Shown here: positions 1-64,000 of the stretch, piece by piece | Layout: each line of letters opens with the position of its first letter | Numbering within the stretch: position 1 is the first letter of the stretch | Assembly: GCA_016169945.1 (NCBI GenBank) | Contig: JADLSH010000099.1 | Location: 248,001 to 312,000 of the forward strand | DNA length: 64,000 nt | Direction of reading: 5' to 3' | DNA from: Trachythela sp. YZ-2020 | Taxonomy: Eukaryota; Cnidaria; Anthozoa; Malacalcyonacea; Clavulariidae | Translations under genes and position numbers: made by a program | Notes under the pieces: model-generated | Databases searched by the model: none | The model's input: the letters and a program-made list of their open reading frames with translations, nothing else | What the model was told of the DNA's origin: nothing

Positions 1-560
1 AAAGAATATGTAGGGTAATTATGAGTAAACATCGGTGTAACGATAAAGAATTGCAAAACAAAATGATGATAACTGTACTCGTAAGTCGGAACTGGAGTAT
101 CGACGCGGAAACAGCGTTATATTTGCGTGCACGTGATCCATGTTTGATGAACATGAGACCGGTGCGAATGCATAGCTCGTGGTTTAGATGCTTGTTCTTA
201 GGCCAAATTTTATATTTAACTGTATTTATGGTCTGTGGTTTTCAGGGTTTTCCATGAAATTCCCTCAATAAATACCGTCGCCACAGTAGAGTCTGCTGAT
301 ATGTTACATGTGTCTGCAAGATAGTTAACGAAATATAAGTTGAAGTGCAATTTTTTACCAGGATTTGCTCTTTTATATTCTTGGATAAGGCAAAACAGTT
401 CTAAATCAGGGCCTGGAATTTTTTTTTCAATGAAATTTTGAACCTAAAAGTATGGGAAAAAGATCAAGGAAATCATAAAAAAGTCAAGGTATTGCCAAGA
501 AATTGCCAAGAGTAAAATTTTTAAATTTCTTCAAATAGTCAAATATTTTAATACTTTGTT
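1..560. other. Unrecognised sequence
   Basis: AT-rich DNA with no convincing coding exon, repeat end or RNA gene. The short open frame at 21-257 has no recognisable domain and no splice context, so I treat it as chance. Confidence 0.4.
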
Positions 561-618
561 GCCCTAACCTTAACTCTAACTCTAACCTAACCGTAAGCCT
601 AACCTTAACGCTACCCTA
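553..618. repeat. Degenerate telomere-like CCTAA repeats
   Basis: A run of about ten imperfect units of the CTAACC / CTAACT type. It resembles the animal telomere repeat CCCTAA but is too degenerate and short to be a chromosome end. Short interstitial telomere-like tracts are common in animal genomes. Confidence 0.5.
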
Positions 619-925
619 ACTCTGCAGCGAGACTTGGTCCACACACTGAACACTACACCACCATGTCTCATCCTTATAATTGCTACATGTTATGTCATAG
701 CTAATCCTTTCTATTTTGGCTATGTAAGGAATTGATGCACTTGTGAAAGAGCAAAATGCTGTTTAGCGGGAGCAGAAATCGATCCTGATGGAACGCACAT
801 GTAACACCCTTTTGCGTCCATCAGACTGTCTTGTCTGTTGCTTGTGACCTTAGTTTTTTCTATTTTACTTATTAATTACATTTTATTCACGAAAACGCTT
901 CAATGAATGACGAAAATGTGTTATA

Positions 926-1152
926 TATCCATAGATATAGGAGACCTAGATTGCTGACTGTAATGCTGTCTATAACGCACGCGCGTGGCAACCATGAGTA
1001 TTCAAAATGGCGGCTCAACCGGTCAAAAATCATAGAGCGGTATAGGGAAAAACCATGTTTTTTGCATTTTGCGTCTTCCTGGTGTTACCGATCCCGTTCT
1101 ATCACATTATTTTGGGAGGAACTAACTGGTGTGAAGGTTTTGGATGAATAAT
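926..1152 (+). repeat. Left arm of distant inverted repeat
   Basis: About 200 bp recurs in reverse orientation at 8394-8594. The shared landmarks are the segment with TATAGGAGACCTAGATTGCT at one end and GGTGTGAAGGTTTTGGATGA at the other. Identity by eye is roughly 80 percent, with gaps. The open frame 903-1151 lies in this repeat and is not a gene. The pair could be two copies of one repeat in opposite orientation or the ends of a large composite element. Confidence 0.65.
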
Positions 1153-1599
1153 TGCATAATTTAAGTTCAATAAAGACGAAATAATCGATCGCTAAATGTT
1201 GTCTGAAAATCATCACATGGTCGGTTGAGCAGTTCGAGACATTTTGTTGCAGAAAATAAAGCTTTTGGTTCTTTGGGTGCTTTTTTTTTCGAGAATCTCG
1301 GTTGGCATATAAAACAGGGAATAATATTGTGAAGTATTTTGAAGTTAAAACCTATTTTGCTTGATTTACCTGGTCTGCTGATCCGAAAACTCTGATGCTC
1401 TGTTTAGTGTGACTTTGATGACCTCCTTGCTGCTATATGGCAATCATCTTTTTAGAGAGAACTAGTGACAGCGAAAGTTTTCAATACAAACTAGTTTGAA
1501 GAAACTGACTAATTTGTCTAGTATGCATAAAAAACCTTCACAGTATCTAGTTCTCTCCAAGAAACCTGATTGAGTCATCACTTTTCACAGCCCAGGCCA

Positions 1600-2620
1600 T
1601 ATAAATGAGTTAATCATGGCCAAAAAGAATGCACAGCATGCACATCAAGCCCTGCATCAGTGAGTAAGTTAATCGACTCTTTTATAATCTGTGCTTGCAT
1701 TCCATGTGGTTAACTAAAAAGTAAGCAATAGGATAACTCCATGGTTTTTGTAGGCCTACTGCCATAACAACCAGTGCATTATGAGCAATTGTATCCTGGT
1801 TTTCTGCTAAGATTGGCCCATAGTCGGTATTGCCAGCAAATTTCTGCTTTTTAGCATCCCACAGAACTTCTTTTTTTATTGACATTTCATGGACCAACAT
1901 GATGCAATCTTTGTTATCGTCCTCTAGAGTGTTTTGAAGATGTTCGATAACGTTATTCAAAAACCCAGGTTCACATTCAACTGGGCATGATGAAGCCCAT
2001 GACTGTATAGTAGATGGATGTGGTAAGTGGAGGGATTTGCGAACAAACTTGTACGCCTTTGGACTGTAAAAGTGCAAAGATATAGCGAATTGTCTTATTT
2101 TTCACTGTATCTAGACCCAGTTGTATTAGCTTCATTTTTCTGCACATTTGTGAATAGATCTTTAGTCATATGACCAAAATTTGACATGAGATGTTGGCTT
2201 TGTTCTTCTGATATAGCCTTAATTGTTTTTTCTTTGCATAGATTTTGCACTGAGTGATTTAATTGTATTATTCTTTTTTTTCAGGGTTTTCTTTAACTTT
2301 TTCATAACCGTTGTAGGTGACTTAATGTAACTACCATGATCACTTTTTACAAATTCTGAACTCTTTCTTTTCTTTTTTGCGGGACTTTGGTCTCCTGGTG
2401 GTGGGGGTGCTTCTCTCTTTTTAGGAAGAGGTCTGGATGTAGTTGTCTTAGCGAGGTGCGGAGGATATATAATAAAAAATAGATGGGACGGCAGATATTT
2501 CTTGGATTGGCCTTCTATTACTTGCTCTCCCTTACTAATATAGTCGTCGGGGGTAAAATGTTTCTCACACAAGACTGAATATTTGGCTGGCATCCCGTCT
2601 GCCCATTTCATTATTGTTAT
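1600..2620 (-). pseudogene. P-element/THAP9-like transposase, broken
   Basis: Two open segments on the minus strand belong to a THAP plus P-element-type transposase. The first (2611-2219) starts inside a THAP zinc finger: the second half is visible as a Cys-x2-His pair in LCEKHF, followed by a Lys-rich linker. The second (2077-1682) matches the RNase H-like catalytic part of the P-element/THAP9 family, with EMSIKKEVLW followed by a conserved DYGPI stretch. The acidic residue expected just before EMS is His here (codon CAT where GAT would give Asp). After a conserved FLVNH stretch the frame shifts, and the protein resumes in another frame at about 1700-1610 with LLTDAGLDVHAV before a stop. No full transposase is possible. 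It is a dead DNA transposon copy, and the family assignment is from memory of conserved motifs. Confidence 0.7.
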
Positions 2621-2659
2621 CCAACTTTTTAGCAGGCTGGGATTGGTTATAGGAAATCT

Positions 2660-3215
2660 AAATAGTGCGAAGGGAAAGATTTATCTTTAGTTCACTGATG
2701 TGAACAAAACTCAAAAGTTTTTGACAGAATTGTTTCTCCTGGAGTCAAATCCTAGGTCCTTTTGAGACCTTAAACAGGACAAGGACCTCTATGAAAGTTG
2801 TTGTCAACATGCATATATATAGACTAGGACACAGACATCAAAACAATTTCTTTTTTGGTTTAACGTTCTTTTATTAAAACTGTAAACACTTTTATATTGT
2901 AGCTAACAAACTCAAAACTACATTTGTTGTCATTTATACAGTATTTTCCAAATTGTTTTTATGTTATTAAAAGCTGTCTTATTTATACGTAACATAGTCT
3001 TAAACTATGCTGTTTATATGAAGTATGTCATAGTGTATAAATATACAATATGTGTGTTTTATAGACTTACTTATGGAAGGACAAGCGAATACCATATTTT
3101 AAATCCCCACGTCTAGCCTTGCAGTTATACGCTGAACAATATTCAGGCATTCTTTTCGATAAAAAAAACAGTTTTTTTAGAATAATAGAATGCCCCAGAA
3201 TTTTCAGATAAAAAT
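2660..3215. other. Unrecognised AT-rich spacer
   Basis: No coding exon, RNA gene or repeat end was recognised between the P-element remnant and the palindromic repeat block. Confidence 0.4.
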
Positions 3216-3226
3216 ACTGCACTGTT

Positions 3227-3618
3227 AATTTTGGGGTGTCAATTTAACACCAAAAAGTGGTGCTAAAAAATTAGGTAAAAATGACACCTTTTTTGGGTGC
3301 TATTTTAACACCGCCGTTGATGGTGCTGATTTAACACTAGTTACGGTGCTAAAACAACACCTTTTGTAGTGTTAAAATAGCACTGGTTTTTAGAGTTAAT
3401 TTAACACTAGTTGTGTAGCGCTTAATTTTGGGGTGTCAATTTAACACCAAAAGTGGTGCTAAAAATTAGGTAAAAAATGACACCTTTTTTGGGTGCTATT
3501 TTAACACCGCCGTTGATGGTGCTGATTTAACACTAGTTACGGTGCTAAAACAACACCTTTTGTATTGTTAAAATAGCACAGGTTTTTAGAGTTAATTTAA
3601 CACTAGTTGTGCAGCGCT
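3227..3618. repeat. Tandem duplication, ~197-bp unit, TTAACACC-rich
   Basis: Two nearly identical units (3227-3423 and 3424-3618) lie directly head to tail. They differ by only a few single-base and A-run changes, which points to a recent duplication. Each unit is itself built of short inverted motifs ending in TTAACACC or TTAACACT. Confidence 0.85.
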
Positions 3619-3963
3619 AAAATAACACTTAAAGTAACACGCCTTCTCGGTGCTAAAGTCACACCAGTTTTTAAGTTTAACTGTTAACCATGGTAAAAAT
3701 AACAATTAATTTTGTTATTAGTTTACACTGCACTAAAGTGATTTCATGCACCCAAATGGCCCCATAATATTACACACAAACAAGAAAATAGTTTCATGAT
3801 TATTATTATAAAATTTGTTTAAAATTTTTGGGTTCATTTTCCTCAGCGGTTCATAAGTTTAACAATTGTTAAAATTCTTCCACTTGAAATATCCTTTCAC
3901 AAAACTTTTAACCAACAATTATGCATGCATTAAATGAAGTTTAATGTAAATGTAGTATATTTA

Positions 3964-6264
3964 CTATTTCCATTGGAGTCCCAACTCATTGACAAACTTC
4001 TGAACAGAAATTCTTTTCTTAGCATCAGCGCGCTTGTCCATCAAAACAGCTTCCAGGAAGGCGTAGATATTGGAAACTCCTGGAGTGTACTCCATATTCA
4101 GCACATAACAAGCGTGGCGATAAGCATGGTCACTGCCATAGCCACTGGAATGTTTTTGCCTGATAAGTTTAAGTAGATTTGTCCCTCAGCAGCGATGTAA
4201 AAAGGATCCAAGATTGCCAGGTCTCCAGAAGCTATAATCCGTGGATAGGTGGATTTTTCTACTTCTTCGTCAAAGGAATCATCATCCTGAAAATATTCAT
4301 TTTGATTTTAGCTTATAAGTTTCAATATCGACTAACCTTAGGCATTTAACCTCACCCCTTAACACAGAGCCTAAGTCACATTGTTGCATATTTAAATAAT
4401 TGTGTCATAAAAGTGTTTACTGTATGACGTAATTATCGAAAGGGTCAAGTAATGATTTAACAAGAGGCATATAAATATATAGTATATAGTTAACATGTCT
4501 ATGCCCAACACTTCCCCTCTCATAAAGTGTGTCAAATTTTCTATTAAAATATACTTACTGTGCAAATCATGAAAAAGAGATTTTTTGAAATGGCCTTCTC
4601 TTTCAAACGGGATTGGAGAACCAATGCCGTAACAGTGCTCTCAATTTCTGGAAAAAGTAAAGGATAACTATAATTAGTAAAACATAAGTCGAGGGTCATC
4701 TTTTATATCATTAAAATAAAAATACATAAACTTGATCACTAGACAATACGTCAGTACAATCAAGTTAGAGCAAAGCCAATCAGCCTGAGATAGTGTAACT
4801 GAAACAACAATGTCAAGCAAGGGAGCACGCCAGAGTTGTTTGAATCACTAACCTTTTATTCAATTCACAGCGATATCTGTATATTAAATTTCTTTTGTTC
4901 GACTGCCATTTGAAAATAAAATGGTATACAGCATGTATCGCAGACGCTTGTGACGATGACATAAGAAATCATTTAAAATCTTAATTAATTCTTGTGTCAT
5001 CATCATGAGTACAAAATATTGTATTTGCTATAACCTGTACCAAGGTGGGGTTCTTTTGGGTGAAATGCCGCTTAGAGTGTTAAACCCATTATAATATTTT
5101 TATTATATGACTAGACAGTACGAAAGATTCTCACCATAGGATTTGTTTACATATGACCCAGAAGTTTCCAATCGTTTCTTCAGCAACTAAGGGCATTTCA
5201 GCCCCGGGGATGAATTTGGCCCCGGGGTTGAAAAATCTCCATGTAATCAGCCCCTTACAGTAGTAGACAGCTATCTTTGTTCTAGCAGGATACCAGACAT
5301 GGCAAAATTGCTTGCTTGCCATGTATAAAACCCAACGTGGAAAAATAATGTCATTTACATTTAGAAGCTGAGCCAGTCTAGCTAGCTTTCCGAGTTGCCC
5401 CTATTCACCGGGTCAACTCACCAGTCACCTCATGCAATCAGCCCCTCAATACAATCCCACGGCCAAGCCAACTCAGTACATCACTACATGTATACCCGGC
5501 CCAGGCTTATTGAGGCCAAGCCTGTTGGAGTGTTGGCTCTCTCTATAAGCCTGATATTTACAGTACTAAAACAGAACTATTCAAGAGGCTATACTCTGGT
5601 AAATTATATAATAACATTTCATAATACTTTACCATGAAAACATTTTCAAAATATTTATATTTTTCTGACAGAGATATGGGTGTGGAGCCTGGCATCCATA
5701 TTTTAAAATAATATTTTATCTAAGTCTTTATACTCAACACTATTATAAATTGAAATCTCAAATTATAATTTAATTTTAATTACCTACTTTTTGTGGTTAT
5801 TTTTGGAGAAATCTAAATCCATGTCGTTTGTATTTTAATATATCTGTGATTCAAACATAAATATTACCATGAATTACCAGCATGTTTTGTGGCCTTTGCT
5901 AGGACGCAAATATGGAAGAATTTTTTTGACACGAAATTTATAGTTTTTATACGACCTACGACATTGTTTTGATCTCGCACTTTATTGAGTTAAAATAAAA
6001 TGAGTTCGTGAATCATGTTGTGTTATTGTATAACATATGGCCTTCGACTAGCAAATATTCAATGTTTCTTCCGACTGATGAACGCAACTCCATACTTAAT
6101 ATATTTATGATTCAAGCGCTGGCACGGGACGATCACGATATCCTAAATATATTTCAACAATATAAATGGCATAAATACAGTACCTCTTCATCCTCAAGAA
6201 TAGAGATGGTAATCTCCTTCAAACCCGCATTTATTAGAGTTTCGCGTAAAGAAGAATCTATCTT
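3964..6264 (-). pseudogene. Multi-exon gene fragment, possibly SAMD3-like
   Basis: Three exons can be seen on the minus strand with proper splice sites: 6264-6184 (27 codons, ends before GTACTG), 4647-4559 (ends before GTAAGT) and a last exon 4286-3964 ending in TAG. The second and third join in phase 0. The first ends in phase 0 but the second needs one carried base, so at least one exon between them is missing or unseen. The last exon has a frameshift near 4130, dividing an acidic start plus YIAAEGQIYL from a C-terminal part with YVLNMEY and KRISVQKFVNEL. From memory this C-terminus resembles the SAMD3-like protein family that is abundant in cnidarians and fish. The first exon could be part of a SAM domain. 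Both assignments are tentative. It lies within the composite element and looks like a captured or transposon-borne gene that has decayed. Confidence 0.45.
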
Positions 6265-6544
6265 CTGAAACGAAAGGAAATCACAATTAAATATTAGATG
6301 ATGTTTGATATAAAAATACTTTGAGAATATCATACATAAATCGCGTTTTATCAACTCGTGTGGAACATACCAATTTAACAACAAAGTCGATTCCTTTTTG
6401 CTCTTCGTAAGAATGCCAATGTGCAGTTTAACATACGAACTAACAGCCGCGACAACACCAGAAAATATAAAAAAAAAAAAACTCGAAGCGGAATATATAA
6501 ACCAAACGATGAAGTCGCCAGCGATGAATAATTTCAATCTTGCC

Positions 6545-7460
6545 CACAGGGGGCCCAACTACGGTTTATGTCTGTAAAAAAGTGTAAAATAATAAACTTA
6601 CTTGGAAAAGAATCCGAAAGATTTCCATGAACAATATATATATTAATATTTTGCGGAGAAAGAACAGCAAAGTTTAGTCTATATGAAGTACTTCACAATC
6701 GTAAGCAACTGACTAATGCGGGCGCATGTGGAATTAGCCCGCACCGCCTGTCCCGCCCCTTGCAGGCGTTATAATAAGTAGAAGAAAGAAAGGGATGAAA
6801 CAAAAGTCACGTGACATTTTTAAATGCTTCTAACTTAACCGTTTCAACTTAATTTGATTATTTTACTACGTATTTAGTGTTCTCGTTGATGAACAAAGAT
6901 AGCTATATATATAGGTATATATAAATAAACCTGTTACTAAATGATTTTTAAGAGCAAGCATTCTTCGCCATTTTCGCGATATGTGTACCACGACTAGCCT
7001 ATCCACGCTGACGTCATGAATTTTTTAGTTTGTCCCCTTTCTTTTAATTGTATGTTTGTTTATGATATAATTGAATATTTGAATTACATGTTAACTTTAT
7101 TATATATTAACCGATAAACCCGTAGCGTGAAGTAGCCAAAAATAGCTTTGAGATGCATTTCCGAACTGTGATCGGAATTCTCCGTGTGGACAGGCTAGTC
7201 GTGGTACACATCGAACGATCACGTGACCCGTGTTTCAACCCTTCTATTAATTATACTTATTTTATTATTAATTCCATATGCGCCCGCATTACTTACCGGT
7301 TGAATACTCTACAGTACTTCATATAGACTAAACTTTGCTGTTCTTTCTCCGCAAAATATTAATATATATATTGTTCATGGAAATCTTTCGGATTCTTTTC
7401 CAAGTAAGTTTATTATTTTACACTTTTTTACAGACATAAACCGTAGTTGGGCCCCCTGTG
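6545..7460. repeat. Inverted repeat, 192-bp arms
   Basis: Left arm 6545-6736 and right arm 7269-7460 are close reverse complements, including landmarks such as CATATAGACTAAACTTTGC and GTTGGGCCCCCTGTG. The 530-bp spacer has its own shorter inverted pair at about 6980-7008 and 7184-7208 (GGCTAGTCGTGGTACAC). The arms lie just upstream of the minus-strand gene fragment on the left and of the plus-strand zinc-finger exon on the right. This fits a head-to-head duplicated 5' region or promoter. Confidence 0.8.
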
Positions 7461-7637
7461 TCTTGCCGCACGAAATTTGATCTCATGTTATGCCTAATAT
7501 GGTATTCCATGCCATATAGAGAGTTACCGGAGTTGTTGGAGCGCGTGGGGCCTCGGAACCCGGTATTGTGCGTCACGTCTCGTATAGCACATCCACTGAG
7601 AATATTTTTGTGTTTCTGACAAAAATATGGCCTAATA

Positions 7638-7790
7638 ATGGGTCGCTTTCGTTGCAGCATTTGCTTCGAATTTGTGTCAGAATCTATTCAAACATTAGTA
7701 AAGTATATTGGCAGGATTCATCGAAATGAACCGAATTTCCATGTCGTTTGTGGTATCAAGAGGGTTGCGCGAAAATATTCAAACATTTAT
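7638..7790 (+). pseudogene. C2H2 zinc-finger first exon, degraded
   Basis: The frame opens with MGRFRCSICFEFVSE and continues with HRNEPNFHVVCGIKR. This has the Cys-x2-Cys start and spacing of a transposon-associated C2H2 finger known from cnidarian genomes (from memory). Two residues of the second zinc unit look changed: a Val-Ala pair stands where a Cys would be expected, and the final His run is lost. No downstream exon was found. It sits at the right edge of the internal inverted repeat and points away from the minus-strand gene fragment. Confidence 0.45.
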
Positions 7791-7829
7791 ATTTTCACCC
7801 CAAGAAACGGAGTTAATTTAGCATTACCA

Positions 7830-8165
7830 ATATAGGTGTTACTTTAACACCCATGTTCTACCTCCAGAAACGGTGCTAATTTAGCACTACGAATAACAAA
7901 TGTTTAACACCCGTAGAGGTGTTATTTTAAGACCCAAAAATTAGCACCAGAAACCGGTGTTATTGTAACACTTGCACTCCTCTTGTAGGTGCTAATTTAA
8001 CACTTCTAAAGTGGTGTTAAACAAATCGAGTGTTAAATTGACCCTTTGTATTTCTTTGGTGTTAAATTAGCACTGAATTAGGTGCTAAAATGACACTTTC
8101 TATTTAGCACCACCCTTAGGTGTCAATCTAACACCAGTCGAGGTGCTATTTTAACACTCTAAAAT
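7830..8165. repeat. Array of palindromic TTAACACC motifs
   Basis: About a dozen short motifs of the GGTGYTAATTTAACACC type are spaced every 20-40 bp in both orientations. They match the motif set at 3227-3660. The array ends at the right terminal repeat at 8173. Confidence 0.75.
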
Positions 8166-8393
8166 TAACAGTGTGTATTTTGGTCGAAATAACAATGAAA
8201 GAACAAAATAAACAGCAGTAGCTTTTGGAATAGTTAGATATATATCACGTAATCACGTTACTTGAGAAAAACTCGTAAAAGACTGAAGGAATACACAGGA
8301 AAAGAAATCAGGCCAGCAGTTTCGCGCGCTTTTCGTCTTTGCCCATTCTTGCCCGGTTGAATTGTGATATGTAAATTGTACTAATTATACAAA

Positions 8394-8594
8394 TATTCAT
8401 CCAAAACCTTCACACCAGTTAATTCTTTCCAAAATAATGAGATAGAACGGGGTCGGAAGCTGTAGGACGACGCAAAATGCAAGAAACATGGTTTTTCCCT
8501 ATGTCGCTCTATGCCATACCATCTTGGATTTTAAAAATTTGACACGTCTAGTTGAGCCGAGTCAGCAATCTAGGTCTCCTATATCTATGGGATA
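8394..8594 (-). repeat. Right arm of distant inverted repeat
   Basis: Reverse-complement partner of 926-1152. See that entry for landmarks. Confidence 0.65.
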
Positions 8595-8612
8595 TCAGCT
8601 CATGCATATACA

Positions 8613-8831
8613 GTGAGTAGCGAAAACAATATGGCGGCACAAAAACTACAAGAGTTTTGCGAAACAGAAAAGAGCGAAATATTCGCTTTAAAAGCGACAA
8701 AAAAGACTCCAAAAATCATTGACAGGGTAGGAAAATTAATAAGAGCAGCGAAAAAACATGTTCAAGGGAATATAAATTTTTCGAAAAGCCGCACGAAAAA
8801 ACAAATTAATTTGCAGTTATCTAATAATTAG
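8613..8831 (+). CDS. Short Lys-rich open frame, unrecognised
   Basis: A 72-residue open frame starts at an ATG and is rich in Lys. It has no domain that I recognise, no signal peptide and no membrane segment. It directly follows the right arm of the inverted repeat. It may be a first exon or a chance frame, and I give it low weight. Confidence 0.15.
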   Translation: MSSENNMAAQKLQEFCETEKSEIFALKATKKTPKIIDRVGKLIRAAKKHVQGNINFSKSRTKKQINLQLSNN

Positions 8832-8987
8832 TAATTAAGCACTTACTTTGCTACACAAAAATTCTATAAAATATCACAAGCTTTTTATATCAAGTAATAC
8901 TGTACAAAAAGCGATTATCTCACTTTAATTTATGAAAAAAAGCATAACAAAATGATTTAAAATTTTCAATCCGAGTCGCGAGTCAAT

Positions 8988-10353
8988 TCTGGTCGTTTCA
9001 CGATAAAAAACATATAGCTTCAACTTTGTTTGCCAAGGGCCAAGGCTTTAATATTTTTTGTTTACAATATGAAAACGAAAAGTACTTGAACAAATGAGCA
9101 GAAAAATCATGTTTTCACTGCAGTTGGTCTATGTTTTTAAGTTTTATGTATGGAGAAAAGTTTTTTATTCTATGATATCTGTTTAAACTGTATTTTTTTA
9201 ACTTTAATTTAATGTGGACAAATACTGAAATACATGAGCATTTAAAACAAATGTATTAGTTTTCTCGGCGCATCGTGCTTAGTATGAAGCCTTTAGAGTT
9301 GATGCAATTCATTTTTGTACTCCAACTATCGTTAGGCTAGCTTTTTTAACTTTTTGGGTAGATTTTATAATCTAAAAATTGTTTCACTTCTGTGTTTTGT
9401 CGCGTAATCCAGAGCGGGTCGGATGAGTTTCAGAGCGGGCCGGATGCAAAAATCCGGACCGCTCTGACACGCTTGCTAGCCAATCAGATTGCTTTATTTT
9501 CATAGATAAAAAATAAATATATGTTATTTACCGGCTGGGAGGTCCGTACTGGAAAAATATTTTCCCGAAGTCTCAGAAGCGGCCCGAGACCGAAGGTCGA
9601 GGGCCGCGTCTGAGACTGAGGGAAAATATTTTTCCAGTACGGACCGACCAGAACGGTAAATAACGTGTTTATTTTTTCGTGTTTATTTCTTCACTCCTTT
9701 GTTTGTTTTGGCGCGAAAAGTTGCGAGAGGTCCGTACTGGTGTGATACGGACCTCGTACTCAGCCAATCAAAAGGCTCTATTTTAGTTACGGACCTGAGT
9801 TACGGACCTCAAAAAAAATAAGAGTCTTTATTTTTTATCTATGAGAATAAAGCAATCTGATTGGCTATCGAGCGTTTCAGAGCGTTCCGGATTTTTGCAT
9901 CCGGCCCGCTCTGAAACTCATCCGGCCCGCTCTGGATTACGCGACAAATCACAGGAGTGAAACAATTTTTAGATTAAAAAATCTACCCAAAAAGTTCAAA
10001 AAGCTAGCCTAACGATAGTTAGAGTTCAAAAATGAATTGCATCTCTAAAGGCTTCATACTAAGCACGATGCGCCGAGAAAACTAATACATTTGTTTTAAA
10101 TGCTCATGTATTTCAGTGTTTGGGCATATTAAAGTTAAAAAAGTACAGTTTAAACAGATATCATAGAAGAAAAAACTTTTCCCATATATAAAACTTAAAA
10201 ACATGGACCAAATATAATGAAAACATGATTTTTCTGCCCATTTGTTAAGTACTTTTCGTATACATATTGTAAACAAAAAAAAATTAAAGCCTTGGCCCTT
10301 GCCCTTGGCAAACAAAGTTGAGGCTATATGTTTTTTATCGTGAAACGACCAGA
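8988..10353. mobile_element. Large fold-back element, ~530-bp arms
   Basis: The left arm (8988-9517) and right arm (9822-10353) are reverse complements with scattered differences. The outer ends are TCTGGTCGTTTCACGAT and its complement. The centre (9518-9821) contains further palindromes, including the MITE-like unit at 9523-9663 and repeats of GGTCCGTACTGG and TACGGACCT. No coding capacity was seen; the open frame 10082-10315 is inside an arm. This is a non-autonomous fold-back type repeat. Its own target duplication was not identified. Confidence 0.8.
9523..9663. mobile_element. MITE-like palindrome with TTATTTACCGG ends
   Basis: It begins GTTATTTACCGG and ends with a near complement, CGGTAAATAAC. 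Internal inverted repeats are AGGTCCGTACTGGAAAAATA and its complement, so almost the whole unit can fold. A related unit with the same ends is at 10755-10872. Confidence 0.7.
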
Positions 10354-10754
10354 AAAAGATTACAGCATACCTTGTTCATTGTCCAGTTTCAGTAGAAAGG
10401 CGTTGATCGAAGTCAAAACACATGCATTCACTGCATGATTAACTTTATGAGATTTTTATGGGCAAAGCAAGTAAACACGAAGATATCCTTGTCGAAGCAA
10501 AATTGAACACCAGAAAACTAGGCCGGCAAAACCTTTCATTCCTATGCTTTTCTGCTGCCATATTTAAAAAATATCGTGTACATTTTTACAGAAACTATGT
10601 TTTTTTGTGAGTTTCTTGCCAGTTTTCGTCTTCGTGTTTTCTTTCAACGTTCAAGTTTTGTCAACCTCGCTTTGATTTCACAATTGCACTGATCTCAAAT
10701 TATTTCGCTACACTGGAATTTTCAATTTTAATAAATTCTTAAATTTTACATATG

Positions 10755-10872
10755 ATAAAAAATAAACACGTTATTTACCGGCAGCGTCGGTCCGGATGAG
10801 AAAAACTGTGCCCTCGGTCTTGAAAACGTCCCTCGCCCTCCGGGCTCGGACCTCGCAACCGGTAAATAACAT
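10755..10872. mobile_element. Short MITE with TTATTTACCGG ends
   Basis: About 118 bp, bounded by CGTTATTTACCGG and CCGGTAAATAAC. The interior is GC-rich and partly self-complementary (CCCTCGCCCTCCGGGC). It belongs to the same family as 9523-9663. Confidence 0.75.
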
Positions 10873-11646
10873 AATTATATATACGGTCACCTTACGTACC
10901 AAGAAATGAGTAAATTTAGATAACAATCTGGAAGCAAAAATGTCACAATATTTGGAGATTTTTGGAAGAATATTTTGTGAAAAAGAAGGAAATTTTGAGT
11001 TATAAAGAAGAAAATTAATGCTGGGGAGTGGAACAACTGGCCTTGGTAGCTAAAACTGGGTTGCAACGCTGAGGTAAAAAATACTGATTCTAAATATGTC
11101 TGTTCAGGTCAAAAAAGGATAATTAAGCAGATGTGTCAGATACTATAGATTGGGACACCATTCGGACACAGTGTTTCATATATGAAAATTCGAGCTCTGT
11201 TTCCCATTTCTGGTAGCAATGATAGCCGCAAAAGGCAAGAAGTGCGTCTCATTTCCCAACTTGGCACCATTCATCCACTCGGCATTAATGAGCGCTTCTC
11301 TTACATTTAACTCCTATCTGTTTATGCCTGCCATCACCAGATACTTTACATCTCACCTCATCTCATACTTAGTTCCTTAATTTCGCTCGAAACGTCGAAG
11401 TTCTTATTATACAAAACAGTCATCCGCCGAATTTCTGTTACACTCTACCCACACTGGCACCGCACGTTGGAGATATTTGAACGCATATATACCAACAAAG
11501 GTCAATAATTAAGACACAATCCACAGTAGCTTACTTTTGCTTGCCAACAATACTGGACCCTCACATTTGAGAAATCTTTACAGAGTACGTCAGCATATAG
11601 CCAAGTATTACTAAATTTTACAAAAAAAATTCAAAATCTATTTTAG
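10873..11646. other. Unrecognised sequence
   Basis: No domain, splice-bounded exon or repeat end was identified with confidence. A stretch near 11380-11410 (CGCTCGAAACGTCGAAG) looks like non-coding tail sequence seen next to Penelope-like elements, but this is not strong enough to call. Confidence 0.35.
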
Positions 11647-12356
11647 ACTCTTTCTATCTTCCATGCACCGTGCGATAGTAAACCTTGGCCAGAAATTATA
11701 CCTGTTGCGAAGGGGAAGAGTTTAGCTCCAGATTCGAAACTTTCCATAGCAGATAGACAACATTCACCCGAGAATGAGGAGGATCAAATACGATCAATTG
11801 TTAAAAATATTAATACTTGTAGTAGACCTTCACTCGAGTAAGTGTTTAAGTTAAATATATACTAGTTTCATAGCTATAAAACAATGTTTCTATGTTTGCT
11901 CTCTTTTGGAAAACATGACTATGAACAATGTTTCCAGGTTTGCGCTCTTTTGGAAAACATGGCTATGGAACAATGTTTCCAGGTTTGCTCACCTTTGGCA
12001 CAGTTGGCTGGGAAACAATGTTTCCTGGCTTGGCCACATTTGATACATGTATGCAACATTTCATTTACTGTTGTAGAGACGTATTATCAAAAAGATCAAC
12101 TAACAGTGCACTTAGTTCAACAACGATTATTAAACGAGGGATTCCAACTGGAAACAAAAAGAACGCAAAAAATGACGAAGCTCTTCCGAATGACGAAGTG
12201 GAGCTACATGTAGAAGAGGAAAGTGCTGACTCAGCAGTGTATTTGGATGTCCTGACCGATGGCTCTTGCTCAGTCTGCAAGTTATTTACAAAAAAGTCAG
12301 CTATATCTTTATTGAGTATAATTTCAGTAGTAAATAATGCCATTCAAGTGTTTTGA
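11647..12356 (+). CDS. Unrecognised two-exon coding stretch
   Basis: An open stretch at 11647-11837 is bounded by TTTTAG before it and GTAAGT after it and ends in phase 2. A second stretch begins after TTGTAG at 12077 in exactly the phase needed, giving a joined frame through PSLEDVLSKRSTNS and on to an acidic region (VEEESADSAVY). The frame stays open to a stop at 12356, but the last part (after about 12300) runs into a palindromic repeat and may not be exonic. The composition (Ser, Lys, Glu, Asp rich) suggests a disordered protein segment. I do not recognise the family. No start codon or upstream exon was found, so it may be a gene remnant. The intron holds a 45-bp minisatellite. Confidence 0.35.
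11883..12040 (+). repeat. 45-bp minisatellite, about 3.5 units
   Basis: Units start with CAATGTTTC at 11883, 11927, 11972 and 12017 and run through TTGGAAAACATGGCTATGGAA or a diverged form. The units are 44-45 bp and diverge toward the right. Confidence 0.8.
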
Positions 12357-12420
12357 TTGGTAATTGGCTGAGCAGTAAATCTGAGGCATTATTTACTAGC
12401 CGGAGTAGTAAATAATGCTT
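12328..12420. repeat. Palindromic repeat with AGTAAATAATGC motif
   Basis: AGTAAATAATGCC at about 12330 is repeated in reverse near 12390 (GGCATTATTTACT) and again forward at 12407-12418. The motif sits directly upstream of the Crypton-like first exon and may be its element's end or promoter. Confidence 0.5.
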
Positions 12421-12430
12421 TTCTTTCAAA

Positions 12431-12548
12431 ATGGCTTCCCAAAGTCGTTTTGTTGTGACTTCTCTCCATGAAATTAAAGAAATAAAGGATAATGCAGTTC
12501 CAGAAGACACAAAACTAGCAACAAAATATGGGGTTAAACTTTTTAAAG
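12431..12548 (+). pseudogene. Crypton/KIAA1958-like first exon, solo
   Basis: Thirty-nine codons start at ATG, read MASQSRFVVTSLHEI and VPEDTKLATKYGVKLFK, and end before GTAATA. The pattern of a short lead, an acidic helix, then V/TPExTKxATKYGxxxF is the N-terminal helix region of the DUF3504 / KIAA1958-like tyrosine-recombinase (Crypton-derived) proteins, as far as I can recall. No catalytic exon follows; a LINE fragment begins about 200 bp downstream. A paralogous exon occurs at 15741-15600 on the other strand. Confidence 0.45.
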
Positions 12549-12734
12549 GTAATAAATGTTTTTGCAATTAATTTGACAAATTTAAAACTTACGAGTGACA
12601 AGCAAAGAGCGGCAAATTGCCGTGAAGTCAACATCTCTGGCCATAGCAAATAAGGGCGGGAGGTGGGCGGGAAGCGGGAGGAGACGGAGCAGGATGGGGG
12701 AGTCATGCGAGGGCGGGAGAAGAATGAGGGACGT

Positions 12735-13360
12735 TACGTTTTTTAATGATAGATAGATTAGATATATAGATAGATAGATTATTTTAATCAAATCACATTG
12801 CAGCTATAAGCTGAATTGCGTGAGTTATTACAACCAATGAGAAATTACAAGTATTAAAATTAAGTATGTACAAGTGACATTAAAAGTTAAAAGATATATT
12901 AATACACAAAGCTAAAAGTCGAGTTCTACGTATCATATATATTACTAATAGAGATAATAATTTAAGAAACGTTGTGTTTTTGTAAGCTATGACATCAAGC
13001 TTTCTTTGGTGCCTGAGCAAATCAATAATCAATAAAAGGAATTAAATAATTGAGCCTACAGGTGGGATTGCATAAAATTTAAAATTTTCTTGAACAAACG
13101 TTCTCTTCTGATGTTCGTCAACTGACTTAATTTATTCGAGATAAGGCATCATCGCACCGGATGCCTGGAAAAATACAACCAAGGCTCTCTCTGCACTCGC
13201 CCAATTCATCACGGAGATATTTCGGTAAGGGCATGATGGAAAGCCGACAAGCATAGTCCAAAGTTGACTTAATACACCTACAATAGTAACAATAATGTTC
13301 AGCTGGTGGTAATTCCGCCTGCTGCACTGCACCAAGAAGTAAATAAGTTTTCACCGACTT
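12735..13360 (-). pseudogene. LINE 3' end fragment (CR1/jockey-like)
   Basis: On the minus strand, 13354-13127 encodes a typical C-terminal LINE reverse-transcriptase segment: an Ile-Lys-Ser-x-Leu-Asp-Tyr-Ala-Cys block, LPKYL, then CIFPGIRCDDAL. It is followed in frame by a few more family-like residues (LTNIRRERLFKK) and then non-coding sequence. The copy ends in a CTAT-type microsatellite at 12740-12785, which is the usual 3' tail of such elements. It is strongly 5' truncated and dead. Confidence 0.65.
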
Positions 13361-14154
13361 TTCTTTTCTGGATTTAATGACTTTTTAGTCCCTTTTTAAG
13401 CAAACTATCAAAAATCAGAACCAAACAATGTTGACTATTCACTATTTTAACTGGCATTAAACTTTATCGTCAGTCATGACAGTCATCGGAGGCATTTTTT
13501 AGTCCTTTTTAATGTCTATAAATGGCATTCGACTTACATCCGCAGGTGGTTGGAGTTCTGTTGGCGTGTTTCCACATTCAAGGAAATTTCCTTTTTTAAG
13601 GATATTTTGACTGAAAAAAGGAGTTTCAAGGAAATCTAAGGAATTTTGAGTAACTGAATTGTACTGAATTGTTTTGAAGATTCTTTGTATAAAAAAACTC
13701 TTTTGCAGCCTATGAGCAAGTCAGTAGGATCTACAATGACTACAATGAACAATTAACTTGCTCTGTACTGTTCAATGTTTCCTTTGGGTCCCTTTGAAGT
13801 TGACCACCAAGCGCTAAATGTACCACGTGACTATGTACCATGTACCACGACCGCGGCAAAGCGTGGCAGTGCTAGTAAATACTCATTAAATGTCCTTAAG
13901 ACAAAGCTACAAAACGTGGTATTACAAAATCAATAGGTTACAAAATTGCCACAAAGTTTCGGCGTATTAGCTGTTAAACTCGATCCCAGTCATGAGCAAA
14001 ATTAGATAGGACGGCTTAATCTATTATAGCAACATAGCCAAGTTAGTAGAAAAAGGGCGAGAGGCGGGAGACAATTCGCAAAAAGGTACGGGAGGCAGAA
14101 GAGGAGGTACGGAAGGCGGGAGATGTTGACACCCCTGTGCCCCCCCCCCCCCAC

Positions 14155-14331
14155 TCTCAACTGTAGCGTCGAACTGAGAACGATGCAAAAATACTTGACC
14201 TGTCATCTTATAACTTCACGCCAGATGACTGCAATGCACTCGCTAAAACGTTATCATACGATGCTTACTTTAAGGAAGTTCGTTTCAACGACTGTTTACT
14301 GAGTGAAGATGCTTCCAAAATGCTATTATAC
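14155..14331 (+). pseudogene. LRRC45: LRRC45 exon 1 fragment (duplicate)
   Basis: These 177 bp align without a gap to 36862-37038 in exon 1 of the intact LRRC45 gene; about 160 positions agree by eye. The copy starts at TCTCAACTG, directly after a C-run, and stops just before a long CT microsatellite. The second codon after the start of similarity has become TAG (CAG in the parent). Beyond it the frame is open and reads KILDLSSYNFTPDDCNALAK like the parent. No introns of the parent fall in this interval, so retrocopy and DNA duplication cannot be told apart. The same-strand position 22 kb upstream of the parent suggests a local DNA event. Confidence 0.9.
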
Positions 14332-14344
14332 CAGCCTAGTCCCA

Positions 14345-14346
<2 letters not shown>

Positions 14347-14421
<75 letters not shown>
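14347..14421. repeat. CT microsatellite
   Basis: A nearly pure (CT)n tract of about 75 bp with one interruption (CTTC). It separates the LRRC45 fragment from a LINE fragment. Confidence 0.95.
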
Positions 14422-14424
<3 letters not shown>

Positions 14425-14461
14425 CCGTTAAATATTTTAATATCCAGCAATTGCTTTAATC

Positions 14462-15345
14462 CTGGGGGACTGCATGTGCATTACCGTGTAACTGCATTAC
14501 TAGAAATCACCGATAGGCTATATCATAACATTGATATTGGGGAGTTAAACGGAGTCGTCTTTCTTGATCTTAAGAAGGCATTCGACACAGTTACTCAACA
14601 AATACTACTAAATAAACTTAGCTGTTACGGTATAACGGGGACTGCCCACAAATGGTTTTCATCACACTTATCGAATCTTTCACAGTATTGCCAGGTAAAT
14701 GGAAATATCTCTCGAGCGTCAAACATGATCAGTGAAATACCACAGGGGTCAATTCAGTCTTGGTCCCTTGTTATTCCTACTGTATATAAATGACCTCCCA
14801 ATTGCTTAAATAATGCTAAGTGTAACATGTTTACTGGTGATACCCAAATTGATAGATCTAGTAATGACATAAATACTGTCACCAATGCACTAAATAATGA
14901 CTTAAAAAAATTTATCTGACTGGTTGACTGCAAATAAACTCAGTCTAAACACTCAGAAAACAGAATATAATTATGATTATAGGATCTTATCAATGACTAA
15001 ATTTAATAGAAACAGATCCTCCAATCTATCTTGGTACAGAAAAAATTAAACGAGTTAAAACGATTAAGTCATTGGGTCTAATGCTAGATGAGACGTTAAG
15101 TTGGAATGAACAGGCGAATGCAATAACAGCTAAAACAAACAAACGTTTTAATGTACTAAGAAAGTTAAGAGAATTCTTAGACCTTAAAACTTTACTAATT
15201 GCTTATAAAACATTAGTACAACCATACTTTGAATACTGTTCAAAGGTATGGGGCGGCCTCGGCTGATCACTACAGCGTTTACAAAACAGAGCTGCGCGTA
15301 TTATTACTAAGTGTGGATATGATGTCCGTTCCCATGTTCTTCTAC
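14462..15345 (+). pseudogene. LINE reverse transcriptase, broken
   Basis: The first segment (to 14793) has reverse-transcriptase motif A (VVFLDLKKAFDTV) and the PQGS block. A frameshift follows, and the catalytic FADDT motif appears as FTGDT, so the second Ala-Asp of the box is lost. A further segment at 15072-15266 has the family's C-terminal blocks (LGLMLDETLSW, LVQPYFEYCSKVW). Several stops and frameshifts separate these parts. This is a dead jockey/CR1-type non-LTR retrotransposon, 5' truncated. Confidence 0.8.
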
Positions 15346-15349
15346 AACA

Positions 15350-15464
15350 TCTAATTAACAATTAGACAACGAGTCCGAGTTGTCTATGAGCGAATAGTCA
15401 ACGAAGGCGAAGCCTGAGTCGACTGATTCGCTCACAGACAACGAGGACGAGTTGTCTAATTGTT
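15350..15464. mobile_element. Small palindromic MITE, ACAATTAGAC ends
   Basis: It begins AACAATTAGACAACGAG and ends CGAGTTGTCTAATTGTT, with internal inverted repeats around GCGAATAGTCAACGAAGGCG. It abuts the next element's terminal repeat without a spacer. A unit of similar design occurs at 62617-62725. Confidence 0.7.
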
Positions 15465-15856
15465 TTAGTATACACCTTGTATAGATATATTAATTTCGAG
15501 AAAATAATCCATACACCGTGTAATTTTTAAAATAATTTAATTCAGTTGTGTTATTTAACCACTCGTGAGCTGCAAGTAAAAGCAGATTTATTAATAAAAT
15601 ACGGTTTCTATTTCGTTCCTTGCCATTAATAATATTCATGCCATATTTTGTGGCCTTTTTAGTTTTCTCAGGGGTAGAATTTTCTATCAAACTCTCCAAA
15701 AATTCCTCCGAAACGTCTGCAAAACGAGAGTTTACTGCCATATTTTTTCAGGTTTGTTTTCATTTTTCCCAAACGTTGTCCATCACGAATGGTCAACGGT
15801 TGAGTAGCCAATCAGAATGTAGGATTTGTAATGGACAATGGTTGGGTGTATACTAA
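15465..15856 (-). mobile_element. Element with TTAGTATACACC ends and Crypton-like exon
   Basis: The perfect 12-bp terminal inverted repeats TTAGTATACACC (15465-15476) and GGTGTATACTAA (15845-15856) bound a 392-bp unit. Its minus strand has an open frame from 15741 that starts MAVNSRFADVSEEFLE and continues TPEKTKKATKYGMNI. This is the same Crypton/KIAA1958-like N-terminal pattern as at 12431. The frame runs on to 15490 without a catalytic domain. The unit looks like an internally deleted transposon that keeps its first exon. Confidence 0.6.
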
Positions 15857-15859
15857 ACC

Positions 15860-16920
15860 TTAATAACCTGGAGACTCGAAGGAACCAGCAACTTGCTACA
15901 CTAATGTTTAAGGTCAGAAATTCAATGGTTCCAAGCTCCATATCAAACTTATTTCAAAGAACCGACGATGTACACAATTACCCCGACAAATCTCAGCGTG
16001 TAAACGTACCTTAAATAACTATACGACAAACACGAGTAGAGTTTTTACTGTCGAGTACTATGATACTTTCAGCTACATCTTATACAGTATGTATAATAAA
16101 AAATCTAACGGTAATCGGTTATAATGTTTAAGCAGTCTGGTTTAACGATACTTGTGAATTAACCACACATGCTTTTACTGAAATCTAGCACAGGGTCGTA
16201 GGAACCGGGGAGGGGAATTTGTGAGAAAAATTTGAAATTGATTGCAGTTAACCGTTTCACTTACAATTATTGAACAGAACACTACTGATCAGTAACTAGC
16301 CTAACTTCTAAAACTTCTAGACAGTGGCGTACTGTACGGGGGGTGTACGGGGGTGTTACAACCCCGATTTTTAAAACAACTGTCGGTAAATTGACCTTCG
16401 TCGGTTAAACGTGGAATTTGAGAGTAACTTGGTCGGTAAATTTTAAAATTTCTAACAACCACCGGGCTGTCGGCAGTAATTTGCTCAGTCCAGGATTGTA
16501 CTTCTGTTCATACTCTATCTATCCAGTTCTTGCAGAACCAACTACAATCAACTCATCTGTAATAGTTTGTCGTTACTTTCACATCATGTATATATATAAC
16601 TAGGGATCCAAGGATTGTGCAAAGTTTCAAAGAGCCATAAGTTTTGAGGTAAACGAAAGTTAATATGGAAGCACTGAAGTACTCTGCGGCGAAGACATAA
16701 TTTACACCATAATTTACAAGTAAATGCAAGTAATGTTTCAGGAAAATCTCTCCTTGATCCTACAGATAAAGAATATTTCACAATTCGCCGTGGGAAGTGT
16801 ATGCGTATTTATTGCTGACGTAAATAGATGACTCATGCATGGAATTAGCTAGCAGTATTTGTGCCAAGATTGTCAAGTTCTCATGACATTTGTTTTTCGA
16901 AGGTCTATTATTACCATTTG
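15860..16920. other. Unrecognised sequence
   Basis: The first part (15860-16020) may continue the LINE tail that is interrupted by the two small elements, since its codons near 15900 resemble non-LTR C-terminal text. Beyond that no feature was recognised. Confidence 0.3.
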
Positions 16921-16924
16921 CGTT

Positions 16925-17556
16925 CAACCTTGAAGTTTGACGATTTTAACGCGTTTGTTTACTTTTCAAACATGAACGTTTGCTAACAAAACGTACACCT
17001 CTTGAAATATTAGATTTTGCGATTTTTTGGCGAAGTATGAATATGTTTTTGATCCTTACTTTATGATCCTTATATCTTTCATTCTATCTTGCAAAATAAC
17101 TTAAATTTTGCGAGCGTAACATTCGAAAATATGGAAAATTGCTTAAAACGTGGCAAACACGCGAACAAACATGCTTGTATTTTGCACAAACGTGGACATT
17201 TCTCACGCCAAACGTGGAACTTTCATTAGCCGAATTCATATTAGGGACGGGAAACTCGTCTTAGACGGGAAACTCGTCTGTGAAACCCGTGTGGATATGA
17301 ATTTAGGGACGGATTTAAGACGAGTTTCCGTCTAGATGGGATTCCCGTCTAACTTTCCCGTCCGTTTGGACCGGGAAAGTTTAGACGGAAACTCGTTCGA
17401 CCCCGGATTCATATTAGACGAGTTTTCCCGTCTAAGACGAGTTTCCCGTCTAACCCCTAATATGAATTCGGCTATTGTCAAAAGTGACACGGGGCGTGAC
17501 CAAACGTTCACATTTGAAAAGTAAACAAACGCATTAAATCGTCAAGCTTCAAGGTT
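16925..17556. mobile_element. Nested inverted-repeat element
   Basis: Outer arms: AACCTTGAAGTTTGACGATT at 16925 pairs with the complement ending at 17556. Inside lies a second, sharper element at 17228-17473. The outer pair has about 45 bp of close complementarity. Confidence 0.65.
17228..17473. mobile_element. MITE built of GACGGGAAACTCGTC repeats
   Basis: The terminal inverted repeats are AGCCGAATTCATATTAGGG and its complement. The interior has about eight copies of GACGGGAAACTCGTCT-like motifs in both orientations, so the unit can fold into many alternative hairpins. The short open frames here are by-products. Confidence 0.8.
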
Positions 17557-20500
17557 AATTATACCCATCAATTCAAGGTATACTGTAAGTTTAAATTAAC
17601 ACGACTATTGGGACTGCAGGCTTTGCAGAACGTTTATATGATCCCGTTTTATACCATAGAGGTTATAATATAAATCGGATACTATAGTCTACACTGTTTT
17701 GATAGATTACAGATCGAATACATGCAGTATATATATATATATATCCAGCCATCGACTTGCACAAGTTTATTGACATTGGCATTGCTATAGTTCATAAGGC
17801 TATAGTTGTATTTGAAATAATATAGCCTTTAAACTGCTACCACATTTACCTTCCTCGCATTTGAGATACAGTCTTGTCATAATCATAAGAGATATTTTGT
17901 CATAATCATAATTCTCGAAAGCAAATCTCAAATAATAATGCTCGGGAAGCGAAAATAAGTGAACTTCTACAATCCTTCCCGTTGATTATCCAGTACTGAA
18001 GGCAAGTTGGTAAGTCAGTTATAATGACTGATTTCTCTCCGGTTCATCGACATACTTATAGTTATACTATATATTGATAATTTGATATAATGATAATGTT
18101 CTTGTCGCTAGACTCGCTACACGGCACGCGTACGAATCTCGCAGTCACCTCGCGGCCACGCACTTGATAGCGCACGCGCATTTGTGATTGCACAAAAAAT
18201 CGCGTGTTCCGGGGGAAAGGTCGCCAATTTAATGTCAATTCAACGTCTTCAGCAAATGTTTCAAGTTCAATATAAAGACTCTAATTCAGCATAGTTTGTG
18301 TAAAGTCGCCATAAGATCAAAAGAATATTTAAAGAAAAATGTGAAGCCCTGTCTTGAAGCACTAAATCACTAAATGTTAATGAAATTTAAAAAGAAACAT
18401 AAATTGTATGCACCCCCCGGAAAGTTTACACTATGACTGAATGTCTGAATGTCTGACTGACTGACTGACTGATGTGAATTTTCGCCACTCATCACAATAC
18501 TGCAAAGTTTCAAAGAAACTTTGCACTAAAAAGGAACAAAACTAATTCACTGACGCTTGTAATTGTATACGGGGCGCATATTGTTTCAAAACTTGGGGAT
18601 GTGGTTGTAAAAAGTGCGTTAAAAATCTTGAATTCTTAGAATTCAATACTTCACAATTTTGATCAAAAATTCTCTCAGGAAGCACAGAAAATGCACTTCT
18701 GAGGTTTCAAAAAAGCAAAATTTTCCTGGAGTAGCATGCCCCCAGACCCCCAAGCTTCAGCCCCCCAATAACAATTTGCTGCCGACGGCACTGAACTAGC
18801 GCGACGGGCTAGTAACGTACGCTCGCTCTGTTTAGTAACTAACATCGCTCTTTTTGTCCACCGTCGTCGGGAAATTTTCGGTGAATTTCAGCCCCCCCCC
18901 CCAATCCGAAAAAGCTTCCTAAGGCACTGCTAGTCTGCTACCAGTCAACAACAAAACTCAAAAGTTTCCAAATCTGTGTAACTAAAGTCACGTTTTGAAT
19001 GTAAAAGGACCAAATGGCAAATGTTCTTCAGTAGTACAGTACAATTCAAATATCAGCCTTGATATTTAGACATGATATTTAGAACACAACTGTGCCAAAT
19101 AGTCTTTCCATGTTTCTAACGATTTAAACATAAATGGTCCATAGACCATACTCCATAGTCTTCCCAATATGCATATATCATTATTGTTCATGAACACGGC
19201 CACGTATTTACTTGGAATATACGAACCTCATATTTGTTGGAATAATTCGTTAGAATAATGATGATTATTAATGGTAAAGATAACATTTTGCGTCCTAACA
19301 TTAACAGGAAATGAATTTAATTCTAACTGTTAGCGTCTTTAGAACACAAGATTGGAAATCTTTATACTTATGCTCTGTACTTATGCTGAGTTCATGATTT
19401 CCGTTTAGGCGTAATTAACTATGGCGTTATTAGTCGCTGGGGCACCTGTGCCCACAGCGACTCTATCCATGTTTCGGCAAGCACTTTTGTCGAATGTTCG
19501 TTAGCCACAAAATGAACATTGCGTCATTATAAATCTGGACCGTCGAATGACTTTGAGCGCTCGTATCTTTGGCGCCCCTCATCCAAAACGGACGAAAATA
19601 CCGCCAATCGATTCATCTTTTCCGCCCGCGTATTTTATCCGCCCCCTAATTTTTTCCGCCCGATTATTTTATCGCCCATTTATATAATAACCACTCAATA
19701 AGCGGTTGCGTGACGCACGCTTGGAAACTTGTAGTGCGTAGCCACGACGGGACGGGTTTCCTGCGCGCTCGTGACGTAACCGTGTAGGAAGCCAAAGCGC
19801 CTGGGTACGAGCCTGGGCAAACCATATATAGTCAAACTACGGCAAGCACATGCGTGCTGGAAAATACCCGATAAATAAAAAAAAATTCAAAATAAATACT
19901 TCTACTCGTCGTATCGAAGCAAAACTTTCCACAAGAAATACACAGATAAAAAGCTAAATTTTCGAATGGAGAAGTCTATTGTCAAATCCAAGAAATAAAG
20001 AAGATATTAAAGATTGTTTGAGTTGAACTGGAGGTATGTTTGGGATTAAACTTTTAGTATTTTTGATTCTGTAATGTTTAGTCGCAACATAAGCCACTGT
20101 TAAAAAGGATTAAATTTTGTAAGGATTCCAATGGTGTTAGTTTCATTTACGGAATCTACATTGAAAAAGCGACTCTCGCAAACCTACTCAGGTTTACTCA
20201 GGTCGTAATTTCTAAATTATCTTTACGTGAAAGAAATGTAAGTCATGTAAGCCAAGTATGTTACAATCACACTCAGAAAAATATTTGCCGAATGCCTATA
20301 GCTGTAGCATGCACTGTCAAAATGTGTTAATTACGAAAAAGCCTATATCATTACCCCAGTGACTAAACGAGCGTATTGTTTATTAGACATTTCTGGTCAC
20401 ATATTTCAGATACAAATATAAAACATGTATGTACGTCATCTTTTGGAGCCAAAGTGGATCCTTGCACCACAAGCTTTAGAGTATGATTTGTACATATTAA

Positions 20501-21238
20501 ATGAGCTGAACTTGGTGGTTGGCGGGGTGGTGAATGGCCCGGTAATTATTTAACCGGTTGAAGATGGGTTATATAGTTTTTTGATACACGTGCACTGATT
20601 TAATTTTATACCGACTCAGAGCGCGTCATTTGGAAGCGCATTCGAAACTCCAAACTTAATTATTGACGTTCAATTTGAGCATGCCACACATTACATTTAC
20701 ATCAATTCTACAGACTCTTGATGATAATAACAATTGAGTGCTTGAAAAAAGCTAGTACAATATATATTTTATACTTGTGGTTCTACTTAGAACGTCCAAA
20801 ACATCCCTTCTCGTTTTTAAAGCGACAAAAGCGATAAATATAAGTAAACTGCGGGTTTCTACAAGAACTACTCAATATGTTGATCTAAATATTACGCTTT
20901 GACCATCTGCGTTACTTCCTGATCGCGCTCATATGATTTCATCGTCATAAGTAAGAACTTAAAGATGCATTATGCAGACCAGTTGTATAAAAAGAAACTA
21001 ATGTACAAAGTCATATCAATTTTTATGTATCCTAACATATCTATATGTTTTCTTAAATTTATATTCTAGAAATCGCGAAATCCGTTAGGTCCCCGTTACT
21101 TTTACAACTCTCATAGGTAAGAGTAATAGTGTACAAGAATACAGTGATTCTAATCTCATCGTTACTTGCCCATCGTAAGATAGAAAATCGACCACATTCT
21201 GTACGATGTAAGCGTCCGTTTCATCTTCTTCCTTCCGA
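17557..21238. other. Long region without recognised genes
   Basis: Nothing coding was recognised. A TGAC microsatellite lies at 18447-18472. A C-rich stretch at 18720-18910 looks like old repeat sequence. The segment 21079-21238 is probably downstream flank of the NLR gene. Confidence 0.4.
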
Positions 21239-21244
21239 TTTATT
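21239..21244 (-). other. Polyadenylation signal of NLR gene
   Basis: AATAAA on the minus strand, about 75 bases past the stop codon at 21319. It is a plausible signal for a short 3' untranslated region. Confidence 0.5.
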
Positions 21245-21318
21245 CAACTTCGTGAAAAGTATTGTTTTAACGTTATGAGTAAAGTCTTTTTGACCAAAAA
21301 GGAATTAACTTTTTGTCG

Positions 21319-24300
21319 CTACCAACGTTGATAAGTTGGAAAATCATTAGTAAATACACGAACCGTCTTGTCTTCTGCCAGCAAGCCCCAAAAAAACTTT
21401 TTCTTCCATCCATAACTGTTACAGTTCGAGCCACACTCTCTTACAAGATGATAAATACGACCGGAATGTTCTTGTATATCAAGATCTCCATTAATAGTCA
21501 GGCTACGATCTTCTATAGCAAAAAGGGTGCCTCCGTCATTCGACCTTCTCCAAATATCACACGCTTGTATTTTAACAATGAAACGTTTACCACGTTTGGG
21601 CGCTTCTGCACATTGCGTGCCACTTGGTTCAAGCCACGGGAATGGCGCCTTCCCTTCTAGATGCATTTTGCCAACCTGTTTATCACCAATTAAACCGAGT
21701 GACAATGGAAGAACTTTTACCAAAACGCTGTATTTCTCTAAAAGTTGAGCACAATTGTTCGTATGCTTTTTCCAGTCACTTTTTTGGCATTCTGAATTGC
21801 AATATCCTGCTGTAAAACATCTGGCACATTTCTTTAATTGGCCTTTTTTATGACAGAAAAAACAAATGTCCGTAACAATTTGCGATGGTGGCTCACTGTC
21901 TATTTCTATGTTATTTTTGAATATATTTTCAGTGCATTCTGCTTTTATGAAATTATCTTCGATTGAGAGAAAGCCAATAAGACAGTCATTAAGACTCGGA
22001 CGCTCACTACCAATTTTATCATTATGTGCGTTGCCTTGGTCAATACCAGGCCCTTCGTTGCCAAAAATCTGATTGGATTCAATAACCGACTGTGGATAAC
22101 CAGACGCCTTAGTAGTTGGTGTCACATGAATACCACCACATTTGTTTTGAAAGATTTTATTCCGAGAAACAAGACACCAAGCATTACCAGTTTTTGAAAT
22201 CCCAAGCCAACCGTTCTCAAAGATTTCATTTTCCTCTATGATTGCAAAGGATTTTTCAGAGAGATAAATCCCATGACGGTCATTATGAAAAATTTCATTT
22301 CGTGTTACTTTTGCTCTCCCGTTCATGACACCTACACCTATTTTCTTGTTATCATATATTTGACATCCCGTAACATCACACGTACCATAATTAACATCCA
22401 AACCCCATTGGTTACCGTGAAGTTTGCTGTTCTTTAGCACAAGATTTCCAGGTCCTAGAACTTTTAATCCAACAGACATGTTACCTGAAAATACAGAGTC
22501 CTCAACCTCGGCGTTCCCAGTCACCAACAAAGCGGCACTTTTGCAATTAACAAACCGAGTTTTCTTGACAATAAGAGTACCTTGTGACACAAAAGCTATC
22601 ATATCGTAATTGCTTGTGATAGAACATTCAGAAACTTTGACTGCAGACCCAGGAATGGTGCACCAGTTTCCAAGGTCGAATATGAAGGAAATGTTTACGG
22701 CAGCCATGAAGTTGTGAGAAAGCAAACCAAAATTACCAGCGAAATATAGTGTAACACCAAGATCAAGCGAGCTATCACCTACACCAACAAGAATAACATC
22801 ACCTAAGCGCAATTGTGTAGAAAGACGATACTCTCCTGGCTCGAGGACAATAATTTGCCTAGGCATATCAGAAACAGTTCCATAGTGCAACTGAGAAGGC
22901 AAAGAAACAAGTGAAGATACGTTATCACAAACATGGATGCATTGCTCTAAATTAGGAAATGAAGCTTTGAATGGTGCAAAGTTGTCAAAGATATTGCGAA
23001 CATGATAATATGCTAAAGCCGCAGCGCACACTGCATCCCACTTTTCATTCAAGCCGTGAAGAGCCAAGGCCTTCTTAGCATACCCTTTCCAACACTCAGG
23101 AGAATACTTGATGTATTCTTCAGCATCTTTTAGGGCATTCTTGTACTGCTCTAACTTAAGATAGGCAGAAGCACGATTGCTAAGCAGTTTAGGATCAAAT
23201 GAATCTGTTCCCTTGCTAATATCAATACAAGAGGAATATATTTCTATAGCTTCTTGGAAATTGCTTTCCATGAAGAGTTTATTACCTTCCAAGTGCATTT
23301 TTTCAATTTTTGATTTCATGGAATCATTAGCAGAGATTTCAGGAGTAGTAGGATTGCTTGTTTCAACAGGTGCCTTACAAGAATATTGAATACGCCTTCG
23401 AAGAGACTCTGACAGAGGAAACATGTGTGGAAATAAAACTTTCATCTTTTCCTCCGAAATCACGTTGCAACCCCAGTCAAGAATACGATTAGCAAAGTCG
23501 GCAACAGTTTTTGCCTGGCTACTAGAATTGTTCACATTCAAATGCAAAGCACATTCATAAACAATTCTCGCTACCTCTGGCAGAAACACCGTTTTCTCTT
23601 TTACATCACGGAAGATATCTAGAAGCCTCTCAAGATTTCTTTTAATTTCATGCGCATGCAAACACAACTTATGCCACTTGTAAAAGCGGGAAAAACTGGT
23701 TGGATGAAGAGAAGATCGATCGATATGCTCACCTACTTCACTTTCGAGAAGGATATCTGGAGATGGGCAAGTTGAGAAGGCAAAACACAACAAACGAGCC
23801 GCGTCAACAATGCTTTCCACTTTCTCTTCCGGCTTAAGATTTTCTCGAATAACCTCCTGGACTAACCGATGAACACTTAGAGAAGAGTTATGTGTTTTCC
23901 TAAAGAGTGAAAAGTCAGTCAGGAGTTTCAGGACTTCAAGAGAACCTAAAGAAGAGCTCACATGATCACAATATGCTTTGTCATCAACACGGGGTTTGCC
24001 GAGGTTGATTAGTTCTTTTTGAAGTTCATTGCGATTCATAAACGCAGAAGCATTGAGGAAACGAGTGGCGATCATCCCATTTTCATTCTTTCGAATATGT
24101 TCAAAGTTGAGAAGCCATGTTGTACGGACGGCCAATCGTTCTTGAGATGTTCCGTAAGGAGAACTTGCTTTTTTCTTGTTGAGCAGTTTAAGGGACTGTT
24201 TCTCGTACGATTCCAAATAGTCGGATAAGGTGCACTCAAGGGACACGATATAAGCACAAGCTTGTTCTAACGCCAATGGTAATCCACCAAGCTTTTGAAA

Positions 24301-27300
24301 TAAAAGATCTGCCATCACGTCTATATTAAAGAAAAGATAAATGATTAAGATAGAATAAAGAGTGATTAAATAATATATTATTTATATATTCTAAGAACTG
24401 GTTGAAAATCAACGGTATATACCGTAGTTGTATAGGTTTAGTTTTCACTATTGATTCTTGAACGCTGAACCAGTACTTGCTTTTTGATAACAGACGAAAA
24501 ACAAAATGTTTCTTTGAATAAGTCGTTGAAAATGTTGATAATGCTATAGTAGGAGTGCTACTTAATTTCAATTTTGACATTTGTATTATGAGGAATGGAC
24601 TCCAGCCCAATTGCCTCCAAAGAAACTGTAGTACTGCTCCTGGACAATCATAATCGGGAGTATTTTCACCAATATTTCGAAGCATAATGTTGTTGAATAA
24701 CGTACATACCGGATTGTAAGCTAACCTGTTTGTTCATTGCGAGCAATCCCAGTCCTTTTGAAGACGAAATTATTCGCCTCCTCAGAACCAAAGCTATCAA
24801 GTTTGAGACACCTGGATTCTTTGAAACCAGAAATATCTTCTTTCAATTCCCGCGGCGTTCTCCGTGTAGTTATAATGAGATGACCAAGGCACGCAGTGTT
24901 TGCTTGCCAGGATCCCGATACCAACTTCAGTAAATTTTGTGAAAGAATAGGCTCATCCATATCATCAATGATCATCAGCCATGGTTTTGTAATGCGTGAA
25001 AATACTGCTAAGGTTTTGGACAGTGTAGCATCAAGTGAGTCGTCATGAAGTGTGTTGAATTGCGCAGCTATATCATCAACGGAGGATTTTAACTTGACAT
25101 CGTCTTCCCCAGAAAACCAATAGATACCTCCTTGATAATAGTCTTTCCATTTGTGTATATATTCTGCAGTAAGACTTGTTTTTCCGCTTCCGCCTAGGCC
25201 AGATACGGCTGCTACGATTACTTTCTCTTCACCACTCGTATTCTCGTTCTCTAAAATATCTCGAAGCAAATCCAATTCAGATTCTCGACCACTGAACCAC
25301 TCAGTTTGCTTAGGCGCCATGAAAAGATATCGCGGTTCTTCTTCGTGTTTTCTTGAGATGGTCTCATACAAAGCGAACTGTCCGACTCTCAATTGCTCGA
25401 CATCTTGTTCAGTACATAGTTGCCTTTCTCTCAAATCTTCGATTTCCTTTGTCAAAGATTTCTCGATTGTTTCCAGGGAGTCTAAAAGTTTACTCTGTAC
25501 ACATTAGAAGAAAGAAGAAGCAATTAGTTGAAAATATGTTTATTCTGCCCACTGTTTCGGAAAAGCTTTTTAACGAATTATTAAGTAAACCAACATCTAT
25601 TTGTCCGACGAATACTGTAGTTTCTCTTCGGCTTGATTGCCGTAGATGAGTTATCTAAATTTAATGGGGCATAATCGATACTAAAAATCTCTTGATTCTT
25701 AAAATACCGTTTTTCGCAAATTTTACAAACTCACTGAAATGTTCATTCAGCCTCATTATTAATATGTATATTCCAGTCAATTTATAATGGGTTTGTGTTC
25801 AGTTTTGGCTGTTGCTCAAATGAAACTTGTTTTTGTTGACATTTTGACAATGTTTCATTCAAAATTTTGTTGATAATTGGCCAGTATTATTTCTGAAAAA
25901 TTATTTGATATTCTTTTAAGTTTGACTCGCCTTTATGTTGATTTTTATGAAAAAAACCTGCAGTAATGCAGCCTAGAGTATTGACAATTTATGGTGAACA
26001 GATTTGATCATTTGCCAGATCACATTTTTCTTTAAATTGATTGGCAAGTTGAATTCTATAATTCAATCTGATTGGTTGCTGCGGTGCAGAGCTTCAATCT
26101 GATTGGTTTAAAATAATGCGATTAACACTCAAGATGATGCGAGCAAAGCTCAAAATAGTGCGATTTGGGGATTAATCGCACTATTTTTGACCAATCAGAT
26201 TGCAAGAAATGCCATTGATTTCAAAATGAATATAATTCAGCATGAAACAGAAGTTAAATACGCAAAATTGTCAAGCTATAGCCATTACCAGGCACCATAA
26301 ACGTGTCAATGTGATAAACAAATGATTTTATGGTTGCTTTCGATAATACTATGAACAATGTATACCTGATTACACTCTACATCTTCTTTCCACAATTTTA
26401 CAGAGTCGCGAAGTTCAGCTAATTCAGTGTTGACTAGTTTCAGGAGTCCAGAATCAACTGATTGACCAAAACACAGCTCGAGACCTTAAAACAACATAAT
26501 AGTATTATAGGGATTAATATGGATGAGATTCTCCTTATTATCGTTCTCCTGTCCACTTAATAAAGTGAAATATGACAGTGTATCTCTTATTGAATTTCTT
26601 CAGCATGAGTCATCTAAAAAAATGGCTTTACAAATCTATTTCCTTTTTTCAGAAAATCATTGGATTTACTTTCTAATCGTTGAAAAGTATATCATTCGTC
26701 ACCATGCCACATAACATGAAACTTATATATATTATTATTCTAATTAGGCCTATTATAATATTCTATTTAAAAGTCAGTCTTTTAAAACAATAGAATAACA
26801 TATTTTACTTTTGGCCTTCTTTGAATCATGGTGGTTTATTTAGAAATACTTTTATTGAAATATTTTGAAACTTATTTTGTTGTGTAGCATCTTCCAAACA
26901 TTTTTACTCAGATTCTGAATTACTGGTAAGCCTTGGCCCATATAAGATGAAGGATATTTCAAATGTGATGATAACAGGTTGAAATCATAGCCGTTGTTGC
27001 AATAAATTCGAAGTGATTATATCTCTACGTTAAAAGAGATACTGTAAAAATTTTATCCTGTCATCTTCAATTCTATCTTAAATCTAAGCAATAGAATATT
27101 TATATACAATTAGAATAACATAATTCTCGTTCCAGATATACACTGCAAATATCACGCTGAATCCATGTTCGGAAAGCTTTAAGTTAGCATAAACTACCTT
27201 TTTGTTTCCAGCCATCAAGATCATCAAGCGTTCTCTTTTTCTCTGCAGGTGTCAGGTTGATATTATTTATTAAGGTCTCCATGTCTTTTAGAGCTGCTTG

Positions 27301-27819
27301 ATAAATTACGTCAGTCCAGTGAGAAAAGTTACAATGTGCCCACTCATTTCTAACGTCTGATCTAATTTTCTTTGCCATACCACCAGCTCCAGAAGCATGA
27401 AAAGGTTGAGCCTCAGCAACGACTGATAAAGCTGCAGACTCATCCATAGTTTGATCAAAACCAATAAAGCTAGCCATGGATGGTATGATAAACAACTTCG
27501 CTAAAGACATTGGATCTTTGACAGCATAATCGTAGTTGGATGGCTTACGTACTGCTAAATTGTTGTTGATACTTTTATAGTTCAGATTTGGCAATGTAGA
27601 AGGTGGCAAATTCTTTAAATGGCTTCCGAATGTCTGTTTATCAATCTTGTAAGGAGGTAGGAGCAGATTTTGATACCATATTGGTATATCATTTGCAAGA
27701 ACATCTCTCAATGCAGGAGTAAGAACTTTGGTCAGACATATACCGACAACCACCCATCTTCGTTCCTCATCAGAAACTGTATTAGGTCTTGCTCCACTAA
27801 CACCAACTGCAGTGGCCAT
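21319..27819 (-). CDS. NLR-like protein HEPN/NB-ARC/TPR/beta-helix/MYND
   Basis: Four exons: 27819-27198, 26484-26366, 25494-24726 and 24320-21319 (TAG). Phases are 1, 0, 1 and close exactly; the protein is 1503 aa. A TGA directly before the ATG fixes the start. Residues 1-208 resemble a DZIP3-type HEPN domain with the R-x4-H motif (RNEWAH, 157-162). Residues 248-300 look coiled-coil. NB-ARC follows: P-loop GLGGSGKTSL (346-355), Walker B WLMIIDDMD (419-427), LIITTRR (453-459), GGLPLAL (515-521) and the winged-helix motif HRLVQE near 655. TPR repeats are at about 843-944. Beta-helix (PbH1-like) coils rich in N-x-I-F and G-I/V are at about 990-1305. A MYND finger with all eight ligands is at 1323-1360. 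The last 140 aa are unrecognised. This is a STAND-class signalling protein, most likely an innate immune receptor or cell-death switch, by analogy only. Confidence 0.9.
24321..24725 (-). other. NLR intron 3
   Basis: This intron splits the NB-ARC region between the nucleotide-binding core and the GLPLAL helix. The 119-codon open frame inside it (24685-24326) has no family features and lies between a good donor and acceptor, so it is not counted as coding. Confidence 0.7.
25495..27197 (-). other. NLR introns 1 and 2, with palindrome
   Basis: Intron 1 (27197-26485) and intron 2 (26365-25495) flank the 119-bp exon 2. Intron 2 holds an inverted-repeat unit at about 26048-26235, with CAATCTGATTGG in both orientations and ATAGTGCGATT near the centre. 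This is probably a small MITE. Confidence 0.6.
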
Positions 27820-28310
27820 TCATACGAGTGATCTGAAGTAATATTAAACAAACATATCATTGAAGAAATATTTAAATTTAGGAAAGTAAATACATGTACA
27901 ATTGATTGATTTACATCAGTTGGTTGACAACAATCTTGAGTATAATATATGGATTAAATCCGCTCAAAATGGTATTTCACGCAATTTCGTAGCTACTACT
28001 TTTTTAGTGTGGAGTGGTAATAACTCGAAAAAGCTTTGAAAATCAAGGGAGCAGTCTAAATGTCTTATACATAGTGCTTGCACGGATGACGCTATTTCAG
28101 TGATGTAATATCTTTAAGCCAATCACTGCAGCTCTCTTAGAGGCATCACGAACCACATCACGAACCAAGTACGTTCTTTATTCGGTATAGATCATAGATC
28201 ACGTCAGATGATGTGTAAATCTTTTTCGCGCTTCAAAGCCCACTCCTCGCTCTGTTTACAACGGCAAACCACAGATAAAAGTGAGATGTACATAAAATGG
28301 GAGAAGATCG
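27820..28310. other. NLR upstream region
   Basis: The sequence TTACTTCAG just before the ATG looks like a splice acceptor, so a non-coding first exon further upstream is likely. No TATA box or other element could be supported. Confidence 0.4.
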
Positions 28311-28315
28311 TGACA

Positions 28316-28560
28316 CATAAAATATCGACACACACAAAATATGAACACACACATAAAATATCGACACACACACAAAATTTGAACACACACACAAAATATC
28401 GACACACACAAAATATGAACACACACACAAAATATGAACACACACACACAAAATATGAACACGCACACAAAATATGAACACGCACATAAAATATCGACAC
28501 ACACACAAAATATGAACTGCACACACATAAAATATCGACAGACACAAAAAATATGAACAC
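28316..28560. repeat. CA-rich minisatellite, 17-21 bp units
   Basis: About 13 units alternate between AAAATATCGACACACACAC and AAAATATGAACACACACAC, with variable CA counts. Open frames on both strands arise only from the repeat. Confidence 0.95.
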
Positions 28561-28708
28561 TATCAATTTCGATAAGGGTTATATGAAGTCCCTACAAAAA
28601 AAAACGCGGGCGCAAGCTATATGACACTGAGCACGTGGTCTAAATGATGACTTGACTGACAAAACAAATTGCCTTCTTCATTAATACTTCAGTATACAAT
28701 ATTTACTT

Positions 28709-28807
28709 ATGAACTGTCCTGGATGCGGCAACGACACTGGCTCTGATCATGAATTGGACACGTACTGTGAGGACTGTCTGGTTATCGAAGTATTTGGCAT
28801 GTATTGA
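28709..28807 (+). CDS. 32-aa open frame with two CxxC motifs
   Basis: The short frame reads MNCPGCGNDTGS then YCEDCLVIE. Two Cys-x2-Cys pairs 16 residues apart resemble a minimal zinc ribbon. It is too short to trust alone; it could be a first exon or chance. Confidence 0.2.
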   Translation: MNCPGCGNDTGSDHELDTYCEDCLVIEVFGMY

Positions 28808-28809
28808 GA

Positions 28810-29635
28810 CATCGGCACAGTATACATGTCAGCCGCCACGTGGTTGCCAGAATAATGAAAGAAATGGACCCCGACGGTGTGGAAATAAGAAATTAAAGCC
28901 AGGCGATTACACCGCAGAGTGTATAAGAGCAAAGGAGCTAACGCTTGTTGGCACCTCGACGGTGAGCTGGTAGAGGCACTGGGGGCATGTGCCCCCCCTA
29001 CTTTAAAAAAAATGGCAAAAGTGCCCATTTTCTGAAATAAAAGTGCCCTTTTTTCTGCCGCTTTCCAATCAATGGGCAAAATCCATGTGCTTACAACTGT
29101 TTAGTTTAGGTAAAGAAGTTGCCTCAGAATGCAGGAAATGGTGTTGCAGAGACCGTGGAAAACAAATGTTTCCTAAGGGAATCCCGTCAGACCCACCCAT
29201 ATTGCAAGTTCCTTATATTTGGACCATCAGGATTATTTTCCTCCCCCCCGAAAATGACGCTGGGTATGTCACTGATAGGTGCACCTTTTAGGCGGTCCCA
29301 CCCTGCTTTTGGGATCCTTCCGCGGCATTTATGTGCCACATTTTAATACATTATCGATCAGTTCTTTCTCTTAGGAACTTGGAAATTCCAAGAGCTGCGA
29401 GGTACTGGGCTGGTGTGATTTTTTTATACTAACAAATATCGATATCTAATTTTAATACTAAAAAATCAATAACTGATTTTATTATACAACTGTGTTAAAA
29501 AGTGTCCAAATAACGCTAAAAACGAGTACAAATATACAGCGATATTTGGATACTTGGTTATTTGTATAGTAGAAAACCGGTTTGACCGGTTTTTCTTCTC
29601 AATAAAAAATACTTTATAAAGCATGCAGTTGTATA
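28810..29635. other. Unrecognised, repeat-like sequence
   Basis: The stretch near 28980-29080 (GTGCCCCCCCTACTTT onward) looks like a degraded dispersed repeat, and the open frames around it have no domain. Nothing else was recognised. Confidence 0.35.
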
Positions 29636-29639
29636 ATAA

Positions 29640-29677
29640 ATAACTAATTAGATGTTTGGTATGTAGTATCGCTGTAC

Positions 29678-29708
<31 letters not shown>

Positions 29709-29710
29709 GC

Positions 29711-29745
<35 letters not shown>

Positions 29746-29775
29746 TACAGCGATACATACCAAAACATCTAATAA
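29640..29775. mobile_element. Palindromic MITE, TTAGATGTTTGGTATG ends
   Basis: The left arm TTAGATGTTTGGTATGTAGT at 29648 pairs with the complement ending at about 29773. The centre is GACTCGCCCTGCGGGCTCGTC, itself a hairpin. Confidence 0.8.
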
Positions 29776-29842
29776 GATATATGTATTTAAAAATTTCGAA
29801 AATATTTTCAACTTCACATCAATCTTCAAAACAGGCTTCTGG

Positions 29843-30303
29843 CAGGGTTCTGCCCAGGACCATGTGAGTGCCGGGTACCTGTAGCCCTGAGGGCATGATC
29901 CCCTCCCACCCTGCCGACAACGTCTAAAACTTGATCGACTGGTCTCAGAGTAGCTTGAAGCGCGACATCAATGAACAAAGTGCAAAGTGATTAGAGCCGT
30001 TCGTCAGACGTCTTTCTGCCTATGGGGGGATAGCATATTTCTCCGAATCACCAGTAACTAATATTGTCCGCATTGTAGTACTGAATTTTATCTAATACTA
30101 ACGTTTAAATAATAAAATTTGCCAAGATAAAAAATACAAAATTACTTGTACAAAATATCTATTATAAAGTACAACATTGGGGTTTTCGTACTGCATATTT
30201 GAAACCTTTCAAGTGCCGGGCGGAAGAGTCTGCTTTGGCGTGAGTGCCATACGGCACTGCTGAGTACTGGGTAGTGCCGCCGCCCGCCGTGGGCAGAACC
30301 CTG
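29843..30303. mobile_element. MITE with CAGGGTTCTGCCCA ends, TSD TTCTGG
   Basis: The 14-bp terminal inverted repeats are perfect. The flanking TTCTGG at 29837-29842 and 30304-30309 is a 6-bp target-site duplication. It has no coding capacity. Confidence 0.85.
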
Positions 30304-30309
30304 TTCTGG

Positions 30310-30888
30310 ACAGCTTGACAGGCACAGCTATAGAGTTGCTCTCACTAATTAAGAACATGTGACAAACCTGTCAGTCGTCAGACAGGTGATCACATGAATT
30401 TCAGGCACTTTTAGGGGGGTGGGGTTACTAGAGAGGGGGACCACATAATTTCTTAATCTTAAAGGGAGGTCTTGTTAGAGAGAGGGCTTATTTGAGAGGG
30501 GGGCTTACTGGAGAGATTACGCTAATTTTATACAAAAATTGAGCAAAATGAGTAATCCTTATAGAAGCAAATATTGAATATGCAGAGGGGCTAAAAGACT
30601 GTAGGGGCCAATCAACACACTAGGAGTCAATGAGGACACTGCAGCTGGTGGGGGTGCATGCCATTCTTATAGAAGTCATTACCTTCTGAGCAGTTACAGT
30701 TACATCTCATTGGACATGCCCCAGTATCTTGTTCAACCATTTTAAGCTTGTTTGTATATCAAATTGACAATTGTGCATATCAGATCACATGTTGCACATT
30801 TTCATTTGAATCAGGCTGCCTTGATCCTTTTACAAAAAGAAAATGTCAAGTGTAACTGAAGTATCTGCCGATTGTTTCTGTTTTCCAG
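30310..30888. other. Unrecognised spacer with GGGG-rich tracts
   Basis: Repeated GAGAGGGGG motifs at 30415-30530 look like a degraded repeat. No gene was recognised. Confidence 0.35.
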
Positions 30889-31064
30889 GATATGACAAAC
30901 TAAAACCGTATGGGTTTTCCATACATGGCATGGTGCTGTTTGTGGCTACAGCCGAAGAATTCTATGGCTTGAAGTTGTCAGATCAAACAAAGATCCACAT
31001 GTTAATGCAGAAATATTTCTAAATGCTGTGAAGGAGATTGGAGGATGCCCCATGCGTGTTATTC
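30889..31064 (+). pseudogene. Integrase-core transposase fragment
   Basis: After an acceptor-like TTTTCCAG the frame reads GYDKLKPYGFSIHG. A short insertion shifts the frame, and it resumes as GYSRRILWLEVVRSNKDP and then VKEIGGCPMRV. These are the central blocks of an integrase-type (DDE) transposase family that is common in cnidarians and fish (from memory). The copy is cut off before the catalytic Glu region. Confidence 0.65.
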
Positions 31065-31084
31065 AGTGCTGTTTTTGCAATATA

Positions 31085-33573
31085 TTTATCATCAAATCGC
31101 GTCAAATCACCCAAAAGAAGCCGTGACCACAAAACGCAACTTGGTAGTATTTTGGCATGAAGTATTTGTTAAGATCACCATGATTTGTTTCGTGTTTTTT
31201 TTCCATTTCAGCTAATCGTTTATTCCAATAAGTAATCCAAACGTTCTCTTCGTTTAGGCTCGACAGTGTTTCTGTTAACCTCTCAGCATCGTCATTATCT
31301 AGCGTTTAAATTTCAAAATCATCTCCGTCACTATTAATCTCAATTGGATCCTTAAAATTATGAATGGCATCGGAGACTTTGCCAAGTTTGTTGTTCAATG
31401 TTGGGCTCACGTATTTACTTTGAAATATCAGTGTAATGAGCAAGAGAGACAAAATTCGTCATCTCCTAAAGTGTTGAACAGTACAGCAGTCGACCAAAGA
31501 AACGCATCGCAATATGAATCTGGCTACTTTCTGGTTTGCCTTTCTGGGTTTTTTTCAGCGTCTTCTTTACTTGCATCCCGGCCCATTGATGATATTATAA
31601 CCATGCGTCAAGTAATCTTCGACAGCCTCGTTTGTGAACTCCCTTATACAAGCGTTAATTATAGCCATGCTAAAATCGGTCATTACTAATGCAGGTGTAG
31701 TGTAGGCAAGCCTTCGTCAGAAAATAACTTTCCAGTGGCGTCAATATAAACAGTGTCGTACTTGGCAAGTTCGTGGTAAAGTCTCAAAGACGGCTCGTTG
31801 AAGATCACTAAATTGATGTTATTAGTTAAACTGAAGTGTTGAATATAACCAAACAACTTTCTCCACATATGTCCCACTTCTATAGCATTTTCTTCATCTT
31901 CTCGTGCTACGGATTGCTGAAGATAAGAAATAGCTGTAAACAGATTTTATCGATTTGTGTTTTCTTTTTTGCCGCAGCACGAATGTTTTTCATTGTGGAA
32001 TGCGATATACCAACCCCAGAACGATTGCCAGCTTGAAAAGACTCCGATGAAAGTTTCACAAGTTTATCTCTGTGGCATTTTGATGGCGTAGCATTTGTTT
32101 GTTCGTGTTCTTTAATTGCTGTCTCACGTCGCTCTTCTACCATTTTTGCGGCTTTTGGCTTTGTTATGTCATGCTTTACGTCGCCTATGAATTCAATCTT
32201 AAGAATATTTTCATCACGTGCACGGTCTTGGATAGTTAGATAAGCAATAACGTCTTGATGCTTACATGCCACTGTTCCTCGCCAGTAAGCACAACCACCT
32301 TTTCGAGAATTCTCCCTTTTGATGTAAAATTACGCTTAAATACGAAACAGCAAACGGATTAAAGGCTTTTAAAATTTCATAAAAAAATGTTGTATAGTTC
32401 CCTGCAAAAGAATTTTGCGAGTTTTCATCTTTTCCAGATTTTACAGGCATGTTCAACCACTCGGAAGAAAGTCTGACAAATGAAACTGGTCGAACCAACT
32501 TGGCGTGAAATATACCAGAAGAAGGTATATTACTATTTGATAATGCGTTGACGGTAGATGCTAACAGATGTGGTGTATTGAGAAATTTGTTGTTTCAATC
32601 CTCGTTTAAAGACATTGCTTTGAAGATTACCTGTAAGTCTTTCAAAATAATTTGAATAAAGTAAATCGACATCTGCATCGCTCTTTTGTTGTGAGTATTC
32701 AGATTGCTCAGCTGATGTTGTAGGAAGTTTGCACGTTGAATTAAGATTCTTATCTTTAGTATAACGGAATTCACGAGTACCCACAGAATCCGCGCCACAA
32801 GGAAAATCAGTATCACGCATGTGATCTTTATAAGCATAGGATACAGCTCGACCAAAAACATTTCCATTACCAAAAACAATTCAGTTAATGTACAGTTATC
32901 AGAATGAGTTTTAGAGCTACATCTGTAATTCACCAATATTTTTTCTCCATTTTCCTCAGTTTCGTTTAACACATCATTATGGGCAGCGTCCGTACTGGGA
33001 GAGGCAGAAGGGACGTTCTGGAATGAATTTGCGCGCGTGCGACTGTCGTTTGTAACCGTTTGCTCTCCACACCTTGACTTTCTCTGCCTCTGGGGGTTTT
33101 TTTTCTCGGATATTGTAGCTATTGTCTCTCCAAATCCTTCGCAATCTGTATATTTTATTTTTATCCACTCGGATTTCTCCACAATACTCTTGTGCGATCG
33201 ATTGCCACATATCCTTTTTACTCTTAAAATTTAATGTCATTCTTTCAGTGACAATTTCAACAAACTTGTTCACATTGATTGTTTCAGAAACCTCGTTTTT
33301 TGGTCTTCCACACCCTCCCCCCAACAAAACCGCTTTATCTTTCGCATCACTATTTCTCCATCTCTCACTCCATTTACGTAGTATGTCGTCCTCCAACCTC
33401 CGCAAGAACACTCGTGTTCTAACCAATTTCCGTTTCTTTACACTTTTTCTGCCTGATGGACATCGGGATCGACGTCGCCGAAAACATTCAGACTTCGAGC
33501 ATACAAAACGTTGACGTAACCGACTATTTCGGAAAACGATCCTGTGCCAGTGTGTCATGTTTTGAATATACAC
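31085..33573 (-). pseudogene. MULE-like transposase, multiply frameshifted
   Basis: At least five minus-strand open segments cover one degraded protein: a basic N-terminal part (33573-32977) with Arg-rich DNA-binding character, a middle part (32820-32262), and a catalytic region from about 31970. The catalytic region shows YDTVYIDATGKLF and, after a shift, MTDFSMAIINAC. These fit the first and second Asp of an RNase H-like DDE transposase of MULE type. The C-terminal part near 31360-31100 is still partly open. Frameshifts and stops make it non-functional. The family assignment is by motif only. Confidence 0.55.
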
Positions 33574-34062
33574 TATTTAGTATTTTACAAGTCGAGCAAA
33601 TTTTGAATTATGGGCTTTTCAGTGAACATAATAAATGTACTACGGATGTCAACAAAGTGTCAACAAGCTCCCGAAAATCACACAATCACCACGCCCTTAA
33701 ATATTTGCAACCCTCCCATCCCATAAACACGCATGTTTTTCATTCTAAAACTTTGTTTTTCTTCGTCTGTCTGCTGAGGGCGAAGTGTCCGTTGTATTAC
33801 ACGAGTTTGTTATAATTACGATACTGTTTCAAATGCTCTCTAGAACACTTTGAAGAGTAAAAGCAATGTGTTTAAAGTTTAGAATATGACTCTGGTAGTG
33901 AGCATAAAAATATACAAACATTTTATACGCGCGTAAGGCATTAAAACTTGTAATTAGTTCGGATTTCTAAATAGTATAGAAGCGTGACAATTTCTACATG
34001 TTTGTGGGAAGGGCAACGAATGTTTTTGGGCGTATAATTGTACGTATTTTTTCGAAGCTTGA

Positions 34063-34736
34063 CAAGGCTGCCACTCGTAAGGGATTTCCCCTACGGTAGG
34101 GGATTATTGAGTTTTGTAGGGGATAGGGGATACACACGAGGAAAACAAGTTATTTGCAGAGGAGCGTAGGGGCTTACTTACATCACGGTTTGGCACACAC
34201 AAAATATGCTGTTTTTACGATAGGACATAAATAACTTTGGGACATTTAGACTTTTGATCTAAAGTCGCCTAGAATTACGTTACTCTGTACAATTACATTA
34301 ACACGCCCACTGAACAATATATGAACACGCCTTAGTTAGGTTATAAGGCCATCTTACGCGTCACGAATATTTCTCTTTGAGTGATCTTTACCACAATCCC
34401 TAACCCTAAGGCCTAACCCTATTGTGTGCGTAAAATGAACTTAGAACTCTTAATAATTATCTTGACAGTTGACACAAATCTTAATTGCTTTTCCGCCTTG
34501 CCTTGTATAAAATACTACGAACCCACAACGGTAAAACAATTATGTCAACTTACCAGACATGCAATTATTACCGAAAAATTTGCATTGGCAAAATTAGATA
34601 TTTAGGGGAAATTATGGAGGAAATATGATATTTGTAGGGGAACGTAGGGGAAAATTGCATTTGAGACGTAGGGGAGACGTAGGGATTTTTAGCATTCGTA
34701 TTAGGTGAAAATGGGATATTTAGAGTGGCAGCCCTG
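34063..34736. mobile_element. hAT-like MITE, 7-bp TSD AGCTTGA
   Basis: The terminal repeats CAAGGCTGCCACTC and GAGTGGCAGCCCTG match at 13 of 14 positions. AGCTTGA flanks both ends (34056-34062, 34737-34743). The interior repeats the motif GTAGGGGA near both ends and has a short CCCTAACCCTAA tract at about 34400. There is no transposase. Confidence 0.85.
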
Positions 34737-34743
34737 AGCTTGA

Positions 34744-36789
34744 ACACTTCGGTGACATCAGTAATATCATCTGTAGCTACCGTTTTACTTCCGGTATAAA
34801 TATTAGTTTGTTGGAACATTTGTTTGTCAAGTGTGGAGATCTACCCGATTTTAACGTACAGTATTACATATAAAGAAACATTGATATAAAGGTTATGAAG
34901 CTGTTTGTAAAGTAAATTTTATTTAACTATAGTGTGTGTTGTACTATTAGTATATTCGCTATAAGTTGCTACTTTGGTGACAGCTAGTATCATTCTGTAA
35001 CACTCCATACCAATTTGAACTAAAACAACATGCATGTTTCACTTATATTTATACTGTTAGCCTAGGAATGAAATACTTATAGTTCACACGTCATGTTTTA
35101 ACGTCATTGTGTTTCGATTTTCGGTTTATACATTTTTCTTGTTTCATTATAAATAGTGCCACCCACACTATCATGTTACGCACATAATATGACGTTTTCA
35201 TAAAAGTAAACTCGCATAGCTAGATTAGTTCTATTTAACACTTTTAGCCAAATCATGACGCTTTAATTGGTCACTTGACACTATAAATCCTAATGGGTTT
35301 TCCGCCTCGCCTTTAATATCGCCTATAAAATACCTTCTATTAAAATACCTTGCTGTGTTTTGCGAATTTTCCAGACCAGACAGCACGTTGTTTGAAGATA
35401 AAAGTACATCATACCATTTTATGATAGTTGTAGATGACTGCGTTTCGGTGAAAATACTCCAACGCAAACGCGTGCCCCGCGAGAAGCGTTTACTCTCTCG
35501 ATTGTGTTGTTGTCATACGCTTCAGGTTACAAAAGCCGTTTCTCCTGCGCTGCGATTTGCGATTTTTCCCGACAAAACGGCAAACATTGTTGAGACTAAG
35601 TTTGCTTCATATCATTCATTATATTGCGTTTCAGTATAGAGGAGCTACAATGCGTATCTTGCGAGATATAGCGAAAAACATTTTAGCCGATCGCTTGCGA
35701 CAATTTGGCGTAGCTTAGCATGAATTTACGTCTCGGTCGTGTTACTCGTGTAGGTTCTGCGATATTTCCTGACTTTCTATTTCGCCGAAATAAGTTGAAT
35801 GCATAATATTCTGAAGGAGAAAGCGTTTTATAGACAAGTCTATTCCGTCTAAAGAAACTGAGTAATCCACATTTTGTACGTCAGATACCCGACTATTTCC
35901 AGATTTGAATCTGAATGTGAAAGTGAATATGAAACTGTAGATCGTAGAGCCGACGTTACTCCTCCCAACTGGGCCAGCCCGGTCTCTATATTATATAAAC
36001 CCAGTACTGCTTACATATGTAACTGTGTTACATATAAACAGTTTCACGAGAATTAGGGGGAACTGATATAAATTGAAATTCGTCATCTACTCGCCTTGTA
36101 CTCGGACGCGATAAAGCCGGAAGGCGGAAGTACCGCAAGTACGAAACGAAGAATTTGCGACGTTAGTACATAATTTGATACAAATTATCGAACTGCTTTC
36201 TGTACGTACCTGTGCTTACACCAAAATAGGTCTCGCCAGACGATTTACCGTATTTTTGACGATGTAAGATACCTCTTTAGTCTTTCTTTGAACAGTTTCA
36301 GTATTCTCGCATATTTCTCTTGCAAAACCACAAAAAAATAGCTCGCTCCAGTCTCCACTGCACCAACCTCGCGAATTCCTTGGCATACATTCTAGAATTC
36401 CTCAGTTTTCCCACAATTCTGCAATTTGCCTCGCCGAAGTTTTATAGACAACTATAAAATATATGACAAATTAAATTCTAAAATTCAAGATACCATGCTA
36501 AAAACAGCAAATATGATATAATATTTTAATACTCTTTGTTAAATTTATGACGATCAGAATACTGACATTACAATACTACATAATTTGATTATTTTTGACG
36601 ATGTCATTCTGAGAGATGTAAAATAGTGATTCTGACTTGCTAAATTTGTTGTAGATGTTGCTCAGTTGTGGTGGTCAAATGGTTGTTGTAAACAAAGTGT
36701 ATATTCTAAAATGCTGAAGATTTCAGAGGTTCTTAAGCGTTTGTTTTCGGTCTGTTAGATGATCGAGCAAGATATTAAAGTTATTAGAA
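34744..36789. other. Upstream region of LRRC45
   Basis: No gene or repeat end was recognised, and the short open frames have no domain. The last few hundred bases presumably contain the LRRC45 promoter, but no element could be supported. Confidence 0.4.
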
Positions 36790-39700
36790 ATGGAAGAGTT
36801 TTATAAACGCTATCTTCGAGTGTGCAAAGAGTGTCTTGTGTCTCCATTGGAATGTGTCATATCTCAACTGCAGCGTAGAACTGAGGACGATGCAAAAATA
36901 CTTGACCTGTCGTCCTATAACTTTACCCCAGATGACTGCAATGCTCTCGCTAAAACATTATCATACGATACTTATTTTAAGGAAGTTCGTCTTAACGACT
37001 GTTTACTGAGTGAAGATGCTTCCAAAATACTTTTATACGGTTTGCTTCGCAGTCGATCGCTCGAAACTATCGACCTCAAAGGCAACAATTTGCGTTGTTC
37101 TGGTGCCGAAGCTGTTGGTATTTTCTTGAAGAAAAACACTTCGGTTCGTTGTCTGCGTTTAGACTGGAATTCTCTGGGTCTGTGGGGCACTGGTGTAGGC
37201 ACCTTAGCTGAAGGCCTAGCTGTCAATCAAACTGTGGTGTTACTGGACCTGAGAAATAATCAAATATCACATGATGGGGCAACGGAGTTGGCTTCGTGTC
37301 TCAAAAGAAATTCAACACTGAAAGCATTAGACTTACGTTGGAATAATGCTGGTTTACTTGGAGGACGTGCATTTCTTACAGCCCTGCAGTATAATAAATC
37401 CTTAACATCGTTAGAGTTACAAGGTATTTAACCCATTATCTGGCAATGCGCCCTACTTTAGTATTTTACTCTGTGTAACGCCAGACGATTTTTTACTCGT
37501 AAGTGGTAGGGTACTGCCAGTTAATGGGTTGACAAAACTATCTGCCAGTGTCTCTTGTTAACCCATTAGCTGGCAATGCGTCCTACTTTAGTACTTTACT
37601 CTGTCTAACACCAGATGATTCTACTTGTCAGTGGTAGGGTACTGCCAGTTAATGAGTTAATGTAGTAGTTCACTGCACTTAATGGCCAGGCAAACATGCA
37701 ATATAACATTACTTATTATTGTCATAATATAATTTATTGTCATTTGCCAACATTGAAGGCAATTTTGAATAGGGCCCTGAAAAATTTAAATGAATATTTT
37801 ATCAAATATTTCCCCATTTTATACCCACCCTGGGAAACATTCTTGGGAAAACAAGTGTGCTTTTCGGTAGCAGTGACGTGTGCTTAATTACAAAATATTT
37901 TTGGCTGCAAATTTAGGTTGCCAACTAGACTTGCTCCAAGTTAGTCTCTTAAAGGGATTTTTATTGGGGAGTTATAAAGGATTGAAGAGTTAAAAGATTG
38001 GGGAGTAATAAAGGATACACAAAAATGCGGGCAGGAGGAAATTAAGACGGGAACGCGGGACGCGAGAAAATTGGGAGGGATTTTTATTGGGGAGTTACAT
38101 AGGGCACACAAAAATGCGGGCAGGAGGAAATTAAGGCGGGGTAACAGGCGACGGGAGGTGAGAAAATTGGGAGAGGAGAGACAGATTTGTGTCCCTTGCA
38201 GGAATTTGAATCCGATTTTAAATTCGGCACAAAAGTGAACTGACAAGTTTGTGCCTTGCGATACTGATATTTGACACCAGAACCTGTTGGCGCAGACATG
38301 AAAACATCTTGTTTAGAATGATATGTTTCTGCCACTTGCCTTTGCTGGCCTTTTGTAGTTTTTGTAGCCACATTTTGTCACTCCATGCACAATAGCATCC
38401 TTTATAGATCTCATTCTAAGCCTCAGACGAAAACAAACACTTTCAGTTCACCGCAAACTGTGATTATTTCCTCACTACCGATGGTACAGATGACAGCTTA
38501 TATTTAATCTATTTCCGAATAAACATCAGGGTACTGGTCCCGCCTGCGGTGGCAGTGCTGGCCACCACTCAAACCAATGTGGATTTTTCTACCTGGTACT
38601 AAAAAAGTATCAAATATGTCAAAAGTAAAACATCTGAAAGATACTATCGACAAATAAACCTGTTACAACATGTGAAATAATAACACTATAAAATTACTTG
38701 AAAGTATTCCTTATAATTTCTTCACACCTCAATTTGTGCATAAGATAGCTCAGTGCACAGTTTGAACCAAACTTGTTTATATGACTGTCCTGGATTCTCC
38801 TGTTCCTACCTCCCCTCCCCCCCTTTCCTGCTATGCCCACTAATACACTAGTAGACTATCACAAACATAATCATTACGGTGATAATGGGAGGGCATTTTG
38901 TTACTGATCTACTTTAGGTCATTTTTTAACCTTAACATCTACTTTTGGTGAAATCCTATGATATTTGCCCAAAATAATGATGGATCAATTAGATATCGGT
39001 CAGGTGTGCAATATTCATATCCATATTATATATTCATAGGAAACAACGTTCCTCAAGACACGCTTAAAGCAATTGCTGTTGCCATAAAGTTGAATGGTGA
39101 ACGAGAAACTGCACGCAATCAAGAGAATGCAAGAACAGTGAAAATGATGAGAACAATTGAAAAGATTGAATTTGAAAATACAACGCAGGTATACTGTAAA
39201 CCACGTACCACTACTTCGTTATAATTACTGTACTAATAGACAATCATCCTGCTTCCCCATCGACCCCATGCATGTCTGTGAACAGGTTGGCAATTAATAT
39301 TCCAAAATTTACATTTTCGCAAGGCTACAAAAACCTTCTGTTTCTTGTCAGCGCGCGTCATTTTTAACTGCGCGTCAACGTTTTTTTTTGGCAAATACGG
39401 TCCATCAATATCCTTGCAAAATGAAGTACTCTTAAATAAAAATGTTATTCTTAACTATTAAACCTGCAAATTTGGTGACAGTTTATCATTAAAAGCATAA
39501 AAAATCACTATACACTTTAAAAAAAATAGAAAAATACTCGCCGATTTCTCCAAGAAAGCGCCTCCTTATTAACTCTTAAGAAAAAAGAAGGGCGAAAAAA
39601 AAGCCGCGTCGCCGCGTCAATTCTGCACAAACCCACTGACCAGAAACAGAATAGTTTTGGCCTAATGATTTAATTCAACTGAACAAAACTTTTGGCCGCA

Positions 39701-41827
39701 AGCAAGTAACTGTGATTTTACATTATATATACATTACGACAGATATAGAGCAAGAATGTAACACATTTACATTTCATTAATTTGTACTGTGCAAACACCT
39801 TCTACTATTTATCATATCGAACGAGATGCCGAGAAAAATCTTGATATTTACCGTTACACCATATTCGCTGGCATCACTCCCATCTGATATACCGAACTTG
39901 CGGTTAATGCTCAGCAACTGGACTCTGTAGCTCAGTTGGTTAGAACGATGCACCGGAATCGCAGGACCGCAGGTTCAATTCCTGCCAGAGGGCCTAAGTT
40001 GCATTTTTCGCAACTGCTTCTGGCTAGGTCTAAAAAAATGTATATAAATTACCGTTCGAGTATTCCACCTGCAGTCGCCGCCGCTTATACTGTATGCAAA
40101 TCCTTTTTGCCAACTCGATTTTTGCATGTAAGCGGATTTTGCATGTAAGCGGATTCGTTCCCAGGACGCGCATCCTGGAAAATCTATTAGCATAATACAA
40201 AATGATAAAAAATACCAAAGCCAGTTTCAACTTAGCAACATGCGACAACAGATTTTAAGAAAGGATAGAAAATAGCTTTCTAAAATTGTACTTATCAATA
40301 AACTAAAAATATACAAGGTAACTGTTCTTATTTTTGGAAATAAAAATCAATTAATGTTTGCTTTTTGGCAACATTTCAAAATTTTTATTTGCATGTAGGA
40401 AACTTTTGCATATAAACGACATTTCTTTGCATATAAGCGGATTAAAAAGACTAATTTTCTTAATTTAAAGTTTGGTTTTGGATTCCCAAAATCTTTGAAT
40501 ATAAGCGACTTTTGCATATAAGCGACTTTTGCATATAAGCGACTTGCATATAAGCGGCGGCGACTGTACTAACACCTTCTATTATTTATTCTATCGAACG
40601 AGATGCCGAGAAAAATCTTGACACTTTACACTATTCATTATTTGCTTAATAAGATTGGTAAACGTATTTCAGGTCTCCATGCTACAAGATAAATTAGAAG
40701 AGCAGAGTAAAGTCAATGAAAAGCTTACGAAATCAAGTCATAGTAAAATAAAGCAACTTAAAGAATCGCTGGATAAAAATAAAACTTCTTCTCACGAGAT
40801 CTCCAAAGAGCTGCAATCAACAAAAAACGAGCTGCTGATGAGAGATCAGAAAAGTTCAGCTTTGCATGGCTTGGTAAACGAATTGAAAAACGAATTATCT
40901 GCAGAGAAAACAAAAGGCAAACAACTTGAAAGTGAGGTTCAGCTTTTGAAGGAAAACGGATCAAAACTGCAGGGGAATGTTGATGAACTAAAAACGGAAG
41001 AAGAAGAATTACAAAAAGTAATCAATAAATTGGAAAATGATATTGCTAGAATAAACGTCGAACACAAAACCAAGCTGAAAGAGATGGAGTCAAAACACGA
41101 GGAGTCCATTGCATACAACCAGGGTGAACACGCAAGTGAAGTGAAAAATTTACACTCAAATTTTAAAGATAAAGAGTCAATAATGAAAAGTAAAATTGAA
41201 AGCCTTGAGAAAGAGAAGACGAATGCTGAAGAGAAGATCAGTCAACTCAAATCTGAAGTAATGTCTAATAAATTGAAAGCCGAAGAAGATATGTTTAACT
41301 TAAAAACACAACACAAGCATGAGCATCTCCTAAGCTCCAAACAATACGAAGAAAGAATAAGCGCTTTGCAAACCTCAAGAGATGAACAGCATGTTCAAAT
41401 GAGTAAATATCTCAACCAAATTGCCGAATTGCAAAAGGAACTAAATCTGAAAGGGAAAGAGTTATCTGAGCTTAAAGAGGAAAGAGATGCTGCTGCTAAA
41501 GAAATGCATCGAAAGGAAAGTGACCATAAGACAGAAATAGCTCGCTTAAAAATGGATCTCGAATCGGAAAAGAAGACACAAGATAATCTAAGAGATAATA
41601 TATCAAGCATGGAATCAAACATGAAGGAGAATGGCAGAAAACAGAAGGACTTGATTGGCAGTAAAGATCGTGAAATTGAGTGCCTTGAAGAAAAGCTACA
41701 AGCAAGAGAAACCGATCTTAAAAGACAGCGTGAAGACGAGATTCGAAGAGCAGATCTTCTCGAGTCCGCCATTTTTACATATGTGAACAGCACAAGGTCT
41801 TCGAGACCACCTTCCCCTTCCAAGTGA
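36790..41827 (+). CDS. LRRC45: LRRC45, centriole-linker LRR/coiled-coil protein
   Basis: Three exons: 36790-37423, 39040-39188 and 40673-41827 (TGA). Phases 1 and 0 close exactly and give 645 aa; vertebrate LRRC45 is about 670. An in-frame TGA 30 bases upstream fixes the ATG. Exon 1 opens MEEFYKRYLRVCKE and carries leucine-rich repeats with LDLKGNNLR, LDLRNNQISHDGA and LDLRWNNAGLLGGRA, all close to the vertebrate protein as I remember it. The GNN of the last repeat spans intron 1. Exons 2 and 3 are a long coiled coil of Glu/Lys-rich heptads, ending RADLLESAIFTYV and a Ser-Pro tail as in the family. The known role is in the fibre-like linker that holds centrosomes together and in early ciliogenesis. 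Introns 1 and 2 contain MITEs and an interrupted SINE. No polyadenylation signal was seen. Confidence 0.95.
37429..37659. mobile_element. Two tandem MITE copies in LRRC45 intron 1
   Basis: Copies at 37429-37530 and 37559-37659 share about 85-90 percent of bases. Each has inverted ends, TAACCCATTAGCTGGCA and TGCCAGTTAATGGGTT. Copy 1 begins within a few bases of the splice donor. Palindromic units like this can form a hairpin in the pre-mRNA. Confidence 0.85.
37954..38172. repeat. Tandem duplication, ~95-123-bp unit
   Basis: Unit 1 (37954-38076) and unit 2 (38077-38172) both start GGGATTTTTATTGGGGAGTTA and share AAATGCGGGCAGGAGGAAATTAA. Unit 1 has an extra segment. Confidence 0.8.
38175..39039. 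other. Rest of LRRC45 intron 1
   Basis: No repeat or exon was recognised apart from the acceptor TATTCATAG at its end. Confidence 0.4.
39790..40630 (+). mobile_element. tRNA-derived SINE, split by a MITE
   Basis: The tRNA-like head is at 39920-39994: A box TAGCTCAGTTGGTTAGA, B box GGTTCAATTCC, and ends GGACTCTG and CAGAGGGCC. It is followed by GCAACTGCTTCTGGCTAGG and a tail. The same unit in reverse lies at 47735-48025. Comparison shows that this copy is interrupted between CCACCTG and CTAACACCTTCTA by the MITE at 40070-40567. The motif CGAACGAGATGCCGAGAAAA occurs both before (about 39824) and after (about 40592) the unit, so the SINE is part of a tandem arrangement. It lies in LRRC45 intron 2. 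Diverged pairing in the acceptor stem argues against a working tRNA gene. Confidence 0.75.
40070..40567. mobile_element. MITE with CAGTCGCCGCCGCTTATA ends
   Basis: The left end CAGTCGCCGCCGCTTATA pairs with TATAAGCGGCGGCGACTG on the right. Subterminal arrays of GCATATAAGCGAC (right) and GCATGTAAGCGGATT (left) repeat several times. It is inserted into the SINE described above; the copy at 47735-48025 shows the site without it. Confidence 0.8.
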
Positions 41828-42026
41828 CTTGGTTGATAGTTGGAAAATTATTTGTCACTGTTTTACTTTCGCTTTGAACGGTGTTTTAAACATCGTGTTA
41901 CTGCGGTTAACAGAACTTAAAACAAGGTTTTGGTGTAGGGGGGCATTCGTCTGTTTTGGCATGACGTTGAACTTTACATATACAAAAAAAACAGTGCGTC
42001 GCCACGGAGTGGTCGGGTTGGACCAG
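41828..42026. other. LRRC45 downstream flank
   Basis: No polyadenylation hexamer was recognised in the first 200 bases after the stop. Confidence 0.3.
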
Positions 42027-42597
42027 TGAACTCTAAGTAGACTGGAACGCTAACTCGGCCGCCATCTTTGAAGCCAAATTGAAGGCCGCCATTGAAGGTC
42101 CGAAGCCGAAAATACACCGCTTAAAAGCGTCGATTTTCTTACACAAAACATCCTCATTGGAGCAAGATTAAAGGCCTAAAACAAACAACAATACTTGAAC
42201 TTTAGTAAAAAACAAGTTTCAAGACCGTAGAAAGATTTTAACCTTATTTTTTTTAAAGTTGAAGAGCGAAGTTTTCATCGGCACGTTCAAACTTGTCCAA
42301 TATTTCGAATATAAAGCTGACACCCCTGAAGTTTTTGCAATTGGTGGATGTAGACTACTTAGAACTATCCAGAAAACCATTGAAAAATTCGGATGAAAAA
42401 GCTATTTTTCTTTCTCATTTTCGCTAAAGAAGAAACTTTTGACTGAATTTCCCACTCCTCAAAACTCGCCTTAGTCCTTTTGAAAGTGCATTTTAGTCGC
42501 GTTTTTGAAAGTGCATTTCAAATTATGCATAAATTTGGCTTCACCCAATCATAGGGCTTAATCATAGGAGTTAGCGTTCCAGTCTACTTAGAGTTCA
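42027..42597. mobile_element. MITE, 29-bp inverted ends
   Basis: The ends start TGAACTCTAAGTAGACTGGA (42027) with the exact complement finishing at 42597. The interior is non-coding. A second short GTTCTACTTAGAGTTCA follows directly at about 42600-42617, perhaps an end of a further copy. Confidence 0.85.
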
Positions 42598-42619
42598 ATG
42601 TTCTACTTAGAGTTCATTT

Positions 42620-43079
42620 TCTCCAAAACGGAATTTTTAGTTTCTCCAAATTCGTGGGGGGAAAACATTAGAAGGGTACAAACCATGTCGTGGTTTAGTA
42701 TAAGTTAAATTAAGCCATTGGTTTTCAGACTTTATCCTATTCATGTCTTATTATGAAAAGTACAAATTTTGAAGTCCTTAAATTTATTTTCTTTTGAGTA
42801 TTTTTTACGGCGTTTGCTTGTCTTAGCCTAAAAAGCAGGAAATGGCATTTCAGGGGCTAAATATTTCAAATATTTTCCTAGAGGATCATGCCCCCGGATC
42901 ATCCTCTCACACCTTCGGTGCTTGTTTGTCCACCCTAGTTTTTTCACGCCGGCGAGGCCACTGGTGCAAAGTGTACCATTGTTATCTTTAACTACTGACT
43001 AGGGTCACAGAACGTCCCTGTTTGGAATATCTGTGAATGTAAAACGTGTAAAAATACAAAATACAAAAACGTTTTCATG
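42620..43079. other. Unrecognised intergenic DNA
   Basis: No repeat end or gene was recognised. Confidence 0.35.
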
Positions 43080-43084
43080 CACTG

Positions 43085-43434
43085 CAGGGCTCAAAATAAC
43101 GGCCGATAGGTTTCCGGTCAGCTTGATTTTAGCTCGGTCAAAATCTGTTTTTGACCGGTCACTAATACGCATATACTAACAGTGAAACAAATCAGAAGAA
43201 TTTGTTCAGAGACATCGCTTTTATTGTTTCACGGTGACGTTCTAAACGCTCAAGACGTTAGCAATCACCGTGTATTTAGGTGGATAGGCAACGTTATCAG
43301 TGTTACTGTAGTGCATTCGGGGAAATCTTTATCATAAGGATTTAAAATTCTAGCGGAAGGCATGAAAATGTGACCTGTCAACAGGCATTTTTGGCCGGTC
43401 ATTGACCGTTGACCGGCCGTTATTTTGAGCCCTG
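43085..43434. mobile_element. MITE with CAGGGCTCAAAATAACGGCC ends
   Basis: The terminal inverted repeats are about 21 bp and perfect; GACCGGTCA-type motifs repeat inside. The flanking CACTG on both sides (43080-43084, 43435-43439) may be a 5-bp target duplication. Confidence 0.8.
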
Positions 43435-43439
43435 CACTG

Positions 43440-44183
43440 ATCAGTCTCTACACAAAAATCAATCATGTACCGTAAATTATATACGACAGATTTGCCACTG
43501 AAAAATAACCAAATGTAGTTAATCAAATCCCTTGTGGAGATTGTTCATGGAACTACATTGGCGAATCAGGAAAATCATTTGAAACAAGTAGGAAAGAGCA
43601 CATCCGGATCACGTTAAGAATTATGAACACACATGATTTCAACATACACTCCACATTCTCAACACTCCGCATTTTCAACGCTCCGCACTCCGGCACTCCG
43701 CATATTCATTCAAACAGGGTTTCCACTTTCATGGAAATTTCCACATTTTATAGAATTTTTGAAGTAAAATCAGGTGATATGGAATTTTTTATGGCATTGG
43801 AAAAAACATGGAAATTCTATGGAAATTTCAGTATCTAGCAGAGTATCTAGTAAATAATATCAATTGTATATATTGAATACTAAGTGTTAAAAGTCCAAAG
43901 AATTTGCTAAATATCATGTTTAATCCTATTTTCAAGGCCAAGTCACCTATAATATGGACGTAAATCTCGAATACCCAAGTTTCAAATTCGCTCCAGAGTT
44001 ATAGATATTGAAACATGTATGGGATAATGTCAGGGGATAATATGGGTTATTGTTGAGTAAATTGTGATACTTCGGGATAGCATTGGGAATTTTTGGTACA
44101 ATGCATATTTGGACTGAGAGGGACGAATAATGGTACACAAAACAATAACTTTAATAGTCGCCTACACGATTCCTGCATTTATA
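43440..44183. other. Unrecognised intergenic DNA
   Basis: A short stretch at 43620-43720 repeats CACTCCGCA-like words. The open frames have no domain. Confidence 0.35.
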
Positions 44184-44416
44184 CATGGTGTCTCAAAAAA
44201 ACTGCAACCCTATAATTTTCATAACAGCCACTGCTAATTAGCATTTAAATGGCTGTGCAACTTATGCTCCTGGGATTTGAAAATACGTTCTAATTGTCCA
44301 CGTTATACTGTAGCTATATATTGTGGTTACGCAGCTTTGGGGTCAATTAGTGCTGAATCATGCAAATTATAAAAATATCTGATTTCAAAGGGTTGCAGTT
44401 TTTTTGAGACACCCTG
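44184..44416. mobile_element. mariner-type MITE, TA target
   Basis: Element of 233 bp. The inverted ends are GGTGTCTCAAAAAAACTGCA-like (24 bp perfect inside CATG/CAGG), flanked by TA on both sides. TA duplication and CAGGGTGTCTC-type ends fit the Tc1/mariner superfamily. There is no transposase. Confidence 0.8.
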
Positions 44417-44470
44417 TATATAAACCGCTGTAAAAATTATCCTCGTTCATCTGTTGACAGTTAGTAAATG

Positions 44471-44650
44471 ACCATTTGCAGAACTACTGGAGCGTACCAT
44501 TATACACGCATAGCCTCGACTTCATTGTTTTGAAAACAGACAGAAACTTCAAACATTACGGATATTATTACGTAAGACTGAATAAAATTCAAAGTTGTAA
44601 TGAAAGAATGAAGTCGAAGCTATGCGTGTATTCCAGTAATTCTGCAAATG
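44471..44650. repeat. Inverted repeat, ~45-bp arms
   Basis: CATTTGCAGAACTACTGGAG onward to CGACTTCAT (44523) pairs with ATGAAGTCGAAGCTATGCGT onward to 44650. It is probably a small fold-back MITE. Confidence 0.8.
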
Positions 44651-44672
44651 ATCTGTACTCTGTTGGTCGATT

Positions 44673-44728
44673 AGGCTCAGATTCCAGCCGTTGGGGTTCC
44701 CGTTCCCCAACGGCTGGAATCTGAGCCT
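44673..44728. repeat. Perfect 24-bp stem hairpin
   Basis: AGGCTCAGATTCCAGCCGTT begins the left arm at 44673-44696. An 8-base loop, TTCCCGTT, follows, then the exact complement at 44705-44728. The stem has no mismatch. Confidence 0.9.
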
Positions 44729-45159
44729 ATAGGTCGATCAGATAGCCGAAATCTCGTTAATAGAAATATTTGGTCCGAGAACGTTGTGATTTATTGTTTA
44801 TCAACCTGGCCGCGCATCGTCCATATTCTTACATTAATTTAACTTTTTCTCCAACACTAATAAAAATTTACACGCCAATAAATAATAAACGCCCCTTTTA
44901 CGGAGCTACTGACAAAATTCTGGTTTACTCTGGGCGTTTATTAGAGAGTGGGCGTTTATTAGATTGAAAAGTCTGGTAATATGTAGGGGTAATGTGGGTG
45001 AATGTAGGAAGATAGGGGGCGAACAGGGGCGGCGAAGACCGCATGGTCATCATTCGAAGAAATTATTTCTGGCAAGAAAGAAAAAATTATTTCGTGCTTG
45101 GTCGAAGTTCTTTTTCCCTTTTGGCCTTTTCGGCCTTTCCATCTTGCTTGTGAGGAAAC
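44729..45159. other. CDV3 upstream region
   Basis: GGGCGTTTATTAG repeats near 44930-44965. The last 100 bp before the CDV3 start is presumably its 5' untranslated region. No promoter element could be supported. Confidence 0.35.
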
Positions 45160-48100
45160 ATGGAGAGTGAAGACAAGTCTTTAGACGATTTCTTTGCGAA
45201 GAAAGACAAAGGAAAGAAAGGAAAGTCGAAAACCAAAGGGAAGTTTACGACATCTACGTCAATCACCAAGCAAGTTCAAAAACCTGTGAATGAACAAACC
45301 AAGGAACAGAAACCAACCGCAAATCAACTTGCCAACACTAAGGTTAGCATCAAAACATGGTTATGGTGAGAAAAGTATTGGCAAATTATTAAATGTGTGT
45401 TTGGGATCCAAACATGTGAATAATTATATTTTAATAATTTGATTATATAATTTTTGGTCGGTTGGTCGCAAACTCTGGGGTTGTTTGATCACAGTGGCTA
45501 TTCATCCAACATCAGATGCCAATTTGTAACCGCTATTTACCCAATGCAATGTTATGCATGCAACATTCACACTGTTTTAGTCAATACATTACCCTTGCCT
45601 GTGCCTAATGTAGGAGTCAATTCCAACTGCGATCATCCCCCCGGGCGAACCCCCGACAATTTGACTTATCAAATTCCCCACCGTGTGGGTGAAAACCATC
45701 GTCAAATTCCCCACAGTGTGGGTAAAAAACATAGTCTAGTACCCATCTGCCTCATAAGATTCCCATATATAAATTCTTAATGTGTATGTGAAGAGGACCA
45801 GGACACTTTGTTTGAAAGAAATAGTGTATTACTTTTACCATTTTTAACAACTAGAACATAAAGTTCTCCAACAAAACAAACCAAATATTTTATTCATATA
45901 CATGCATGTATACTTGCTGTCCACACTTTTCAAGCTGCAACTCATGCAGAGGGTTCTGATATTTTAATAGAAGCTTAAGCAAGCAACGTTTTTTTATTCA
46001 CAGACGCCAACCCGGAAGTAAATTGAGCAGTTATAGATGGTGACAGCCATTCTTGTTTGACATCAAAAACGTGAAATTAGATTGACTACTGTTCTTGATT
46101 TCAAGCAACAAAGTTCTGTTGACAGCATAATTAACAGCTAAGTTATGTACGCATATTACAGCAGTTCTATGAACATCGTTGGTGCGGTTCCAAACTTTAT
46201 ACAAAAGCATTTTTAAGGCAGAACTTTACACAATAAATTTCCACGTGAAAACTTCTCAAGCCAATAAAATTAGTCGATTATGAAGTTCTAAGCGCGACCA
46301 CTGACCAATTTTGCACAACCGGGAAACAAGTCAAATGCCCGACAGGATGAGAATGGTTTTGCATCAAATTCCCACCTGTGTGGAATTAAACTCTGGTCAA
46401 ATCCCGGGGTTTTGCCCAGCGGGGATGATCGCAGTCGGAATTGACTCATTCAGCCCAGATCGTAACTTTCAATCAACACCTTAACCACTCGGCTACCAAG
46501 GGATTACTTGAAAACTAAAAAAATTTATGTGGTATCATTTGAACATGTTGAAAAAGCCAGGAAAACACATGCTAAAACAACAAGCTATACATAAAAGATA
46601 TAGCTTGCCCTATAACTCTCAGTATGTTGCAAGATATAAGCGAAAACAGCACTTTGATGAAATCCACGATCATGACCACCCAAAATAATAGAATATGTAC
46701 AGTAGCATGATGTAATGATCTCACATGACTTCACAAGCCGAATAACCAGGCTGGGTATTTGCCATATATAAATGCAATTACCCAGCAGGGTTCGAATGTG
46801 AATGTTTGTTTTTGACATGATTTTACCTTCAAATATGGCTCTGTGATTTGGTTTCTGTGGATTAGAATAATTTATATTATAGCGCTCAGCCCGAGTGCAT
46901 TGTTTGGCAAGCCAATCCGACTGAAAAGTTGCATGTAAGCACAGATAGAATTTCATTCCAGGATCACCTCTCACAGTATTTAACTGAGTTATGAATTTGT
47001 TTCACAGTGAACCTAGCAAACTCTATTATTATTCAAATAGTTGTTTTCTCAATTTTGATTGGCTAATTCTCCTGCAAATAACTGGTGAGAATAATACAAC
47101 AGCTGCCAATAACTGGTGCAGACAGTTTTAGCGAGCATTCACACTGCAAACTGCAAACTATCTCAACTGCAAACTATCGATTTTCTCATGCACGTTTTAG
47201 AAACATTGTTCGTTTTTTGCAGAGTTGATTGAAAAATATTTGTCGTGTTGATCTGCTTGCAACTGACAAGTCACTATATTTGTACTTCATCCAATAATTA
47301 GTTGCTGGGGGTCGAAGCAACTATTGGTCTCTGCTCGCATTTTTTTCCGTCGTCGTTGGACACAAAATACACCTACATCATTTTCACGTCATGAAAATTA
47401 TCCAGCAATAGCCCAAATTTTCTGGAGCTGTAGTCCCACTTTAGTCCTTAATCTCCAAACGTTTAATCCCTAAATATTCCATAAACACACCAGACTTCAC
47501 CACGGCATGTGCCATGTGACCGCAGTGAAAAAATAAACCATCAATGTGAGAATTTCTGTAATTTCAGAATTCATATATCTTTAAAATTTTGGTATTTCAA
47601 CACTCGTGCTACTATAATGATTTATACAGCTAAGAGAGCGTGAAAATTTGCACAACATAGTCAAATTTCGGCGCAATCGTATGACTGGATTTTGCGCAAA
47701 TTGCTTCTGCAATCGGCAGTGTACTTCTACTGTATAGTAAACAAGATGTAATAGTAGAAGATGTTAGCAGATGGAATACTCGAACGGAAATGTATATACA
47801 TTTTTTTAGACCTAGCCAGAAGCAGTTGCGAAAAATGTAACTTAGGCCCTCTGACAGGAATTAAACCTGTGGCCTTGCGATTCCGGTGCAGCGCTCTAAC
47901 CAACTGAGCTACAGAGTCCAGTTCCTGAGCATCAACCGCAAGTTCGGTATATAAGATGGGAGTGATGCCAGTATATGGTGTATGGGTAAATATCAAGATT
48001 TTTCTTGGCATCTCGTTCGATGAGACAAGATGTAACATGCACAATAGGCGGATTTTCAGATTTTGCTCTGGGGGGGTGCCTAAAATTTAGGGTGGGTGCC

Positions 48101-51100
48101 AAAAATTTAGGGGGGGGTGAGCGACGGTGCGTAGTGCCGTGCAGCAGGGGTCTGGGGGCACAGTTGGCAATGGGGGTAAGGGGGCGAAGCCCCCAGAAAC
48201 TTTTGAGATCTTTGGTCTTATTTAGTTCAAAATCCTTGTTTTTAGTCTTACTTAGTTCAAAATCTTTAACTCAATCACACTACTGTCATTTATCCCAATG
48301 AGCATTTAAATTTTTTTGTGGGGGTGCAAATTTCTCTAGGTGGGGTGGGAAAACTTTTTTGGGGGGTGCAAAATATTTTTTGGGCGGTGCGCACCCCCCC
48401 GCACCCCCCCAGAAAATCCGCCTATGCTTGTACTTCTATAATGCTTTATGCCATTAAAAAGAGCGTAAAACATTTGCACAATATAATCGACTGGAATTGC
48501 CTGCAGTTGTGTAACTTAATGCTTGCCCGGGACAAGTATATAATCATTACGGGCAGGTAGAAGTTTCTTCTTGGTTGCCTGAGCGGGCAAGTTGCTTTCT
48601 GTTTCAGCTTTGTCAGAAATAGCTGGCCATCTCTAAGTTGTTATCCCCAAGTACAGTATTGAATGAGTAAAATGTAGACCAGTTGGCAATTAACTATTCA
48701 TTCTGCTCAATAATCTGAAAAATGTCAATAAATTAACATGGCATGACGACCATTGTACGACGAACATTGTGCGACGGACATTGTGCATTAACTTAAATTC
48801 AACTTCAATTCTTAAGGAGAATAAAATAATGGTGATTGGTGTAGATTGGTGTTAAATATAATGCAAATTGTATTTTATTTTTAAAATCAATAAAAGATCC
48901 CAGCAAATTACTTTTAAACCACACATATTATATATAAGAAAATGTTATTAGCTAACGAGTAACGTTTCGTTGTTTACAGTACAACATCTTAGAGCATTTA
49001 TACATGGTATGTTATATATATTTACAAAATAGAATCATGTTTTTAAATTACGAAAACGGTTACAATATTCAAAAGAACGAATGAACATAAGGAAACGGAA
49101 ACAACTTATCAGTAATCATGTTGTTAGTGTCAGATTAATTGGCAGAAGGTTAATGTTAATTGATTAGTAATTAAGAGTTAATAATAAAACTAGAATAAAT
49201 CCAGAGGATTTTAGCGTTATTTAGCGGATTTTAGCAAGTTATATTAGCGTTAAGGACTGGGTTAATTCTGGATAATAATAGGCTTTCGCGAATAAGAAGG
49301 TCAAATTCAGAAGTACCCGATGAAAGGATCTTAAAGTCAGACACAGCGACCGGGTGTGTATGAATATGCTTATGAGCGAGAATGGCAGACATAGTTGAAG
49401 CAGCGCGTATTTTGCCAGTCTTGTGAAATTCCCATATGCTCTGAAATACGTGTGTGAATGCGTCGGCGTGTTTGGCCAACATACAATGCACCACAGCATT
49501 GACACTTGAACTGATACACAACGTGTGATTTCAAGGCAAAGGGAATTTGGTCTTTGAATGGAAAGAAACTAGAAAGACGGCATGAAGGACGGAAAACAAC
49601 CCGTATAGAGATATGTGGATAAGCAGAAGAGAGAATTTTAGAGAGTTGTGAGCGAATCTGTAAGCCATGATGTCCGGTGAAAGGAAGGCAGAAATAGATA
49701 ATCATCTTAGAGCATGTGTGAACCTTGTCTTTGGAGTTGTAAATCTTGTCAAGGAACAACTTAGTACAACTATCTGTGAGTGCAATAGGGTATCCATTAG
49801 CAGAAAAAATCTGCTTAAATTTCTCCATTTCAGCGTGGAAATATATATAAGAAGAACAAATATTGAAATATCGAGATATAAGAGACAAAAGTAGACCTTT
49901 TCTGTACATCATAGATTCATAGCAATAAAGCTGTCAAAGTTTGTAAACAATCCAGTGGAAGTACATTTATGATGTACGGAAGTAGAGAATGAACCGTTTG
50001 AACGCATTACGTCAACGTCGAGGAAAGGAAGAGAGGAATTGCTTTCAAGCTCATGTGTGAATTTGATATTAGGATGTTTGGAATTGAGATAAGAAAGAAA
50101 GGGAAGTACGTGGTCACGTGATTGAAAAATTAGGAAGCAATCATCAGCATAGCGACGATGGAATATTGGCTTAAAGTTAGTAGGGCAGTCAGTTAACCAA
50201 GTTTTCTCATGGAATGATAGGAAAATGTTAGCGAAGAGTGGACCAAGCGGTGAACCCATTGCCACGCCATCAACCTGCTCGTATAAAACACCATCAAATA
50301 AGAAATGACATTTTTTACAGATAAGTTGAGAAGTCGAGTAAATTCATCAACTGAGAGCCAATGAAAGCGTGCAGTATTAGAGAAACACTTATTTACAATT
50401 ATACTAATGGTTTCGTCCAATGGTATATTAGTGAAAAGAGACTTAACATCAAAACTTGCCATTACAACATTGTTAGTATTAAAGGTTATGCTCATGCAAT
50501 TCGTTAACAAATGCAAAAGTATCAGTTATAGTATAGGAGTTAGTAGAGAAAGGACTGAAGAAGTGGGACAAGAAACTTGGCAAGTTTGTAAGCATGAGTA
50601 CCTACAGCAGAGATAATAGGTCTACATGAAAAATTAGGTTTATGTACCTTTAATAGGCAGCCCGTATAAAATACCTGGTCTAGAGCCAATTGACACAGTT
50701 GTCATTGTAGTAAGTTGTTTATTGCTGGGCTCTTTTATTCATTTTTAAAATAAGACTTCCGCCTGGTGTATCAATAGCTATACCAACAGTATCATGCTTA
50801 CTGCAATCCTTTTCTTCAAATTTTGTTATGTGAACCAAAGCTAGACCTAATGGCAAGTGAATTCTATTCAGGGCAACCAGTTTTCATGTCCAGCTTGCCC
50901 TGATCACAAGTGGTCAAAAAAGTTAAGTTACACCACTGTGTCTCTGAGTATACTAAATTTTGGGCACCTCCCTCAATACCCAGAGCGCTGCACAGGAAAT
51001 CCGAAATCACAGGATCGCAGGTTCGATTTCTGACAGAGGGCCTATAGTCGCAACTGCTCCTGCTTAGGATCACTGGCATCTAGGCTGATGCGATATATCG

Positions 51101-54100
51101 ATATTTTCGATAAATATTTCAAAAATATCGATATTCGATTTCTCGCATATCGAAAGTTTTACTAGCCTACTTAATCTTCTTTTTTTCGGCAATTATTGCG
51201 GCGCGTATCAGCGCAGGTTTAAAAACAAAGTATCAAAATATCACAGCTCATTCTAACTCACTGTTCTGTTGCGAAGGAAAGTCTAGACAATATGTCGAAT
51301 CAACGAAGTCCTGTTTGGAATTACTTTAAGAAAAGTGATGATGACCCTACATGTCAGCTCTGTTATAAACAATCGTACGAGCTTTAAGATTCAAACATTT
51401 TCGAAACCATTAAGCTTGTAAATAAATATTTAAACATTCATAAACTGTTGTAAATAAACCTTTAATGTTTGACTAGTTTCATGCAACTCTGTTTTTTGCT
51501 GTTTGTGATGCGGTATACATGCAAGTTGACTAAACTACGTTTTCTAATTTGCATAATTCGATATTATCGATATTTTTATCGATATCGATTTTTTTTTCAA
51601 TATCGCATCAGCCTACTAATATGTATAAACATGACATATTATGGGTTTTCAATTTTTCAAAGTGTATGTACTGGTTCTTAAATAACACTACTCTATAGCT
51701 ACACACACATCTCCATTAAGCTAATGAGTACAGTTGTGCATTATTGTGAGAAGAGAGAGAATTGTCTACCAGCTATAATTAATAGCCCCCATCAACTCTC
51801 AATATGGAGTATCTTGTTGTCAATATTTTATTCAGTTTTTCGAGTAATACCTTGTCCTATAACTTTGAGACAGGCAAGTTTTTTTTTGCAAATTAGCCTT
51901 TACTTGCCTGAACAGGCAGGAAAGAAGAAACATTTACTTGCCCGTGATAATTTGAAGTTGTCTCAGACAATTGTTACCGTAAGTTACAGCACTGATTAAA
52001 GTTCAATATTTGTGTATCTAGAATGAAGAAGAATGGGAAGACTTCAATGAGCCAAAAGAGAAAGATTACTCAGGTCTGAAAGTGCAATCCCTTCAAACAA
52101 GGTAAGTAGTTTCTTTCGTAAAATACTGTAGAACCTTTTGTATAATTATGTGGTTTTTATTTGGCACTAGAATTACCCGTTTACATGAGACCCGGACGAT
52201 CGAAGTCAGAACGGGATTGAAATTATCAGCAGGTTTACATGAGACCGGTTCAAAAGTACAGTCGACAATTGATGCTGTTAATCTTGTCTACAGTTGTTTA
52301 TTATCAGTGTTGTTCCGAAATTCAGACCGGTCTGGAAATAATTTGTGTTTACATTCATCTCCCTCTGAGTTCGTCCCGGTCTGAAGATATTCGGTTCGGG
52401 CGGTTTCATTTCCCAGTCTCGTGTAAACACCTATTATAGATAATACTATGACTGAAACGAAATCGTCCCCGAAATGGGCTCAGGAAACGAGGCCTTATGT
52501 TCTCAGCTTATATTTTGGTACTGGGCTTATTTATGTGTGTAAGCTTTTTGGGTAATTTGCGAAAAGCCATCCGCAGTGTTCAATTATGGAGGAAAAAACC
52601 CACCATTTTCCTTGCTTTATGTCAAGTGGAATTCATTATTGATCTAGGGAAAGAATGGATGAAAATGACGATGATAGAGACGAAAATGCAGAAGAATATG
52701 ATGAAGGTACCCTATATTTACCGATTAAGCTACAATGTACCTGAATTTTATTTAAATTTGTCTGAAACCAGACGATTTACCTGGTCAAAGGGAAGGTGTT
52801 AGGTTAAGTTTAAAGTGTAAATGTGCACTAATGCAGGCTTCGCAATTCAGGTTGACAATCCGCAAAAGATTGCCAACCTGACATGACAATAGATTCGCCC
52901 TGCAATTACAGTACGTGAATTCAGAGCAAGAGAAAAAAGCAGATGTTGCAATATTCCGGCCTTACCATATTTAAACTTTAATTAAGGGACTGGTCATAAA
53001 TTAGCAGGCGTGGAGGGAGGGGGAGAGAGAATTTGTGCTCACCCTTGATCATAAAGATCATTGTGTTTTATATAGAATTACAGGAATAGTATTATAAGTA
53101 CTTTTCCATGTCCGTAACATTTCCTAGCTTTTATAATATTTAAGTTTTCTGTATTCTGCTTCAGTATAAAAATTCTCACACTAGTGTGAAAACGGTATTG
53201 GAGTTATTATCTGTGCAGGGGAGGGTCATGACATTTGTGTCCAAGTTCAAGGGAGGGCCAAAATATTTCATACCCATCGCTAAGAAGGGTCACAATATCT
53301 CCACCTCCCCCCTCCCCTGCTAATTGATGACCAGTCCCTAAGGAAATGTATGCTAAACGTTTTTCATGACGTCTTCGCCATAATGTCATTTCAATAGCAT
53401 ATCTTACGCTATCGAAATGTCAAACTGAAACAGGCGACAAAGATTCTGCAATTTTTTTGTGCAGTCGATCACTTTTAAGAAAAATGCCATAACGTAATTT
53501 CAATAATTATGTCACAAATACTTCCTTGGCCTGCAATGGCAATGCAATTTACCATTCATGAGAATGAGGCTCCTGTGCCAGGATGTAATTATCGAAAGAG
53601 TGTATTACAGTAGAACAAGATCTTTATATTGCTGTATATATATGTACTGCAGGCACATTTTTTTGAAAACTTCAATTTGCCGAACTGTTGCCCGTTACCT
53701 TATTTGCTTTCAGGTCAGCAAAACTTTCGCAGTCCTGCTGATGCATGATAATGATGTACCCTTTGTTAATATTTCACTTTGTCTAATGGTGGCAAAAGAT
53801 TAAGTGCTAGTGTAGATGGTATTACTGCTCAAGGGTCTGCCGCCAAGCCAGGGGTTAAAAAATAGGCGTACAGGCGTATGATTTTATACGCCGAAAAATG
53901 CTTGGCGTACAGTACGTCAAGTATCTAAGGAAACGTACGATCACGTACACTTGGCGGCCCAGGGTTGGATCCAGCTTGATTTTATAGAGGGGGGTGCTAA
54001 GCGGGCTTTGGTCATGAAGCAGGGCGTGGTCGGCGACCGAGGAAGGGTTAATCACCACTGAGGACCCCCTACAGGGTCAAGGGGTTATCTTGACAGAAAT

Positions 54101-57100
54101 TGTTTGAAAAATAAGATGGCCTAGATGGTTAAAAAGGCCCATCAATGGCCCAATATTATATTTTTGTTTGATAAATGCCCTGTCAAATCCAAAATTTGGA
54201 TTTGATATGCAAATTGGCACCCCTCCTGCACCCCCTTGGCCAAGGCTCCCCCCTGCACCCCCCCAGTAAATCCATCCCTGACACTTGCTATACAGCTCCT
54301 TTGTGTTAACCTACAAATTCTTCAGACAACGAGCATTCTCTATAGTTCGAGTTAGCGTCATTAATTTTCCATCTCGCTCTCTGCAGCTCTTTTTAGTCTT
54401 ACCAACAATTTCACGTTGTTTGACGGTTAACTCGCGAGTAACAACGTTTTAAATATTATTTTAGTTTAAAGTAAGGCTCGTCTTTCTTTGCTTTGAAACT
54501 CGGTAAGCGGAAACAGGAAATGACTACAACAGAGAACATGGGTAAAACTAGTTTAGAAAATCGTACGTCAACATCGATAAAACGTACGCTAACTTGGTTA
54601 TAAAGCGTACGACATTTCTCAAGCATTTTTAACCCCTGAAAGCATTCTACTTAATTATTTTGTCCAACGCCAGACAATTTAGGGCAAAACTCTTTCGCTT
54701 ACTACTTTTTATTGTATTGTACTTACAGATTTTGTAAAGAATTATGAAATGAAAATCATTATTTTGAACTTTTCCAGGGGGGTGCGCACCCCTCCTAGCC
54801 TTGACCAAGGGGGGGTGCAGGATTGGTGCCAATTCCTATATCAAATCAAATTTTGGATTTGACAGGGCATTTATCAAACAAAAATATAACATCGGGCCAT
54901 TGATGAGCCTTTTTGACCATCTAGGCAATCTTATTTCTAAAATATTTTATGACAAGTTAACTCCCTTGACCCTGTAGGGGGTCCTCAGTGGCGATTCATC
55001 CTTCCTCGGTTGCCGACCACCCCCTGCTTCATGACCAAAGCCCACTTAGCACCCCACCCCCCCCCCCCATCAAATCAAGCTGGATCCGTCCCTGATTACT
55101 TTTCTCATTCACCTACTGTACTTTGTTTCCAGACTGTGCAGAAAGGAAAGACAAATACGGTGTTTGGCATGTGGTTTCTCGACCCACCGTTCCAGGTAAC
55201 GAATCATATGATTTTGTACAGTAGATACTTCGTTTGTTATTCCTAGTTCGATGATTATTTGTTCCTAGTTTTGTAACACATTTTATCATTAGGCAACTTA
55301 ACGTTTCAACAGTCAAAACAATAAGCATACTTTTACGTTTTGGCTTTACTCGTGGCTAGCACGTGTTCGTTAATTAGTATGAATTAAAGAGTGAGTATCA
55401 TGTTTATAAGTTGATAAATACAACATATAAACACCGTTAGAACATTTTCCTTGAGGTTTTTAAGCAAATTATAGTTGTTCATAGTTGAAACATGACTCAA
55501 TGCTGCCGGTGTAACGGAAATGGACGGTGTAGAGGATGTATTTGTGCTAAGAATAACCGGGTTTGTACAAACTGTAAGCCAGGAAAAGACAAACGATGTG
55601 AAAATCAAACAACGGTTCTGCCAAGTTTAACTCAAGATGGATCCCCAACTGCTCAAGTACATGAGCCAAGCCTAAATCAACAGCAAGTTCTTGTTGAAGA
55701 AACAACGACTATAGCTGATCAAAATCCGAGTGTACGACTATTAGAAACAGAACAGCTGCCAGATTTTGTTCCTGTACAGCTTGCAACGTTTAAATGGGGA
55801 GAAATTGAAGGAGAAGCGTTTGTTCATGATATTCAAGAAAGTTATAACGAAATAGTCCATTGGAGGCGTAATTTGTTTAAAATTCCATCTGGACAAGCGG
55901 GTAAATCGTTTGTGCGTGAGCTTACTCGAATGTTTCAATCTTAAGGCAATTTTCCATTACGGTCGCTTTGCCCGCGCGGGCGGAGCGACCATGTTTCAAC
56001 TTCCGCTGTAGGTGTCTAGCATGAGATTTTTTTGTCCGCTTTACACCTCGCGGACACGCCTGAAAGTTGAACTAAAATCAACTTTCTTGGCGTGCCCGCG
56101 CGACTAATTATTCACATGATTCGAAGCGGTCGTTTCGCCCGCGCGGGCAAAACGAATGAATGGGGACATTAATGACCTCCTAGATGAGGGTTGTGCTATG
56201 CAACAACGATTAGGCAGACAATATAAGCAACGATCATGTGAGCATACTGCCAGAGTTTTTGCGAAGCTGATGATGCAGGGTAAAGTAAGAGCAGCGCTTC
56301 GGCTGATTTCAGAAGACAACAATGGAGGAATTCTATCCTTAGATAGCCGTGCTCTTCCCGACAACCCTGAGACTGTCAGAGAATCCCTTTTGAAAAAGCA
56401 TCCACCTGGTAGACCCCCCATACCATCAGCCATAGTTAGTGGAGATGTCAACGTAGAACCACATCCAGTCATTTTTGATGGAATTGATGAAGATTTAATA
56501 CGGAATACAGCCATTAAAACAGAAGGAAGTGCAGGGCCATCTGGTCTTGATGCAGCGGCTTGGCGACGTCTCTGTACATCATTTAAATCATGCTCTTCTG
56601 ATTTATGTCACGCTTTATCTATGGTTGCAAGAAGAATCTGTACCACTTTTGTTGATCCATCAGGTTTAGAAGCATTTGTTGCCTGTCGTCTTATCGCGCC
56701 CGATAAATGCTCTGGAGTACGCCCAATTGGGATTGGAGAGGTGTCTCGTCGAATCATAGGTAAAGCGATTTCTAAAGTCCTTGGTCATGATATCCAAGAA
56801 GCTACAGAAGCTACAGGTCCAGACATGTGGTGGACATTTGTCAGGCTGGTAGGTAGGTAGGTAGGTAGCCACTTCAACTAATTGATTGATTTCCAAGTGG
56901 GACGTGATTTAAAACTACAAATATTTACAAATGAATAAAAAAAAGTACACACAAACTATATACAAAATCAATTATATTACTTATAAGTATAATTATCAAT
57001 TATTTATTAATCAGGCTGGCATTGGCATTAGAGATGTTGCTATTAAATATGGACAAAGATTCGCTATTTCTAGCTTGTTCAGACAAAGAATTCCATATTT

Positions 57101-60100
57101 TTGGTCCTCTAAAACTTTTTTTAAGATATTCAGTTTTCGGACGCGGAAGGAAGAGAGTAGAATCTGATCCTCGTAAATTATGATGGTGGACTGTATTTGA
57201 CATATTAAAAATATCATTTAGTTTAATCGGTGCCATATTGTGCAAAACCTTATACATGAGCCTGGCTGTAATCTGAGCCCTCTGTTCCTCCAGGATTTTC
57301 CATCCAAGAAGACCAAGGGCCAGACTTGATTGACCATGCTCATTTTTACAATTCATTATAATTCTGGCACTTCTATTATGAAGCTTCTGTAGTCGATTTG
57401 AAAGAGTAGTATTAATTGAGTCCCAGACTTCACAACAATAATCAAAATGAGGTTGGACAAGCGCATAGTAGACAGATTTCAACGTGTCTTGATCCGTGTA
57501 TTCTTTAATTCTTTTTAAGGCGCTAATACCGGCAGATATTTTACTCGATATATGATCAATATGATTGTTCCATGCTAAATTTTCGTCCAGTTTAACTCCA
57601 AGAGCTTTTGTTACTCGAACTCTTTTTATCGGCTCATCTCCAACGAAAACATTGGGTTCTGAACTCAAGTTTTTAATATAGGGAGAGCCGATCAAAAGGT
57701 ATTCAGTTTTGACAACATTCAGACAGAGTTTATTTGCTGGAAGCCACCCCTTGACATTAAGGAGATCAAGATTCAGGGTCCGCTCCACTTCTTCAATAGA
57801 TTTACCACTTGCTGTTATATTCGTGTCATCAGCAAATAATCGAGTAGTTGTAAACTGGAGACAATTAGGCAAATCATTAATATATATTAAGAATAGGAGC
57901 GGGCCAAGAATCGAGCCCTGCGGTACTCCACACTTTACTGTTCTTGGGTTTGAAAGTTTACTATTTACATAACATACTTGTAGACGGTCAGTAAAGTAGG
58001 ATTTACAGCAGTGCATGCGATGCACCAAGTGTTTGAAGGTGGTGACGCCGAAGGTGTTATTTTAGTGGATGCTACCAATGCTTTTAATAGTCTAAATCGT
58101 CAAACTGCACTGATCAACATCAAGAATCTTTGCCCTGCATTATCGAAAGTATTGATCAATACCTATAGACAGCATATTCCACTGTTCATAGATGGAGAAT
58201 CAATTTTTGTCAAAAGAAGGGACTACACAAGGAGATCCCCTGGCAATGGCAATGTATGCTGTTGCCATTACACCACTGATTTATCGCCTTGTCGAAGAGA
58301 AGCTGAAGCAAGTCTGGTTTGCCGATGATGCTTCTGCTGCTGGGAAACTAACTGGCATTAGAAATTGGTGGAATAACGTGACAAAGATTGGTCCGGAATA
58401 TGGATATTTTCCTAATGCAAGCAAAACATGGCTTATTGTGAAGGAAGAGCACCTTGAAGAAGCAAAGCAGTTATTTCAGGACACTGGAGTAAAGATTTCT
58501 CATGATGGAAAAAGACATTTGGGATCAGCAATTGGATCGCGTCCCTTTGTAGAAAGCTTTGTTGAAGAGAAGATACCGCATATACCGCATTCACTCATGG
58601 CATCAAGAGTAAATGGATATACCTGGCTCGGACATCCCCGAATATCGACCATTTGCTATCACCACTTGAAGAAGTTATACGTTGCAAGTTCTTACCCGTC
58701 ATCACAGGGCAAAATGTATTCACCGATAACCTTCGCAATTTGATGGGATTACCAGCACGCCTCGGGGGACTAGGTGTTATTGATCCTTCTCAAAAAGGCT
58801 CCATCTACTATGAAAATTCTAAATCAATTACAACGCCACTTGTTGATGTCATTCTAGATCAGGCGAGAGTATGCCCTACAGAGATTACCAAAGCTCAAAT
58901 CAACGCGAAAAATCATCTGCGCAATTCGAAAACAGCAAAACAGCACGAGAAAGTTGATGCAAGTCAGATAATCGACAAATTGTCCCCAAATTTACAGAGA
59001 TCGATAGAAATATCTTCCGAGAAAGGAGCATCTACATGACTTACTACGCTCCCGTTGTCTGACCATGGATCCACCCTTCACAAAGGCGCCTTCCGGGATG
59101 CTCTGTGTCTGAGATATGGATGGATTCCTCAGCAACTTCCTTCTCGTTGTGTTTGTGATCAGAAATTTTCACTAGAACATGCTCTAAGCTGCTCACGAGG
59201 TGGTTTTCCCTCAATTCGACACAATGAGATAAGAGATATAACTGCTGAATTCTTGACTGAGGTTTGACTGGTTTGTCACGGAGTTGGTACTGAGCCACGC
59301 CTACAGCCTATAACCGATGAAGTGTTTTCATATAGATGGATGGTGCTCGACTTGTAGCTGAAAGTTTCTGGGGACGTGATCGGCAACGTACATTTTTTGA
59401 CGTTAGGGTTTTTAACCCTTTAGCACCGAGCTATCGCAACACATCTCTCTCCCAGTGCTATCGTAGAAATGAGCTTGAAAAAAGAAGAGCGTACGACGAA
59501 CGAATCGGAGAAGTAGAGCATGGGTCATTCTCTCCCCTTGTCTTTTCAACCGCGGGTGGTATGGGTACCACTGCAAACGTGGTGTATAAGAGAATTGCAT
59601 CTTTGATTGCTGATAAACATGGCAAACCGTACAGTAAGACAATCAACTGGATGAGATGCAGACTCAGTTTTTCACTGTTACGATCAGCAATTATGTGTCT
59701 ACGCGGAGCTAGATCTTCGCTTCATCGTCCGATTTGCTCCTTTGAAGGAGAGATTGACCTGGCTTTGGTGGAAGGACGGGCTTCTTATTGAGAAACTCTT
59801 TGGTACAATATACTTTAATACTTATAACATGAATTATTTTTTTTATTGTAGATACAGACTATTTATACAAACATAACTGATGGTTTTAGACGTTTTATTG
59901 AAGATATATTTACATATTTAATAATAAGAGTATCATGCAAGTGATCATTTGCACGATTGTGTTTATATTTTATGTTTACATCCGATTATATCTCAAAAAT
60001 ATGCGTGTGCACAGAGGGAGAATGTAGCGATAAGCATCTTACGTGTTTTCATGCTGTTCGCCTTCAAAATGTGGAACTCGGAGAATGATTCCGGAGCGAA

Positions 60101-62394
60101 ATTACAAACGACACTTAAACATTAGATAAACGTTTTGCCACGTAAAAACACAAAATTGCACAAGATATGATTATTGTTTAAAAGTGAAAGAAAGCCTGGT
60201 TTTCATATGTCGCTGATGGTCGGCAATGCACTCATGGACCATTGTTAGTGATCATTGAAGGAGAAAATGACTTCAGGTAGACAAAGGATTTTACTCATCA
60301 ATGATCTAAGACAATGGCACTGCGAAAGCATCGGCGATGTATGAAAACCAGGCTCAAAGTTGTTTTTGAATACGATTGGGATAAATGAACCAATACAAAT
60401 TAAATCTCAGAGATTACTCATAAATGTTTTAGTAAGTAAGTAAGTAAGTAAGTAAGTAAGCAGGGGTGCTTATTATCCTTACTTGCAGCTGAGAGCTAAG
60501 CTGAATTGCGAAGGAAACAGCTCAACGTGACCAAGTCGAAGGCTTTCTAGGGCGCATATGGCAGCCACCTTTTGCTCGCCATCACGGAGCACAGCTACGG
60601 TGGAAGGGCCAGTTAGGGGTTAAACCCAACCCACCCTGTCAACATTCCCTGTGGGAGGAAACCGGAGTACCCGGAGAAAACCCACGACTTTCGGCAGAGC
60701 GTTGACTAACTCTTTTCACATAGCTATCATAAGTCGTCCCCAACGGGACTTGAACCCACGATATCAGAGGTGAAAGGCGCGTGCTCTGACGATTGCGCCA
60801 CCGTGCTCTGACGATTGCGCCACCGTGCTCTGACGATTGCGCCACCGTGCTCTGACGATTGCGCCACCGTGCTCTGACGATTGCGCCACCAACAGGCAGC
60901 CATTTTGTGGGACGCCAAGCGCGCGCAAAGGATCACTTGCGTGATACTCACTCTTTAAGGTTTAACTCGGAAATGACTTGTTTTGCCGGCGCAGTGGATT
61001 TGGAAACCGTAGACGGTTATCCTGCGTAGCTGACGGTTTAAGGGGTTGGGGTTGAGGCGCGGACAGCGCTGAAATTAGGATAGAATCATTCAGTCGCTCT
61101 TTATGTGCGACAATTTTCACGTGTCATTGTGCGACTGTTGCACAGACTGATACAGAACAACTGGATAGTAGCCCAGCTATCAATAGTAAATCGCGTGGTG
61201 TAACGCTTGAAGGCAAATAATTATGTGGCGTCTTGTGTTATTGTCTTACACTGTAGACTATATACCACTGATACAGTGATGTAGATAATAAATGTGGTAG
61301 CCGGGCTAATCTAAAATCTAGAGGGGCCATAGCATCAATTCTCGGAGCTGGGGATCCTGGGCATACTAGTGGTTATACATAAGAGCTTACTAATACTGTG
61401 GTGCACTTCAGTCCCAAGGAAAATTTTGAAATGTCTGCCAGACTCTGCCTGTAAATGTAAGCTGAAGCATTTCTTGGATAATAATAGGTCGGCTTCAAGT
61501 ATTATAATGTGTTCCAGCTCTTCTATGTTGTCAAATAAATTAGGAATAACTCTTCACTAAAGCTATAATGTCACATCATGACCTAAATCAATCACTTCGG
61601 ATGCCAGTTGAGAAGTATGTAGATGCAGGGTGTTGGACGTCGTTATTCATTCTTTGACTTGGTCTAATCCAAATTCTTATGGAGACAGTTACTCCGATTT
61701 CCACACAAACTTTACACTAATTTACCTGAATCTTATAGATTTTAGCACAGTTTAAAGCCGGTCCAAGACAGGGATGGATTTACTGGGGGGTGCGCACCCC
61801 TCCTATGCTTGGCCAAGGGGGGTGCAGGAGGGGTGCAAATTCCATATCAAATCTGAATTGTGGATTTGACAAGGCATTTATCAAACAAAATCAAGTATCT
61901 GGCCATTGATAGGGCTTTTTGACCATCTAGGCAATCATATTTTTCAAAAATGTTCTGACAAGATGACCCCTTGACCCTGCAGGGGGGCCTTAGTGATGAT
62001 TCACCCTGATTCGAACGCCGGCCAAACCCTGCTTCATGACCAGCGCCCCCCCCCCCTATCAGATCATGCTGGATCCATCCCTGGTCCAAGAGCGTAACAT
62101 CACCGGACCCGTTACCCGGCTATTTAATACATCACTGCTGATATTTACTCTACCTTTTCTATTTATAGCTGCTCCAGTTGAAGAAGTGAAAGAGGAACCA
62201 AAGAAGGAAGTAGGGAAAGGAGCGTATGTTCCTCCATCAATGAGGAGAGCCATGGCAAATCAAACGGATGGCCGAGATCAGTCATGGAAATACCGAGGCG
62301 GTGGTCCAAGAGATCGAGATCCCCGCAGACCTCCTGAAATAGCGAGCGAAATTGCATTCCCTACACTTCAAGCTTCCACTGCTTCCAACAAAAG
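45160..62394 (+). CDS. CDV3: CDV3 homologue, 3' end outside window
   Basis: Five exons: 45160-45342, 52022-52101, 52648-52706, 55133-55195 and 62169-62394. Phases 0, 2, 1, 1 all close, and the fifth donor (GTATTT, phase 2) leads off the window. The visible 203 aa compare with about 258 in human. TGA 9 bases before the ATG fixes the start. Exon 1 reads SLDDFFAKKDKGKKGK, then a Lys/Thr/Gln-rich part. Exon 2 has EEEWEDF and KDYSGLKVQSLQ; exon 3 is acidic; exon 5 has KGAYVPPSMR and RRPPEIASEIAFPTLQA. These match the vertebrate protein's SLDNFFAKRDKKKK, DYSGLRVQ, VYRPPGAR and PPEIYSDTQFPSLQ blocks as I recall them. The protein is largely disordered, and its function is poorly known. Introns of 6.7, 0.5, 2.4 and 7.0 kb are filled with mobile elements. 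Confidence 0.92.
45614..46446. mobile_element. MITE in CDV3 intron 1
   Basis: The ends GAGTCAATTCCAACTGCGAT and the complement finishing at 46446 (one or two mismatches over 26 bp) bound an 833-bp non-coding unit. CCCACCGTGTGGG-like motifs lie inside both ends. Confidence 0.8.
46447..46505 (-). repeat. tRNA 5'-half-like fragment
   Basis: On the minus strand CCTTGGTAGCCGAGTGGTTA has the D-arm and A box of a Leu/Ser-type tRNA, but no T-arm or B box follows, because the MITE above begins there. It is probably a truncated SINE head. Confidence 0.5.
46506..47734. other. CDV3 intron 1, unrecognised part
   Basis: No exon or element end was recognised. The short open frame at 46974-46585 has no domain. 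Confidence 0.35.
47735..48025 (-). mobile_element. tRNA-derived SINE, uninterrupted copy
   Basis: Reverse-oriented copy of the SINE at 39790. The tRNA-like head lies at about 47845-47920 with A box TAGCTCAGTTGGTTAGAGCG and B box GGTTTAATTCC. It contains CCATCTGCTAACATCTTCTA where the other copy has a MITE. Confidence 0.8.
48042..48427. mobile_element. G-rich MITE, ATAGGCGGATTTTC ends
   Basis: The terminal inverted repeats ATAGGCGGATTTTC and GAAAATCCGCCTAT are perfect, followed inside by runs of seven or more G/C. GGGTGCNAAAATTT-like words repeat. The strong strand asymmetry of G runs could fold into quadruplexes. Confidence 0.85.
48430..49235. other. CDV3 intron 1, unrecognised part
   Basis: GACGAACATTGTGCGACG-like words repeat at about 48745-48785. 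Otherwise nothing was recognised. Confidence 0.35.
49240..50620 (-). pseudogene. Penelope-like retroelement with GIY-YIG
   Basis: Minus-strand segments form one element. 50516-50300 has reverse-transcriptase motif A (ASFDVKSLFTNIPL). 50265-49909 has AMGSPLGPLFANIFL and the catalytic YADD box. 49912-49430 carries the linker and then the GIY-YIG endonuclease (VYQFKCQCCGALYVGQTRRR, then ISEH). A frameshift near 49440 leads to the domain's end (SAILAHKHIH, LLIRESLLLSRINPVLNAN). RT followed by C-terminal GIY-YIG is diagnostic of Penelope-like elements. Frameshifts near 50300 and 49440 make it inactive. The upstream part is missing. It lies antisense in CDV3 intron 1. Confidence 0.85.
50970..51065 (+). 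mobile_element. SINE fragment, third copy
   Basis: GAGCGCTGCAC, then GATCGCAGGTTCGATTTCTG with a B box, then AGAGGGCCTATAGTCGCAAC match the SINE at 39920 and 47850. The 5' end with the A box is missing or degraded. Confidence 0.65.
51081..51615 (+). mobile_element. hAT-type remnant keeping its BED finger
   Basis: The ends TAGGCTGATGCGATAT and ATATCGCATCAGCCTA bound a 535-bp unit with ATCGATATT-like motifs repeated inside both ends. It contains a 31-aa frame at 51292-51387: MSNQRSPVWNYFKK, then DPTCQLC. This is the start of a BED zinc finger (aromatic pair VWNYF and Cys-x2-Cys), the usual N-terminus of hAT transposases; the His pair and the catalytic domain are absent. No clear 8-bp target duplication was found. 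Confidence 0.7.
52140..52440. mobile_element. Possible MITE in CDV3 intron 2
   Basis: GTTTACATGAGACC occurs twice near the left end, and the complement-like CAGTCTCGTGTAAAC lies at the right. GACCGG and CCGGTCTG motifs are inside. The ends are imperfect. Confidence 0.45.
52986..53338. mobile_element. Harbinger-like MITE, TAA target
   Basis: The ends GGGACTGGTCATAAATTAGC and its near-exact complement (one mismatch in 23) are flanked by TAA on both sides (52983-52985, 53339-53341). A 3-bp TWA duplication and a GGG start fit PIF/Harbinger. It lies in CDV3 intron 3. Confidence 0.8.
53849..54638. mobile_element. MITE with CAGGGGTTAAAAA ends, host of a second MITE
   Basis: Perfect 13-bp inverted ends. 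CGTACG-type motifs repeat near both ends. A hAT-type MITE (53960-54280) is inserted inside it: ACACTTG occurs at both sides of the inner unit. It is a nested pair in CDV3 intron 3. Confidence 0.7.
53960..54280 (-). mobile_element. hAT-like MITE family M1, copy A
   Basis: Reverse-oriented copy of the unit at 61769. It ends AGTAAATCCATCCCTG at 54280 and begins CAGGGTTGGATCCAGC. It shares GGATTTGATATGC-, CCATCTAGGC- and CCTGTAGGG-type landmarks with the other copies. Confidence 0.8.
54774..55096 (+). mobile_element. hAT-like MITE family M1, copy B
   Basis: Third copy of the family, missing about 12 bases of the left end (starts CAGGGGGGTGCGC). It ends GCTGGATCCGTCCCTG, 36 bases before CDV3 exon 4. 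It lies head to head with copy A, so the two could pair in the pre-mRNA. Confidence 0.8.
55946..56158. mobile_element. MITE with GCCCGCGCGGGC motif
   Basis: The ends are CATTACGGTCGCTTTGCCCG and a complementary end finishing CGGGCAAAACGAATG. The palindrome GCCCGCGCGGGC occurs near both ends. It is inserted in the RLE retroelement. Confidence 0.7.
56851..58008 (-). mobile_element. LINE insertion, nearly intact 3' half
   Basis: The minus strand has one uninterrupted frame of 342 codons (58028-57000, with the element beginning at about 58008). It shows the RT block CGVPQGSILGPLLFLIYIND, the catalytic FADDTN, LGVKLDENLAWNNHI, and the C-terminal HFDYCCEVWD and RSARIIM blocks of CR1/jockey-like LINEs. 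About 130 bp of 3' untranslated sequence ends in a (CTAC)n tail at 56851-56871. The 5' half, with endonuclease and motif A, is absent, which is the usual 5' truncation. The open frame and clean tail mark it as the youngest large insertion here. It sits inside the RLE element. Confidence 0.9.
59800..60430. other. CDV3 intron 4, unrecognised part
   Basis: No exon or element end was recognised. Confidence 0.4.
60431..60890 (-). mobile_element. tRNA-derived SINE with five head repeats
   Basis: It reads on the minus strand. The 5' tRNA-like head has the D-arm word GGTGGCGCAATCGTCAGAGC and B box GGTTCAAGTCC. A conserved central block contains GGTTTTCTCCGGGTACTCCG, which I believe is the domain shared by MetaSINE-type families. 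The 3' tail is (CTTA)n at 60431-60460. The 22-bp D-arm segment is present five times in perfect tandem at 60781-60890. A related copy lies at 63030-63205. The open frames on this strand come from the repeat. Confidence 0.8.
60781..60890 (-). repeat. 22-bp tandem repeat, five perfect units
   Basis: The unit on the plus strand starts GTGCTCTGACGATTGCGCCA. The units at 60781, 60803, 60825, 60847 and 60869 are identical. They correspond to the A-box half of the SINE's tRNA head. Confidence 0.95.
60895..61760. other. CDV3 intron 4, unrecognised part
   Basis: No element end or exon was recognised. The frame at 61369-61560 has no domain. Confidence 0.35.
61769..62083 (+). mobile_element. hAT-like MITE family M1, copy C, TSD GTCCAAGA
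   Basis: The ends are CAGGGATGGATTTACTGGGG and GCTGGATCCATCCCTG. A perfect 8-bp duplication GTCCAAGA flanks it (61761-61768, 62084-62091). An 8-bp duplication and CAGGG ends fit hAT. It is only 85 bp upstream of CDV3 exon 5. Confidence 0.9.
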
Positions 62395-62461
62395 GTATTT
62401 TTTTTGATAAAACGGGTCTAAAGAATATTAGTAGAATCATACTAGTGTACTATTGCAAATG

Positions 62462-62725
62462 CTGTAATTTGATTGGCTACGCTACTCGCTATCTAATTGT
62501 CGATATAGATAGCGAGTAGAGAAACAGCCATCTCCTCGGCACGATTTTTAACGAATTTATTTCAATAAATTATGAAAAACGTTTTGAAATACTGTTTTCT
62601 TGCTGGTTTCTACTAAAACAATTAGATTATTCGCTCTCGATTTCTATGAGATGATAGTTCATTCGGGCTTCGCCCTCATCAACTATCACCTCATAGAAAT
62701 CTTGAGCTCATAATCTAATTGTTAA
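62462..62725. mobile_element. Palindromic repeats, ACAATTAGATTAT ends
   Basis: A first hairpin of CTACTCGCTATCTA type is at 62480-62520. A larger palindrome (62617-62725) has ends AACAATTAGATTAT and ATAATCTAATTGTT and inner arms GATTTCTATGAGATGATAGTT with a GGGCTTCGCCC loop. Its design resembles 15350-15464. Confidence 0.7.
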
Positions 62726-62729
62726 TGAG

Positions 62730-63025
62730 AGATCGGGGTAGTTCTTGTCTATACTGTGGTATGTACTTAATACAGTAGAACCCCGCTTCCTCGAACATCG
62801 AAGGGAAACTACAACAAACGTTCGAAATTATGGGTGTTCGCGATAGCCGAATCAGTGTCAAATTACAAAAAATAATTAATAGTACACATACATACATATA
62901 TTATTCAGCTCACTCCCCGTCGGGGCTTTTCAGTGACCGATTACATCAAGTATTTCGCTTACCTATATTACGTACTTAGCCTACACTATATATTTTTACA
63001 ACAATTGTGATATTACTTTCCTAAT
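62730..63025. other. CDV3 intron 5, unrecognised part
   Basis: No exon was recognised after the donor at 62395. The remaining CDV3 exons must lie beyond the window. Confidence 0.4.
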
Positions 63026-63029
63026 CTAT

Positions 63030-63205
63030 ATATCCTAACCCACCCAGTCAGCTTTCCCTGTGGGAGGAAACCGGAGTGGCCGGAGAAAACCCACGACTTT
63101 CCGCAGAGCGCTGACTTACTCTTCACATGAGTAGAGTCCCCAGCGAGAATCGAACCCACAACTGAGAGGTGAAAGGCGCTTGCTCTGACGACTGCGCCAC
63201 CGTTA
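63030..63205 (-). mobile_element. tRNA-derived SINE, second copy
   Basis: On the minus strand the tRNA-like head GGTGGCGCAGTCGTCAGAGC has B box GGTTCGATTCTCG, then the block GGTTTTCTCCGGCCACTCCG shared with 60431-60890. It has only one head unit, unlike the other copy. Confidence 0.8.
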
Positions 63206-63240
63206 CAATCGTAATCAACAAATGAAATGAAATTAACGTG

Positions 63241-63935
63241 GCAGGCCCACTGATGGAGAGGAATAGTGGGCCTGCAAGGAAGCCCGGGTAAAATCTAAAA
63301 CACCCCTTTTCTAAACACGGCCCCCTTCGCGCGTCAAGTGTAAAAAAATAACCAATGACAGCAAAGCAAAAAATAAACAAACTCGCATGAAAACATTGCG
63401 GGATTTTCTCTGAGTATCCAAAATAAAAATAAAGTATGAATGGATATATCAACTCCAAAAAAGCAAGCAAACAAGTCTGATTTAAATAACTTTTGCCGAA
63501 TTTGCAAGTGCTCATTCTCAACTAAATTCGGAACAGGCAAGTTAGGACGAATTTCGACAGAAAATATATTTAAAACGTCAAATCGTGAGGGAAGCCGTGA
63601 TACCACATTAGCATTGATTTGCGCTTCCATCGGCATTGTTATAAATAAATCGTCACGTTTATCAGATCCTGTGTGCAATGCTTGTGGGCGGAAAGTACGA
63701 AATTTGTATCAATTATTCAATTTGGTAAAGAACACGACAAATGAAGAGAATGTTGAGAGTCCCGCTCGTTTCAAACGGCAATTTCAAACGGCAATTTCAA
63801 ACGGCGTTTCAAACGGCGTTTCAAACGGCGTTTCAAACAGCCAATCAGAATGCTGCGTTCGTGTACGAACGCGGAAAACATAAAATACCCGGTCTTCCGT
63901 GCAGGCCCACTATTCCTCTCCACCAGTGGGCCTGC
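63241..63935 (+). mobile_element. Element with hairpin ends and zinc-motif frame
   Basis: Each end is a 35-bp unit that is itself a hairpin (GCAGGCCCACT ... AGTGGGCCTGC), and the two units are near-perfect reverse complements of each other (63241-63275, 63901-63935). The flanking ACGTG and ACGCG could be a mutated 5-bp duplication. Inside, 63440-63883 encodes 147 aa beginning MDISTPKKQANKSD. FCRICKCSFSTKFG and, about 60 residues on, CNACGRKVRNLYQLF form two Cys-x2-Cys pairs like a ZAD-type or transposon-associated zinc domain. The C-terminal part repeats SNGV three times, from a 12-bp tandem repeat. It could be the first exon of a transposase gene or a host-gene exon. Lies within CDV3 intron 5. 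Confidence 0.55.
63766..63836 (+). repeat. 12-13-bp tandem repeat TTTCAAACGGC
   Basis: About six units of TTTCAAACGGC with GT or AA spacers. In frame they encode the SNGV repeat of the zinc-motif protein. Confidence 0.9.
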
Positions 63936-64000
63936 ACGCGGGCTAATCCAAGAATCCATTGATACGACTGTTATTTGTGAAATATACAATAAGCACTGTC

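Follow-up and report, generated by a model that had tools for sequence, protein, structure and literature searches.

The window, i.e. the whole stretch of 64,000 nt analysed here (Trachythela sp. YZ-2020, JADLSH010000099.1), carries on its minus strand a gene of four exons, all of whose borders read GT..AG and which together give an in-frame product of 1503 amino acids followed by a stop codon. Both the closing phases and the length agree with those proposed in a first-pass annotation of the same DNA. The exons, with the evidence for each in brackets, are the following.

27198..27819, minus strand: exon 1, residues 1-207, N-terminal HEPN-type domain (splice join; homologous exon upstream of exon 4 in L010 and L012)
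26366..26484, minus strand: exon 2, residues 208-247, start of the linker, probably coiled coil (splice join; homologues in L010 and L012)
24726..25494, minus strand: exon 3, residues 248-503 and the first base of codon 504, remainder of the linker and most of the NB-ARC (splice join; Pfam; homologues in L010 and L012)
21319..24320, minus strand: exon 4, from the end of the NB-ARC (GLPLAL, residues 516-521) to the stop codon (splice join; paralogue frames)

The model is known from genomic sequence alone and exons 1 to 4 are spread over 6.5 kb, which is compatible with two adjacent genes having been joined by mistake, but we consider such an artefact very improbable. In the protein database search with the full 1503-aa query, 21 of the 97 matches covered at least 98% of it, the top one being LOC114531345 of Dendronephthya (66% identity, 100% coverage), and the full order of parts is also present in a clam prediction. 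In the paralogues L014, L015 and L018 a single, uninterrupted open frame runs from the end of the linker through the NB-ARC and the entire C-terminal half, and upstream of exon 4 in L010 and L012 there are homologues of exons 1, 2 and 3 with their order kept (the genome searched for paralogues was the 578 Mb assembly). The exon joins are supported by these paralogue frames, by the full-cover matches and by the exon order in L010 and L012; as a hint, several full-length matches lie on contigs of 4.8-5.3 kb (e.g. P0019 and P0022), which is about transcript length, and these contigs may be transcripts. On these three lines of evidence and one hint the gene model appears sound, and nothing that we found suggests separate genes for exons 1-3 and exon 4. 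The NB-ARC and the beta-helix, on whose detection the first-pass annotation had made its reading depend, were both found by Pfam above cut-off.

From the N to the C terminus, the protein consists of a HEPN-type head (residues 1-207), a linker (208-300, probably a coiled coil), the NB-ARC (335-543), DUF7779 (588-669), a helical region, a TPR (841-945), a beta-helix (965-1306), a MYND finger (1323-1360) and a conserved C-terminal domain (1366-1503). The proposal of an NLR-like gene uniting HEPN, NB-ARC, TPR, beta-helix and MYND was right, as judged from domain searches, paralogue frames and full-cover matches. Precisely, the motifs and domains are located as follows.

27331..27351, minus strand: HEPN Rx4H motif R157-N-E-W-A-H162-C, putative RNase site (conservation in relatives)
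25177..25200, minus strand: P-loop GLGGSGKT, residues 346-353 (K352 in all 70 rows with letters there)
24961..24978, minus strand: Walker B LMIIDD, residues 420-425 (D424 in all 74 rows with letters there)
23824..24069, minus strand: DUF7779 (27.0 bits, exactly the curated cut-off)
22996..23310, minus strand: TPR domain of co-chaperone (HOP/STI1) type (profile and structure matches, clamp-like residues)
21913..22938, minus strand: right-handed parallel beta-helix
21751..21864, minus strand: MYND zinc finger (zf-MYND, 30.6 bits against a cut-off of 22.7)
21322..21735, minus strand: conserved C-terminal domain (12 invariant columns in 13 copies)

Elsewhere in the window, we read from the translations a frame with leucine-rich-repeat-like sequence (36763-37431), a partial near-copy of it adjoining reverse-transcriptase-like sequence (14167-14793), and frames resembling retroelement pieces (49370-50343 and 55489-59791). 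A coiled-coil-like frame of 401 residues (40622-41827) lies downstream of the leucine-rich-repeat-like frame and perhaps belongs to the same gene, and a short tandem array with units like acacacacaaaatatgaac occupies positions 28310-28560.

The Pfam NB-ARC model scored 29.8 bits against a cut-off of 23.5. P-loop, Walker B and GLPLAL are intact, as previously annotated, and so is TTRR; all four, together with an MHD-like histidine, were nearly invariant in the rows covering those sites. By the test of Pfam and motifs, we would assign the protein to the STAND NTPases of NB-ARC type. In STAND proteins a winged helix sits after the NB-ARC, i.e. in the position that DUF7779 occupies here. In the relative P0001, the NB-ARC and DUF7779 region is spanned by the FxSxx_TPR model (NF040586; E 9e-48, 163 bits, below the model cut-off of 300), so the bacterial FxSxx-COOH NB-ARC TPR proteins resemble P0001 in this core, but their head and tail differ from those of the coral protein.

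The HEPN claim stood in part. No HEPN family passed the Pfam cut-off in the scans of the full protein and of exon 1, where only HEPN_Swt1 was returned (E 0.02 to 0.08); PF18738, the DZIP3-type HEPN, was absent from the hmmscan of both, and the window gene was absent from the at least 112 genome matches listed for that model. What sustains the claim is a profile-profile comparison by hhalign between 25 family N-terminal sequences and 12 of 20 fetched PF18738-type domains, which gave a score of 31.4 (E 2.9e-4 for one comparison, probability 40%), above both the reversed profile (19.2) and the top of 200 column shuffles (24.0). In this alignment R157-N158 (R-N-E) and H162 were in register with the HEPN motif, with one gap between them. 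The comparison supports a placement of the head in the HEPN superfamily, as a putative divergent member of the DZIP3/hRUL138 branch. When the window gene was aligned with 124 relatives, all 26 rows with letters at R157, N158 and W160 had the identical residues, and H162 was kept in 26 of 27, the sole exception being a row gapped in the columns just before; the motif is also retained in P0133, P0135, P0136 and P0137.

With the P0001 head as query, 18 proteins were returned, P0001 included. P0133 combines a matching HEPN head with an NB-ARC core and WD40 repeats, and P0135 (Actinia tenebrosa, LOC116296514, a gene prediction in which two neighbouring genes may have been run together) has, besides NB-ARC and Roc-COR, the matching HEPN domain at its C terminus, the motif being intact in both. 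Because it is reused on these different switches, the head would behave as expected of a transferable effector. By analogy with the HEPN proteins described in the available excerpts of PMC3710099 and PMC9646362, the head may have RNase activity. It could otherwise be an RNA-binding or dimerising adaptor, in agreement with its score below the Pfam cut-off and with the inactive HEPN versions listed in the excerpt of PMC3710099; we regard this as unlikely, given that all motif-covering homologues found, from octocorals to a clam and in three architectures, retain R, N, W and H.

The TPR claim, too, needed narrowing: every TPR Pfam model remained below its own cut-off in the window protein and the recognisable part is one short domain, but this segment matches the structure of HOP/STIP1 (E 6e-20), with a TM-score to HOP TPR1 of 0.80-0.83 (by target length). 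Its nearest proteins are HOP/STIP1, SPAG1 and RPAP3. Five positions (K/R, N, N, K, R), which in HOP TPR1 form the clamp gripping the tails of Hsp70/Hsp90, were clamp-like in 86 of the 116 rows having all five letters (H permitted at the first site), and the other 30 include P0027 of Dendronephthya and a group of similar patterns, plus the three bivalve rows. The coral protein has in common with HOP/STI1 TPR1 the fold and most of the clamp-like positions; it differs from HOP/STI1 in having one TPR domain, within a receptor-like protein, and H and K at two of the five clamp positions (H-N-N-K-K in the window gene).

The nearness to HOP/STIP1, SPAG1 and RPAP3, together with relatives annotated as Stress-induced-phospho 1, STIP1-like and HSOP1-like, might indicate a proteostasis or stress regulator, in which the Hsp70/Hsp90-type TPR is the main point, instead of an immune receptor. 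However, it is only the TPR that backs these names, and the clamp is degraded in 30 of the 116 rows although they keep a TPR. In addition, the family has a large clustered expansion and a fast-evolving C-terminal half (see below), which would be unusual for a chaperone, and we hold this explanation to be quite unlikely.

Following the TPR, Pfam reported Beta_helix (top stretch 1105-1237, E 4e-23) and NosD above the curated cut-offs, which bears out the roughly 300 residues of right-handed beta-helix read at first pass. The predicted fold matches carbohydrate epimerases, lyases and phage tailspikes, and the right-handed parallel beta-helix is common to the mannuronan C5-epimerases AlgE4, AlgE6 and AlgG and to PL6-like enzymes. 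Unlike AlgE4, AlgE6 and AlgG, the coral beta-helix is embedded in a STAND protein, and the 24 columns that are invariant among 20 paralogues include no D, E, H, K or R. Its Asn/Gly ladder does not change and the remainder is variable; close to the start there are a nearly invariant E and an invariant Y. Judged by column conservation, we found no conserved catalytic acid or base residues among these 24 columns, and this fits binding rather than catalysis. The idea that the beta-helix may bind sugars fits the modelled fold.

The ligands of the MYND finger (C1323, C1326, C1335, C1338, C1344, C1348, H1356 and C1360), which follow the eight-ligand C7H pattern of MYND, are all present and nearly invariant in relatives, so the finger is as complete as had been claimed. 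No Pfam family was found in the C-terminal domain of the window gene copy; the same domain also ends the clam protein P0136. No LRR family was among the 19 Pfam families found in the whole protein at E up to 0.1, the beta-helix being there instead. Canonical NLRs are laid out as effector, nucleotide switch and variable sensor, and the coral protein follows this layout. In contrast to canonical animal NLRs (NACHT and LRR) and plant NB-ARC-LRR proteins, it has no LRR, and the sensor position is taken by TPR, beta-helix, MYND and tail. In layout it resembles an NLR and by test it is a STAND protein, yet it falls outside the canonical NLRs of LRR type.

The gene is part of a genuine, old and expanded family. 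In one search of its own genome we obtained at least 53 matches, clustered on several contigs, where a single match may be a gene part and some may be alleles. L010 (contig C371) and L011 (contig C389), near identical across gene and flanks, are possibly two haplotypes of one locus; a stop-ridden relative about 175 kb from the window gene on the same contig (C371:91871-94518, including L019) indicates that the family also yields pseudogenes. In a midpoint-rooted tree made by a quick method from 52 sequences, with some of its joins marked as unsafe, the paralogues fall in several clades also containing Dendronephthya or Paramuricea genes, hence the main subfamilies would be older than those lineages. 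Among named species, the nearest relatives are from Dendronephthya gigantea (Octocorallia) and Paramuricea clavata. The search of other cnidarians for the same order, advised at first pass, succeeded, with full-length relatives in Dendronephthya and in stony corals (P0061, P0079 and P0080). The prediction P0136 of the clam Mya arenaria (1639 aa) has head, NB-ARC, DUF7779, TPR, beta-helix, MYND and tail, and a partial Mytilus protein runs from DUF7779 through the tail. The simplest reading of the occurrence in clam and coral is common ancestry with loss elsewhere; transfer or contamination is possible for the clam.

The sensor evolves faster in most paralogue groups. Pooled dN/dS by group, leaving out the single pair C130b, was 0.23-0.35 for residues 508-830, 0.28-0.39 for the TPR, 0.33-0.68 for the beta-helix, 0.13-0.27 for MYND and 0.30-0.60 for the tail, and exceeded 1 in no domain. 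The ratio between the beta-helix and residues 508-960 was, in four groups, 2.20 (1.51-3.20), 1.42 (1.08-1.90), 1.76 (1.26-2.55) and 1.88 (1.36-2.60), in group C22 1.26 (0.87-1.83, not significant) and in the pair C130b 0.56 (0.29-0.94), with codon-bootstrap intervals that are too narrow because pairs in a group share history. For the three genes with exons 1 and 3, dN/dS was 0.41 in the head, 0.32 in the NB-ARC exon, 0.22 in residues 508-830, 0.27 in the TPR, 0.56 in the beta-helix, 0.21 in MYND and 0.45 in the tail. In 40-codon windows, three of four groups peaked at residues 950-989 (1.20, 0.88 and 0.77; 0.52 in the fourth); the value of 1.20 depends on a low dS, and its stretch overlaps a conversion-like patch.

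That patch covers residues 965-1044, at which L010 and L011 are 85% and 91.5% identical (96-100% in the other scored windows, flanks included), and L010 and the window gene 98% and 95%, linking these two. Exchange is not limited to the beta-helix: L010 and L012 share a second patch (97% at residues 845-924) inside the TPR. The pair L021 and L027 has a DNA identity of 96-100% over residues 508-867, 90% over 868-927 and 57-77% from 928 on: one signalling half joined to two sensor halves, a recombinant pair. By the criterion used, in which pairs with too few sites were skipped, this was 1 of 406 pairs, and an assembly error is a possible source of it.

These data also bear on whether the beta-helix could be a rigid spacer or oligomerisation scaffold, the ligand being read by the TPR, MYND or C-terminal domain and the higher dN/dS reflecting relaxed constraint. 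A pooled dN/dS below 1, a C-terminal domain about as fast (0.30-0.60) and the exchange patch in the TPR all agree with a scaffold. Against it, the chimera break and one conversion-like patch fall at or just before the beta-helix, three of four groups peak (0.77-1.20) at its N-terminal end, and the Asn/Gly ladder stays constant as the other positions vary; we find the scaffold somewhat unlikely, and keep the beta-helix as the candidate sensor.

Few ligands and outputs are known for anthozoan NLR-like genes. Large sets of such genes are reported for anthozoans in the available excerpts of PMC8260672 and PMC4083563, the former counting 17 to 83 HEPN-NACHT proteins. According to the excerpt of PMC10236652, coral NB-ARC proteins carry mostly TPR, and DZIP3-like HEPN heads occur on many NACHT/NB-ARC proteins; the excerpt of PMC9646362 describes HEPN-NACHT/NB-ARC-type proteins of the pearl oyster with an Rx4-6H motif and N after R, and that of PMC3710099 the DZIP3 HEPN fused to TPR, NACHT and others. 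With these published proteins, as excerpted, the coral one shares the HEPN with Rx4-6H and N after R, the STAND switch, gene expansion and, for some, the TPR. It differs from them in its divergent HEPN, outside the at least 112 listed PF18738 matches, and in a C-terminal half that adds beta-helix, MYND and tail to the repertoire named in those excerpts (TPR, LRR, WD40, ankyrin and others). Judging from term counts, titles and the starts of abstracts, we found, among the open-access papers listed, none pairing a beta-helix or MYND with animal NLR-like proteins, and sightings in figures or supplementary tables are possible. Of the undescribed system announced at first pass, HEPN heads and TPR tails on NACHT/NB-ARC proteins are thus already in print for corals or molluscs, as far as the excerpts go; the new element is the sensor half, beta-helix plus MYND.

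As a whole, we lean slightly towards an intracellular NLR-type STAND receptor with a beta-helix sensor and a HEPN RNase output as the best explanation. The NB-ARC and DUF7779 core would be a nucleotide-driven switch, which keeps the protein inactive and forms oligomers upon ligand sensing. The beta-helix and the conserved C-terminal domain would form the variable sensor. Its likeliest ligand would be a polysaccharide or some other repetitive surface of microbes, because the beta-helix shares its fold with carbohydrate epimerases, lyases and phage tailspikes. Oligomerisation would then gather HEPN heads into RNase dimers cutting RNA, with RNA-level defence or cell shutdown as the outcome, while the TPR may dock Hsp70 or Hsp90 tails, keeping this large protein competently folded, and the MYND finger may recruit a peptide-bearing partner. 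We infer the immune role from the architecture, the expansion and the sensor evolution.

More tentatively, and with more doubt than belief, we propose a receptor class of anthozoans and bivalves in which a dead polysaccharide-enzyme beta-helix replaces the LRR and would read microbial or symbiont glycans inside the cell, new specificities would come from recombination joining one signalling half to different beta-helices, and clustered HEPN heads would cleave RNA. Two discrete parts of these proteins lend themselves to testing: the beta-helix, with a fold that points to glycans, and the HEPN head, whose putative RNase site is invariant. The natural swap of sensor halves among paralogues is a ready experiment on specificity. 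That a clam has the matching architecture points to a receptor design that is old and distinct from the LRR type.
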